Origin: a virus
IMG/VR virus record: IMGVR_UViG_3300045051_000446
Coordinates: 1 to 38,103 of that record
DNA: 38,103 nt
Strand: one strand, 5' to 3'
Made by a program: the position numbers and the translations under genes. A model generated the notes under the pieces. The model ran no database searches and had not been told where the DNA came from. It worked only from the letters and a program-made list of their open reading frames with translations. This document shows, piece after piece, positions 1 through 38,103 of this stretch; position 1 is the stretch's first letter, and each line of letters begins with the position of its first letter.

Positions 1-23
1 TGTTTATTGCAGGAGGAAATCCG

Positions 24-461
24 ATGTCAAAATACAGATTGATTAAATGCGAAATAAAAACCCCTGACAGCCTGATCAAGGCACTGAATGACGTTGGGTG
101 TGCTTACACTCGCTCTCAGGATCTGCGCAAAAACGAAGCCAAGCTGGATACGAATTGGACCCGATGGGGAGGGAAGAGTCAGGAAGTCGCAATCGCTATT
201 CAGAGAAATCATCTAGCAAATGCGACAGGTACCAGTTCGGTTATGGACGGCATCGGCTTTGCCTGGAATGGGAATGGGTACGATCTGATCCAGGATAAGC
301 ACGATGTAAGCAACCTGAAAGTCACGGAGTTTTTGAATAAGCTCAACCAGCGCTATTCGTACCACGAGGCGATGCGCCTGGCGCGCATGAATGGGTACAC
401 CGTCAAGTCGTCAACTTCCGAAAATGGGAAGATCCGCGTTGTTCTTCAAAAGGTAGGGTAA
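24..461 (+). CDS. DUF1257 (Ycf35-like) protein
   Basis: This 145-residue protein resembles the DUF1257/Ycf35 family: N-terminal S-K-Y-R-L-I-K-C-E-I-K, a stretch about a single long side helix, and the central G-T-S-S-V-M-D-G-I-G-F-A-W-N-G-N-G-Y-D-L-I core (about 67-89) typical of the family. The biochemical role of DUF1257 is not established; in cyanobacteria and plastids it is known as Ycf35 and is often encoded with a DUF2997 protein and an AAA ATPase. A strong AGGAGG at 11-16 sets the ATG. The next gene begins 1 bp after its stop and a DUF2997 gene follows, so this is an operon whose upstream part lies left of the window. Family call is from recognisable motifs only. Confidence 0.75.
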   Translation: MSKYRLIKCEIKTPDSLIKALNDVGCAYTRSQDLRKNEAKLDTNWTRWGGKSQEVAIAIQRNHLANATGTSSVMDGIGFAWNGNGYDLIQDKHDVSNLKVTEFLNKLNQRYSYHEAMRLARMNGYTVKSSTSENGKIRVVLQKVG

Positions 462-462
462 T

Positions 463-693
463 ATGCCATACTGTATCGTCAAGAAAACCAGCGCCAAAGA
501 AAGCGCCCTATTGACCGTCAACGGGAAAACCGTCGCTTTCCAGACCAAGCTGGATGCGAAAAAGTTTCTTGCCAATCAAGGCGTGTACTGCCTGGTTGGC
601 TACTCGTTCCCAGAGATCGAGCTCACCCCGGAAGAGATCGATCCAGTTTTAGAAGCGGAGGTTCCGAATGTTGAGCAAGAGCCAGTCGCATGA
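463..693 (+). CDS. small hypothetical protein between DUF1257 and DUF2997
   Basis: A 76-residue protein I do not recognise. It is preceded by a purine-rich AGGTAGGG next to the stop of the DUF1257 gene, leaving only one base between the two genes, so translation is probably coupled. The N-terminal half is basic and beta-like (residues 1-50), and the last 25 residues are acidic (E-L-T-P-E-E-I and E-A-E-V). Its 3' end overlaps the DUF2997 start by 26 bp. Position in the operon suggests it works with the two DUF proteins, but no function can be given. It may be a small substrate or adaptor specific to this lineage; that is inference. Confidence 0.65.
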   Translation: MPYCIVKKTSAKESALLTVNGKTVAFQTKLDAKKFLANQGVYCLVGYSFPEIELTPEEIDPVLEAEVPNVEQEPVA

Positions 694-868
694 AGTTGTG
701 CTTGAGATCGATGAAGCCGGCAAGGTTTCAACTACGGTTCATGGGGTGGACGGCCCGGCCTGCGGAGACCTGACCAAATGGCTTGAGCAGCTCGGCGTGG
801 TCGAAGTGGACAGCCCGACGGACGATTATCGCAAGCAGGGCAGGCAGGGGATTACGATCAGCCGCTAA
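668..868 (+). CDS. DUF2997 family protein
   Basis: A 66-residue protein matching the DUF2997 pattern: a short beta strand, then G-K-V-S-T-T-V-H-G-V-D-G-P-A-C (16-32), then L-T-K-W-L-E-Q-L-G-V-V (35-45). The G-x-x-G-x-x-C stretch followed by an amphipathic helix is the family's hallmark. DUF2997 genes commonly accompany DUF1257 genes; no biochemical function is established. The ATG at 668 has GGAGG at 657-661 and lies inside the end of the preceding gene. A terminator begins 2 bp after the stop, so this is the last gene of the operon. Confidence 0.7.
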   Translation: MLSKSQSHEVVLEIDEAGKVSTTVHGVDGPACGDLTKWLEQLGVVEVDSPTDDYRKQGRQGITISR

Positions 869-870
869 AA

Positions 871-906
871 TCAAAAGACGGACTGCGCAAACAGTCCGTC
901 TTTTGA
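871..906 (+). terminator. intrinsic terminator of the DUF1257/DUF2997 operon
   Basis: A perfect 15-bp inverted repeat (871-885 with 892-906) encloses a 6-base loop. The stem ends in TTTTGA on the right and begins TCAAAAG on the left, so it has U-rich ends in both directions and could stop transcription from either side, including read-through leftward from beyond the integrase. Confidence 0.9.
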
Positions 907-978
907 TTCTGCATTCAACATCTTTGGAGGGGGTGAAGTAATTATACCGTTGTAATATGCCGGCACGGGTGTTTTGTC

Positions 979-1006
979 CTATAATCTTACTTAAACAATG
1001 TCACAG
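979..1006 (+). promoter_or_regulatory. 28-bp operator-like repeat S1 overlapping a -10 box
   Basis: The element starts CTATAATC, continues TTACTTAAACAA and ends TGTCACAG, matching the dispersed 28-bp family described in the findings. Its left arm contains TATAAT (980-985), a consensus -10; I see no good -35 at normal spacing. Its right end runs into CACAGGAGA, the ribosome site of the PH-like gene. A protein bound here would block transcription of that gene. Confidence 0.65.
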
Positions 1007-1016
1007 GAGAAAACCA

Positions 1017-1277
1017 ATGGCCGATGAACCGCTGTACAAAAAGTACGTTACCAAATTCCAGGGGATTGAAGTTTGGCCCAATCGCGTTGTGGTTTCCACA
1101 GGCACGTTTACTAAGACCGAACAGACAATCCTCATGCGCTCCATTACCGGGGTAGAGCTCAAGGGCCCGGCGAAGTTTTTGCACATCACCGACTCGGGCG
1201 GCAAGGTATACAAAGAGACGTTCATGGCCGGAAAAATCGCGGAAGAGGCGTATAAGGCGATTATGAGCGTGATGTAA
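1017..1277 (+). CDS. small PH-like domain protein
   Basis: I choose the ATG at 1017 (86 residues) because AGGAGA lies 6 bp upstream; the longer frame from 957 would run through the promoter and operator. The sequence has the look of a minimal bacterial PH domain: beta strands with F-Q-G-I-E-V-W-P-N-R-V-V-V-S (14-27), a hydrophobic I-L-M-R-S-I-T-G-V-E-L strand pair, and a C-terminal amphipathic helix (I-A-E-E-A-Y-K-A-I-M). Such domains often bind lipid or partner proteins. It is transcribed alone, opposite to the integrase and ending 8 bp from its stop, like a phage 'moron' gene. Role unknown; family call is moderate. Confidence 0.6.
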   Translation: MADEPLYKKYVTKFQGIEVWPNRVVVSTGTFTKTEQTILMRSITGVELKGPAKFLHITDSGGKVYKETFMAGKIAEEAYKAIMSVM

Positions 1278-1285
1278 TGGGGGAT

Positions 1286-2227
1286 CTACCGGTCAAATAC
1301 ATCCCGGTAAGCCGCCTCCAAATCCTCATCATAAATCTTCGCGTAGATGCGGGTTGAATGCGGTGAGGAATGCCCGAGCAGATCCTGGACTGTCGCCAGA
1401 TTGCCGGTTTTGCGCAGCGCCTCAATTGCGAAGGCATGCCGGAAATAGTGGGGCGACCAGTGAGCTGGATCAATCCCGGCAAGTTTGGCAATGCTATCAA
1501 CCACGTTTCGAACGGTTGTGGTCGTGATCGCGTCGCGCCTCTTTCCGGCCCCCTTATCATGCCGACAGAACAACGGATCGGTTTTACCGGCATAACCGCG
1601 AGCGTCCCAGTAGGCGCGGATTGCCTCAGCCGTAGATTTGTTAAAGTATATTTTTCGTTGCTTGTCTCCCTTTGCGTTGGAAACATAGGCCACGCGCTGG
1701 TTCAGGTCGACATCTTTCACGGTCAGGGAGCGCACCTCGTTATTGCGCAGCCCAGTTGAATATAAGAAGCGGATCAGGGCAATATCTCGCTGTTTGCGCG
1801 GTTCGGGTTCGTTGATGGTCTCTACCGCCGAAAGCAGAGCCTCGGCGTAGCCCTTTTCGGGTGTACGGGTGAATTTCTGCCCTTTGCGATATTGCGCTTC
1901 CTCAATTCGGTCCTGGTATTGCGCCATCTCGTTCGGCGTTGGCGTGATTACGTTATTTGCCAGCAACCAGCGAAAAAACCGCTTCATGCCGGCTACATAA
2001 ATTCCGGCCGTCGCACGGTTAGTGCTGTGTTTTCCAATCCAACCAACAAACCCCGTGAAATAAGTGGCTTTCAATTCAGCCGCATCAACTTTGTATGGAT
2101 CAAATCGGATCTCGCGCATGTAATCCAGGAAATGATTTAGCCCATTCCGATACGTCCTGACGGTGTTTCCTGAGCGAATAGAGGATAGGCTTTCCAGACT
2201 GCTTTCTACCGCTTCAGCTATGTTCAT
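1286..2227 (-). CDS. int: tyrosine recombinase (phage integrase)
   Basis: This 313-residue protein has an N-terminal SAM-like core-binding domain (about 1-115) and a C-terminal catalytic domain. The catalytic set is visible: R161 (T-G-L-R), K186 (A-K-G-D-K), H260 and R263 (S-P-H-Y-F-R-H), H286 (L-L-G-H-S-S) and Y295 (T-R-I-Y). It would cut and rejoin DNA at attP/attB for phage integration and excision. It also resembles XerC/D-type enzymes, but its place at the end of a phage late region argues for an integrase. No excisionase gene is seen nearby. It has its own promoter (-10 at 2284-2289) and an operator-like repeat upstream. Confidence 0.93.
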   Translation of the reverse strand: MNIAEAVESSLESLSSIRSGNTVRTYRNGLNHFLDYMREIRFDPYKVDAAELKATYFTGFVGWIGKHSTNRATAGIYVAGMKRFFRWLLANNVITPTPNEMAQYQDRIEEAQYRKGQKFTRTPEKGYAEALLSAVETINEPEPRKQRDIALIRFLYSTGLRNNEVRSLTVKDVDLNQRVAYVSNAKGDKQRKIYFNKSTAEAIRAYWDARGYAGKTDPLFCRHDKGAGKRRDAITTTTVRNVVDSIAKLAGIDPAHWSPHYFRHAFAIEALRKTGNLATVQDLLGHSSPHSTRIYAKIYDEDLEAAYRDVFDR

Positions 2228-2283
2228 TGTATTTCCCTTTCGTGTTTGCGTTTACATACGTAAAGAAAAGCATAAGTAAAAAG

Positions 2284-2314
2284 ATTGTAACGCGCCTAGA
2301 TCATCCATTCTAGG
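2284..2314 (-). promoter_or_regulatory. integrase promoter with overlapping inverted repeat
   Basis: On the minus strand GCGCGTTACAATC places TACAAT at 2284-2289 as the -10. The -35 region is weak (TAGAAT at 17 bp). A CCTAGA-N8-TCTAGG inverted repeat (2295-2314) lies exactly between and over the -35, so a bound protein would block the promoter. The leader to the integrase ATG is about 50 bases and AT-rich, including TTTACATACGTAAA. Confidence 0.5.
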
Positions 2315-2321
2315 AATTTCT

Positions 2322-2349
2322 CTAAGCCGTTATCATAACAAATCGATAG
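2322..2349 (-). promoter_or_regulatory. 28-bp operator-like repeat S2
   Basis: Read on the minus strand it starts CTATCGATTT, has the core GTTATGATAAC (a perfect palindrome) and ends GGCTTAG. It shares 17 identical bases with the repeat upstream of the FtsK-like gene (36354-36370). It lies upstream of the integrase promoter and just past the late terminator. Confidence 0.6.
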
Positions 2350-2354
2350 AAACA

Positions 2355-2385
2355 AAAACCCCCAGGCCAGCCCGCCCGGGGGTTT
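2355..2385 (-). terminator. intrinsic terminator of the late operon
   Basis: Minus-strand reading gives AAAACCCCC, a GC-rich loop region, then GGGGGTTTTTG. It lies 20 bp after the endolysin stop and would end the leftward structural transcript before it enters the integrase region. The stem is nearly symmetric, so weak rightward action is possible. Confidence 0.85.
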
Positions 2386-2405
2386 TCTCGTTCACCAGCC
2401 GGCGC

Positions 2406-4406
2406 TTATACCGGCCCGGTTGTATTGTGTATATGCGTCTTCAGCGCCGCCAAATCCTTTTCAACCACGACCAGGCGCGCTAGGATCGCAGCCAGATCGG
2501 CATCTGGTTTTGTTTCGGGAACAACCACACTGAGCAATGCCTTGGCCGACTCGTTTCCGGCGGCGTCAAATGCCGCGACGCCGTAGAGATGCGTGCCCGG
2601 TGTTTGACTGCCAAGGGCCGCGGTCAGGCCGGTTGTCGCCAGTGCCTTGAGCCCATCCTGGTACACCTGGTACCCGGCTACCCCTACCCCATCGGTTGAC
2701 TTTGCCCAGGTTAGAACAACGGTTCCATTACTGACCGATGCCGCGAGATTGGCCGGCACGCTGGGTGGGGTAATATCCGCATTTGCCGCGGGGAAGTTGA
2801 AATACGCATCGAAGTGCTTCCCATCCCCTCCCCCCCACAGGATCAGGCGGAACAGGGCCGGCGCGCCCGCGGCGTCCTTGACTGCGCTATGTTTGATCCA
2901 GGCAATCTCCCACCCGCTCCATTTGGTTTTGTTGCCAAAGTAGAGGAAGTAGGACTGCTCATTGACATCGACGTTGTTGATCCTGACATAGGTTATCGCC
3001 GGGTCAGTCACATCGGCAATTACACCGTGAAGATCGCCCGAAGCGGTAATCCCCGTCTTTTTTGGCCGGGCCAGGAAGAGCGGAATTACCGCTTGGCCCT
3101 TATCCATCCATTCCATCTGCGACCGGTAGGAAACCCCACTAGAGTCGCGCTTATCCAGGAACCACTGCCCGGTGCGAATTCCCCCCACCAGGCCGTGGGC
3201 ATCCCACAGCGCGTTATAGACGTTTTCCACGTCCTGCGAAAACATATTCGCAACGCACGTGATATCGATCACGGACTGCTTCCAGGTGTTGCGTTCCAGA
3301 TTGAGGAACAGCGCCCCGCCCCGGGCCGGCTTCAGCCCGCCCGAGATAAGCTGGTTGATATGACGCAAGGTCACGCTTCCGTTGTAGCCATTGACCGAAT
3401 CTAGCATTGCGTTGAAGTCATAGTCGATCAGGACCCGCAGCCCCGCGGCGGTTGCGGCGCGGAACCATGCCCCAAATTTGACATTCGGTAGATAAGACGC
3501 ATCGGGCTGATCGTAATTCAGAACGCCGTCCGATGTGCCGCAGCGTAAAAGCACGGCATGCACGCCGGCGCCCTTCAGCGCCGCAAAATCAACCTGGTCG
3601 ACTTTGGCGTTCGTCCCGATCGGATCAAACGCGGCAATCAAAGCATTGGACTCCCACATGGATTTACCCTCCGGTGTACCACCACAAAAAATATCCAGCT
3701 CCGTCTCCGTCATCTGCACGAAGTCGGCATCAACCTCTTTGCTTTCCACGCCCATCTTGATCCCGTCCCAGATCCCGGCCTGCCAGATGAGCCACTTGCG
3801 CCACTGTCCATAGGTATTCGGTCTCCAACCAGATCGCTCGATATATTCCTCGAGCGTATACCCCGCGGGGACAGACGGCCAGGCCGCGACCCATAGATCC
3901 AATTCGCGCAGCCAGTCCGGAAGGTCGACCAGGACCCCATCCTTACTGCGTAGATAATGGATCATAGCCGGATTGAGATACGCGCCGGCGCGCATCCCCA
4001 GGCCGTCCGAGATCGTTTTGGTATAGGTTTCGATCGCCGATAAAACCGTCAGGCGCGGCGGGAGAACGGGCCAGCTTGGCAGCGGGCGTTCGAAATCGCC
4101 CCACACCACGGGAAATTCCCCTGGGTCCTCTTTCAGCGCCGCGACAAAAGCCGCGGCCTGGGTTTTTGCGCCCGGGTTTCCGGCGCGGTAATCCCAGAAG
4201 CCATATCCGCCGCGCAGATAGCCGGCCTGTTTTTCTGCCTGCCAATTGCGCACGAAATCCGCATCGATCTTGTCCGAGAACGTCGCCCGGTTGATGATCA
4301 GGCGGACGCCGTTTTCCCTGGGTTTATTCCAATCGATATCCCCTGGAATATCCGGGGTTTCCTGCCAGGTTGAAATATCCAGGGCCTTCGCCCAGTTCAT
4401 TGCCAT
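2406..4406 (-). CDS. endolysin-like protein: tandem GH25-like domains plus FN3
   Basis: A 666-residue protein at the end of the tail module. Residues 5-245 resemble a GH25 (Chalaropsis-type) muramidase: A-L-D-I-S-T-W-Q with D10, and V-V-W-G-D-F-E with D104 and E106, then W-V-A-A-W and a closing V-D-A-D-F. Residues 255-480 look like a second, degenerate copy (A-F-D-P-I-G, V-L-I-D-Y-D, F-L-N-L-E-R). A fibronectin III domain (about 546-630) and a short coiled coil (635-658) follow. No signal peptide is visible. The ATG follows the previous stop directly, with GGAGG upstream. It could be a free lysin or a virion-associated wall hydrolase; the FN3 and coiled-coil tail and its position after tail genes keep both open. 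Confidence 0.8.
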   Translation of the reverse strand: MAMNWAKALDISTWQETPDIPGDIDWNKPRENGVRLIINRATFSDKIDADFVRNWQAEKQAGYLRGGYGFWDYRAGNPGAKTQAAAFVAALKEDPGEFPVVWGDFERPLPSWPVLPPRLTVLSAIETYTKTISDGLGMRAGAYLNPAMIHYLRSKDGVLVDLPDWLRELDLWVAAWPSVPAGYTLEEYIERSGWRPNTYGQWRKWLIWQAGIWDGIKMGVESKEVDADFVQMTETELDIFCGGTPEGKSMWESNALIAAFDPIGTNAKVDQVDFAALKGAGVHAVLLRCGTSDGVLNYDQPDASYLPNVKFGAWFRAATAAGLRVLIDYDFNAMLDSVNGYNGSVTLRHINQLISGGLKPARGGALFLNLERNTWKQSVIDITCVANMFSQDVENVYNALWDAHGLVGGIRTGQWFLDKRDSSGVSYRSQMEWMDKGQAVIPLFLARPKKTGITASGDLHGVIADVTDPAITYVRINNVDVNEQSYFLYFGNKTKWSGWEIAWIKHSAVKDAAGAPALFRLILWGGGDGKHFDAYFNFPAANADITPPSVPANLAASVSNGTVVLTWAKSTDGVGVAGYQVYQDGLKALATTGLTAALGSQTPGTHLYGVAAFDAAGNESAKALLSVVVPETKPDADLAAILARLVVVEKDLAALKTHIHNTTGPV

Positions 4407-5180
4407 TTATCCTCCGAATATCGGGCGGGTTTGTTCGTAAAGATTCTCGATCACCGCATCTGGCAGCGCGGATGCGCACAGGAACGGGAACGCGACCGAT
4501 CCCGCCGAAAACGTCGCGGCGACGTTGCGCCGGCCAATTTCGAACTGCGCAGTCGAGCTGAAGATACTGGCAATAATCGCGGTTGTGTTGACGTTCTTCT
4601 CTGTATTGAGCCAGAGCGCCACCTCCGTCGATGCTGTAAAGCGCGCGGCGATAAAATACCAGTTTCCCGGCGTCATTGCGCCGGCGGTATTTACGCCAAC
4701 CGCCCCACCCGCCGTCCCGTCGCTGGAGACCTGAAACGTCAGGCCGCTGCTTGCATTTAGATAAATGATGTAACTGCGCTGATTTCCGGTTGAATTGTGC
4801 TTCCCGATCAGCCCTTCCAGCGCCGCGGTGCCTAGCGCGGATGGATTGAACCACAGTCCCATCGTCAGATTGCCGGTGATATTCAGCCCCGCCTCACTCG
4901 CCCGCGAGAGATAGCGGGTCGACCCATTCAGGACCGCGACCGGAGCCAGGCCATTTAGACCATAGACCACGCTATTACTGGTCAGCGTCCGGCCTTGCCC
5001 GGAAAGGTCAAAGGGATTATTCGACTCGTTCAAGCTCGACAGCGGCCAAAATCCACGCAGCACAAATAACGACAGATAGGTACTGATGGAGATCCCCATC
5101 GAAAAACCGGGATCGTACCGCAGTTGAAAATCAGAGGAGAGGAGCTGCACCAGCTCTGCGTTGCGCGCCTGGACCGTCAT
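4407..5180 (-). CDS. LamG/concanavalin-like tail-tip protein
   Basis: The 257-residue protein has an N-terminal anchor of about 45 residues and a LamG-like jelly roll (about 45-250): G-F-W-P-L-S-S-L-N near the start, F-D-L-S-G-Q-G-R-T-L, L-T-M-G-L-W-F-N-P, G-N-W-Y-F-I-A-A-R-F and a closing I-G-R-R-N. Such domains bind glycans or proteins at the cell surface. It starts 2 bp after the upstream tail gene with GGGAGGG as ribosome site and overlaps nothing. It probably is a receptor-binding or tail-fibre component; this is inferred from fold and place. Confidence 0.7.
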   Translation of the reverse strand: MTVQARNAELVQLLSSDFQLRYDPGFSMGISISTYLSLFVLRGFWPLSSLNESNNPFDLSGQGRTLTSNSVVYGLNGLAPVAVLNGSTRYLSRASEAGLNITGNLTMGLWFNPSALGTAALEGLIGKHNSTGNQRSYIIYLNASSGLTFQVSSDGTAGGAVGVNTAGAMTPGNWYFIAARFTASTEVALWLNTEKNVNTTAIIASIFSSTAQFEIGRRNVAATFSAGSVAFPFLCASALPDAVIENLYEQTRPIFGG

Positions 5181-5182
5181 GG

Positions 5183-6313
5183 TTATATCCCTCCCAGGCC
5201 CATGCGGGCGAGGATCTGCGGCGCGCGCATGACCCGGCTTCCCTCCAGGGACAGCCCAGCCGGCGCGGTATAGGTCATGCTTTCGATGAACATCGAGCGC
5301 GGGTCAGACTTCAGGGCACTGCCAGGCAAAGCCTTGCCAACCAGGAAGTCGTTATAGAACAGCCAGCGCCCAGGCAGGACGTTATAGAGCGAGACCCGAG
5401 CCCCGCCCATTGTCAGCAGCTCCTGGGTGGAAATCCGGAACTGGTATTCGTAGGTGGTCTGGATTTGCTGGTAAGAAATGACCCGGTCTTTATAGACCCC
5501 GATCAGATAGCGGACCAGATACGCCCCGCCCTTCGAGGCAATCGAGGTCAGCACGTCCCAGGCTTTGCGGTTCTGGTTGTCATACACCGGGATCGCCAGG
5601 GTATTGGTTGCAATCTGGGAGTGATCAGTGGAAAACAGCGCGTTGGGATCGAGGGCCAGCACGCCCAGGATGGTGTTCGTCGCCGTCGCCGTTCCGCTCC
5701 CGGTATTGTTGTAAATATATTTATTCAGGTAGGCATAATATCCGGTGCATTTCAGGGTAATACTTGGCGCGGCCGAGTCCAGGGAGAGCGTCTGGTTGAT
5801 CACCGGATCTTTCAAGTCGCCAATCAGGACATCGCGCAAGGTGGACGCCGTTGCGGTAACAACCGACCCGGCGGAATATACGCCTTGCAAGATCCCATAC
5901 AGCGCCTGGGACGCGGCGTTGTTTGCCGCAGTCAAGAGGGTTGGTTTGCCGGCTACGGGCGGGGAAACGCTGGTATTGAGGGGTGAGTACTGAATGGAAA
6001 GCCGGTTACAGATATCCATCACCGGCCCGCGCTCAATCGAGCGCCCGCCGTAGCGGATGGACAGCGCGTCGACAAAGCCCTCCCAGATCACCCCGCCCGA
6101 TTCGTCTGTGACAATCACGTCGCGGGCCAGGCCGTTTTCAAGCCAATCTTCCACATCGATCTGCCCCGCGCTCAGCGTAATCGTTGCTTCTTTGTACCCA
6201 CCAACGGCCCCGATGGTGTGCGTGTACCCGGTAATGCTATCCGAGTAGTCTTTGATGACTTTGCGCGGGCCCTGGAAAAACGGCGTACGGATGGTAACGA
6301 TGATCCCTTCCAT
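5183..6313 (-). CDS. minor tail / tail hub-like protein
   Basis: A 376-residue protein between the distal-tail-like gene and the LamG gene. The N-terminal third is beta-rich (A-T-I-T-L-S-A, V-I-W-E-G-F-V-D-A-L-S-I-R-Y-G), as in tail hub (gp27/Tal-like) beta domains that describe a coordinate-type insertion. The middle has an alpha/beta segment with R-K-A-W-D-V-L-T-S-I-A-S-K-G-G, again seen in hub proteins. I recognise no enzyme motif. It most likely is the tip or baseplate hub subunit; the exact family is uncertain. The start ATG lies 3 bp after the upstream stop. Confidence 0.6.
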   Translation of the reverse strand: MEGIIVTIRTPFFQGPRKVIKDYSDSITGYTHTIGAVGGYKEATITLSAGQIDVEDWLENGLARDVIVTDESGGVIWEGFVDALSIRYGGRSIERGPVMDICNRLSIQYSPLNTSVSPPVAGKPTLLTAANNAASQALYGILQGVYSAGSVVTATASTLRDVLIGDLKDPVINQTLSLDSAAPSITLKCTGYYAYLNKYIYNNTGSGTATATNTILGVLALDPNALFSTDHSQIATNTLAIPVYDNQNRKAWDVLTSIASKGGAYLVRYLIGVYKDRVISYQQIQTTYEYQFRISTQELLTMGGARVSLYNVLPGRWLFYNDFLVGKALPGSALKSDPRSMFIESMTYTAPAGLSLEGSRVMRAPQILARMGLGGI

Positions 6314-6316
6314 GAT

Positions 6317-8818
6317 TTATTGGTCTCCTCGCGTCGAGAAGTAGCGCGGAATAACGTACCCGCGCGGAATGAAGAGGTCCTGCGGTTCTGGGAAGGAGGT
6401 TGTGAAGGCGTTATCGTCCAGGGTGATAATCTGGATCCGCGATGCTTTCCCCGGCGGGAGCTGGAGCGGTGTGTTGGAAAGAATAGTGAGAGCGCCAGAA
6501 ACATAGTTCGAGGCATTGATTGCCAATCCCAGGATTGTTGCGCGGGGATCGAGACTATCAATCAGGTTGGATTGGTTTGAACGCGGGTCAGTTTGCGAGA
6601 TTTCCGCATTGACCTCCACAGATATCTCATCAACCGGAAGGAAGAGCAGGTCATACAGCTTCACCCGCGATGCCGCGCCAATCGATTTCAGCGCCAGGGT
6701 CAGGGCGATCGACTCCATGTTCAAGTCGCTGATCCGGGTCAATGGGAAGGTAAACTTGCCCAGGTCCGCCAAGGCAATCCCCGTGCCCGAGAGCGTGATT
6801 GGACTCCCGGTGTATTTCAGCGCGGCACGCAAGGAGTCGACCGTTACCGTCGTCGTGCCAGATACGACCTGGTAGCGCAGATACAGCCGGAAGGTGCCGC
6901 GGTAATGATCGCAAACCGGGTAGGCGATGGTCAGATTTAGGCTGTCAGTATCGTTCGCCACAAGCCCGTTGAAATCGGCGTACCAGCCCCCCGGCGCTTC
7001 GGGCGTTGTGTTGTGAAACGTCAGGAAGGAATAACCAAATCCCGCCGCGGTGATGGTGACCCCATTCGGGACGGTATGCGGAGAGAGGATAATATATGGG
7101 TCAAAACTGGAGCCGCGCGCAGTCAGGCGGCTGGAAATGTGATAGCGCAGGATCGGAGCTGTCGTAATCTCGGTTATTCCCGGGCCGGGAGATGCCTTCA
7201 TATCCAGCTTGAGCAGAGAGGATACCTCACCAGGCAAAGCGGATGCCGGCACGGAGAAATACGGGCGGTTGGCTGTATAGATTTGGCGGTTGACCTGCTG
7301 AAAGCGCGGGGTACCGCTCAGGGCAGCGACCCCCATCCGAATCCACCACCCAAAAACGCCATTGACCACTGTCCTCGTCCAGGAAGCCGGCGGACGGAAG
7401 TTGAAATACGAAACCCCTTCCTTGGTGTTGGATACCCCAGTTATGTTTGTTTGCAAATCGTACTGGGAGGTAAAGCCGGTCCAGGCCGCGCCATTCCAGT
7501 ACTGCGGAGATAAGCGCAGCGCCCCGGCCGTGATTTGATCCAAGTCAAAAACGAGGTTGGTAAACGGCGCGGAATAAAACGCACCATCGTAGACTCCGAG
7601 ATACAGAAAGTCAGCCGCCGCGACCGGATTGGGGAAGATATCATACGGGAGCGCCGCCGAGATAAGGTTAGCGCTGAACGTCGCCGCGGAGTCGTCGTAG
7701 GTAAAGATATGGGTGAGCTGCGAGAGACTGGACTTGTTGGCGCTGAAAACTTCAGCGTTACAAGTAGCCGCCCGGCCAAAGGTAGTCGGGGTGACTTTCA
7801 TGCAGCTTGCCGCGTCGATGAGGGCCACCCTGCCCGCCGCGGAAGGCGGACAGTAAAAGCGGATGCCGACCGAAATACAACCGGCCGGCGCGGTGAATTT
7901 CTGCGAGACCCGAATAAAATCCACGGTGTTGAGCGTGGGGTACAGGATCGACTCGGCTACGATATCCACGGCCCCGGTCAGATCCAGGACCTGGAAGCGC
8001 GGGGAAAAGAGAACGCTCGTGACGTTGCGGTAATAAAACGTCAGGGTGTACTCAGCCAAAGGCGTTGCAACGAAGTTTTGTTGGACGTAGGTGTTGAACG
8101 TTGCGCCCGAGGTGAGCTGCGCGCTTGCCGTGCCAGAGCCGGCGAGGAAGTTGCCTGCCCCAGTCGCGCGCGCGATCGCCCCATCCCCGGCGCTTTCGGT
8201 CCAGTTGGCAAATACATCTGCCCCGCCGCCCCCGGCGGTTTCAAAGCTCGCATTGGACAGGAGTTCCCCGCCAAAGGTGGGATAGGAATAGCTCCCGTCC
8301 AGGGTCAGGCATTGATTCGCTGCGGACGGGTCCACGCCCATCCAATGCCCGCGTTCGATCGTCAGTAGGAAGCCGGATACGGACGGGGCAGCTCCCCCGA
8401 ATGCCGTCCCGTAGGGGTTGTTGTCATTCGGAGTGTCCCAATCGTATATATACGCATAGCGGGCATAGTCCTCGCAGTCGCTTTGCGCCTCGATCCATAC
8501 CGGCGTGGTCACCGCGGAAAGCGGGAGCCAGTAGTTGCGCGCATCCTCAAGCAGGGCGCGCAGGCTATTTTGGGCGTCGATGATGGTTGTTTGATCTCCC
8601 GCAATCCCCAGACTGAAGGTTTCAAAGACATTTTCCCAGCGCCGCTCAACCAATGCGCGCCCATCCCCCATGATCGAGTCGCGCCACACGCCCCCGCCCT
8701 TCATGCCGGCGATTGCCGGTTGCCAATCCTCCAGGTGGAAACCGCTCAGCATCCCGGCCTGTTGGATCAGATTGATTCGGATCGTGCCATTGGTAAGAAC
8801 TAATCGTGCAATCCCCAT
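6317..8818 (-). CDS. distal tail-type protein with inserted carbohydrate-binding module
   Basis: An 833-residue protein directly after the tape measure, the usual place of a distal tail (Dit) protein. The N-terminal 160 residues fit a tail-disc domain (W-E-N-V-F-E-T-F-S-L, S-L-R-A-L-L-E-D-A-R-N-Y-W). Residues about 185-340 look like a CenC/CBM4-9 module (N-A-S-F-E-T, Y-T-L-T-F-Y-Y-R-N-V, F-T-A-P-A-G-C-I-S-V-G-I-R-F). Further beta-sandwich segments follow to about 700. This would be an 'evolved' Dit that helps bind host glycans. Its ATG shares one base with the tape measure stop (TAATG), so translation is coupled. Confidence 0.65.
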   Translation of the reverse strand: MGIARLVLTNGTIRINLIQQAGMLSGFHLEDWQPAIAGMKGGGVWRDSIMGDGRALVERRWENVFETFSLGIAGDQTTIIDAQNSLRALLEDARNYWLPLSAVTTPVWIEAQSDCEDYARYAYIYDWDTPNDNNPYGTAFGGAAPSVSGFLLTIERGHWMGVDPSAANQCLTLDGSYSYPTFGGELLSNASFETAGGGGADVFANWTESAGDGAIARATGAGNFLAGSGTASAQLTSGATFNTYVQQNFVATPLAEYTLTFYYRNVTSVLFSPRFQVLDLTGAVDIVAESILYPTLNTVDFIRVSQKFTAPAGCISVGIRFYCPPSAAGRVALIDAASCMKVTPTTFGRAATCNAEVFSANKSSLSQLTHIFTYDDSAATFSANLISAALPYDIFPNPVAAADFLYLGVYDGAFYSAPFTNLVFDLDQITAGALRLSPQYWNGAAWTGFTSQYDLQTNITGVSNTKEGVSYFNFRPPASWTRTVVNGVFGWWIRMGVAALSGTPRFQQVNRQIYTANRPYFSVPASALPGEVSSLLKLDMKASPGPGITEITTAPILRYHISSRLTARGSSFDPYIILSPHTVPNGVTITAAGFGYSFLTFHNTTPEAPGGWYADFNGLVANDTDSLNLTIAYPVCDHYRGTFRLYLRYQVVSGTTTVTVDSLRAALKYTGSPITLSGTGIALADLGKFTFPLTRISDLNMESIALTLALKSIGAASRVKLYDLLFLPVDEISVEVNAEISQTDPRSNQSNLIDSLDPRATILGLAINASNYVSGALTILSNTPLQLPPGKASRIQIITLDDNAFTTSFPEPQDLFIPRGYVIPRYFSTRGDQ

Positions 8819-11202
8819 TACGTTAACCCTCCATTCAATTCACTGCGCACGACGTTTCGAACGCGCGCATCGAACATAGCGAAGTCCATGCCATTATTGA
8901 TATTGACCCCGCCAAAATTTACCGCCATATTGTTGACCGATGTCATGCTAGATGGAGTCGGGCGGTTGGTTGCCGTGGTCGACCCATTGACGGCCGTAGC
9001 TGTAGTTGGTAATAGCGCGGCGGTGTTGACCAGGGCAGTGAAGTTGGTTTGCTCGCCGTAGCTCCCAAAGAGGTTCTTAAACTTTTCGGCAATCTCATTC
9101 AGCCAGTCCGCCAGCCATTGCAGCTTGTCCGCAATCCAGTTGATTGCCCCCTCGAACTTCAAGCGGATTTGTTCCGCGGCGATGCGGATCGCATTGACGA
9201 ACGTGGTCAGGAATATCTCCGAGACTTTTTCAATAATCGGAATGAGGTTGTCGCGAATGAAGGTCCATACTCGATTGAAGATGGGCAGCAGCGACCCCTC
9301 AATAAAGCTCCACACGGCGCGGATCGCCGGCAGGACGACGGTATTGAAGATGATCGCCAGGAGCGTCAGAACCACGTTGAATACCGCGGCGATGAAGTTG
9401 ACCAGCGACCGGAACAGCGGAAAGAGGACGTTGGTGATAAAGGCCCATACCCCGGTAATTGCCGGGAGGAGTACCGTGGTCCAAAAGTTCGCCAGGACCT
9501 GCAACGCTACTGGGATCGTTGTCTGAATCCAATTCCAGAGCTGCGCCAGGAGGGGGAAGAGCGTGCCATTGATCCAGGTCCACACCCCCAGAATTGCCGG
9601 CAAGAGGACGTTGGTCCAGAAATCGGCCAGGGTTTGCAGAGCAATCGGCACATTCACCTGAAGCCAATTCCAGAGCTCTGCCAGGAGCGGGAAGAGGGTT
9701 CCCTGAACCCAGGCCCAAACGCTCAGGATCGCCGGGAGGAGTACCGTGGTCCAAAAGTTCGAAAGGGCTTGCAAAGCCAGCGGAATATTGATCTGCAACC
9801 AGGCCCATAACTGCGCCAGGAGGGGGAAGAGGGTTCCCTGGACCCAGGCCCAAACGCTCAGGATCGCCGGGAGGAGTACCGTGGTCCAAAAGTTCGAAAG
9901 GGCTTGCAAGGCAATGGGGATATTGATCTGAAGCCATGTCCAGAGCTGCTGTAATGTCGGCAAGACGCTGGTGTTCCAAAACTCCGTTAGCGTATCCCGC
10001 ATGCCCATAAAGTTGTTTTCCCAGGCCCAGGCCAGGGCCGCAACCACAGCCCCGATCGCCAGCATGACCGCGATTGCCGGCCCCATCGATGTAACGAAAA
10101 GTGTGATCGTTGGGATTGCCTGACTAATCGTAACGTAAGCCCAATAAGCAATCGCGGCGGCAATGGCCGCCAATGCGCCAATCAAGATTGGTTTATTGGA
10201 AACGATGTAATTGATGAAATTCTGGATGCCACTGACCACGTTATAGATAATGGTCCCCGCATCCCCAAAAGCGACCTCAAGCGCTTCTTTCAACCCTAAG
10301 CTCGTCAGGGTTCCAACAAAATCGCCGATAAAATAGATCGCGTTGCCAACCCAGGAAGAGACCGAGTCGATGAACTGCTTGATCGCCGGCAGGTTCTTCA
10401 TCAGGAAATCCATCACACTCGCAGTCAGAGTGGAGATTGCCGGGGCTAGCTTTTGCCCAAACGCAACCATCAGCCCCTGTCCAACCATCTTGAGTTTGTT
10501 GAAAGAGCGCCCCAGTTGGATCGCCCCGTCCGTCGCCTCATCCCCGAGGGAAAGGCCCAACTGCTTCGCCATTTCGTCAGCCTCTGCCAGCCCGCCACCG
10601 GCTAGCGCACTCATCACGTCGGACAAATCCTTGCCCGATTTGCCGAAGAGCGACATCATGATTTTGGTTTTCTCCAGGCCGTCCGGCATATTGCCAACCA
10701 CGTCCGCGACGTTGGTCAGGATATCCGTCGCCGGCAAGATGTTGCCGTTGGCGTCCTTGAAGCTGATCCCCAGTTTTTTCATCGCTTCGCCGGTTGGCCC
10801 GAGTTTGCCGTCCGCCGTTTCCAGGCCGCGGGTCAGGAAGGCCATTTGCGCCGTCATCTGCCCCACGTCCCCACCCACGCCGCGGATCGCCACAGCCAAT
10901 GCCGCGCTTTCCTCCGAGGTAGTGCCCAGTACGTCCCCTACCCCATCCAGCGTTTCCGCCCAGTCCAGGAAGGCCGGGACGGCCGCGACGGTCGCGGCAA
11001 CGACGGTGCTGATTGCCAGCGCGGCGGCCGCCAAGGCCGCGGTAACGATTGTGCCGCCGATCGCGGATAGGCCCTGAGAAATCTTACCCGAAGCCGTTGT
11101 CGTGGTCGACTCGCCCTCTTTGACCTTGGCGAGATACTCGCTGATCCCGCCCAGGAAACCGGCATCCCGCCAAAGCGCCTCTAACCCAATTTCGTTTCCC
11201 AT
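8818..11202 (-). CDS. tail tape measure protein
   Basis: A 794-residue protein after the tail chaperone pair. It has hydrophobic segments at about 48-78 and 338-395, an alpha-helical phage-tail-like region with G-K-S-G-K-D-L-S-D-V-M (187-197), and a repeat block with aromatic residues (419-598; four 45-residue copies). The last 100 residues are polar and Asn/Thr-rich. It sets tail length and is likely ejected on infection. No peptidase motif is visible. The ATG has AGGTGAGG upstream and directly borders the operator-like repeat S3. Confidence 0.9.
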   Translation of the reverse strand: MGNEIGLEALWRDAGFLGGISEYLAKVKEGESTTTTASGKISQGLSAIGGTIVTAALAAAALAISTVVAATVAAVPAFLDWAETLDGVGDVLGTTSEESAALAVAIRGVGGDVGQMTAQMAFLTRGLETADGKLGPTGEAMKKLGISFKDANGNILPATDILTNVADVVGNMPDGLEKTKIMMSLFGKSGKDLSDVMSALAGGGLAEADEMAKQLGLSLGDEATDGAIQLGRSFNKLKMVGQGLMVAFGQKLAPAISTLTASVMDFLMKNLPAIKQFIDSVSSWVGNAIYFIGDFVGTLTSLGLKEALEVAFGDAGTIIYNVVSGIQNFINYIVSNKPILIGALAAIAAAIAYWAYVTISQAIPTITLFVTSMGPAIAVMLAIGAVVAALAWAWENNFMGMRDTLTEFWNTSVLPTLQQLWTWLQINIPIALQALSNFWTTVLLPAILSVWAWVQGTLFPLLAQLWAWLQINIPLALQALSNFWTTVLLPAILSVWAWVQGTLFPLLAELWNWLQVNVPIALQTLADFWTNVLLPAILGVWTWINGTLFPLLAQLWNWIQTTIPVALQVLANFWTTVLLPAITGVWAFITNVLFPLFRSLVNFIAAVFNVVLTLLAIIFNTVVLPAIRAVWSFIEGSLLPIFNRVWTFIRDNLIPIIEKVSEIFLTTFVNAIRIAAEQIRLKFEGAINWIADKLQWLADWLNEIAEKFKNLFGSYGEQTNFTALVNTAALLPTTATAVNGSTTATNRPTPSSMTSVNNMAVNFGGVNINNGMDFAMFDARVRNVVRSELNGGLT
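9409..9948 (-). repeat. four 135-bp tandem repeats in the tape measure gene
   Basis: Four in-frame 45-residue units (residues 419-463, 464-508, 509-553, 554-598) share W-x-W-L-Q-x-N-x-P-x-A-L-Q, F-W-T-x-V-L-L-P-A-I and G-T-L-F-P-L-L-A. Units 1 and 2 are almost identical in DNA (for example the same 20 bases at 9721 and 9856). A fifth, degenerate unit follows to about 9274. Copy-number change would alter tail length by fixed steps. Confidence 0.9.
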
Positions 11203-11209
11203 TCCTCAC

Positions 11210-11237
11210 CTATGGATTTACTTAAGCAAGTCGATAC
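11210..11237 (+). promoter_or_regulatory. 28-bp operator-like repeat S3
   Basis: CTATGGATTT, core TTACTTAAGCAA, right end GTCGATAC: the most symmetric core of the family (CTTAAG). It fills most of the 37-bp gap between the chaperone gene and the tape measure gene and abuts the latter's ribosome site. Confidence 0.6.
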
Positions 11238-11239
11238 AA

Positions 11240-11491
11240 CTACCCGTTGCGGTTGGCTTTCCGTTTCGGCGCGTTGCGTTGTTTTTCCATCTCTCGCTCT
11301 TGCTCTTGATGTTCCCACGCGCGCATGTGCGAAACGGCTGAGGTAAAGGCAGTCATCACGGCCATGTCATCTTCAGGCCGGCATAGGCCAAATTCAGAAG
11401 GCAGGCGCCCCCAATCATGGATCACATCCACGGAGGCAAAATACGCGCTGTAGGTCCAATCCCCGTTATTCAGCGCCAGGGAATTGAGCAA
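11240..11491 (-). CDS. tail assembly chaperone, second frame
   Basis: A reading frame of 83 residues overlapping the end of the first chaperone gene by 26 bp. It contains W-T-Y-S-A-Y-F and W-G-R-L-P-S-E-F-G-L-C-R-P-E-D-D-M, like C-terminal domains of tail chaperones, and a very basic, Glu/Gln-rich end. The frame opens with TTG at 11491 (preceded by GGAAGGGG); there is no ATG, so it may be made by its own weak start or by ribosomal frameshifting from the upstream gene. The frame is +1 (equivalently -2) to the first gene, unlike the -1 of lambda G-GT. See findings. Confidence 0.65.
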   Translation of the reverse strand: MLNSLALNNGDWTYSAYFASVDVIHDWGRLPSEFGLCRPEDDMAVMTAFTSAVSHMRAWEHQEQEREMEKQRNAPKRKANRNG

Positions 11492-12044
11492 GCGCCCCTT
11501 CCAGCGTAAGGCGAAATTTATCTTCCGCGGCTTTTGCCGCCTCCTCGCTCATGTTGGTCATGGTCCGGGTGCAGGCGAAGATAAATCCCGAGATATCGTC
11601 CGTCGAACGGATTACCCAGGTTTTTCCGAAAGAAACCAGCTTATCCGCCTCATCTTCTGGGATGGGCAGCCGGCGTATCTTCATTCGTTTTTTCCATTCC
11701 GGGTAATCGTCTGGATTGGCCTGGATACAAGAGAAGCAGCTCATCATGTAGCGTTCGCTGTACTCTTGCTCAAAGGCACTGTTTGCGGCTTTATATGCCG
11801 CCCATTCCACTGCCAGGCCAACCGACTCGGCCTCTTTTTCGTCATTGACCTGGATCGATTGGGTTTCCCCCGCCGCGTTGGTGACCGAGTAGACTGGTTT
11901 ATTGGGCAGGATCTTGCCGGCTTCTTTCCATTCGATCTGCATTTGTTCCCGGACGAGCTGCTCTTCGAGCGGGTTCATCGGGTATAGACCGAACGTGTCA
12001 CCGACGCTGTTGGTAAATGCGTGCTTTTTTGAACTCTGTTTCAT
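11466..12044 (-). CDS. tail assembly chaperone, first frame
   Basis: The 192-residue protein precedes the tape measure gene, where tail chaperones (gpG-like) lie. It is acidic and helical with no membrane segment, has E-W-A-A-Y-K-A-A-N-S-A-F in the middle and ends L-E-G-A-L-A-Q-F-P-G-A-E. It would bind the tape measure protein during tail assembly. The ATG at 12044 follows GGGAGC by about 7 bp. A hairpin lies just upstream (12066-12106). Assignment rests mostly on position and overlap with the next frame. Confidence 0.7.
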   Translation of the reverse strand: MKQSSKKHAFTNSVGDTFGLYPMNPLEEQLVREQMQIEWKEAGKILPNKPVYSVTNAAGETQSIQVNDEKEAESVGLAVEWAAYKAANSAFEQEYSERYMMSCFSCIQANPDDYPEWKKRMKIRRLPIPEDEADKLVSFGKTWVIRSTDDISGFIFACTRTMTNMSEEAAKAAEDKFRLTLEGALAQFPGAE

Positions 12045-12065
12045 GCCAATGCTCCCCGCACCAGG

Positions 12066-12106
12066 CCATCAAGGAGCCGGGGGAGCGGCGGCTTTGCCCT
12101 TGATGG
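12066..12106 (-). promoter_or_regulatory. hairpin in the tail chaperone leader
   Basis: CCATCAAGG (12066-12074) pairs perfectly with CCTTGATGG (12098-12106), with an inner AGCCG/CGGCT stem. There is no U-run after it on either strand, so it is not a plain terminator. It lies in the 102-bp gap between the tail tube and chaperone genes and may stabilise or process the late mRNA. Confidence 0.5.
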
Positions 12107-12146
12107 TCTGTGCGCAACATAGTCGGAGGTCTCCCCTATCAGAGGC

Positions 12147-13637
12147 TTACGCCTCGGAAATTTTCAAAACCACACCCGTCCCGCCGGACGCCTCGCCGAC
12201 CGTATAGGCGGTGTTTTCATCCACAGCCCAGATCGAATTCAGCCCGACGTTGGTTGGGGTTCCGCTGATAACGGCCCAGTTTGCCCCGCCGTCGATCGTG
12301 CGCAGAACGGAGCCAACCGGAGACGCGTTGTTGTAGGCCATAAAGCCAACGAAGTCATTGACGAACATGATATCGCGCACATCCCCGGCCCCGGATCCGG
12401 TCCAACCGCTAATCTGGGTCCAGGTGGTTCCGAAGTCGGTCGACTGCCAAAGCTTGCCGGCATCGTCGCCAACCAGAATGCGCTTATCGTTGAAGACGTG
12501 GACGCACAGGTTTGCCGCAGCCCCGCCGCCGATCACCGTCGCGGCCTGCCAGCTCTCGCCGCCATCGCGGGTGATTGCGACCACGCCCGCCGCGGCTACC
12601 GCAGCGCCGTATTTTTCATCGGCGAAGTGGACGGCGCTGTAATTGCCGGAGGTGACCACGCCCGCGTCTTTGGCGACCCACGTCGCGCCGTTGTTGATGG
12701 ACTTATAGATATAGCCCACCCGCCCGGCCAGGACGATGAACTGCCCATTCAGGCTGAAAAGGCATTTCCCGTACACCGCCCCGTGGCCCGCCGCAGCTCC
12801 GCCAATCGAGACCGTCGTCCAGGTCGCTCCCGCATCGTCCGAGTAGGCAACCTGCCCCTGCGTGCCAGCCGTGGCCTCTTTGCCAACCAGCCAGCGCCGC
12901 CCGGTTTTATTGATCGGGAAGGCGGTAATCCCCATCGTATGCAGGCCGGCAGCGAATGGATCCGCGGCACCCGCGGCGATGGTAATCCCGGCATCGGTCG
13001 AAAAGAGGATATCGCCCGTCGCCGCAGCCGGCGCGGAGTCGGGAGCAATTCCCAGAATATCCCCGGGGTTGACGTTGGAGCCGCAGTCGCCCAGGCACTG
13101 CCCGGCGTTGTCCGCCCAGATGCCATTCGCGGCCAGGGTTGACGGATTGGTCAGGCGCTTGATGGTGACCTCGACCGACTCAATCAGCGGGAACCAAGCT
13201 TGAATTGCAATCGCATGGGTGGAGTCGGTGACCTCAGCGTTATTGGCCGTGCCGGCGTAGGTTTTGGAGCTGATGTTGATGCGCTGCAACGCCTTGGCCC
13301 GCTCCCAATTGGCCGGATCATCGCGTTTCCCGCAGGAGCTCTCCAGCACATAGAGCGCGGCGATTCCAGAACAGCGCAGTTTTTCCAACCAATCCCGGGT
13401 CTTTTTGGTCATACCGGTGATTGTGGTGGTTACGATCTCGGGCGGGGCTTTCTTTTGCCCGATGACTTCCCAGGTCCGGTCAGCCGTATAGTTTGGCACG
13501 AGCTCGATTTCCCCTTGCGGGGCTTCGATGTCATCGATCGAATGACAACCAAGAAAATACATGGCCGTGCCAGGCCCATTCGGTTGCACGAACAGCGACC
13601 CATTGGAGGAGTCGAAAACTTTTTCACCATTTGGCAT
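12147..13637 (-). CDS. major tail (tube) protein fused to an Asp-box beta-propeller
   Basis: Residues 1-165 fit a phage major tail protein (beta-rich, with I-V-T-T-T-I-T-G-M-T and a long connecting part) and its place after the head-tail connectors and before the chaperones supports this. Residues about 205-496 form a propeller-like region with six Asp-box motifs (S/T-x-D-x-G-x-x-W) at 213, 266, 313, 356, 399 and 447, as in Ycf48/BNR-repeat proteins. If this is the tube subunit, each ring would carry six external propellers. ATG is set by GGAGGTAA. Alternative: the tube gene is elsewhere and this is another tail-surface protein. Confidence 0.7.
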   Translation of the reverse strand: MPNGEKVFDSSNGSLFVQPNGPGTAMYFLGCHSIDDIEAPQGEIELVPNYTADRTWEVIGQKKAPPEIVTTTITGMTKKTRDWLEKLRCSGIAALYVLESSCGKRDDPANWERAKALQRINISSKTYAGTANNAEVTDSTHAIAIQAWFPLIESVEVTIKRLTNPSTLAANGIWADNAGQCLGDCGSNVNPGDILGIAPDSAPAAATGDILFSTDAGITIAAGAADPFAAGLHTMGITAFPINKTGRRWLVGKEATAGTQGQVAYSDDAGATWTTVSIGGAAAGHGAVYGKCLFSLNGQFIVLAGRVGYIYKSINNGATWVAKDAGVVTSGNYSAVHFADEKYGAAVAAAGVVAITRDGGESWQAATVIGGGAAANLCVHVFNDKRILVGDDAGKLWQSTDFGTTWTQISGWTGSGAGDVRDIMFVNDFVGFMAYNNASPVGSVLRTIDGGANWAVISGTPTNVGLNSIWAVDENTAYTVGEASGGTGVVLKISEA

Positions 13638-13642
13638 TGGAT

Positions 13643-14005
13643 TTACCTCCCTCGAACGTAAGTTTCAGCGGCGTTGATCAGCCCCGCTAAATCCAGACCA
13701 TATACGGCCTGTAAAGCGCCGTAAACAACGGGTTGGTTGCGGCGCATATCGTCAATTGTCCAAATCCCGCGGATGCGCAGCTCTTGCGCCAGCAATTCCG
13801 ATGTTGCCTGCAGATTAACCATCTCTTCCCAGGGCAGGCCGTACGGAATACCCAGGGCAAGGATCTCGACATCCGCCTGACCATCCTTGACTTCACTACC
13901 CGGGATAATCGCCCGCTTGAGCCCGCCGGCGTTGTATTCCACCAGGAACGTTTCGCCGCGCGCTTCAATGATCGTGACCGGAATAAATATTGGTGTTTCT
14001 TCCAT
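13643..14005 (-). CDS. small tail/connector protein
   Basis: I choose ATG 14005 (120 residues) because GAGGAAAC lies just upstream; an in-frame ATG at 14017 is less well placed. The first half is beta-rich (I-P-V-T-I-I-E-A-R-G-E-T-F-L-V-E-Y) and looks like an SH3-like barrel; the second half is helical. It sits between the HK97 gp10-like gene and the tail protein gene. The position suggests a tail terminator or connector accessory protein, but I recognise no family. Confidence 0.55.
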   Translation of the reverse strand: MEETPIFIPVTIIEARGETFLVEYNAGGLKRAIIPGSEVKDGQADVEILALGIPYGLPWEEMVNLQATSELLAQELRIRGIWTIDDMRRNQPVVYGALQAVYGLDLAGLINAAETYVRGR

Positions 14006-14013
14006 TCGTTTCC

Positions 14014-14538
14014 TCATTTCATCGCGTGCCCTGAAGCGCGCGCGGCATGGCCCATCGCGGCGTCCATCCAGCGCCGGAAGGGGTCCTGGTGCTCTTTGAT
14101 AATCAGGTCCGACCATTCCCGCGCCGGGAAACCGGGGTGATGGACTTCCATCGCCCGTACTTCATCCCCACTGGCAGATCCGCGGATCGTAAAGAGCTGC
14201 TTTGGTTTTGACCCGGCCTGGTACCCTGTGCGGAAGCGCAGCGGGTAGGGCCCCTTGGGTTTGATCACGTGCGGGCTCGTCCCCTCATTCAACCACTTCC
14301 ATTTCTTGCGCCCTTTCTCAGGACCAACGACGCGGATCTGAAGGACCATCTCGCGCGACTTGGGACTGCCCTTGATGATCGGGCTAAAAACCGGCTTTTC
14401 CCCCTGCCAGTTCGTTGTCGTACGCTCGAAGGACTTGACCAGGAACGGGGCGTACTTTTCGAACTCAGTCTGAAGCACGCCCATCATGGCGTCCACATTC
14501 AGTTTGGCGGGTACCACGGCCTTGAGTTGTCCGGGCAT
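14014..14538 (-). CDS. HK97 gp10-like neck/tail completion protein
   Basis: A 174-residue protein with the HK97 gp10 look: basic N-terminal half, then W-L-N-E-G-T-S-P-H-V-I-K-P-K (83-96) with its conserved G-T-x-x-H, and F-P-A-R-E-W-S-D-L (about 136-144), where members have F-x-x-x-A. Such proteins join head completion to tail assembly. The ATG shares a base with the upstream stop (TGATG). Order of neighbours, connector before and tail genes after, fits. Confidence 0.8.
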   Translation of the reverse strand: MPGQLKAVVPAKLNVDAMMGVLQTEFEKYAPFLVKSFERTTTNWQGEKPVFSPIIKGSPKSREMVLQIRVVGPEKGRKKWKWLNEGTSPHVIKPKGPYPLRFRTGYQAGSKPKQLFTIRGSASGDEVRAMEVHHPGFPAREWSDLIIKEHQDPFRRWMDAAMGHAARASGHAMK

Positions 14539-14747
14539 CAGGCCACCTCGAAAACAGGCAGGGTGTCTTCCGTTACCTGGAGAAGACCAGGGACGTCCCG
14601 GGCATCGACGAACCCGCGCCGGCGCAATAACCCGAACGGATATCCCGTTCCGGTCACCTGTCCAGGGTACGTGTCAATGTCGGTAACGCCGGTGTATTTC
14701 ATCAGAACCAGGCCTCCCTCGCCTGCAATCACTTTCGGCTGTGACAC
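14538..14747 (-). CDS. small head-tail protein, GTG start
   Basis: A 69-residue frame between the connector and gp10-like genes. The longest start is GTG at 14747, inside a 17-bp palindrome (14736-14752) and without a clear ribosome site. An internal ATG at 14702 has GAGGGAGG about 11 bp upstream and is a reasonable alternative. The protein has R-R-R-G-F-V-D-A-R-D-V-P-G-L near the middle and likely a small beta fold; no family recognised. Confidence 0.55.
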   Translation of the reverse strand: MSQPKVIAGEGGLVLMKYTGVTDIDTYPGQVTGTGYPFGLLRRRGFVDARDVPGLLQVTEDTLPVFEVA

Positions 14748-14788
14748 AGCCGCCGCGCCTTGGCGGTTTTGCTTCCCACCTCAGCCCA

Positions 14789-15232
14789 TTACGGCCGCTT
14801 CGCCTGTTTGTTGGCGATAATCTGCGCCTGGTTCCAGGTGGTATAGCTGAATTCAGCCGCGCCGAACGCGGGGAATTCGCTCCCCGTATCGCCGTCGCAC
14901 AGGGTAAGTTTCCCCGTGCGGATCAGCTCATATTGGCGGTCCAACCACTCCAACCACGTGCGCTTCATATCGTCTGTAAACCGGTTCCCGCACGGGGCAT
15001 TATGAATAACCGCGGCGTCCAGAATATTGAGCTTCTTCAGATAACCGCCGGCCCACGCAGCCAGGGTGCAATCGCACGCCCCAACCGCAGCCAGCGCGGC
15101 GTGAATATCCGAAGCGGCGATATCTAGAAACAGGTTGACCGTCGTCACCTCCCCCGCATCGTCCAGGTCAATCCCGGCCCCGAGTAAGGTTTCGTAGTCA
15201 GCGGCTTCAGCAAAACGACCCGTGCAGGACAT
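14789..15232 (-). CDS. head-tail connector (adaptor) protein
   Basis: I choose ATG 15232 (147 residues), which has GGAGGT 8 bp upstream; the longer open frame has no ribosome site. The protein is helical, with a repeated pattern D-I-A-A-S-D-I-H-A-A-L-A-A-V-G and W-L-E-W-L-D-R-Q-Y-E-L-I-R-T-G-K-L-T-L, which fits gp6/DUF1320-like adaptor proteins: an N-terminal helical bundle and a C-terminal extension. It would dock under the portal. Confidence rests on fold-like pattern and position. Confidence 0.65.
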   Translation of the reverse strand: MSCTGRFAEAADYETLLGAGIDLDDAGEVTTVNLFLDIAASDIHAALAAVGACDCTLAAWAGGYLKKLNILDAAVIHNAPCGNRFTDDMKRTWLEWLDRQYELIRTGKLTLCDGDTGSEFPAFGAAEFSYTTWNQAQIIANKQAKRP

Positions 15233-15270
15233 TTGATTACCTCCGGCGCATCGGCGCAAAAACCATCTAA

Positions 15271-16581
15271 TTACGCTGCAACCGAAACAACTGAATTCGG
15301 GCTGAGCGGGCGATAGACCATGTACCACTTGATTACGCCCGTTTGAGCGGCGCTGCACGTGGCGTTGATCGTCCCAATTGGGCAAAGCCATTTGGTAGAC
15401 GGAACGTTGGCGAGTCCACCGGCCGTGGTTGGGGTCAGGACCCCAGGAGCCGCGGCGGTAAAGGTGTAGCTGGTGCCAACGGCATCCGCGTCGATCGCTA
15501 CACTGGTAGAGAGGTTGACGTTGCCCGCCGGCGAGGCTACCGCTTCAACGATCTGGCAGTTGGCCGCGCCGCCAATAATGGTGGTTACGATGCCAACGAA
15601 CTCCAGGACCATAATCGGGCCGCCGCTGATGACGAACAGATCATCCGCCCCATTCAACACCGCGCCGTCTGACTTTTCCACCATGCGCTCTGCCACGATC
15701 GAGGCGACCGGAGTCGCGGAGAGGGCCGCGCCAGATCCGCCGCCAAAAGCGACGCCCGCGCCAAGATCAAAGCAGTCGTACAGCGACCAGGTACATGCCA
15801 GCCCGCCGGTATTGACGACGTTCTTGCTGAAATTGGTTGTGCCCGTTTCCAGGAAGAGGCAGTCATGGATCGATCCCTTCGAGCTCAGCGTCGTAATGAA
15901 CTCGATAATGGCCGTGGAGAAATTACCCAGGAAGCGGCAATTCTTGATTTCGAACATATCCACGCCCACCAGGCGGATCGCGTTGACGCACGCATCCCCG
16001 GTAACGAACCCGTTGTAAACCAGGCCGTCCACGGTCAGCCGGTCAGCCGCCGCCGTGGTCAGGATCGCGCGCACGGCCTCGATATCGGTCGTATCCCGCC
16101 ACTCAATATTCTTCAGGGTGATATCCGCGGCCTGTAAGTGGAGCGGGTTGGTAAGCCCATCCAGGCCGGCCACCATGAGAAAGTTTTCAATGGTGACATT
16201 GGCCGCGCTGATCACGATCGACGCGCCAACGACGCCATTGAAGGTCAGGGTAGGACGGGCCGCGCCCTGACCCACCCCGATAATCGAGATGCCGGCCTTG
16301 TTGACCGTCAGCCCGCTCGCGGTTGCGATGGTGGAAGCGTGCCCGGGTCCAACCAGAACGATATCGCCCTTGTTGGCCGTGCATTTGTTGATTGCCTGCT
16401 GAATGGTCGCAAGCGGGTAATCGGGATCGGTGCCGTCGTTATTGGCATTCGCGTTTGGGTGGGTGCTCTGGACATAAAATACCTTTGCACCCGGCAAGAG
16501 GCGAATTCCCAGGCCGGCATCTGATCCTGCAACCCCCCATTGCGGGGGATAGAAAGGTTTCAAGTTCATGAGAGGCAGCAT
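15271..16581 (-). CDS. right-handed beta-helix (pectate-lyase-like) virion protein
   Basis: A 436-residue protein with the beta-helix signs: Y-P-L-A-T-I-Q-Q-A-I-N near 55-65 (the typical entry turn), then repeated I-V-L-V-G, I-S-I-I-G-V-G, V-T-I-E-N-F, I-T-L-K-N-I, F-E-I-K-N-C-R-F and S-I-H-D-C-L rungs through about 250. The C-terminal part (about 280-436) is a beta sandwich-like tail. The ATG has GGAGG upstream. It sits inside the head gene block between the capsid and connector genes, so it is probably a capsid fibre or decoration rather than a tail spike. Enzyme activity is not shown. Confidence 0.7.
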   Translation of the reverse strand: MLPLMNLKPFYPPQWGVAGSDAGLGIRLLPGAKVFYVQSTHPNANANNDGTDPDYPLATIQQAINKCTANKGDIVLVGPGHASTIATASGLTVNKAGISIIGVGQGAARPTLTFNGVVGASIVISAANVTIENFLMVAGLDGLTNPLHLQAADITLKNIEWRDTTDIEAVRAILTTAAADRLTVDGLVYNGFVTGDACVNAIRLVGVDMFEIKNCRFLGNFSTAIIEFITTLSSKGSIHDCLFLETGTTNFSKNVVNTGGLACTWSLYDCFDLGAGVAFGGGSGAALSATPVASIVAERMVEKSDGAVLNGADDLFVISGGPIMVLEFVGIVTTIIGGAANCQIVEAVASPAGNVNLSTSVAIDADAVGTSYTFTAAAPGVLTPTTAGGLANVPSTKWLCPIGTINATCSAAQTGVIKWYMVYRPLSPNSVVSVAA

Positions 16582-16583
16582 AT

Positions 16584-16862
16584 TTAAACCTCCGCCCGTT
16601 CTCTATGCCATCCCGGATCTTTGTCGATCGCGACCGGTTTGGTTGCCAGCGCCTGGAGCATGTTTTCTGCTTTTTCGTACAGCTCATACGGCCAGGTTTG
16701 CGGGTTTTTCTTGCGCTCTTCGATGATCGTCTTGGCTTTCTCGACAGTCATCCCATACGCAGCTTCCAGCAAGCGCTGATGCGCCTCGGAACCAAACTCG
16801 ATTTTGTTGTTTTTCGCCAAAGCCTCGGCAATGGTTTGCTTTTGTACAGTTTTCTCAGCCAT
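16584..16862 (-). CDS. small helical protein next to the major capsid gene
   Basis: A 92-residue hydrophilic and helical protein (E-A-L-A-K-N-N-K-I-E-F, T-V-E-K-A-K-T-I-I-E-E-R) with no cysteine and no membrane segment. GGGGAGC precedes the ATG. It lies between the capsid gene and the beta-helix gene; a head-accessory role is plausible but I recognise no family. Confidence 0.6.
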   Translation of the reverse strand: MAEKTVQKQTIAEALAKNNKIEFGSEAHQRLLEAAYGMTVEKAKTIIEERKKNPQTWPYELYEKAENMLQALATKPVAIDKDPGWHRERAEV

Positions 16863-16898
16863 AGTAAGGTTGCTCCCCTTATCGATTTTTTGTTAGCC

Positions 16899-18047
16899 TT
16901 ACGGCGCGGTGCCAGACGAGTAGTACACGGCATTGGGATCGATCAAGCCGACCCACGTCGCCGAGTCCCAGCCGCCGATCACGTCATTGACCATGTACTC
17001 GATATCGCCGCTTTCAAACGACCCCATCAGGAAGGCAGCCGGCGCACTACCGGAAATGACTTCGATATTGGAGCGTTTCTGCGAAACGAGCGGGCCGCCC
17101 CATCCCTGGAGCCGGACCACGGGCACGCCGGGGATCTCGCCCGGATCTGCGAACAGATACCAGGGGATGTTTGGCGCGGCCGTGGCGATATATGGATCAA
17201 CCTTGTAGCCGGCGAGGAACTGCGGCAAAACGTTTTTATCGTTTGTCGCCACACCGGGCATGAGGGTGGAGCCCAAGATTACCTGCGCCTGCATTTCCAG
17301 GGTGGGCGGGATCACCAGCCAAATCTTGTTGATCTGGATTGGGTTGCCAGCCGCATCTGAGCGCATGCGCATGGCATTCAAGCCAATTGCCAGGTTGGCC
17401 GCGGTCAGGCGACCGGTGCCGGCATAAGCCGCGCCCAGTGCAATCAAAGCCGCCTGAGTGGTCGCGTTGTCATACAGCGCACTGACGAACGAATCCTCAA
17501 AACGCCGGACGGCATTCAGCATGCGCCGCGGGGTTTCGCGGATCTTGCCCAGGTCGTCATTCATGATGACCCGCCAGGAAACGTCGAACTGCCGCCCGAA
17601 TTCATCCACGCCATACGACACTTCCGAGTCGCTGATATGGCTTGCTTTGTTTTCGGCTTTCTCACGCCGGCGGAACAGCGTCCCCGGTTCGGTCATGCGG
17701 AAGCGGTCGACATCGCGGAAGTCCGGCGCGCTGTCCGGATAGGTGTACGCCTGCCACTGACCCGCCTGGAAGGTGTAATCCGCCAGGAACGCGCGGCTGA
17801 TTGCATCGGCGAAGTAAACGTCGAAGTGCGCCGTGGTCATGGTCTCGCGGAATTGCGAGAGGTCCATGCGTCGCCAGGAATTGGCGAGTTCGTTCATCGC
17901 GACCAGCTCGGCCAATCCGGCTTCGCCCAGTTTTTCAGTCGCCCAGGCCGGGGGCTGATGGGCTTTGAGGATGGTTTCGATCTGATCTAAATCGAAACCT
18001 TTTTCGGCGAGGGAAGTTGATTTAACCCACTGCATTACCTGATACAT
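16899..18047 (-). CDS. HK97-fold major capsid protein
   Basis: The 382-residue protein lies after the protease and decoration genes, the standard place. It has a long helical N-arm (F-D-L-D-Q-I-E-T-I-L-K), F-G-R-Q-F-D-V-S-W-R-V-I-M-N-D-D-L-G-K-I (about 155-174), a spine helix with R-M-L-N-A-V-R-R-F-E-D-S-F, I-N-K-I-W-L-V-I-P-P-T-L (A domain) and a C-terminal glycine-rich G-D-I-E-Y-M-V-N. It resembles the Mu gpT / HK97-like class more than HK97 itself, and is cleaved by the upstream protease if the family rule holds. GGAGGAC sets the ATG. Confidence 0.9.
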   Translation of the reverse strand: MYQVMQWVKSTSLAEKGFDLDQIETILKAHQPPAWATEKLGEAGLAELVAMNELANSWRRMDLSQFRETMTTAHFDVYFADAISRAFLADYTFQAGQWQAYTYPDSAPDFRDVDRFRMTEPGTLFRRREKAENKASHISDSEVSYGVDEFGRQFDVSWRVIMNDDLGKIRETPRRMLNAVRRFEDSFVSALYDNATTQAALIALGAAYAGTGRLTAANLAIGLNAMRMRSDAAGNPIQINKIWLVIPPTLEMQAQVILGSTLMPGVATNDKNVLPQFLAGYKVDPYIATAAPNIPWYLFADPGEIPGVPVVRLQGWGGPLVSQKRSNIEVISGSAPAAFLMGSFESGDIEYMVNDVIGGWDSATWVGLIDPNAVYYSSGTAP

Positions 18048-18084
18048 ATTGAAGTCCTCCTTCTGTCAGGTTTCGATAAAGGTC

Positions 18085-18585
18085 TTAGCGCCCGGCCCCA
18101 ACCTGCATCACGCCCACGGTCTGTGTCGAACCAACCAGGGCCGCGCCTTTGGGGTAAAGCGCCATATCGGTATCGTCCATCGGGACGGCAAAGCCAAACA
18201 GCGCATTGGCGGTACCACCACCATTGAGCGGGCTGGTGGACAGGTACGTGCCAGCCGGCATGGTCGCGGTCGCGTCATAGTAGATCGGGTCCCCGATGTT
18301 GATCGGTCCCCATGTCGCTTCCGCCGGGCCCGCGCCGTAGGTCAGCACATTGCGCACGGTTTGGCGGGTCACCTTGGAAGGGGTGACATCCAGGACCGCG
18401 ACGCTATTGACGGGGTCAACGCTCAGGATCACCCCCATCAGATTGGTGCCCACGAGGAGAGAAGTTACCTGCGCGGGGTTGGACGGAGTCGGTGTGGTAT
18501 CGGTCAGCCGGGCGTAAGGGATTTCCCAATGCCGGACGGCGCCCTCGCTTGACACCTCATAGTCGTTATGAATAGCTTCAGTCAT
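18085..18585 (-). CDS. capsid decoration protein (DUF2190-like)
   Basis: A 166-residue beta-rich protein between protease and capsid genes. It has V-A-V-L-D-V-T, I-G-D-P-I-Y-Y-D-A-T (about 98-107) and L-F-G-F-A-V (about 129-134), the recurring pattern of capsid-stabilising DUF2190/gpD-like proteins, in which a hairpin of 'G-D-P-V-Y-x-D' precedes 'x-G-x-A' strands. It would bind the outside of the mature capsid. GGAGGTAA lies 5 bp before the ATG. Confidence 0.75.
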   Translation of the reverse strand: MTEAIHNDYEVSSEGAVRHWEIPYARLTDTTPTPSNPAQVTSLLVGTNLMGVILSVDPVNSVAVLDVTPSKVTRQTVRNVLTYGAGPAEATWGPINIGDPIYYDATATMPAGTYLSTSPLNGGGTANALFGFAVPMDDTDMALYPKGAALVGSTQTVGVMQVGAGR

Positions 18586-18588
18586 TTT

Positions 18589-20088
18589 TTACCTCCCAAA
18601 ACCAAACTTCTTGTTGACGGCATTCATCGTCTCCTCGATCTTGGTCCTGGAGACGGCCTGCGAACTTTGAACAGCGGCGCGCTCGCCCAATCCAAACGGG
18701 CGACCCGATCCGCTAATTTCCTTGATGCGCTTCACTTCCGCGTCGATCGCTCCCTGCAAAGCCTCACCGGTAGCGTACTCAGCAAACGCCAGCTCAATTA
18801 CCGACGCCGCGGGCAGGTTGGTCTTTTTTAGCGCGGCCTGGATTTCCTCGCGTGACAGCACGACCGGGGCGTCGACGGCGGGGACTGTTTCTGCCACGGG
18901 TTCAGTCGCCGGCGGGGTTTCTTCCGGAGCGGCTTCTCCCTCGTGGATCGCCACGGGTTCAGTCACCACGGCGGTTTCTTCCACAGGCGCGGGATCTGCT
19001 TCAGGAGTTTGTTCCGGAGCCCCATCCGCGCTTTCCGCCAGGTTGAGCGCTTTCCCACCCGCGCCGGCGCGGGTTACCCAATCCACGGACGATGCGCTGA
19101 TAATGCTTTCCACCACCTTGCCTTTGCGCCCACCCAGCTCAAACCCGGCCCGGGCTTTGCCGTCGGCCAGAATTGAGCATTCGAGGCTTTCCAGTTCACC
19201 CGCTTTGGCGCGATTACGGCAAGCCTCGGCAAAGTCAGGATCAAAGACCACCACCCGCCCAATCGGCGCGCCGGCTTCGGTAAATCCAACGATCTTCTTG
19301 ATTTTGGATACTTCAGAACGGACGTTCTTCTCTTCCTGCTTGTGATCCGTGGCATACATCTTCACGCCTTCGAAGACGTGCGCATCACGGGCCAGCATCT
19401 CTTTGGGGTAGTAGTGGTTATCCCGGCTATTGCCCCAACCTGGAGAGATGAGCTGGACGTCCATCTCCAACGGCCCGCGCGGATCGACAGCGCCTTCGGC
19501 TTCCACCAGGGAAACTGCGGGCTGATAGGATTCGGTAAAAGCTTCGGCTTCCGTACCCAGGCCGGCCATGCTGTCTTCGCCGGTATCCTGCCCGGTCAAT
19601 ACATCGCCGATCACGCCGACGAACTCGTCAAATAGAGTTTGCGCCGCGGTCAGTTTGTCCTGGACTTCGTAAGACCAGAAAATGTTATTGAGCATGTCGG
19701 TAAATTGCCCGACGCGCTCGCGCATGGTTTCGCCCAGCTCCTTGGCAGCTTCCGCGGCCTTGAGCTGCTCAAACGAGATGATGTTATAGGGGATATAGTG
19801 GTACTCTTCCCCATCCCACCACTCGGAAAGCCCATCCTCTTTGGAGGCCACGGCCTTGTGCCCGCCGTCCTGCGTTGCTTCTGACTCAAGCTCCTTCCAG
19901 GTTTTCTTTAGATCCGCCTGGAACGACTCGACCTTTGAGCGCAGCCCGGCCGGCAGGGTTTTGTCTGTCAGGAGCGAACCCAACTCGCGCGAAAGGCGCA
20001 GTACCCGGCTCTTGATCGTTGCCGCCTCTTGCAAGCGCGCCGGCGGCTGTGCGTTTTCTTGTAATTTGACCCAGATTAGTTTTTGCAT
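18589..20088 (-). CDS. prohead protease with scaffold-like C-terminus
   Basis: I choose ATG 20088 (499 residues), which has GAGGC upstream; the frame's first codons from 20136 encode a terminator-type hairpin and are not protein. Residues 1-160 are a helical N-terminal extension. Residues about 205-345 are the protease: M-D-V-Q-L-I-S-P-G-W-G-N, H-Y-Y-P, K-M-Y-A-T-D-H (H249), E-C-S-I-L-A-D-G (S305) and S-S-V-D-W-V-T (D336), matching S78/U35-type His-Ser-Asp residues by position. Residues 350-500 are Pro/Glu/Ala-rich, then helical, like a scaffold. It would cleave capsid and itself during maturation. Confidence 0.85.
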   Translation of the reverse strand: MQKLIWVKLQENAQPPARLQEAATIKSRVLRLSRELGSLLTDKTLPAGLRSKVESFQADLKKTWKELESEATQDGGHKAVASKEDGLSEWWDGEEYHYIPYNIISFEQLKAAEAAKELGETMRERVGQFTDMLNNIFWSYEVQDKLTAAQTLFDEFVGVIGDVLTGQDTGEDSMAGLGTEAEAFTESYQPAVSLVEAEGAVDPRGPLEMDVQLISPGWGNSRDNHYYPKEMLARDAHVFEGVKMYATDHKQEEKNVRSEVSKIKKIVGFTEAGAPIGRVVVFDPDFAEACRNRAKAGELESLECSILADGKARAGFELGGRKGKVVESIISASSVDWVTRAGAGGKALNLAESADGAPEQTPEADPAPVEETAVVTEPVAIHEGEAAPEETPPATEPVAETVPAVDAPVVLSREEIQAALKKTNLPAASVIELAFAEYATGEALQGAIDAEVKRIKEISGSGRPFGLGERAAVQSSQAVSRTKIEETMNAVNKKFGFGR

Positions 20089-20100
20089 TTGTGCCTCGGT

Positions 20101-20134
20101 AAACAAAAAGCGCCAATCCGATAGGGATTGGCGC
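20101..20134 (-). terminator. terminator-type hairpin before the protease gene
   Basis: A 10-bp perfect stem GCGCCAATCC/GGATTGGCGC (20110-20134) with a short loop is followed on the minus strand by TTTTTGTTT, a classic intrinsic terminator, only about 22 bp before the protease ATG. A likely -10 lies upstream at 20170-20175. It may be a read-through attenuator separating the accessory block from the head genes. Confidence 0.8.
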
Positions 20135-20169
20135 AAAGGCTCATGGAAAATCTATGCAGTTATGAAAAG

Positions 20170-20175
20170 ATTATA
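20170..20175 (-). promoter_or_regulatory. -10 element of GCGTTATAATC family (protease gene)
   Basis: Minus strand ATGCGCGTTATAATCTTTT. TATAAT is consensus; I see no good -35. A transcript from here would carry the 20101-20134 hairpin in its leader before the protease gene. Confidence 0.5.
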
Positions 20176-20266
20176 ACGCGCATTATTGGCGCTTCTTTAT
20201 CTTGAATATGTCACGGTCATCTCCACTGGCTATAATCATTACATGACGATTGGATTATTTCTAAGT

Positions 20267-20306
20267 CTATAGAATTATTTTAGTAATTGCACAGATAATT
20301 CTATAG
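20267..20306. promoter_or_regulatory. 40-bp palindromic operator (repeat S4)
   Basis: CTATAGAATTAT (20267-20278) is repeated perfectly inverted at 20295-20306, with a 16-base spacer. Each arm also fits the left arm of the 28-bp family: read rightward, CTATAGAATTATTTTAGTAA; read leftward from the other end, CTATAGAATTAT then CTGTGCAATT. The likely -35 of the rightward promoter (20287-20292) lies in the spacer. This is the clearest operator candidate in the window. Confidence 0.7.
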
Positions 20307-20315
20307 CGTTATAAT
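20287..20315 (+). promoter_or_regulatory. rightward sigma70-type promoter inside the operator
   Basis: TTGCAC (20287-20292), a 17-bp spacer and TATAAT (20310-20315) preceded by GCGT. Start would be near 20322. A weaker TATAAT at 20231-20236 is followed by a similar start-like sequence (TATAATCATT then ATGACG at 20243). Confidence 0.65.
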
Positions 20316-20321
20316 CCATTT

Positions 20322-20440
20322 ATGACAAACGCGGACTCTTGTGTGAAAGGCTCAATGGCGGAACCTATGCCGCCAAAACGGGTGCAATGCCCACCAGAAA
20401 CAAGCGGGTAAGCGATCCAGAGGCCACTGGATCGTTTGCT
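20322..20440 (+). ncRNA. putative short transcript, or leaderless 29-residue ORF
   Basis: The promoter at 20287-20315 and the terminator at 20411-20440 frame a transcript of about 120 nt in the opposite direction to all neighbours. It contains a TGGCGG/CCGCCA hairpin (near 20355-20375). An open frame of 29 residues starts exactly at the predicted +1 (ATG 20322, stop 20411; N-terminus M-T-N-A-D-S-C-V-K), so it could be a leaderless small protein with two cysteines or a regulatory RNA. I do not recognise a known RNA family. This stretch (20089-20440) is otherwise gene-free. Confidence 0.45.
20411..20440 (+). terminator. intrinsic terminator of the short rightward transcript
   Basis: CGATCCAG (20413-20420) pairs with CTGGATCG (20427-20434), extended by A-T and G-T pairs, and is followed by TTTGCTTTATT on the plus strand. 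On the minus strand the following bases are not U-rich, so it faces right. It ends directly at the stop codon of the convergent gene 20441-20887. Confidence 0.75.
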
Positions 20441-20887
20441 TTATTCTGAGAATACGGCTGTGATCTTGCAGGTCCCCGGCGTTCCAACCGCGCCCGACTC
20501 TTGGCAGTTTACCCGCATGCGCTCAGCGGTTTTTGCCAGATCGATCGGGCCAAAGGTGAACTTTTCCACCCCTGCCCCAGTCGACCCGTACTCGATTTCC
20601 TGACGCTGGACGTTGGAAACCACATCCGACCCGGAAGCAACCGCCGCGCCGGCATATTGGGTAATCTGAAACCAGTGGTCTCCCATAGGAACCGGGCTGA
20701 TTTCCACCTTGAGCTGCATGTCCCCGCCCGCTCCGCCGCGCTCGTACTCGATAAAGAGCATGGCTTTGGAAAAGCCCGGGCACTGCATCACCGTTGGGGT
20801 GGTGTCAAACGCGCCGGCCGCGGCCAGAGCTGCGGAAGCGCGGGCAATCTGAAGATCGAGATAGGCGGTGCTGATTGGATGCTCCAT
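20441..20887 (-). CDS. hypothetical structural protein
   Basis: A 148-residue beta-rich protein: M-L-F-I-E-Y-E-R-G and M-Q-L-K-V-E-I-S (about 43-65), H-W-F-Q-I-T-Q, V-E-K-F-T-F-G-P-I and C-K-I-T-A-V-F at the end, fitting a single jelly roll. It is the last gene of the accessory block. GGAGGATCT precedes the ATG. Probably a virion surface or fibre-associated protein; no family recognised. Confidence 0.6.
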   Translation of the reverse strand: MEHPISTAYLDLQIARASAALAAAGAFDTTPTVMQCPGFSKAMLFIEYERGGAGGDMQLKVEISPVPMGDHWFQITQYAGAAVASGSDVVSNVQRQEIEYGSTGAGVEKFTFGPIDLAKTAERMRVNCQESGAVGTPGTCKITAVFSE

Positions 20888-20895
20888 AGATCCTC

Positions 20896-21192
20896 CTAAT
20901 AGAAATTGCTATCTTGAACGATGATCGTTCCCTCGTTGGCGACTGTTCGGGTGCCCGTTGCCTCGAAGCGGTAAAACCAGTTCTTGGCCTGGGTTAGCGC
21001 GATGTCGATGTGATACACGCCTAGCGAGTCCCTGACCAGCTCAACCGCGGTCCCAAAGACATACGAAGTCACCGTCCCGTCGGGCTTTTTGACCTTGCAT
21101 ACCAGTGTGTCCGGGTCGACAAGAGCGCCGGCATCATTGGTGAACGTCGCGGTTATTCGGGGTAAATCGCCGATATGCCATAGTTTTGTCAT
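20896..21192 (-). CDS. small Ig-like structural protein
   Basis: A 98-residue protein with the pattern of phage Ig-like/BppU N-terminal domains: I-T-A-T-F-T-N-D-A-G-A-L-V-D-P (13-27), V-K-K-P-D-G-T-V-T (34-42), G-V-Y-H-I-D-I (58-64), Y-R-F-E-A-T-G (74-80). It starts at the TGATG overlap with the upstream repeat gene, so the two are translationally coupled. Likely a fibre-attached or baseplate domain. Confidence 0.65.
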   Translation of the reverse strand: MTKLWHIGDLPRITATFTNDAGALVDPDTLVCKVKKPDGTVTSYVFGTAVELVRDSLGVYHIDIALTQAKNWFYRFEATGTRTVANEGTIIVQDSNFY

Positions 21193-22313
21193 CAGGACTC
21201 GCTTTCCATCAGATCAAGATTCGTAAACCCGATTTCATCGAAGGAAAGAATGAACCGTCTTTCTTCCGCGAAAGAAATCGCATTCTGCCAGTTTACCTGG
21301 ACGGTGATATAGCGGATATTCGCCGCCGGTCCAACGCGTAACCCGGTAAACCATCCTAGCAAAGCCACTGCCCCAGAAATGAGCTTGCCAATGGTTTTGG
21401 CAATTCCCCCGGTTGGCTGCATCGCGCCCGATACCACCTTGAGTATGGACCGGGCGGTGATCGATCCAGTTGGTTGGATCGCGCCGGCAAAAGAGCGCAT
21501 GACGGCCTTGAGATAGGAAAGCACGCCAGATGGGGTAATGCCGCCTGTAATCGTCTGCGAGATCGACTTGACCATCTCTCCCGCCAGCGCTAACGCCCCC
21601 GCAATGGGCTTTTGGATCGAGCGCGCTGTAATGCTTCCGGCCGGAGTCAGCGCGCCCGAAAACGAACGCAAGATCCCTTTGATTGCCGTCAGTGCCCCCG
21701 TTGGGGTCAGGTTTCCCGCAAAAGTCGCCTTGCCGATCGAGCGCGTTTCTGCCCCGCTGGGTGAAATTCCTGCACTGATCGAGCGCTGGAGCTGTCTGAC
21801 CAGCCCACCCGCGGGCGTGAGCGCGCCCGCGAAGGAGCGCAAGATCGCCTTGATCGAGCTCATGGTTCCGGATGGGGTTAGCCCGCCCGCGATGGTTCTC
21901 CCGATTTGCCGCGTCTCCGCGCCTGCCGGCGTAATTCCGCCTGCCAGGCCACGCTGAAGCGACCGCGCCACAGATCCCGCCAAAGCCACCGACCCGCTAA
22001 TGGCGCGGGTAATCGCCTTGATATAGGTCAGCGCTCCGGATGGAGTAATTGCGCCGCTGATCCCCCGCTGGATCTGCCTGACCAGCAAGCCCGCGGGTGT
22101 GAGCGCACCGGCAAGAGTCTTTTGAGCTTGCCTGATCACTACCCCTGCCGGGGTCAGCACCCCGGCAATCAGTTTCGTTACCTGCCGAATAGTTATCCCG
22201 GCGGGCGTCAGTACTCCGGCGAAACTCATGGGATACGTTGACCCGCCAGCGGTTTTTGTGCCAATCCACCGCCGCCTGGGTCTATAATCCCATACCCTCC
22301 GGTACACACCCAT
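21192..22313 (-). CDS. G-x-L-T-P-x-G repeat protein
   Basis: A 373-residue protein made mostly of about 16 degenerate units of 17-20 residues, each with (F/I/L)-(A/S)-G-x-(L/I)-T-P-(A/S)-G, followed by a basic stretch such as V-R-Q-I-Q-R or S-I-K-A-I-L-R-S. Pro is replaced in some units (V-A-L-A-G). The N-terminal 28 residues are basic, and the C-terminal 53 (about 321-373) form a beta-like acidic end with W-Q-N-A-I-S-F-A-E-E. The repeats look like a fibrous shaft of regular short turns; no known family is certain. GAGGAG lies upstream of the ATG and the next gene overlaps by one base. Confidence 0.75.
   Translation of the reverse strand: MGVYRRVWDYRPRRRWIGTKTAGGSTYPMSFAGVLTPAGITIRQVTKLIAGVLTPAGVVIRQAQKTLAGALTPAGLLVRQIQRGISGAITPSGALTYIKAITRAISGSVALAGSVARSLQRGLAGGITPAGAETRQIGRTIAGGLTPSGTMSSIKAILRSFAGALTPAGGLVRQLQRSISAGISPSGAETRSIGKATFAGNLTPTGALTAIKGILRSFSGALTPAGSITARSIQKPIAGALALAGEMVKSISQTITGGITPSGVLSYLKAVMRSFAGAIQPTGSITARSILKVVSGAMQPTGGIAKTIGKLISGAVALLGWFTGLRVGPAANIRYITVQVNWQNAISFAEERRFILSFDEIGFTNLDLMESES
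21354..22223 (-). repeat. array of 16 degenerate protein repeats (48-60 bp)
   Basis: Sixteen G-x-L-T-P-x-G-like units lie head-to-tail. DNA identity between units is only partial, mainly in codons for the Gly-Pro-Gly core, so the array is old or selected for diversity. It forms residues 31-320 of the coding gene. Confidence 0.8.
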
Positions 22314-22316
22314 CGT

Positions 22317-22787
22317 CTACAACTCCTCGACGATCATCGTGCCTGAAAGTGTTACTGCGTCCGCCGGCGCTGCCATCAAGCGCAGCACCATCGTGGCCTG
22401 CGCCTGGGTGACGACCGGCCTACATTCAGGGGTTGGCAGGTACATCCACCCCGCCCGGATGTTGAACGCCGCCGCGTAAAGCACCACCGCTGTTCCAGTG
22501 TTTGCCAACGTAGTATTGTTGATTTCAGACGCAAATCCAGCCGCCGGGTCATTCGGGTTGAGTGGGTTTGGTGTAAATGCGCTGCCTCCAGAACCCGATG
22601 AGGTGTACCCTCGGATCAGTTCCAGTCTCAGCATCTCCTCTGCCGCGTCGCCCACATCGCTGATTTGGCTGATTTCGATAGAGTGAATTTTTAGCGGCTT
22701 ATCGTCTGCCGGGCTGATCTCAAATAGATCCTGCGCGGCGCTTACACTCACGTTCTCAAAATTTACTGAGTACATTCGTCCATTCAT
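22317..22787 (-). CDS. hypothetical structural protein
   Basis: A 156-residue beta-rich protein: M-Y-S-V-N-F-E-N-V-S-V-S-A-A-Q-D at the N-terminus, then a variable loop region with G-S-G-G-S-A-F, I-R-A-G-W-M-Y-L-P-T-P-E and V-L-R-L-M-A-A-P at the C-terminus. This resembles small phage capsid- or fibre-associated proteins found in many dsDNA phages, with no assigned function. An alternative in-frame ATG lies 12 bp downstream. Its neighbours are the repeat protein and the DNRLRE-like protein. Confidence 0.6.
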   Translation of the reverse strand: MNGRMYSVNFENVSVSAAQDLFEISPADDKPLKIHSIEISQISDVGDAAEEMLRLELIRGYTSSGSGGSAFTPNPLNPNDPAAGFASEINNTTLANTGTAVVLYAAAFNIRAGWMYLPTPECRPVVTQAQATMVLRLMAAPADAVTLSGTMIVEEL

Positions 22788-22790
22788 ACG

Positions 22791-24038
22791 TCACATCCTT
22801 AACAGGGTGTTGACCCTGCGCAAAATAGGTAATGATGCGGCAGCCCCGCCCTCGGTGTACTCGACGTGCAGCACCGGCGCATCCGACGCGCCGTAGTTGT
22901 ACGAATAGAAAATACGCCCGGCCCCGGAGCTCGACCCATCATTTTCGAGGTAGAACACCATTGCAGCGCCAGACGAATAATCGTAGCTATTTACAAGTTC
23001 CTGGACAATCGCGGAAATATCCGGCGTGTCATAATCAGTTCCCGCGCTAAATGCCGTTATACTGTCCCAATCTACGCTGACCGTTGTGCGATTTGGGTTG
23101 ACACACTCCGCATTGGTGGTAGGCGCGGCGGGGTTGGTGGCATCGTTGGCGCGGATATTAACATTGACCGTATTCGCCGAACCAGATGAACCACCCAAGA
23201 TGAGTTTCGCGCTATCAATGGTTGCCCCGTTGGAAATCGTCACGCTGGGGAAACGGATGAAGGCGCTCATAAATGCGCCGTATATGTCTCCAATCCATAA
23301 ACCATTGTTATCGTTGCTAAATCCGCCCGACCAAAACGAGCCGTCGTCACCGCCCGCGCCGGGTGCGGCGTCAAGCGTCGGGTCAATCGTGATCGGCAGC
23401 ACTGCCGCCGATAGATCCCCGCCAAACTCTAAATACCCGGCTGAGTAGGTCGTTGTAATGGTGACGTTCTGGTTGTCAATCGAGCCGTTAGCGTCCCAGG
23501 CAATCGGGCGCTCCACTTCACCGGCCGGAAGTCCATCCGCGCCGTACAATGTGCCATTATTCCAGGTTAGCCCATACAAAACTACCGACCAACGCAGACG
23601 CCGCCGCGCTGTTTCGGTTTTGAGTACGGCCAAAATCTTGACGTGCTTCCAGGTGACGGTCAGCGAGAGGTCAAAGCTGGTGGTTGACCACGCGATTTTA
23701 TTCCCGCTGCGGGTCGGCGTACCCAGGTTGACGTTCTGCCATGCACTGCCGGACCAGGATTGCAGCCGCCCAAACTCCACATACTCGTTCGGGTATTCGC
23801 GCCGGGGTATCCAGCGCCGTGTCCCGGTTGAGCCGATGCGGATAATATGGCGCATCCGGTCAACTTTGTTGGCAAACCCGGTTGTGGTGTCGTCGGCCAA
23901 GTTTTCATCAACCGCCTGCCACTGCTGCGCGTCGTCCTGGTAAAAAAGATCATGCAGCGCAGTCGTAAAGCGGCGGCGCTGCGGTTCGCCCGCTACGTCT
24001 TCAATAAACCAGTTGCGCCCGCGATCCAATATGGTCAT
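22791..24038 (-). CDS. large fibre-like protein with DNRLRE-type C-terminus
   Basis: A 415-residue protein in the accessory structural block. The middle part has jelly-roll strands (I-D-N-Q-N-V-T-I-T-T-T-Y, Y-L-E-F-G-G). The C-terminal part (about 225-395) resembles DNRLRE-type sandwich domains: F-I-R-F-P-S-V, A-T-I-D-S-A-K-L-I-L-G (about 275-285), V-N-V-N-I-R-A and W-D-S-I; these occur in cell-surface and fibre proteins. No enzyme motif is seen. The start ATG has a weak ribosome site (TTGAGCGCG). Likely virion surface or adhesin. Confidence 0.6.
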   Translation of the reverse strand: MTILDRGRNWFIEDVAGEPQRRRFTTALHDLFYQDDAQQWQAVDENLADDTTTGFANKVDRMRHIIRIGSTGTRRWIPRREYPNEYVEFGRLQSWSGSAWQNVNLGTPTRSGNKIAWSTTSFDLSLTVTWKHVKILAVLKTETARRRLRWSVVLYGLTWNNGTLYGADGLPAGEVERPIAWDANGSIDNQNVTITTTYSAGYLEFGGDLSAAVLPITIDPTLDAAPGAGGDDGSFWSGGFSNDNNGLWIGDIYGAFMSAFIRFPSVTISNGATIDSAKLILGGSSGSANTVNVNIRANDATNPAAPTTNAECVNPNRTTVSVDWDSITAFSAGTDYDTPDISAIVQELVNSYDYSSGAAMVFYLENDGSSSGAGRIFYSYNYGASDAPVLHVEYTEGGAAASLPILRRVNTLLRM

Positions 24039-24084
24039 TTTTCGCGCTCAATTGGCAGAATGTAAAATCGAATGGTCATATTTA

Positions 24085-24711
24085 TTACCCACCCGCAGTA
24101 AAGGTCAGCTCATAGGTCGCAACGAAAGAATCCCCGCTGCTCAGGTTGACCACGCTGAACACTGTCCGGTCCAGTAGCGTCCCCGCCGATGCGGCGCTAA
24201 AAACGCCGTGTTCTGTCACTGCCGCCGATCCATCCACCGTCACTGTCCCCACCGAGCGATAAATATTCGCGCTCCCCCCGGCCACGTGCGTCCCCGCCGG
24301 GCGGGTCGAGTCTGGGTTATAAGCTGTGGTAATTTCAGTGACCAGCTGTGTGTCCGAGGCGTTCTCTGCTGTGTTTCCAGTGCCCAGGCCATGATAGAAG
24401 AAGTTTCCAGGACTGGCCGGCGTCTGAAACGACGTGCTCATCGCCGTCACGCCGGCAGTCGTCACGACCCGGTAACCGACCACACCGTAATCGATCCATT
24501 CGCCGGACGCCTTCTTGACTCGCACCATTAGCCGGCTGGTGACCGTCCCAAACCCGATCAACTTCGCCAGCAGTGGCGCGAAAATAAACGCGATCCACCC
24601 GCGGATATAGCTCCAGCGCAGGCGGTTTGCAATTTGCCAGCCTAGGCCCGGCCCTTTTGCCCGCCTGACCTGGTACGATAAAATTCCACTTGGTTGCGAT
24701 AGACCTTCCAT
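24085..24711 (-). CDS. hypothetical virion protein with jelly-roll C-terminus
   Basis: I choose ATG 24711 (208 residues); CGAGGAGG is 7 bp upstream and the longer frame from 24759 runs through a terminator hairpin. Residues 15-60 include a hydrophobic stretch (W-I-A-F-I-F-A-P-L-L-A-K-L-I-G-F) that may be a membrane or fibre-packing helix. The rest is beta-rich with G-N-F-F-Y-H-G-L-G-T-G-N-T-A-E and A-G-T-L-L-D-R-T-V-F, the latter a motif I know from unannotated phage structural proteins. It begins a new transcription unit. Confidence 0.6.
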   Translation of the reverse strand: MEGLSQPSGILSYQVRRAKGPGLGWQIANRLRWSYIRGWIAFIFAPLLAKLIGFGTVTSRLMVRVKKASGEWIDYGVVGYRVVTTAGVTAMSTSFQTPASPGNFFYHGLGTGNTAENASDTQLVTEITTAYNPDSTRPAGTHVAGGSANIYRSVGTVTVDGSAAVTEHGVFSAASAGTLLDRTVFSVVNLSSGDSFVATYELTFTAGG

Positions 24712-24727
24712 AAAATCCTCCTCGGAA

Positions 24728-24756
24728 ACAAAAAAAGCCGCCACGATGTGACGGCT
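24728..24756 (-). terminator. terminator-type hairpin before the 24085-24711 gene
   Basis: AGCCG (24736-24740) pairs with CGGCT (24752-24756), extended to 7 of 8 pairs, followed on the minus strand by TTTTTTTGTTT. As with the protease gene, it lies just before the ribosome site, downstream of a -10 box at 24796-24801. Confidence 0.7.
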
Positions 24757-24795
24757 CAAAGGCGCAGCGGAACATGGTTCCGGATGTCAATTAGG

Positions 24796-24801
24796 ATTAT
24801 A
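24796..24801 (-). promoter_or_regulatory. -10 element of GCGTTATAATC family
   Basis: Minus strand CCGCGCTATAATCCTAATTGACA. It begins about 20 bp after the stop of the upstream gene 24821-25450. A transcript would carry the hairpin 24728-24756 in its leader. Confidence 0.5.
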
Positions 24802-24820
24802 GCGCGGATTTAGGGCGCGT

Positions 24821-25450
24821 TTATTTGCTTGAGATGTTGCGGCTTCCAAGCGCATCGACCTGAATATGAAAACCAATCGTGGTGACTACCGCATCGCCGG
24901 CATAGTCATCCTGGGTAGGATCACGGAAAAAGCGGAAGGCAATCTGATCCCCTATCTTTATTCCCACGCCGGGGATGACCGGCGCAAATTCAGCGAACTT
25001 CGGTATCCAGGCCACGCCGCCCGCAGCTTGCGTAACGGTAATGGTCGTTTCCGCGCCGGCGGCCACCCCGCCCCTGAGGATCACATAGGTAAGCTGCCAT
25101 TTGACCGATCCCGCGCCGGCCGTCGAGGGAAGCCAATGCACATGCGGGCGGATGTCTGTCCCTTCCGCATAGTCATGGTCAATCTCTTTCGCACCCCATA
25201 GCTGCTCAACTGTGACATTCCCGTCAAACCCGGGGAGCTGGATCGTTCCCCCGTTGAGCGCGACCAAATCCGGGGAAGTCGCCCCGCCGCCCAGGTCGAC
25301 GGCTCCCAGGTCAAGATCCTTCCAGGCCCTGCCCTCGCCATGCGTGACGAGAAAGCCGTCCGCCTCGAACTCAGTGTAATCGCCGGCCGGAACATTGCCA
25401 GATTGAAGCCCGGTAAAACTTTTATTAGGTGGAAACGTATCTGGTAGCAT
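24821..25450 (-). CDS. hypothetical virion protein (H-W-x-P type)
   Basis: I choose ATG 25450 (209 residues; GTGGGG upstream); the longer frame starts at 25465. It contains R-P-H-V-H-W-L-P-S-T-A-G-A-G (about 101-114), a motif seen in many tailed-phage structural proteins without known function, and F-R-F-F-R-D-P-T-Q-D-D-Y-A-G-D (about 173-187). The rest is beta-sheet. It overlaps no gene and its predecessor ends 5 bp upstream, so the small structural genes form one transcription unit. Confidence 0.65.
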   Translation of the reverse strand: MLPDTFPPNKSFTGLQSGNVPAGDYTEFEADGFLVTHGEGRAWKDLDLGAVDLGGGATSPDLVALNGGTIQLPGFDGNVTVEQLWGAKEIDHDYAEGTDIRPHVHWLPSTAGAGSVKWQLTYVILRGGVAAGAETTITVTQAAGGVAWIPKFAEFAPVIPGVGIKIGDQIAFRFFRDPTQDDYAGDAVVTTIGFHIQVDALGSRNISSK

Positions 25451-25454
25451 CTCT

Positions 25455-25811
25455 TTACCCCACATCGCTAACGATATAACCGGTCAGGATCACATTGACC
25501 GACGCGGCAAGACTGGCGCTTCCAGTGATGCGGTACCCAGCCGGGATAATAATCGGCGCGCCAAACGGCATATTGTAGATGGTATTGGCGTTGATGGGCA
25601 CATCATAGGCAAGTGCATTGGCCTGAGACGCGGCAAGAAGGGTTGCGTGCAAATGCAGGCGAAACGTCCTCTGTGCATTGGCGGTATTCGAAATCATCAC
25701 ACTGACGATCTCATAATGATACCCAACCGGGATATTGGCAAGAACGTTGGCGTTTCCTGCCCCGAGCTGGACCACGATCGGCGAGATGGGCTCAAGATAT
25801 TGCTTCGGCAT
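25455..25811 (-). CDS. small beta-sandwich virion protein
   Basis: A 118-residue protein with I-V-V-Q-L-G-A-G-N-A-N-V-L-A-N-I-P (12-28), Y-E-I-V-S-V-M-I-S-N-T-A-N and I-I-I-P-A-G-Y-R-I-T-G-S-A (about 87-99), a pattern of small structural or decoration proteins of tailed phages. Ribosome site AAAGGGTAGG and a 2-bp gap from the upstream stop indicate tight coupling. No enzymatic motif. Likely a virion decoration or head-fibre base. Confidence 0.65.
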   Translation of the reverse strand: MPKQYLEPISPIVVQLGAGNANVLANIPVGYHYEIVSVMISNTANAQRTFRLHLHATLLAASQANALAYDVPINANTIYNMPFGAPIIIPAGYRITGSASLAASVNVILTGYIVSDVG

Positions 25812-25813
25812 AT

Positions 25814-26023
25814 TTACCTACCCTTTTTGTCAGAAACTTCCTCTTGCGCCGCGCGGCGCATAAGCTCAATAAACGCTAGGTTTAATTCCAGTGGGCCAGC
25901 TTCGCAGCGATAGGAACAGGAGCGAAGTTGCGCAACGATCTCGTCCAGGGACGCCGTTGCATATGGGTTGGAGAAGATCGGCGCGATGAAGAAATAGCCA
26001 GTGGTCGGTTTTCCCTCATTCAT
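25814..26023 (-). CDS. small hypothetical protein
   Basis: ATG 26023 (69 residues) is chosen because AAGGGAG lies 6 bp upstream; the longer frame from 26038 lacks a ribosome site. The N-terminus is aromatic and hydrophobic (G-Y-F-F-I-A-P-I-F), followed by a helix with two Cys in S-C-S-Y-R-C, ending basic (D-K-K-G-R). I do not recognise it. Operator-like repeat S5 lies upstream of its ribosome site. Confidence 0.55.
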   Translation of the reverse strand: MNEGKPTTGYFFIAPIFSNPYATASLDEIVAQLRSCSYRCEAGPLELNLAFIELMRRAAQEEVSDKKGR

Positions 26024-26040
26024 CTTTGCTCCCTTCATTT

Positions 26041-26068
26041 CTATAGAGTTACTATGATAATTCTTTAG
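26041..26068 (+). promoter_or_regulatory. 28-bp operator-like repeat S5
   Basis: CTATAGAG, core TTACTATGATAA, end TTCTTTAG. It contains the stop codon region of the next gene (26052) and sits directly upstream of the ribosome site for gene 25814-26023. Confidence 0.6.
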
Positions 26069-26261
26069 AACTTATCTGCGCGATAAATTCGACGATCATC
26101 TCGAATGGCACAACAAAGCGCTGCCCACCCAAAAGCGCGGCGCGCCTTGGATCTTTTTCGAAGAACTCGAAGCCGTCGGCATGGATCTTGAATGGGAGCT
26201 TGGCTCCCTTGAAATACAGAAAGCCATCGGGGGATATTTGCAAAGAATTTTTCGTTGTCAT
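26052..26261 (-). CDS. small hypothetical protein next to the HNH gene
   Basis: I choose ATG 26261 (69 residues; GGGGGA 7 bp upstream) over the 99-residue frame from 26351, which would overlap the HNH promoter. It is beta-rich: F-L-Y-F-K-G-A-K-L-P-F-K-I-H-A-D-G-F-E-F-F-E (14-35), then V-P-F-E-M-I-V-E-F-I. No family recognised. It is the first small gene after the portal in transcription order, separated from it by the inserted HNH gene. Confidence 0.55.
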   Translation of the reverse strand: MTTKNSLQISPDGFLYFKGAKLPFKIHADGFEFFEKDPRRAALLGGQRFVVPFEMIVEFIAQISSKELS

Positions 26262-26277
26262 TAGCCGGTCCCCCATT

Positions 26278-26287
26278 GCGTTATAAT
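26278..26287 (+). promoter_or_regulatory. promoter -10 of the HNH gene
   Basis: GCGTTATAATATC on the plus strand, with TATAAT at 26282-26287. It points away from the neighbouring minus-strand gene and lies 106 bp before the HNH start. No clear -35. Confidence 0.5.
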
Positions 26288-26332
26288 ATCTATGGGCTTG
26301 AGCGACCTGATCAGTCGTTGACGAGCGTGGTT

Positions 26333-26384
26333 CCCTAGACTGCGCGCCCAATTCCGAAATCTAGGGAGTGACAATTCTAGGGAG
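26333..26384 (+). promoter_or_regulatory. leader hairpin with a duplicated 3' arm over the ribosome site
   Basis: CCCTAGA (26333-26339) can pair with TCTAGGG at 26360-26366 or with an identical copy at 26376-26382. The second copy includes the HNH gene's GGGAG ribosome site (26380-26384; ATG 26393). The 9-bp direct repeat TCTAGGGAG thus allows two exclusive foldings, one of which hides the ribosome site. Confidence 0.5.
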
Positions 26385-26392
26385 ATCACACG

Positions 26393-27346
26393 ATGGAAAA
26401 GCGTACCTTTACCTGCCGGCATTGCGGCAATCCGTTTGAACGTATTCTTAAACCTTCCAGCTTTACAAAAGGGAATTACTGGTTTTGTTCCCCCTCTTGC
26501 CGAAACAAGGCGCGGGCTTTGAAGCCTATCCCCTGCCCTATTTGTGGAACGCAATTCATTCCTGAAAAACAGAGCAACGGGAAATCTAAGCAGTATTGCT
26601 CCAGCGTGTGCTATGGTATAGCTGAAACGATACGAATTCAAAAGGTCTGTAGGAAGTGCGGGAACATTTTTTACACTGTTCCCAATAAGGGAAGTAAGCG
26701 ATTTTATTGCTCCAAGGAGTGCCGGCTTGCGGATGGATGGAATGTATCCGATCCAACCAAGAAGGCTATGTTTACCTGTAAGTGGTGCAGTAAGCAATTT
26801 GAGGATTGGGCTTATAGAAATCCTGGATATTGTTCTGCCCAGTGCGTTTCCGAATATACTGCCCATCAGCCAAAGCCAAACCGACAAAGACCCGCAAGCT
26901 TTATTCCGCGCATTTGCCTGATTTGCGGGAAAGAGTTTAAGGTTCATTTCTGCCAGATCGGAAGAAGCGCAAGATCCGCAAGTTACTGTTCCAAGGAATG
27001 CAAAGGCATTGGAAAATCCAGGTCGATGGTTGGCCCGGCTAATTGGAATTACATAGACGGAACCAATTCGTATCGCGGCCCAAATTGGGGAAGGATCGCG
27101 CGCAAGGTAAGAAGACGCGATAACTACACATGCCAGGTATGCGGTAAGAACGGCAAAGTAGATCACATCGCTATTCACGTTCATCACATCATTCCTTATC
27201 GTCTCTTCAATGGTGATCATAAAACAGCCAATCGCCCCGAAAACCTTATCTCTCTTTGTGGTTACTGCCATAAACGAGTTGAAGCGGGGAAGATCAATCT
27301 CCCAATTATCCAGAAGGCCGGCGGGGATGCCCCTTATTCGCCTTAG
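26393..27346 (+). CDS. HNH endonuclease with five N-terminal zinc ribbons
   Basis: A 317-residue protein. Five C-x2-C ... C-x3-4-C modules occur at C8/C11-C32/C36, C48/C51-C69/C73, C86/C89-C106/C110, C129/C132-C147/C151 and C175/C178-C199/C203. A G-P-A-N-W-N-Y linker and a C-terminal HNH domain follow: C247/C250, H264-H265, N284, C289/C292, with a final H293. The ribbons probably bind DNA and give target specificity, the HNH cuts. It is on the opposite strand to its neighbours and its 3' end overlaps the portal gene tail-to-tail by 41 bp, as with free-standing homing-type endonucleases near terminase/portal genes. Confidence 0.85.
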   Translation: MEKRTFTCRHCGNPFERILKPSSFTKGNYWFCSPSCRNKARALKPIPCPICGTQFIPEKQSNGKSKQYCSSVCYGIAETIRIQKVCRKCGNIFYTVPNKGSKRFYCSKECRLADGWNVSDPTKKAMFTCKWCSKQFEDWAYRNPGYCSAQCVSEYTAHQPKPNRQRPASFIPRICLICGKEFKVHFCQIGRSARSASYCSKECKGIGKSRSMVGPANWNYIDGTNSYRGPNWGRIARKVRRRDNYTCQVCGKNGKVDHIAIHVHHIIPYRLFNGDHKTANRPENLISLCGYCHKRVEAGKINLPIIQKAGGDAPYSP

Positions 27347-29432
27347 ACCCTGGAGGAGCTGGGTCCAAACTGCATTGGCACTTAAACCCATTGCAGGCCA
27401 ATCTAGAACTTTGGGTTTCCCATCCCCATTTCTTCCAAACTGAGGCGCGGTACGTTCGCCCATTCGCATAAATGCAGTCAGCGCACTTCTCTTTCGTTGG
27501 CCCCTCCGTCCAGGTGAGTAATGGGTTGCTAGCCGCAGACATGCGCGCCTTGCCCAGCACCTGGTTGTACCGGTTTACCCACATCTGCGCGCGAGGCTGA
27601 ATATCCGCCAATTTACCGTCATTGGCCTTGGAATTGGCAATGACGAAATCCGCCGCGCCATCGATGTAGCCGTACTGATCGAGGATGATCGCGCCCAGGT
27701 CAGCCTCTTCCTCGTCAGTCATATCGTCCATCGTCAAGCCCACAGATTCCATGCCCTCTTTCCAGGCCCGGCGTAAGCCCCGATCGACCATGTATTGCAT
27801 GTTATCGCGGAACCAGTCCTTATCGGATTTCCCCGACCACAGTGCATAGAAAATGCGCCGGATCGCTACGCCGTAGTCACCGACGTCCTCTTGAAAAAAA
27901 CTTTGGCGTTCGCCAGCCTCCATCGCCGCGGCCGGGTCAGCGTTTGGCTCAATTGGCGCGCGGACGAGTTTCAGCATCTCATCCACGCCCTGAATCCCCA
28001 TCATCTCTAATGAGGTTTTGAGTAAGGTCAGGCTGATTGCTTGCGCTGCCGGCGCGTCGATCAAGCCGCGGTCGTAGATACCGGTCAGGGTGTTCATCGC
28101 CGCGGTGATATCCTCTTGCGCCAGGGTAATAATCCGGTCGATGGAGAGTTTGGCTTCATGGCTGGTAAACGTCCGATTGCCGTACTTCTCCATAAAGATC
28201 AGGATAATCTTGAACAGATCCTTCCACACGCTCGCCCAAAACGCCTGGTAGCGGTTGAACGACTTCAGCGTCGGCCCTTCCATCGCCGTCGTCGTGGCAA
28301 GGCGGTAGTAATCCCCGTCCCCGAGGAAGTGGGGATAGAGCTTGTAGCCAAGCGCGGCCTGCCTTTTGATCGCCGCGCCGTCCTTCTCCGCATCGCCCGA
28401 GTTGGTTGGCCGGTTCATCCATTCGCGGCTCATGGCGTCGTTCTCGATCCAGGCCGATCCCGCGGCCGGCGGGGGATTGGTCTCGAACGTGTCCGCCGCG
28501 CCAGCCAGAGACGTCCCGATCCGCGCCTTGATCGCGTCAATTGCGCGCTGCCCGCCCTTGGCCTTGATCTTCTCAACAAACGTCGCCGCGGCCCGGGCAA
28601 CCGCCGCGCGGTTCTGGAGGAACTGCCTGTATTCGCGGGTCCAATCTACCGATGCCGTCGCCAACGGCCAACCGCGCCCATTGACAACGCGGAAGCCGGC
28701 ATGCAGGATCACCACATCTGTACCCGGCTTGAGTGTGTGGGCAACCTTGGCGTCACTGGGAAGTTTGGCCCGGGCTAACTGCTCATCCGTGGCGTGCCAG
28801 TCCTTGTAATACACGGTTTCGCCCTGCCCATCCGCGCCAAAATAATCCCGCCGGTAATACAGGACTACGCTTGAGTCTTCCGGGTCCTTGACGGTTTCTT
28901 TGATCTGTTCCGTGGGGAGCATGCGAATGGTGGACTCGCCATCCAGCTCCGAGGCGAAAACGGCGAAGAACAGTTCCCCGTCACACAGCTCGTCTACACT
29001 GCGCTTATGCAGATTGCGTTCGCCCAGGACGGGGGTATTGCGGTCAGCCTGCCAGAACTCATCCCATACCTCCTGCGCGCCGGCGTCGACTGCGGTTAAG
29101 CTAGGCGATTCACCAAAGGCATAATCCGTCCACAGCTCTACGGCAAATTGCGTCATCGGGTCATTGAGGTACAGCGACCGGCACTCACGCACAATCTGAA
29201 GCCGGAAGGTTTCGGTCGTATCCGCGGAATAATCGCGGAGCTGCCGGGTGATAAAGTCGACCAGGCGCGAGTCGACTTCGCCGAGCTGCGCAATCAGGGC
29301 GTTGGCGTCCCCTTCCCGCGCCTGGAGATATGGCACCATCCGCCAATCATTGACGGCGCTCTGGATCAGGGCCGTGGCCCGGTCGTACTCGGGCCTGAGA
29401 AAGATACGGGCCAGTTGTTTGCGTAGGTTCAT
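27306..29432 (-). CDS. portal protein fused to a MuF-like head morphogenesis domain
   Basis: I choose ATG 29432 (708 residues) because GGTGAGG precedes it; a frame start at 29459 lies inside TerL. Residues 1-500 fit a portal (SPP1/Mu-type), with helical stem segments such as R-A-A-A-T-F-V-E-K-I-K-A-K-G-G and a wing region. The last 150 residues show the MuF-like end: W-T-E-G-P-T-K-E-K-C-A-D-C, then Y-R-A-S-V-W and C-N-G-F-K-C-Q-C near the terminus, where metal-binding cysteines are usual. The fusion joins two normally adjacent genes. It forms the packaging ring at the head vertex. Confidence 0.8.
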   Translation of the reverse strand: MNLRKQLARIFLRPEYDRATALIQSAVNDWRMVPYLQAREGDANALIAQLGEVDSRLVDFITRQLRDYSADTTETFRLQIVRECRSLYLNDPMTQFAVELWTDYAFGESPSLTAVDAGAQEVWDEFWQADRNTPVLGERNLHKRSVDELCDGELFFAVFASELDGESTIRMLPTEQIKETVKDPEDSSVVLYYRRDYFGADGQGETVYYKDWHATDEQLARAKLPSDAKVAHTLKPGTDVVILHAGFRVVNGRGWPLATASVDWTREYRQFLQNRAAVARAAATFVEKIKAKGGQRAIDAIKARIGTSLAGAADTFETNPPPAAGSAWIENDAMSREWMNRPTNSGDAEKDGAAIKRQAALGYKLYPHFLGDGDYYRLATTTAMEGPTLKSFNRYQAFWASVWKDLFKIILIFMEKYGNRTFTSHEAKLSIDRIITLAQEDITAAMNTLTGIYDRGLIDAPAAQAISLTLLKTSLEMMGIQGVDEMLKLVRAPIEPNADPAAAMEAGERQSFFQEDVGDYGVAIRRIFYALWSGKSDKDWFRDNMQYMVDRGLRRAWKEGMESVGLTMDDMTDEEEADLGAIILDQYGYIDGAADFVIANSKANDGKLADIQPRAQMWVNRYNQVLGKARMSAASNPLLTWTEGPTKEKCADCIYANGRTYRASVWKKWGWETQSSRLACNGFKCQCSLDPAPPGSKANKGHPRRPSG

Positions 29433-29436
29433 AGCC

Positions 29437-30981
29437 TCACCGTCCTCTTGTAAAATCATGAACTTGATAATGCTCTTGGCCCATCAACTCTTCTTCAACC
29501 AGGATAGGCCCAATGATTGCCTGGATCACCGCATCGGCGTAATCGGTCGATTTCCCGCGCCGGCGGCGAATCAGGTCTTTGGATTCGATCGCAATCTCAC
29601 CGCTGGAGGTATACGTAAACCGCGGGGCAATCAGATCGGCAAAGAGCTCGTTGTCTGGAGGCAAGCAGACATCGAAGCCGCTGCCAGGTTCCAACATTTC
29701 GCGCAAGAGCCACCACCCCGCGCTACGCCAGTTGGCGAATTTGTAAATCCCGCTTTTGTCGCGCAGCTCCGTTGCCGCGCCGGCTTTGAAGGCGTAGACG
29801 CGCATATTCAACTCGCGCCCGCGGTGATATACCCCTGCCCCAATGCCGACGGTATCGATGTAAGCGCCGCCATTTCGATGCTGATCCAGGCGCGGGCCGA
29901 TCTGCCCGCAAATTTCCATCGTCGCCGTTTCCGGATTGGCAATCACTAGCTCGTCCACGGCTCTCACCTTGACCACATCATACGCATCGGCCAGGGTCGT
30001 TTTATCGGATTGCGCCCCGCCCCCGCCAATATCCGCGCCTAATGCGCTGAAGGTTCCGGGGAAACCTGCCCCCTGCCATTCCCGCCAGCGGCTGATTGCA
30101 TCGCGGATATGCGCGGAAGGGATCACCTGGTAATCCGCGTCCCGCGCGCCGGCCATCCAATCGCCATACAGAAGCTGTGAGCGAAAGGGTTCCGGCATAG
30201 CATTCAGGTTGCGCCGGTACTGGTCATCATCGCGCAAGAATGGGTTATCCGAAAGCAGGGCGGGGATGTACGTGCGGCTGGTGCCGTCCGGATCGTCGGC
30301 CGTCGTCTCAATCTCGTCCTTCCCATTTGGCGCGCGTTTGAAAAAGCGCAGCTCGCCGGGTTTGGCCGGGTTTGGGATAGACGGATCCAACCATACCGCC
30401 CAGCGCTTGAAAACCCACCCGCCCGGGTCGGGGTTGGTACAGGCAATCATGCGCACGCGCTGCCCCTTTTTGGTCGACCGCGCGCGGGAAAACAGGTATT
30501 CATACTGCCCCTGGGTAAAGTGGGACAGCTCATCAAATCCGATCAGGTCATACTGCGCGGATTGATGGGAGAACACGCTATCCTCTCGTTCCAGGTGACT
30601 AAACCAGATCATACGCCCTTCCAACTTCCAGACATATTTCGAACCGTTATACCCATCCGTCGAACCGTTGTTATAAAACTCTTGCGACCGCGGGATAATC
30701 GAACGTTCCAAGTCGCTGTATGTCCGGCGAAAGATCACCGCCCGGCGATGCTCGTAACGGGCAATCCCCAGGAGCAGGTCCGACTTGCCCCCGCCGGCCG
30801 CCCCGCCGTAGAGCGTCTCAAACGCCCGGGTAAGCAGGGCCGACCACTGCGGTTCACTCTGGGGTACCCACGCCACCCGCCCCGCCTGGACCTTCTCCAG
30901 ATAGGAGAGTTCCGAGGGCTGAAGCGAGTGTAGAAATTGCGCGATCGTGTTGTTCGCTACTGATTTCAATCGGGCCTCCAT
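29437..30981 (-). CDS. terL: terminase large subunit
   Basis: A 514-residue motor/nuclease. Walker A is G60-G-A-A-G-G-G-K-S near 59-67, Walker B I-G-F-D150-E151, with the sensor S-H-F after it. The RNase H-like nuclease has D317 (L-G-A-D-I-G), D376 (Y-I-D-T-V-G) and D480/D483 (S-T-D-Y-A-D). It pumps DNA into the prohead and cuts it. The ATG at 30981 has GAGGTGA 9 bp upstream and lies within the end of the TerS gene (128 bp overlap); downstream alternatives would remove a well-formed N-terminus. Confidence 0.93.
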   Translation of the reverse strand: MEARLKSVANNTIAQFLHSLQPSELSYLEKVQAGRVAWVPQSEPQWSALLTRAFETLYGGAAGGGKSDLLLGIARYEHRRAVIFRRTYSDLERSIIPRSQEFYNNGSTDGYNGSKYVWKLEGRMIWFSHLEREDSVFSHQSAQYDLIGFDELSHFTQGQYEYLFSRARSTKKGQRVRMIACTNPDPGGWVFKRWAVWLDPSIPNPAKPGELRFFKRAPNGKDEIETTADDPDGTSRTYIPALLSDNPFLRDDDQYRRNLNAMPEPFRSQLLYGDWMAGARDADYQVIPSAHIRDAISRWREWQGAGFPGTFSALGADIGGGGAQSDKTTLADAYDVVKVRAVDELVIANPETATMEICGQIGPRLDQHRNGGAYIDTVGIGAGVYHRGRELNMRVYAFKAGAATELRDKSGIYKFANWRSAGWWLLREMLEPGSGFDVCLPPDNELFADLIAPRFTYTSSGEIAIESKDLIRRRRGKSTDYADAVIQAIIGPILVEEELMGQEHYQVHDFTRGR

Positions 30982-31591
30982 CTTCGCCGGTCACCTCGTG
31001 CCGGGTCACGCGCCCGCCGGTTTCTTTCGCCAGATCATCAAGGATGCCGCGGAACTGGTCGATGATCGCGGCGTTGAAGCGGATCATATCCACCGTCACG
31101 GCCTTGTCTCCCTTACCGATTACCTTGCGATCGCGCAGCCAAACATAGGGATAGGGATGCGAAGCCGGCACGGGTTCGGACTGCGCCTGGGTTGGAGCGG
31201 GAGCCTGAGTCGCCGGGGGGATAATCTCGCCCTGCACGGTAAATATCTGCATCTTGAGGAAGTCGGCCATCGCCTTCAGCTCCAGCACGCGCTCGTAATC
31301 CAGGGCCAGTCCCGATTCCATGATCGCCCGCGCCCGGGCATTCTTCTCATCCTCCAGGCGCTTATCGTATTCAGCGGCACGCTCGAACCAGGAATATTTA
31401 GTTGACCACGCCTTCAAAGTTGGCAAAGCCGTCGTTGGCGGCACATCCTGGTCTAAAGCAGAATATTTTTCACGCAAAGCAACCAAAGACCGCCCTCGCC
31501 CTAAACGAATGAAATCGTTACAGGCAAGGACGGCTTTATTACTTTCACCGGGTTGGCGCATACCCGCAATTGGCTCAAGTCGGTTTGACAT
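30854..31591 (-). CDS. terS: terminase small subunit
   Basis: A 245-residue protein upstream of and overlapping TerL. Residues 20-65 fit a helix-turn-helix (N-D-F-I-R-L-G-R-G-R-S-L, L-P-T-L-K-A-W-S-T-K-Y-S-W), and 65-115 are a coiled-coil helix pair (E-R-A-A-E-Y-D-K-R-L-E-D-E-K-N), as in oligomeric DNA-recognition rings. A Pro/Gln-rich linker follows and the C-terminal half is polar with a Gly-rich end. AAAGGG precedes ATG 31591, just beyond operator-like repeat S6. It would select packaging sites and activate TerL. Confidence 0.8.
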   Translation of the reverse strand: MSNRLEPIAGMRQPGESNKAVLACNDFIRLGRGRSLVALREKYSALDQDVPPTTALPTLKAWSTKYSWFERAAEYDKRLEDEKNARARAIMESGLALDYERVLELKAMADFLKMQIFTVQGEIIPPATQAPAPTQAQSEPVPASHPYPYVWLRDRKVIGKGDKAVTVDMIRFNAAIIDQFRGILDDLAKETGGRVTRHEVTGEDGGPIEISSEQHDRAISTLASALGTLLSGEGPGGAGGVGTPE

Positions 31592-31600
31592 TATCCCTTT

Positions 31601-31628
31601 CTATGAACTTACTTAAACAATTCCATAG
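31601..31628 (+). promoter_or_regulatory. 28-bp operator-like repeat S6
   Basis: CTATGAAC, core TTACTTAAACAA, end TTCCATAG: the best symmetric arms in the family (CTATGgA/TtCCATAG). It lies in the 38-bp gap between the TerS start and the end of the membrane gene at 31630. Confidence 0.65.
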
Positions 31629-31629
31629 A

Positions 31630-32067
31630 TTACTTTGGCTTTTTATTCGGCTGTGTCTTGACATCCGAAACCGCCGTTTTTTGGTCCGGATTGAGGAGGA
31701 CATCGAAGCGCGCGTTGTCCTCAAGGATGTGATCTTTGAGGGTGTGGGTCAGCTCTTCAACCGCCTTGTGCATGCCCTTGATCACCTCTGCCAGGTCGGC
31801 GATGCTCTTTCGATCCGCCTCGCTTTCCTTAGCTTGCTCGATCTTCATGGCCTGGATAAAGGACTGCCAGCGCTCATCCCGCAGCGCGTCTTGCTCCTCT
31901 TCCCAGTTGCGCTGGTCGATCCGTTCGGCGCTGCGCTTTTTATCCTGTTCGTCCATCCAGGATCGATATTCTTTCCACATGGCTCTTGCCCCCAGGCCAA
32001 TGATGATCAGAAGTAAAACAACTACGGCCAAAGCCGGAAACAGCGTCCAGATATCCGCGCTTGGCAT
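31630..32067 (-). CDS. single-TM coiled-coil membrane protein
   Basis: The ATG at 32067 (145 residues; GAGTAAC upstream) is preferred over the longer frame from 32112. One membrane segment (about 13-33: V-V-V-L-L-L-I-I-I-G-L-G) is followed by a charged coiled coil (D-E-Q-D-K-K-R-S-A-E-R, E-E-E-Q-D-A-L-R-D-E-R, then E-A-D-R-K-S-I-A-D-L-A-E-V-I-K-G). It is encoded with a holin-like protein upstream of terminase. It could be a spanin-like or holin partner; no lipoprotein Cys is seen, so that is only a guess. Confidence 0.6.
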   Translation of the reverse strand: MPSADIWTLFPALAVVVLLLIIIGLGARAMWKEYRSWMDEQDKKRSAERIDQRNWEEEQDALRDERWQSFIQAMKIEQAKESEADRKSIADLAEVIKGMHKAVEELTHTLKDHILEDNARFDVLLNPDQKTAVSDVKTQPNKKPK

Positions 32068-32071
32068 AGGG

Positions 32072-32491
32072 TTACTCGCTGTCAGGCGTTTCTGGATTGG
32101 AGGACGGCGCATCTTCCAGCTCGTGGATCTGGTATTTTGGAAGCGGCCCGGGTTGTTTGGCTACACTGACGATGAAGCCGCCAATTATGGCAGATAAAGC
32201 AATGAGCATATCCGGGGTAATCCCCTCGGGCAAAACGATCTTCAGCCCGTCGACAATAATCAAGGCAAAACCAACCACCGCGGCCCAAAACTTGCGCGAT
32301 GCCAGCCACCCGCGCCACCCGCCCGGGCCAGGGTCCTGGGTCAGGCCGTACAGGTAGGAGACAATCACCAGCACCAATGAAGCAGCGCCGGCAATGTCGA
32401 TCTTGAAGCCAGGGAGGAATTGACCCAGGAGGATCACCGCCAGGCCAAGGATGGATACCCAAAACTCGCGTGATGTCAAAAGGTTTTTCAT
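32072..32491 (-). CDS. putative holin (duplicated two-TM protein)
   Basis: I choose ATG 32491 (139 residues; AAAGGGGC upstream); the longer frame from 32530 would translate a terminator hairpin. It has about four membrane segments in two similar halves: S-R-E-F-W-V-S-I-L-G-L-A-V-I-L-L (7-22) and S-R-K-F-W-A-A-V-V-G-F-A-L-I-I-V (about 65-80), each followed by a second hydrophobic stretch. The C-terminus is polar and acidic. Short membrane proteins in this place are often holins. The internal duplication is notable. Holin identity is inferred. Confidence 0.6.
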   Translation of the reverse strand: MKNLLTSREFWVSILGLAVILLGQFLPGFKIDIAGAASLVLVIVSYLYGLTQDPGPGGWRGWLASRKFWAAVVGFALIIVDGLKIVLPEGITPDMLIALSAIIGGFIVSVAKQPGPLPKYQIHELEDAPSSNPETPDSE

Positions 32492-32510
32492 AGGAGCCCC
32501 TTTCCGAATA

Positions 32511-32557
32511 TAAAAATCCCGGAGTCGCAACGAATATGATTCGTCGCGCTCCGGGAT
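32511..32557 (-). terminator. terminator-type hairpin before the holin-like gene
   Basis: ATCCCGGAG (32516-32524) pairs with CTCCGGGAT (32549-32557), with an inner imperfect stem around a CGAAT/ATTCG core, and the minus strand continues ATTTTTAT. The ribosome site and ATG follow within about 20 bp. A -10 box lies upstream at 32586-32591. Confidence 0.75.
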
Positions 32558-32585
32558 CTATGCCTACTGGCAAGCGTGTAAAAAG

Positions 32586-32591
32586 ATTATA
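32586..32591 (-). promoter_or_regulatory. -10 element of GCGTTATAATC family (holin-like gene)
   Basis: Minus strand ACGCGCGTTATAATCTTTTT. A TTAAGT 16 bp upstream may act as -35 and belongs to a partial 28-bp repeat (ACTTAAACAA at 32608-32617). This links the two sequence families. Confidence 0.5.
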
Positions 32592-32619
32592 ACGCGCGTA
32601 AAAGCCGACTTAAACAATC

Positions 32620-32642
32620 GCCCCGGCCACTCGGGCCGGGGC
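32620..32642 (-). terminator. terminator after the DUF2292-like gene
   Basis: GCCCCGGCC pairs with GGCCGGGGC across a 5-base loop (9 perfect GC-rich pairs). The minus strand continues GATTGTTT, a weak U-tract, so termination is likely but not certain. It separates this gene from the holin-like promoter. Confidence 0.65.
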
Positions 32643-32677
32643 AGTCACACGTGGCAGGCAGTCCCCGCCAAAATCAT

Positions 32678-32899
32678 TTAGCTTGCCGGCGGACGGGGCT
32701 TTTCGGTCATCATCGATGATACCTCGTCCATTTTCCCATTCTTGATCGTAATCTTAATCTCGCCCCACCCCGTACCATTGATGGTATTCGCCAGGTGGAA
32801 CAGGACGCGGGCCCACTGCCAGTCTTCTAAAACAGCCAGTAAACGATCCAACAAACGCGGATCGCGAGACACCGAATAAGGCGCTTTTTGTTCACCCAT
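32678..32899 (-). CDS. small protein, DUF2292/YezD-like C-terminus
   Basis: I choose ATG 32899 (73 residues; GGGGAAAG upstream) over the longer frame from 33004, which runs through a hairpin and a -10. The C-terminal part W-G-E-I-K-I-T-I-K-N-G-K-M-D-E-V (about 46-61) fits the DUF2292/YezD fold: 'y-G-x-I-x-I-x-I-x-x-G-k-I'. The N-terminal half is a helix with L-L-D-R-L-L-A-V-L-E-D-W. Function of YezD-like proteins is not established. Family call is moderate. Confidence 0.6.
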   Translation of the reverse strand: MGEQKAPYSVSRDPRLLDRLLAVLEDWQWARVLFHLANTINGTGWGEIKITIKNGKMDEVSSMMTEKPRPPAS

Positions 32900-32941
32900 T
32901 CTTTCCCCTGTGTTAGAAATCAAAACCGGATTGGTAATGAG

Positions 32942-32947
32942 ATTATA
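32942..32947 (-). promoter_or_regulatory. -10 element of GCGTTATAATC family (DUF2292-like gene)
   Basis: Minus strand AATTGCGTTATAATCTCATT, about 43 bp upstream of the ATG 32899. The upstream hairpin 32972-33002 lies where a -35 would be. Confidence 0.5.
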
Positions 32948-32971
32948 ACGCAATTTTGTTCTATACAACGC

Positions 32972-33002
32972 GGAAGTCCAGCGCTGCAATCGCTGGACTT
33001 CC
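32972..33002. promoter_or_regulatory. 12-bp perfect inverted repeat
   Basis: GGAAGTCCAGCG and its complement CGCTGGACTTCC surround a 7-base spacer. There is no U-run after it, so it is probably an operator or RNA structural element. It lies between two -10 elements (32942-32947 and 33067-33072). Confidence 0.5.
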
Positions 33003-33066
33003 ATTCAGGAGAAAAGCAGAAAAGGAACCCGGACCCGCAAGGAGATGCGTCTCGCCACCCACCAGG

Positions 33067-33072
33067 ATTATA
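33067..33072 (-). promoter_or_regulatory. -10 element of GCGTTATAATC family, upstream copy
   Basis: Minus strand CCGCGCGTTATAATCCTGG, 26 bp after the stop of the membrane-HTH gene. Its transcript would run through the 12-bp inverted repeat into the DUF2292-like gene. Confidence 0.45.
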
Positions 33073-33099
33073 ACGCGCGGGGCTGCGAGTGCAAGAAAT

Positions 33100-33906
33100 C
33101 TATGCCTTCACTTCGTTGATCACCTCGGAAACATAACTCGGAGAACACCCGGCAATGATCGCCACCGCCGACGCCGGCAATTCCGGCCAGGTTTGCCGCG
33201 CGGCCATGATCCGCTGCCGCTTCTCTTCGTTGAAGAGCCGGGCGAATAGTTCGCCAGCCGCGGCAAAGCGTTCGTCGGCATCATGCGCGCGTTGTTCGGT
33301 TTCGTCGATGATTCGGCGATACTCCGTGATTGTCGACCCGGCCTCTTTTAGCTTTGAACGAAGTTCTTTGATTTGCGCGTTCGCAGCTTCCAGTTCCGGG
33401 TTGGGTATATCTTCACTCTCGGAGACATTCGAGAGGACCCGAGCGAAGAGAAGGGATACCACTGGCAACACCCCACCAAACGCGATTTGGTAAACCTTCG
33501 CCTGTATCCCCCAGGCAGTGAAGATCGCCAATGGTTTCCCGAATTCAACCGAATGCGCCAGATTCGCCAGTGTAGACACGGACAAGGCCAGCACCAGGCC
33601 GATGAAGTAGGAGTTCACATATCGGTATTTGATCTTCGGCCAATCCGTAAACCGTTTCGGTCCTGATGGAAACCTCTTCGGTCCATCCTCGATATGTTTC
33701 GCCAGCTTATGAATTAGAACCGCGATGGATGCTTCAAAGGCGAAGGCCGCCGCGCCGGCAGTGATCCATCCCCAATCTAATTTCCCCGGTTCCGCCGCCG
33801 GCTCGAATTGCCGGAAGAGCCATGCGGTGTGCGGCAAGAGGACCAGGAGCAGGCCAATAAAGACAACCCATAATACGATCGTGGTTGCGCTGGTTTTTTT
33901 ATTCAT
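33100..33906 (-). CDS. multi-TM protein with C-terminal coiled coil and HTH
   Basis: I choose ATG 33906, sharing one base with the upstream stop (TGATG), 268 residues. Membrane segments are at about 9-31, 43-63, 99-120 and 135-157. A charged coiled coil follows (about 165-235: A-N-A-Q-I-K-E-L-R-S-K-L-K-E), ending with R-Q-R-I-M-A-A-R-Q-T-W-P-E-L-P-A-S-A-V-A-I-I-A-G-C and S-P-S-Y-V-S-E-V-I-N-E, which looks like a helix-turn-helix of the sigma70-region-4/Xre type. A membrane-bound DNA-binding regulator would be unusual. I cannot assign a family. Confidence 0.65.
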   Translation of the reverse strand: MNKKTSATTIVLWVVFIGLLLVLLPHTAWLFRQFEPAAEPGKLDWGWITAGAAAFAFEASIAVLIHKLAKHIEDGPKRFPSGPKRFTDWPKIKYRYVNSYFIGLVLALSVSTLANLAHSVEFGKPLAIFTAWGIQAKVYQIAFGGVLPVVSLLFARVLSNVSESEDIPNPELEAANAQIKELRSKLKEAGSTITEYRRIIDETEQRAHDADERFAAAGELFARLFNEEKRQRIMAARQTWPELPASAVAIIAGCSPSYVSEVINEVKA

Positions 33907-34508
33907 CACTTCCACCCCCGCTCTTTCTTGGCCCGTTCATAGGCGGCCTGGACTTTCAAGAATTTCTCATTATCTGCCAACGATCCTCCCGAGTCGGGAT
34001 GGTACGCTATCGCCAATGCACGGTAAGCCATTCTTACCCCATCTTCATGGGTATCCCTTGGCACCCCAAGCACATTCCACCACTCATCCGGGGTAGGCGC
34101 CGGCAAAGCCTGATAACCGGAGAACGCCTGTTCAACCGTGCCAACCTTCCAACGCTCCTGTCCCCGAATTGCTTCCACGTGCTTTCCAATCGCCCATAGG
34201 TTATCTTCAACTTTGTTCCAGGCGTCGCAAGCCAAAACGCACGGCCTGCCTTTCAGGCTGAAATACACAGCGACTCCGGTATCGATTGGAGCACGCCGGC
34301 CCGACCGGGGCAATCCATCCTGCCGCAATTCGATATTGGTCGAAATGATCACCCCGCGCGCGCCAAGCATCCGCAGCTCGTCAAGGACAAAATCCCGCGC
34401 TTTCGCCAGAGTCCTTTCAGCAAATGCCGACTTTGCCCGCCGGTGCACTTCCGTTCGCGGCCAACCGACCGGCCATGAAAGAGGATACGCATCGATGCCT
34501 TCAAACAT
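33906..34508 (-). CDS. J-domain protein
   Basis: ATG 34508 (200 residues; GGAGAAA upstream) is chosen over the frame start at 34595. Residues 1-120 contain Y-P-L-S-W-P-V-G-W-P-R-T (8-19), the known N-terminal pattern of phage J-domain proteins, and W-K-V-G-T-V-E-Q-A-F. The J domain is at about 140-200 with W-N-V-L-G-V (144-149) and the H170-P-D172 signature needed to stimulate Hsp70 ATPase. It may divert the host DnaK system. It overlaps its neighbours by 8 bp and 1 bp, so it belongs to one tight operon. Confidence 0.85.
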   Translation of the reverse strand: MFEGIDAYPLSWPVGWPRTEVHRRAKSAFAERTLAKARDFVLDELRMLGARGVIISTNIELRQDGLPRSGRRAPIDTGVAVYFSLKGRPCVLACDAWNKVEDNLWAIGKHVEAIRGQERWKVGTVEQAFSGYQALPAPTPDEWWNVLGVPRDTHEDGVRMAYRALAIAYHPDSGGSLADNEKFLKVQAAYERAKKERGWK

Positions 34509-34959
34509 TCTTTTTCTCCTGATCTTCAAATGAGAACATAAATCTCCGGTTGATCCATGTTTTGATCCTTTCATCCACCGGGAGCTGATACACATACGGC
34601 ATGTCCGAGTGTTGTTGGAGCCATCCCTCCCATTCGATAGACTTCATGTCTTGCGGTTCACTGTCGCAATCGGTATGGATCATATCAACCGACCAGGAGC
34701 CGTCTTTGTTTTGCTCCCAACCCTCGAAATAGACGGTAAGCGTGCCGTCGCAGTACGGGCAAACGGCAATTTCGCGTGGGATCTCAATCATGCTGCCCCG
34801 GCCAATCAAAACCCGCTTGCGACGCAACTTTTCGACCAGGGCCGCTAACTGTTCAATATCGTCCAGAGCCGACAGGAACGTATCGACATCCACCATCGCC
34901 GCCATGCCGGCCCGGTCCCTTGCCTCCTGGATGCGTTCACTCGTGAAGTTGATATTCAT
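34501..34959 (-). CDS. small protein with a Cys-pair motif
   Basis: A 152-residue protein with a helical N-terminus (about 1-45; coil-like L-A-A-L-V-E-K-L-R-R-K) and A-V-C-P-Y-C-D-G-T (about 66-74), a zinc-knuckle-like C-x2-C, matched later by H-T-D-C near 95-98. The pattern suggests a small zinc ribbon, as in several phage 'Ead/Ea22-like' proteins, but I cannot name the family. ATG 34959 has GAGAGGA upstream and overlaps the FtsK-like gene by 23 bp. Confidence 0.65.
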   Translation of the reverse strand: MNINFTSERIQEARDRAGMAAMVDVDTFLSALDDIEQLAALVEKLRRKRVLIGRGSMIEIPREIAVCPYCDGTLTVYFEGWEQNKDGSWSVDMIHTDCDSEPQDMKSIEWEGWLQQHSDMPYVYQLPVDERIKTWINRRFMFSFEDQEKKNV

Positions 34960-36298
34960 GTATCCTCTCTCGTGGTTTTGTCTTTACCGGCTGTGTTTCT
35001 TCCGTGTCCCAATTTTCGGATTGAGGGCTTTTAGGGCTTTTAGGGATATTGGAGGATTCATCTAAAACCAAACGCAAAAGAGCCGTAGGGACTCTTGCGT
35101 TTGAATTATTCTTATCTTTTTCAAGCCATCCCCGCGATTCCCATTGCTTCAATAACTTTTGCCCGTTCCACTCGCTCATGTTATAGATTTGTTTAAGTAA
35201 CGCGATAGATAACGTACACTCTCCTTGAAGCGCGTACTGCGCAATCTCCAATTCAATCCCATACAGCCGCGGGCCGCCATAAGCATTTCCATCTGGCAAT
35301 GTAATCAGGAACGCCTGCCCTTCAATCAACCGCGCGTTGTGCTCAAATAGCATCCGGCCTTTGATATTCGGCAAGCTCTCCGCGCCCTTCACGCCCAGGA
35401 TCACCCTGCTTTCCGACTGGGTTGGCACGGGAAGGGCGATCTTTAGCCCAATATTAGCCTTGATCAACGCCCCAACCTCTTTGTGCCCTGGGTAGGTTGT
35501 CCCCAGGATGGGATAAACGCCGTACGCCCCGCAGCGCCCAATCAGATCACCCAATATCGGCCGGCAGTCCGCCGGGATATGGGCGATTTCATCCACTACC
35601 AGAACCAGGACGGCCATGCGACTTTCTGGGTGCAGCTCGTTGTATTCGATGATCGACGTCGCCCCGATCTCGGATAACACCCGCTGCCGGCGGTTGACCT
35701 CGATCTGGATATCGATCAGGGCCTGCCTGAGATTATCTTGCGCCAGATGCACGCACGGATGGTTGCAGTAGCGCCGGAATTCCATCCCGCCCTTCCCATC
35801 CCGCAGATACAGCTCCGACTGCCCACCGTGGATCAGGGCCTGGATACAGCCGTGGATAATCATGCTCTTGCCCATCCGCCGGCGGCCTGAAACCAGGATC
35901 GAGTCGGCATCGATGATCGAAATCCAGAACGGTCCGGGGCGTGTACTACCAATCGGGATATGTAGTGGAGTCGGCTGCTGTGTCAGGTCAAGCGGCGTCG
36001 AGCGCAGCGCGTGCGGGGCAGGCGGGGGACTCCAGGCAATCTGGAGAAAGATCCCGCGCGAATTGGTTTGCACCACGCGCCGGCCGGCAAGGATTGTCGA
36101 TAGGTCGTGCCGGAATTCAGCCGAAAGGATCTTCTGTTGGTTTTTGATCATTTCCGGATCACAAACCAAGATCAGCCGGTCAGACTGCGGCCAGGCGTAA
36201 AAGACGGGTCGCGCGGGCCCATCTACGATGATTTTTTGCCGGCGCATCAGATCGATTGCGCGCCGGGCAATATGGTTGACTAAAATTTTATTTGTCAT
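34937..36298 (-). CDS. FtsK/SpoIIIE-like DNA translocase
   Basis: ATG 36298 (453 residues; GGGGAGC upstream) is chosen; the frame also opens from TTG 36331. The ATPase has Walker A G138-R-R-R-M-G-K-S145, a D-G-K-G-G-M-E-F element (about 167-174) as in FtsK/HerA proteins, and Walker B L-V-V-D236-E237. Q/T-rich ATPase motifs G-T-T-Y and G-R-M-L-F follow. The C-terminal 60 residues form a winged helix (Y-N-M-S-E-W-N-G-Q-K-L-L-K-Q-W). It could move or segregate DNA, as in plasmid-like prophages or conjugative elements; it lacks the long FtsK membrane domain. It is not a packaging terminase. Confidence 0.8.
   Translation of the reverse strand: MTNKILVNHIARRAIDLMRRQKIIVDGPARPVFYAWPQSDRLILVCDPEMIKNQQKILSAEFRHDLSTILAGRRVVQTNSRGIFLQIAWSPPPAPHALRSTPLDLTQQPTPLHIPIGSTRPGPFWISIIDADSILVSGRRRMGKSMIIHGCIQALIHGGQSELYLRDGKGGMEFRRYCNHPCVHLAQDNLRQALIDIQIEVNRRQRVLSEIGATSIIEYNELHPESRMAVLVLVVDEIAHIPADCRPILGDLIGRCGAYGVYPILGTTYPGHKEVGALIKANIGLKIALPVPTQSESRVILGVKGAESLPNIKGRMLFEHNARLIEGQAFLITLPDGNAYGGPRLYGIELEIAQYALQGECTLSIALLKQIYNMSEWNGQKLLKQWESRGWLEKDKNNSNARVPTALLRLVLDESSNIPKSPKSPQSENWDTEETQPVKTKPRERIHEYQLHE
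35181..35208 (-). promoter_or_regulatory. 28-bp operator-like repeat S7 inside the FtsK-like gene
   Basis: Minus strand CTATCGCG, core TTACTTAAACAA, end ATCTATAA. It lies within codons for L-S-I-A-L-L-K-Q-I-Y-N in the winged-helix part, far from any gene start. The only copy in coding sequence. Confidence 0.5.
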
Positions 36299-36354
36299 AA
36301 TGCTCCCCAGCACAGTAACAAACGTATTCAACCGCTATTCTTAAGGCCGGCTAT

Positions 36355-36382
36355 CTAAGCCGTTATCATAGTAAATCCATAG
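36355..36382 (-). promoter_or_regulatory. 28-bp operator-like repeat S8
   Basis: Minus strand CTATGGAT, core TTACTATGATAA, end CGGCTTAG, almost identical to S2. It lies in the gap between the coiled-coil membrane gene and the FtsK-like gene, about 57 bp upstream of the latter's start. Confidence 0.65.
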
Positions 36383-36383
36383 G

Positions 36384-37376
36384 CTACTGCGCATTCCATT
36401 CGCCATCGATAACGCCCATCACCTCTGGGTTGGGTAGGAGATGATCCGGGGGAGCGGCCTGTTCTCCCACCACCTCAAAGCCGGCTGCCAGCGGGAGTCC
36501 AACCTGGGGCATGATGCGGGGTAGGGCCCGCGCGGTATCCAGGCGCTGATCGTTGGCTTTTACCTGGAGCTGGTTTTCGAGCGGGATTGGTGCAGGCGCT
36601 TTGATTTTGGTCACCGGGTTGGTCAGAAGGTCCGGATCGATCAGACTGCCGCGGTGCAAGATTAGCTGCTTATCGCCATTTGCCGCGGGTCCAATTACGG
36701 TATATTCGGTCTTTTTCCACACGAAGCGGTATCCAAAGAAAACAAGCAGGGCCACCAGGCTAACCGTAATCACCCATCCGGTAATAGCCCATACCTCGTT
36801 GGTAATCGCCTTTTGGCGCAAGTCCAATTGGTGCTTTTCCTGTTCGTACAATAGTGCGTCGGCCGTCGCCGTGGCAATCACAGCGTCCTTTTGGTATTGC
36901 AGCTCCTCCACCCGTGCGGACGCCGTCGCTGCGGATTGGGATGCCGTGGCCTGGATCCGCGCTTCACTGGTCGACCTGACTGAGTCGGCTTCTTTGGTCC
37001 ATTCGGCGATGCGCATAAAGTACGCGCTCTGGGTAGACTGCGCGCGCTCAGTTGCCTCGAAGATTATCCGCGCCGACTCGCGAGTCATGTCCATCCGCGC
37101 TTCTTCGGTTGAAACCCGGGCCTGTTCCGTCGCCCGGGATTTGTAATCCTTAATCGCATCGGCCGTCGCCCGCGCGGATTGCGCCCGCGCTTCCGCCTGC
37201 CCATCGTCGAATTGGCCCGGGAACACCGGGAGCTGGATATCCAGGGAGAGCGGCTTGACCGCCGATGCCGGCGCTTTGGGATCGCCTAACGTCGCCGCTC
37301 CCACCCACCCAACCAACAGCATGACCACGATAATGCCAATTACCAGACAACCATTCCCATTTCCTGATCGACCCAT
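36384..37376 (-). CDS. two-TM membrane protein with a long coiled coil
   Basis: A 330-residue protein: membrane segment at about 11-30 (V-I-G-I-I-V-V-M-L-L-V), a coiled coil at about 60-185 rich in Ala, Glu, Arg and Ser (A-E-A-R-A-Q-S-A-R-A-T-A), a second membrane segment at about 196-218 (I-T-V-S-L-V-A-L-L-V-F-F) and a cytosolic or periplasmic polar tail with E-N-Q-L-Q-V. No enzyme motif. Its start overlaps the RusA gene by 37 bp; GGAGAA precedes the ATG. It may be a phage membrane scaffold or host-interaction protein; function unknown. Confidence 0.65.
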   Translation of the reverse strand: MGRSGNGNGCLVIGIIVVMLLVGWVGAATLGDPKAPASAVKPLSLDIQLPVFPGQFDDGQAEARAQSARATADAIKDYKSRATEQARVSTEEARMDMTRESARIIFEATERAQSTQSAYFMRIAEWTKEADSVRSTSEARIQATASQSAATASARVEELQYQKDAVIATATADALLYEQEKHQLDLRQKAITNEVWAITGWVITVSLVALLVFFGYRFVWKKTEYTVIGPAANGDKQLILHRGSLIDPDLLTNPVTKIKAPAPIPLENQLQVKANDQRLDTARALPRIMPQVGLPLAAGFEVVGEQAAPPDHLLPNPEVMGVIDGEWNAQ

Positions 37377-37756
37377 TCGTTCTCCTTTGCCGGCGCGACG
37401 CGAATGCGACAGCCGGGATATTCGCGGTTGATAAACTTTTTCAGGTGCAGCTCGACCACCTGACAGTCATCTGAAAAGACAATGCCTTTCAAAGCATCCA
37501 AACAGCACTTTGATAAGTTATCCAGATCGGCGCGGCCTCGGGTTTTACGCCAGAAGGTTATCTCGACCTCGACCGGGCATTCCATCACCCGCCGGTCGAT
37601 CATTGCCTCATGCGCCTTCCAACCAATGATATCCTGCCAATCCTTCACGGAGCGCTTGGTGTATCCCCCGCCATTGGCGGTATAGGCAAAGGATTGCTTT
37701 GGCAATGGGTTCCCATGCACGCAGATAATAACAGCCGCTTCAGTCATGATATCCAA
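37340..37756 (-). CDS. rusA: RusA-family Holliday junction resolvase
   Basis: A 138-residue protein with the RusA core: R-G-R-A-D-L-D-N-L-S-K (73-83) giving D77, D79 and N80, then L-D-A-L-K-G-I-V-F-S-D-D-C-Q-V (87-100) giving D96-D97, and K107. It cuts four-way DNA junctions, useful in replication/recombination and before packaging. The frame opens at 37756 or at the ATG 9 bp later, both inside the end of the previous gene (overlap 17 or 8 bp); a GGGGG lies near. Most phages carry it in the replication gene block, as here. Confidence 0.88.
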   Translation of the reverse strand: MDIMTEAAVIICVHGNPLPKQSFAYTANGGGYTKRSVKDWQDIIGWKAHEAMIDRRVMECPVEVEITFWRKTRGRADLDNLSKCCLDALKGIVFSDDCQVVELHLKKFINREYPGCRIRVAPAKENEWVDQEMGMVVW

Positions 37757-37922
37757 CCCCCTGCCCTACTGGCATAATCTGCGCGCCAGGCCACAGTTCC
37801 TGGATCAATCCATCATTGGCTATGCGACTCATGATCAGATCGGTAATTTCCCGGGCGCGTTGGTAATCTTTCTCCCAGACGGCTTGACACCAGGCAATCC
37901 GCAAACGCTCGATTTCGTTCAT
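37740..37922 (-). CDS. small hypothetical protein
   Basis: Translation from ATG 37922 gives 60 residues; GGGGGAA lies just upstream, and a TTG start 12 bp earlier is less likely. It is helical: E-I-E-R-L-R-I-A-W-C-Q-A-V-W-E-K-D-Y-Q-R (3-22), then a short Gly-rich end. No family recognised. The ATG overlaps the previous gene's stop (ATGA), so it is coupled in the operon. Confidence 0.6.
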   Translation of the reverse strand: MNEIERLRIAWCQAVWEKDYQRAREITDLIMSRIANDGLIQELWPGAQIMPVGQGVGYHD

Positions 37923-38103
37923 TTTTTCCCCCAACGCATATCATCCCCACAGACCTCGATGCACTCCCCGCCAAACATGCGCGAGCGCAAGTATTCCAGG
38001 TCTTCCGGCAGTTTGTTGACGTCTCGCAAGGCGAGGATGGTCAACAGGCATGGATCCTCGTAGCGGGTATCCAAAAGCCGGTGAATGGTTTGTTTGACCC
38101 AGG
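37919..38103 (-). CDS. 3' end of a gene cut by the window edge
   Basis: An open frame runs in from the right edge for about 61 codons and stops at TGA overlapping the next ATG. The visible part is Q-T-I-H-R-L-L-D-T-R-Y-E-D-P-C-L-L-T-I, E-D-L-E-Y-L-R-S-R-M-F and ends D-D-M-R-W-G-K-K. It has three cysteines and no motif I recognise. The spacing shows it is transcribed with the genes to its left. Confidence 0.6.
   Translation of the reverse strand, partial: WVKQTIHRLLDTRYEDPCLLTILALRDVNKLPEDLEYLRSRMFGGECIEVCGDDMRWGKK

Follow-up and report, generated by a model that had tools for sequence, protein, structure and literature searches.

A predicted small RNA gene with an operator-like palindrome, antisense to the late genes of a temperate phage, and its possible link to terminator-containing leaders

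Background

What is produced by a rightward promoter and terminator set within a late gene cluster whose neighbouring genes are all read leftward? The question is raised by positions 20089-20440 of an uncultured temperate tailed phage of 38,103 bp (IMG/VR record IMGVR_UViG_3300045051_000446), which was analysed over its whole length and is called the window below; its minus strand carries the genes for integrase, tape measure, major capsid protein, head protease, portal and terminases. A first-pass annotation had treated these positions as one 352-bp control region, with a leaderless small protein or a small RNA (sRNA) as its suggested product and a suggested role as a decision or timing element.

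The best relative of the window is contig G001 (IMGVR_UViG_3300048837_000795, 65 kb; loci L006 and L020-L023), with a capsid protein 78% identical to that of the window and the same structural gene order, and about 38 further loci encode a capsid protein at least 45% identical to it. Neither a pattern search nor a capsid-alignment search of genome contigs found relatives in bacterial or archaeal genomes. The DUF1257 and DUF2997 genes (window 3-461 and 668-868), an unusual phage cargo, are also present in G001.

Where a strong promoter is followed at once by a terminator, read-through is usually regulated; in the late leader of lambda (pR'-tR', 6S RNA), for instance, promoter and terminator precede the late genes and read-through depends on Q antitermination.

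Results and discussion

The predicted small RNA gene

The rightward unit has the parts that the first-pass annotation had ascribed to it. On the plus strand, TTGCAC (20287-20292) and TATAAT (20310-20315) are separated by a 17-bp spacer, forming a promoter at 20287-20315 with a -10 of the GCGTTATAATC type, and a predicted intrinsic terminator with a 14-bp stem lies at 20407-20440, with a U-rich tail that reaches 20446; the flanking genes are indeed all on the minus strand. The predicted transcript runs from 20322 to 20446 (plus strand, about 120-125 nt) and ends at this terminator. A further plus-strand consensus promoter at 20208-20236 (TATAATCATTACATGACG), upstream of the sRNA promoter and not conserved in G001, could give rise to a longer form of the RNA.

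The element has a DNA homologue at G001:55750-55880 (75% identity over 203 bp, E about 1e-25), which removes chance as an explanation of it. When both strands of the window and of the relatives scanned were searched for an exact TATAAT with an intrinsic terminator no more than 190 nt downstream, 17 cases were found, two of which are the window sRNA and its homologue. The G001 copy retains the TATAAT -10, the -35 not being conserved. The conserved core of the RNA lies at 20338-20399; over 20340-20399, 52 of the 60 positions are identical in G001, a score among the best for non-overlapping windows (10,823 aligned windows compared, median 41). Upstream of the core, a 25-mer ranks fourth in length among the exact matches that the genomes share. 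The predicted fold of the RNA has a z-score of -2.3 (4 of 200 shuffles fold as well). The first-pass annotation had proposed a covariance search for a conserved structure: the terminator stem is kept in G001, where one base pair has changed in a compensatory way (A-U to U-G), a weak covariation signal drawn from two sequences only, and a covariance model recovered just these two copies over 56 sources.

No homologue was detected in Rfam, in phage or plasmid collections, in bacterial genomes or in IMG/VR contigs besides G001, and the viral-contig patterns, the genome-contig pattern and nhmmer returned only the two known copies; pattern matches in the viral contigs L010 and L012 were discarded because they lie inside coding sequence. 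The window contains no Rfam family above the gathering cut-off, C4 included, and no tRNA or tmRNA. The best match, to FuFi-1 (20.8 bits, 59.6 needed), is absent from the G001 homologue and was taken as chance. With its own promoter and intrinsic terminator, an intergenic position, conservation between two phages and a predicted non-coding character, the unit at 20267-20446 is in our judgement highly likely to be a phage sRNA gene. As such it would belong to a known kind of gene; it stands outside any Rfam family and occurs in an unusual setting.

Coding potential

The ATG at the predicted +1 (20322) does open a 29-codon frame, which runs to 20411, as the first-pass annotation had observed, and a leaderless mRNA for a small protein of 29-30 amino acids has some points in its favour: each phage has an ATG at or beside the predicted +1 and keeps the frame open, the two versions differing by a 3-nt indel that preserves the reading frame and stopping at the homologous place. 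The differences between window and G001 are, however, spread evenly over codon positions 1, 2 and 3 (6, 7 and 7), with no synonymous excess and hence no sign of purifying selection at the codon level; the tails diverge, and no protein relative of the frame was found in the phage collection. Moreover, nearby promoters that open only trivial frames also have ATGAC at their +1, namely those at window 20231 (TATAATCATTACATGACG) and of G001 leader 2, whose frame (TATAATGATTATGACAATTCG) stops after four codons. From the even differences and these trivial frames we conclude that the RNA is most likely non-coding, and a leaderless mRNA is very improbable. Of the two products offered earlier, the small protein is accordingly dropped and the sRNA kept, the latter on the strength of the homologue, the conserved -10, the terminator with its compensatory change and conservation at the nucleotide level.

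Position relative to the neighbouring genes

The RNA at 20322-20446 lies between gene ends, and only its last few bases reach the neighbouring stop at 20441; it overlaps neither the coding sequence nor the start of a supposed target. The OOP, aQ and sar RNAs of lambda and P22 resemble it as small RNAs that run against the adjacent genes and may serve in timing (PMC12197685); each of them, however, overlaps its target and pairs with that target's start or coding sequence, whereas the window sRNA overlaps just an intergenic gap.

This arrangement could also be that of an interfering transcript acting in cis, in which opposing transcription, or a perfect duplex followed by cleavage, shields the promoter and leader of the protease gene against late mRNA reading through from upstream, the sequence of the RNA mattering little. 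Several features would suit such a role: the RNA of either phage opposes an intergenic gap flanked by late genes that share one direction, it terminates at, or shortly ahead of, the 3' end of the gene upstream, and no good minus-strand terminator follows 20441. The core, on the other hand, is conserved far beyond the need of an insulating transcript, while its genomic position has shifted. The G001 copy is likewise antisense to late genes in the portal-protease interval, lying about 2.8 kb from the protease gene with the homologue of window gene 20896-21192 on its other side, so that its place among the neighbouring genes has changed. We regard interference in cis as rather unlikely.

Operator-like palindromes

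The sRNA promoter is associated with a palindrome. As earlier described, a perfect-armed 40-bp palindrome is present at 20267-20306, with 12-nt arms CTATAGAATTAT and ATAATTCTATAG and a 16-nt centre; the promoter was said to lie inside it, which is true of the -35 and not of the -10, the latter being 3 bp outside. Sequence comparison shows the 40-bp palindrome to be the local variant of an operator-like site of 28 bp that recurs genome-wide. The 28-bp site itself is at 20267-20294, centred at -41.5 of the sRNA, and 20263-20287 is identical in G001; the extra half-site ATAATTCTATAG at 20295-20306, absent in G001, extends it to 40 bp.

A position weight matrix was built from the 20267 palindrome and its near matches. 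At a cut-off of at least 13 bits it gave eight sites in the window and nine in G001, with two to three matches in the reversed null and no site in 38 other relative loci. The consensus is about CTATAGAnTTAyTnnnrTAAnTCTATAG and scores about equally on both strands; a search of the window with it gave 11 matches, representing both strands of six sites, against 0.0 expected. Many copies abut gene starts, including 11210-11237 (7 bp before the tape-measure gene) and 31601-31628 (9 bp before the terminase small subunit gene), as well as that of a portal-proximal small gene conserved in G001; the copy at 26041-26068 is at a gene start and has its homologous position at G001:59179. Others accompany consensus promoters at distances that are alike, with centres at -58.5 for 979-1006 (minus-strand promoter) and for 2322-2349 (integrase promoter) and at -57.5 for G001 leader 1, and the sRNA promoter of G001 has an operator-like centre at -47.5. 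The two remaining window copies are at 35181-35208 and, upstream of an FtsK-like gene, at 36355-36382. Three copies in G001 (18987, 31312 and 33046) are followed by a common leader of about 50-60 nt (GCTTAATTT.TTGCGC.GAAACCGGTTTTAAGTAC) before plus-strand genes.

These repeats very probably form an operator family, and the natural reading of their symmetry is a dimeric regulator that binds the 28-bp palindromes and could act as activator, repressor or roadblock. G001 encodes a Cro/CI-type helix-turn-helix protein (HTH_26), and no repressor gene was identified in the window. Promoters of a single-subunit RNA polymerase were considered for the 28-bp repeat and rejected because the repeat is palindromic.

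Two known repeat systems are analogues of these sites by distribution, not by sequence or symmetry. In the temperate mycobacteriophage L5, repressor operators and stoperators are likewise scattered over the genome, at promoters and in short gaps between genes; these sites are 13-bp, asymmetric and bound by a monomer (PMC9283540). Identity with the L5 type was rejected, as a 28-bp palindrome scoring about equally on both strands stands against a 13-bp asymmetric site oriented with transcription. The SAS/ESAS repeats of Cluster K phages, partly inverted, also lie just upstream of many start codons (PMC3203893), whereas the 28-bp repeats occur also at promoters far from starts; the window has no match to GGGATAGGAGCCC at up to two mismatches, and identity with SAS was likewise rejected.

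Leaders of late genes

The sRNA part of the supposed single 352-bp control region holds, and its left part, 20089-20180, is a separate minus-strand unit that had been overlooked. This unit is the leader of a head-maturation-protease-like gene (18589-20088, minus strand; phrog_15531, E 2.6e-7; relatives L003, L006 and L009). The leader (20088-20179, minus strand, 82% identical in G001) has a promoter of the GCGTTATAATC type with its -10 at 20170-20175 and +1 at about 20163, a UGAGCC box at 20138-20143, a predicted strong terminator hairpin at 20110-20134 with a 10-bp stem and a UUUUUGUUU tail, a Shine-Dalgarno sequence (SD) and the ATG at 20088, the hairpin thus separating the promoter from the start codon. 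The extended -10 GCGTTATAATC occurs in five exact copies in the window (20169, 20306, 32585, 32941 and 33066); with up to two mismatches, 18 were found against 8.2 expected.

The same build is seen in a second leader at 24711-24805 (minus strand: promoter, UUUGAGCC, terminator, SD, ATG) and, without the box, in a third at 32480-32595 (minus strand: promoter, terminator, SD), which precedes a small hydrophobic gene of the lysis cassette, beside a spanin-like gene. Within the third, 32545-32576 is a 32-nt exact match to G001, one of the two longest between the genomes, and this stretch is found in no relative other than G001. Late-gene leaders of one build thus recur in this phage group: some 20-30 nt after the promoter comes a UGAGCC or UGAGCU box, and then a predicted intrinsic terminator, the SD and the start. 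Examples are the leaders at 20088 and 24711 in the window, and G001 has three. TGAGCC between a -10 and a terminator was encountered in six cases, and TGAGCT in two more, each time immediately ahead of the start of a late gene; for 60 permuted 6-mers the counts averaged 0.8 and never exceeded 4. The box also occurs in relatives where the sRNA was not found, and would therefore have some other function too. Judged by eye, the distant protease leaders L046:5089, L048:7901, L049:4314 and L059:7968 have an upstream GGCU that could pair in cis with the UGAGCC/UGAGCU box; none was seen in the protease leader of the window phage, which has the sRNA.

A promoter, a GC-rich hairpin with a U-tract and then a gene make up the predicted arrangement of a transcription attenuator, and this role is somewhat better than even in our estimate. 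The hairpins could instead be 5'-stabilising structures near the start codon, or elements for ribosome loading, the sRNA then being a by-product of a strong divergent promoter. A hairpin and U-rich tract do stand right before the SD in all leaders, as this alternative would have it. Stems of 10-11 bp, GC-rich and followed by UUUUUGUUU, nevertheless resemble intrinsic terminators by standard criteria, and the sRNA is itself conserved; we hold this combination to be improbable. Attenuation, the preferred reading, would differ from the lambda late leader in that several separate late units of the window phage each have a promoter-terminator leader. No Q-family antiterminator was matched among the proteins scanned and no qut site was identified. 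With an sRNA promoter that carries a copy of the genome-wide operator-like site and adjoins an attenuator-type leader of a head gene, the earlier description of the region as a decision or timing element is plausible.

Complementarity of the small RNA to the leaders

A candidate seed, AAAGGCUCAA at 20346-20355, is identical in both phages and is the complement of the UGAGCC leader box. By inspection, it matches the adjacent protease leader (window leader 1) over 9 nt and the others over 7-8 nt, so that all five leaders of both phages have seed matches of 7-9 nt. The A-rich flanks of the seed are predicted to be unpaired and its GCUC partly paired (in the window RNA, the probability of being unpaired is about 0.2-0.4); the leader box is for the most part also predicted to be partly paired. 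A hairpin region of the sRNA, CGGAACCUAUGCC at 20359-20371, is complementary to GGCAUAGAUCCCG in the perfectly conserved lysis leader, and at each of four varying positions one of the two phages matches. Joint complementarity over the two phages was reached by 2 of 300 column shuffles for the lysis leader (P about 0.007) and gave P 0.11 for the protease leader, for matches that are short and were chosen post hoc; whole-duplex energies of sRNA and leaders were no better than those of shuffles (P 0.17-0.87). In the genome-wide comparison, the top complementarity matches to the plus strand were set aside, since the mRNA there is not of that strand. Pairing of the sRNA with the leaders is a tentative proposal at this level of evidence.

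The RNA might instead address host mRNAs or a host protein, for example as an sRNA sponge, and have nothing to do with the phage leaders. The phage sRNAs VpdS and PreS act on host RNAs (PMC12197685), and the weak duplex energies with the phage leaders would be in keeping with such targets; the seed, against this, complements a box conserved in the phage's own leaders, one of them adjacent. Host targets strike us as doubtful, though not remote. An sRNA directed at phage mRNA has a parallel in IsrK of Gifsy-1, also a phage-encoded short terminated RNA, which acts in trans on phage mRNA in the lytic programme and is a terminated short form of its own target transcript (PMC4825925). The window sRNA differs in being divergent to its supposed targets, and the likeness is one of kind; a sequence relation to IsrK is not claimed.

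Proposed mechanism

Our preferred reading, to which we give a probability of about 0.4, is that an operator-controlled sRNA acts post-transcriptionally on the phage's own terminator-containing late leaders. The regulator of the genome-wide 28-bp palindromes would sit on the sRNA promoter and control a non-coding RNA of about 120 nt that terminates at its own intrinsic terminator. In the adjacent head-protease leader, the UGAGCC box immediately preceding the terminator would be the partner of the seed AAAGGCUCAA; in the leader of the lysis gene, the loop region of the sRNA would pair at the 5' arm of the terminator. By altering read-through or translation, upward or downward, such pairing would adjust when, or how strongly, head and lysis genes are expressed.

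In its fullest form the proposal would have several late operons with strong promoters, each stopped straight away by a terminator in the leader, a UGAGCC box being shared by many of the leaders, and, in at least two phages, an operator-controlled sRNA acting in trans on the head-protease and lysis leaders at once, timing head assembly against lysis; as a whole this is distinctly unlikely. The locus is of interest as a conserved phage sRNA outside known families that is tied by sequence to a set of operator-like sites and to a repeated leader architecture. If action in trans on terminator-containing leaders is true, it would be a compact way of coordinating head and lysis genes without an antiterminator protein.

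A second micro-transcript

A second micro-transcript is predicted at window 865-934 (minus strand), with a consensus -10, about 70 nt and a very strong terminator. It is antisense between small plus-strand genes (the DUF2997 gene and a gene starting near 1017) and lies beside the operator copy at 979. At the homologous place in G001 (34222-34284, minus strand) there is also a promoter-terminator unit, of unrelated sequence.
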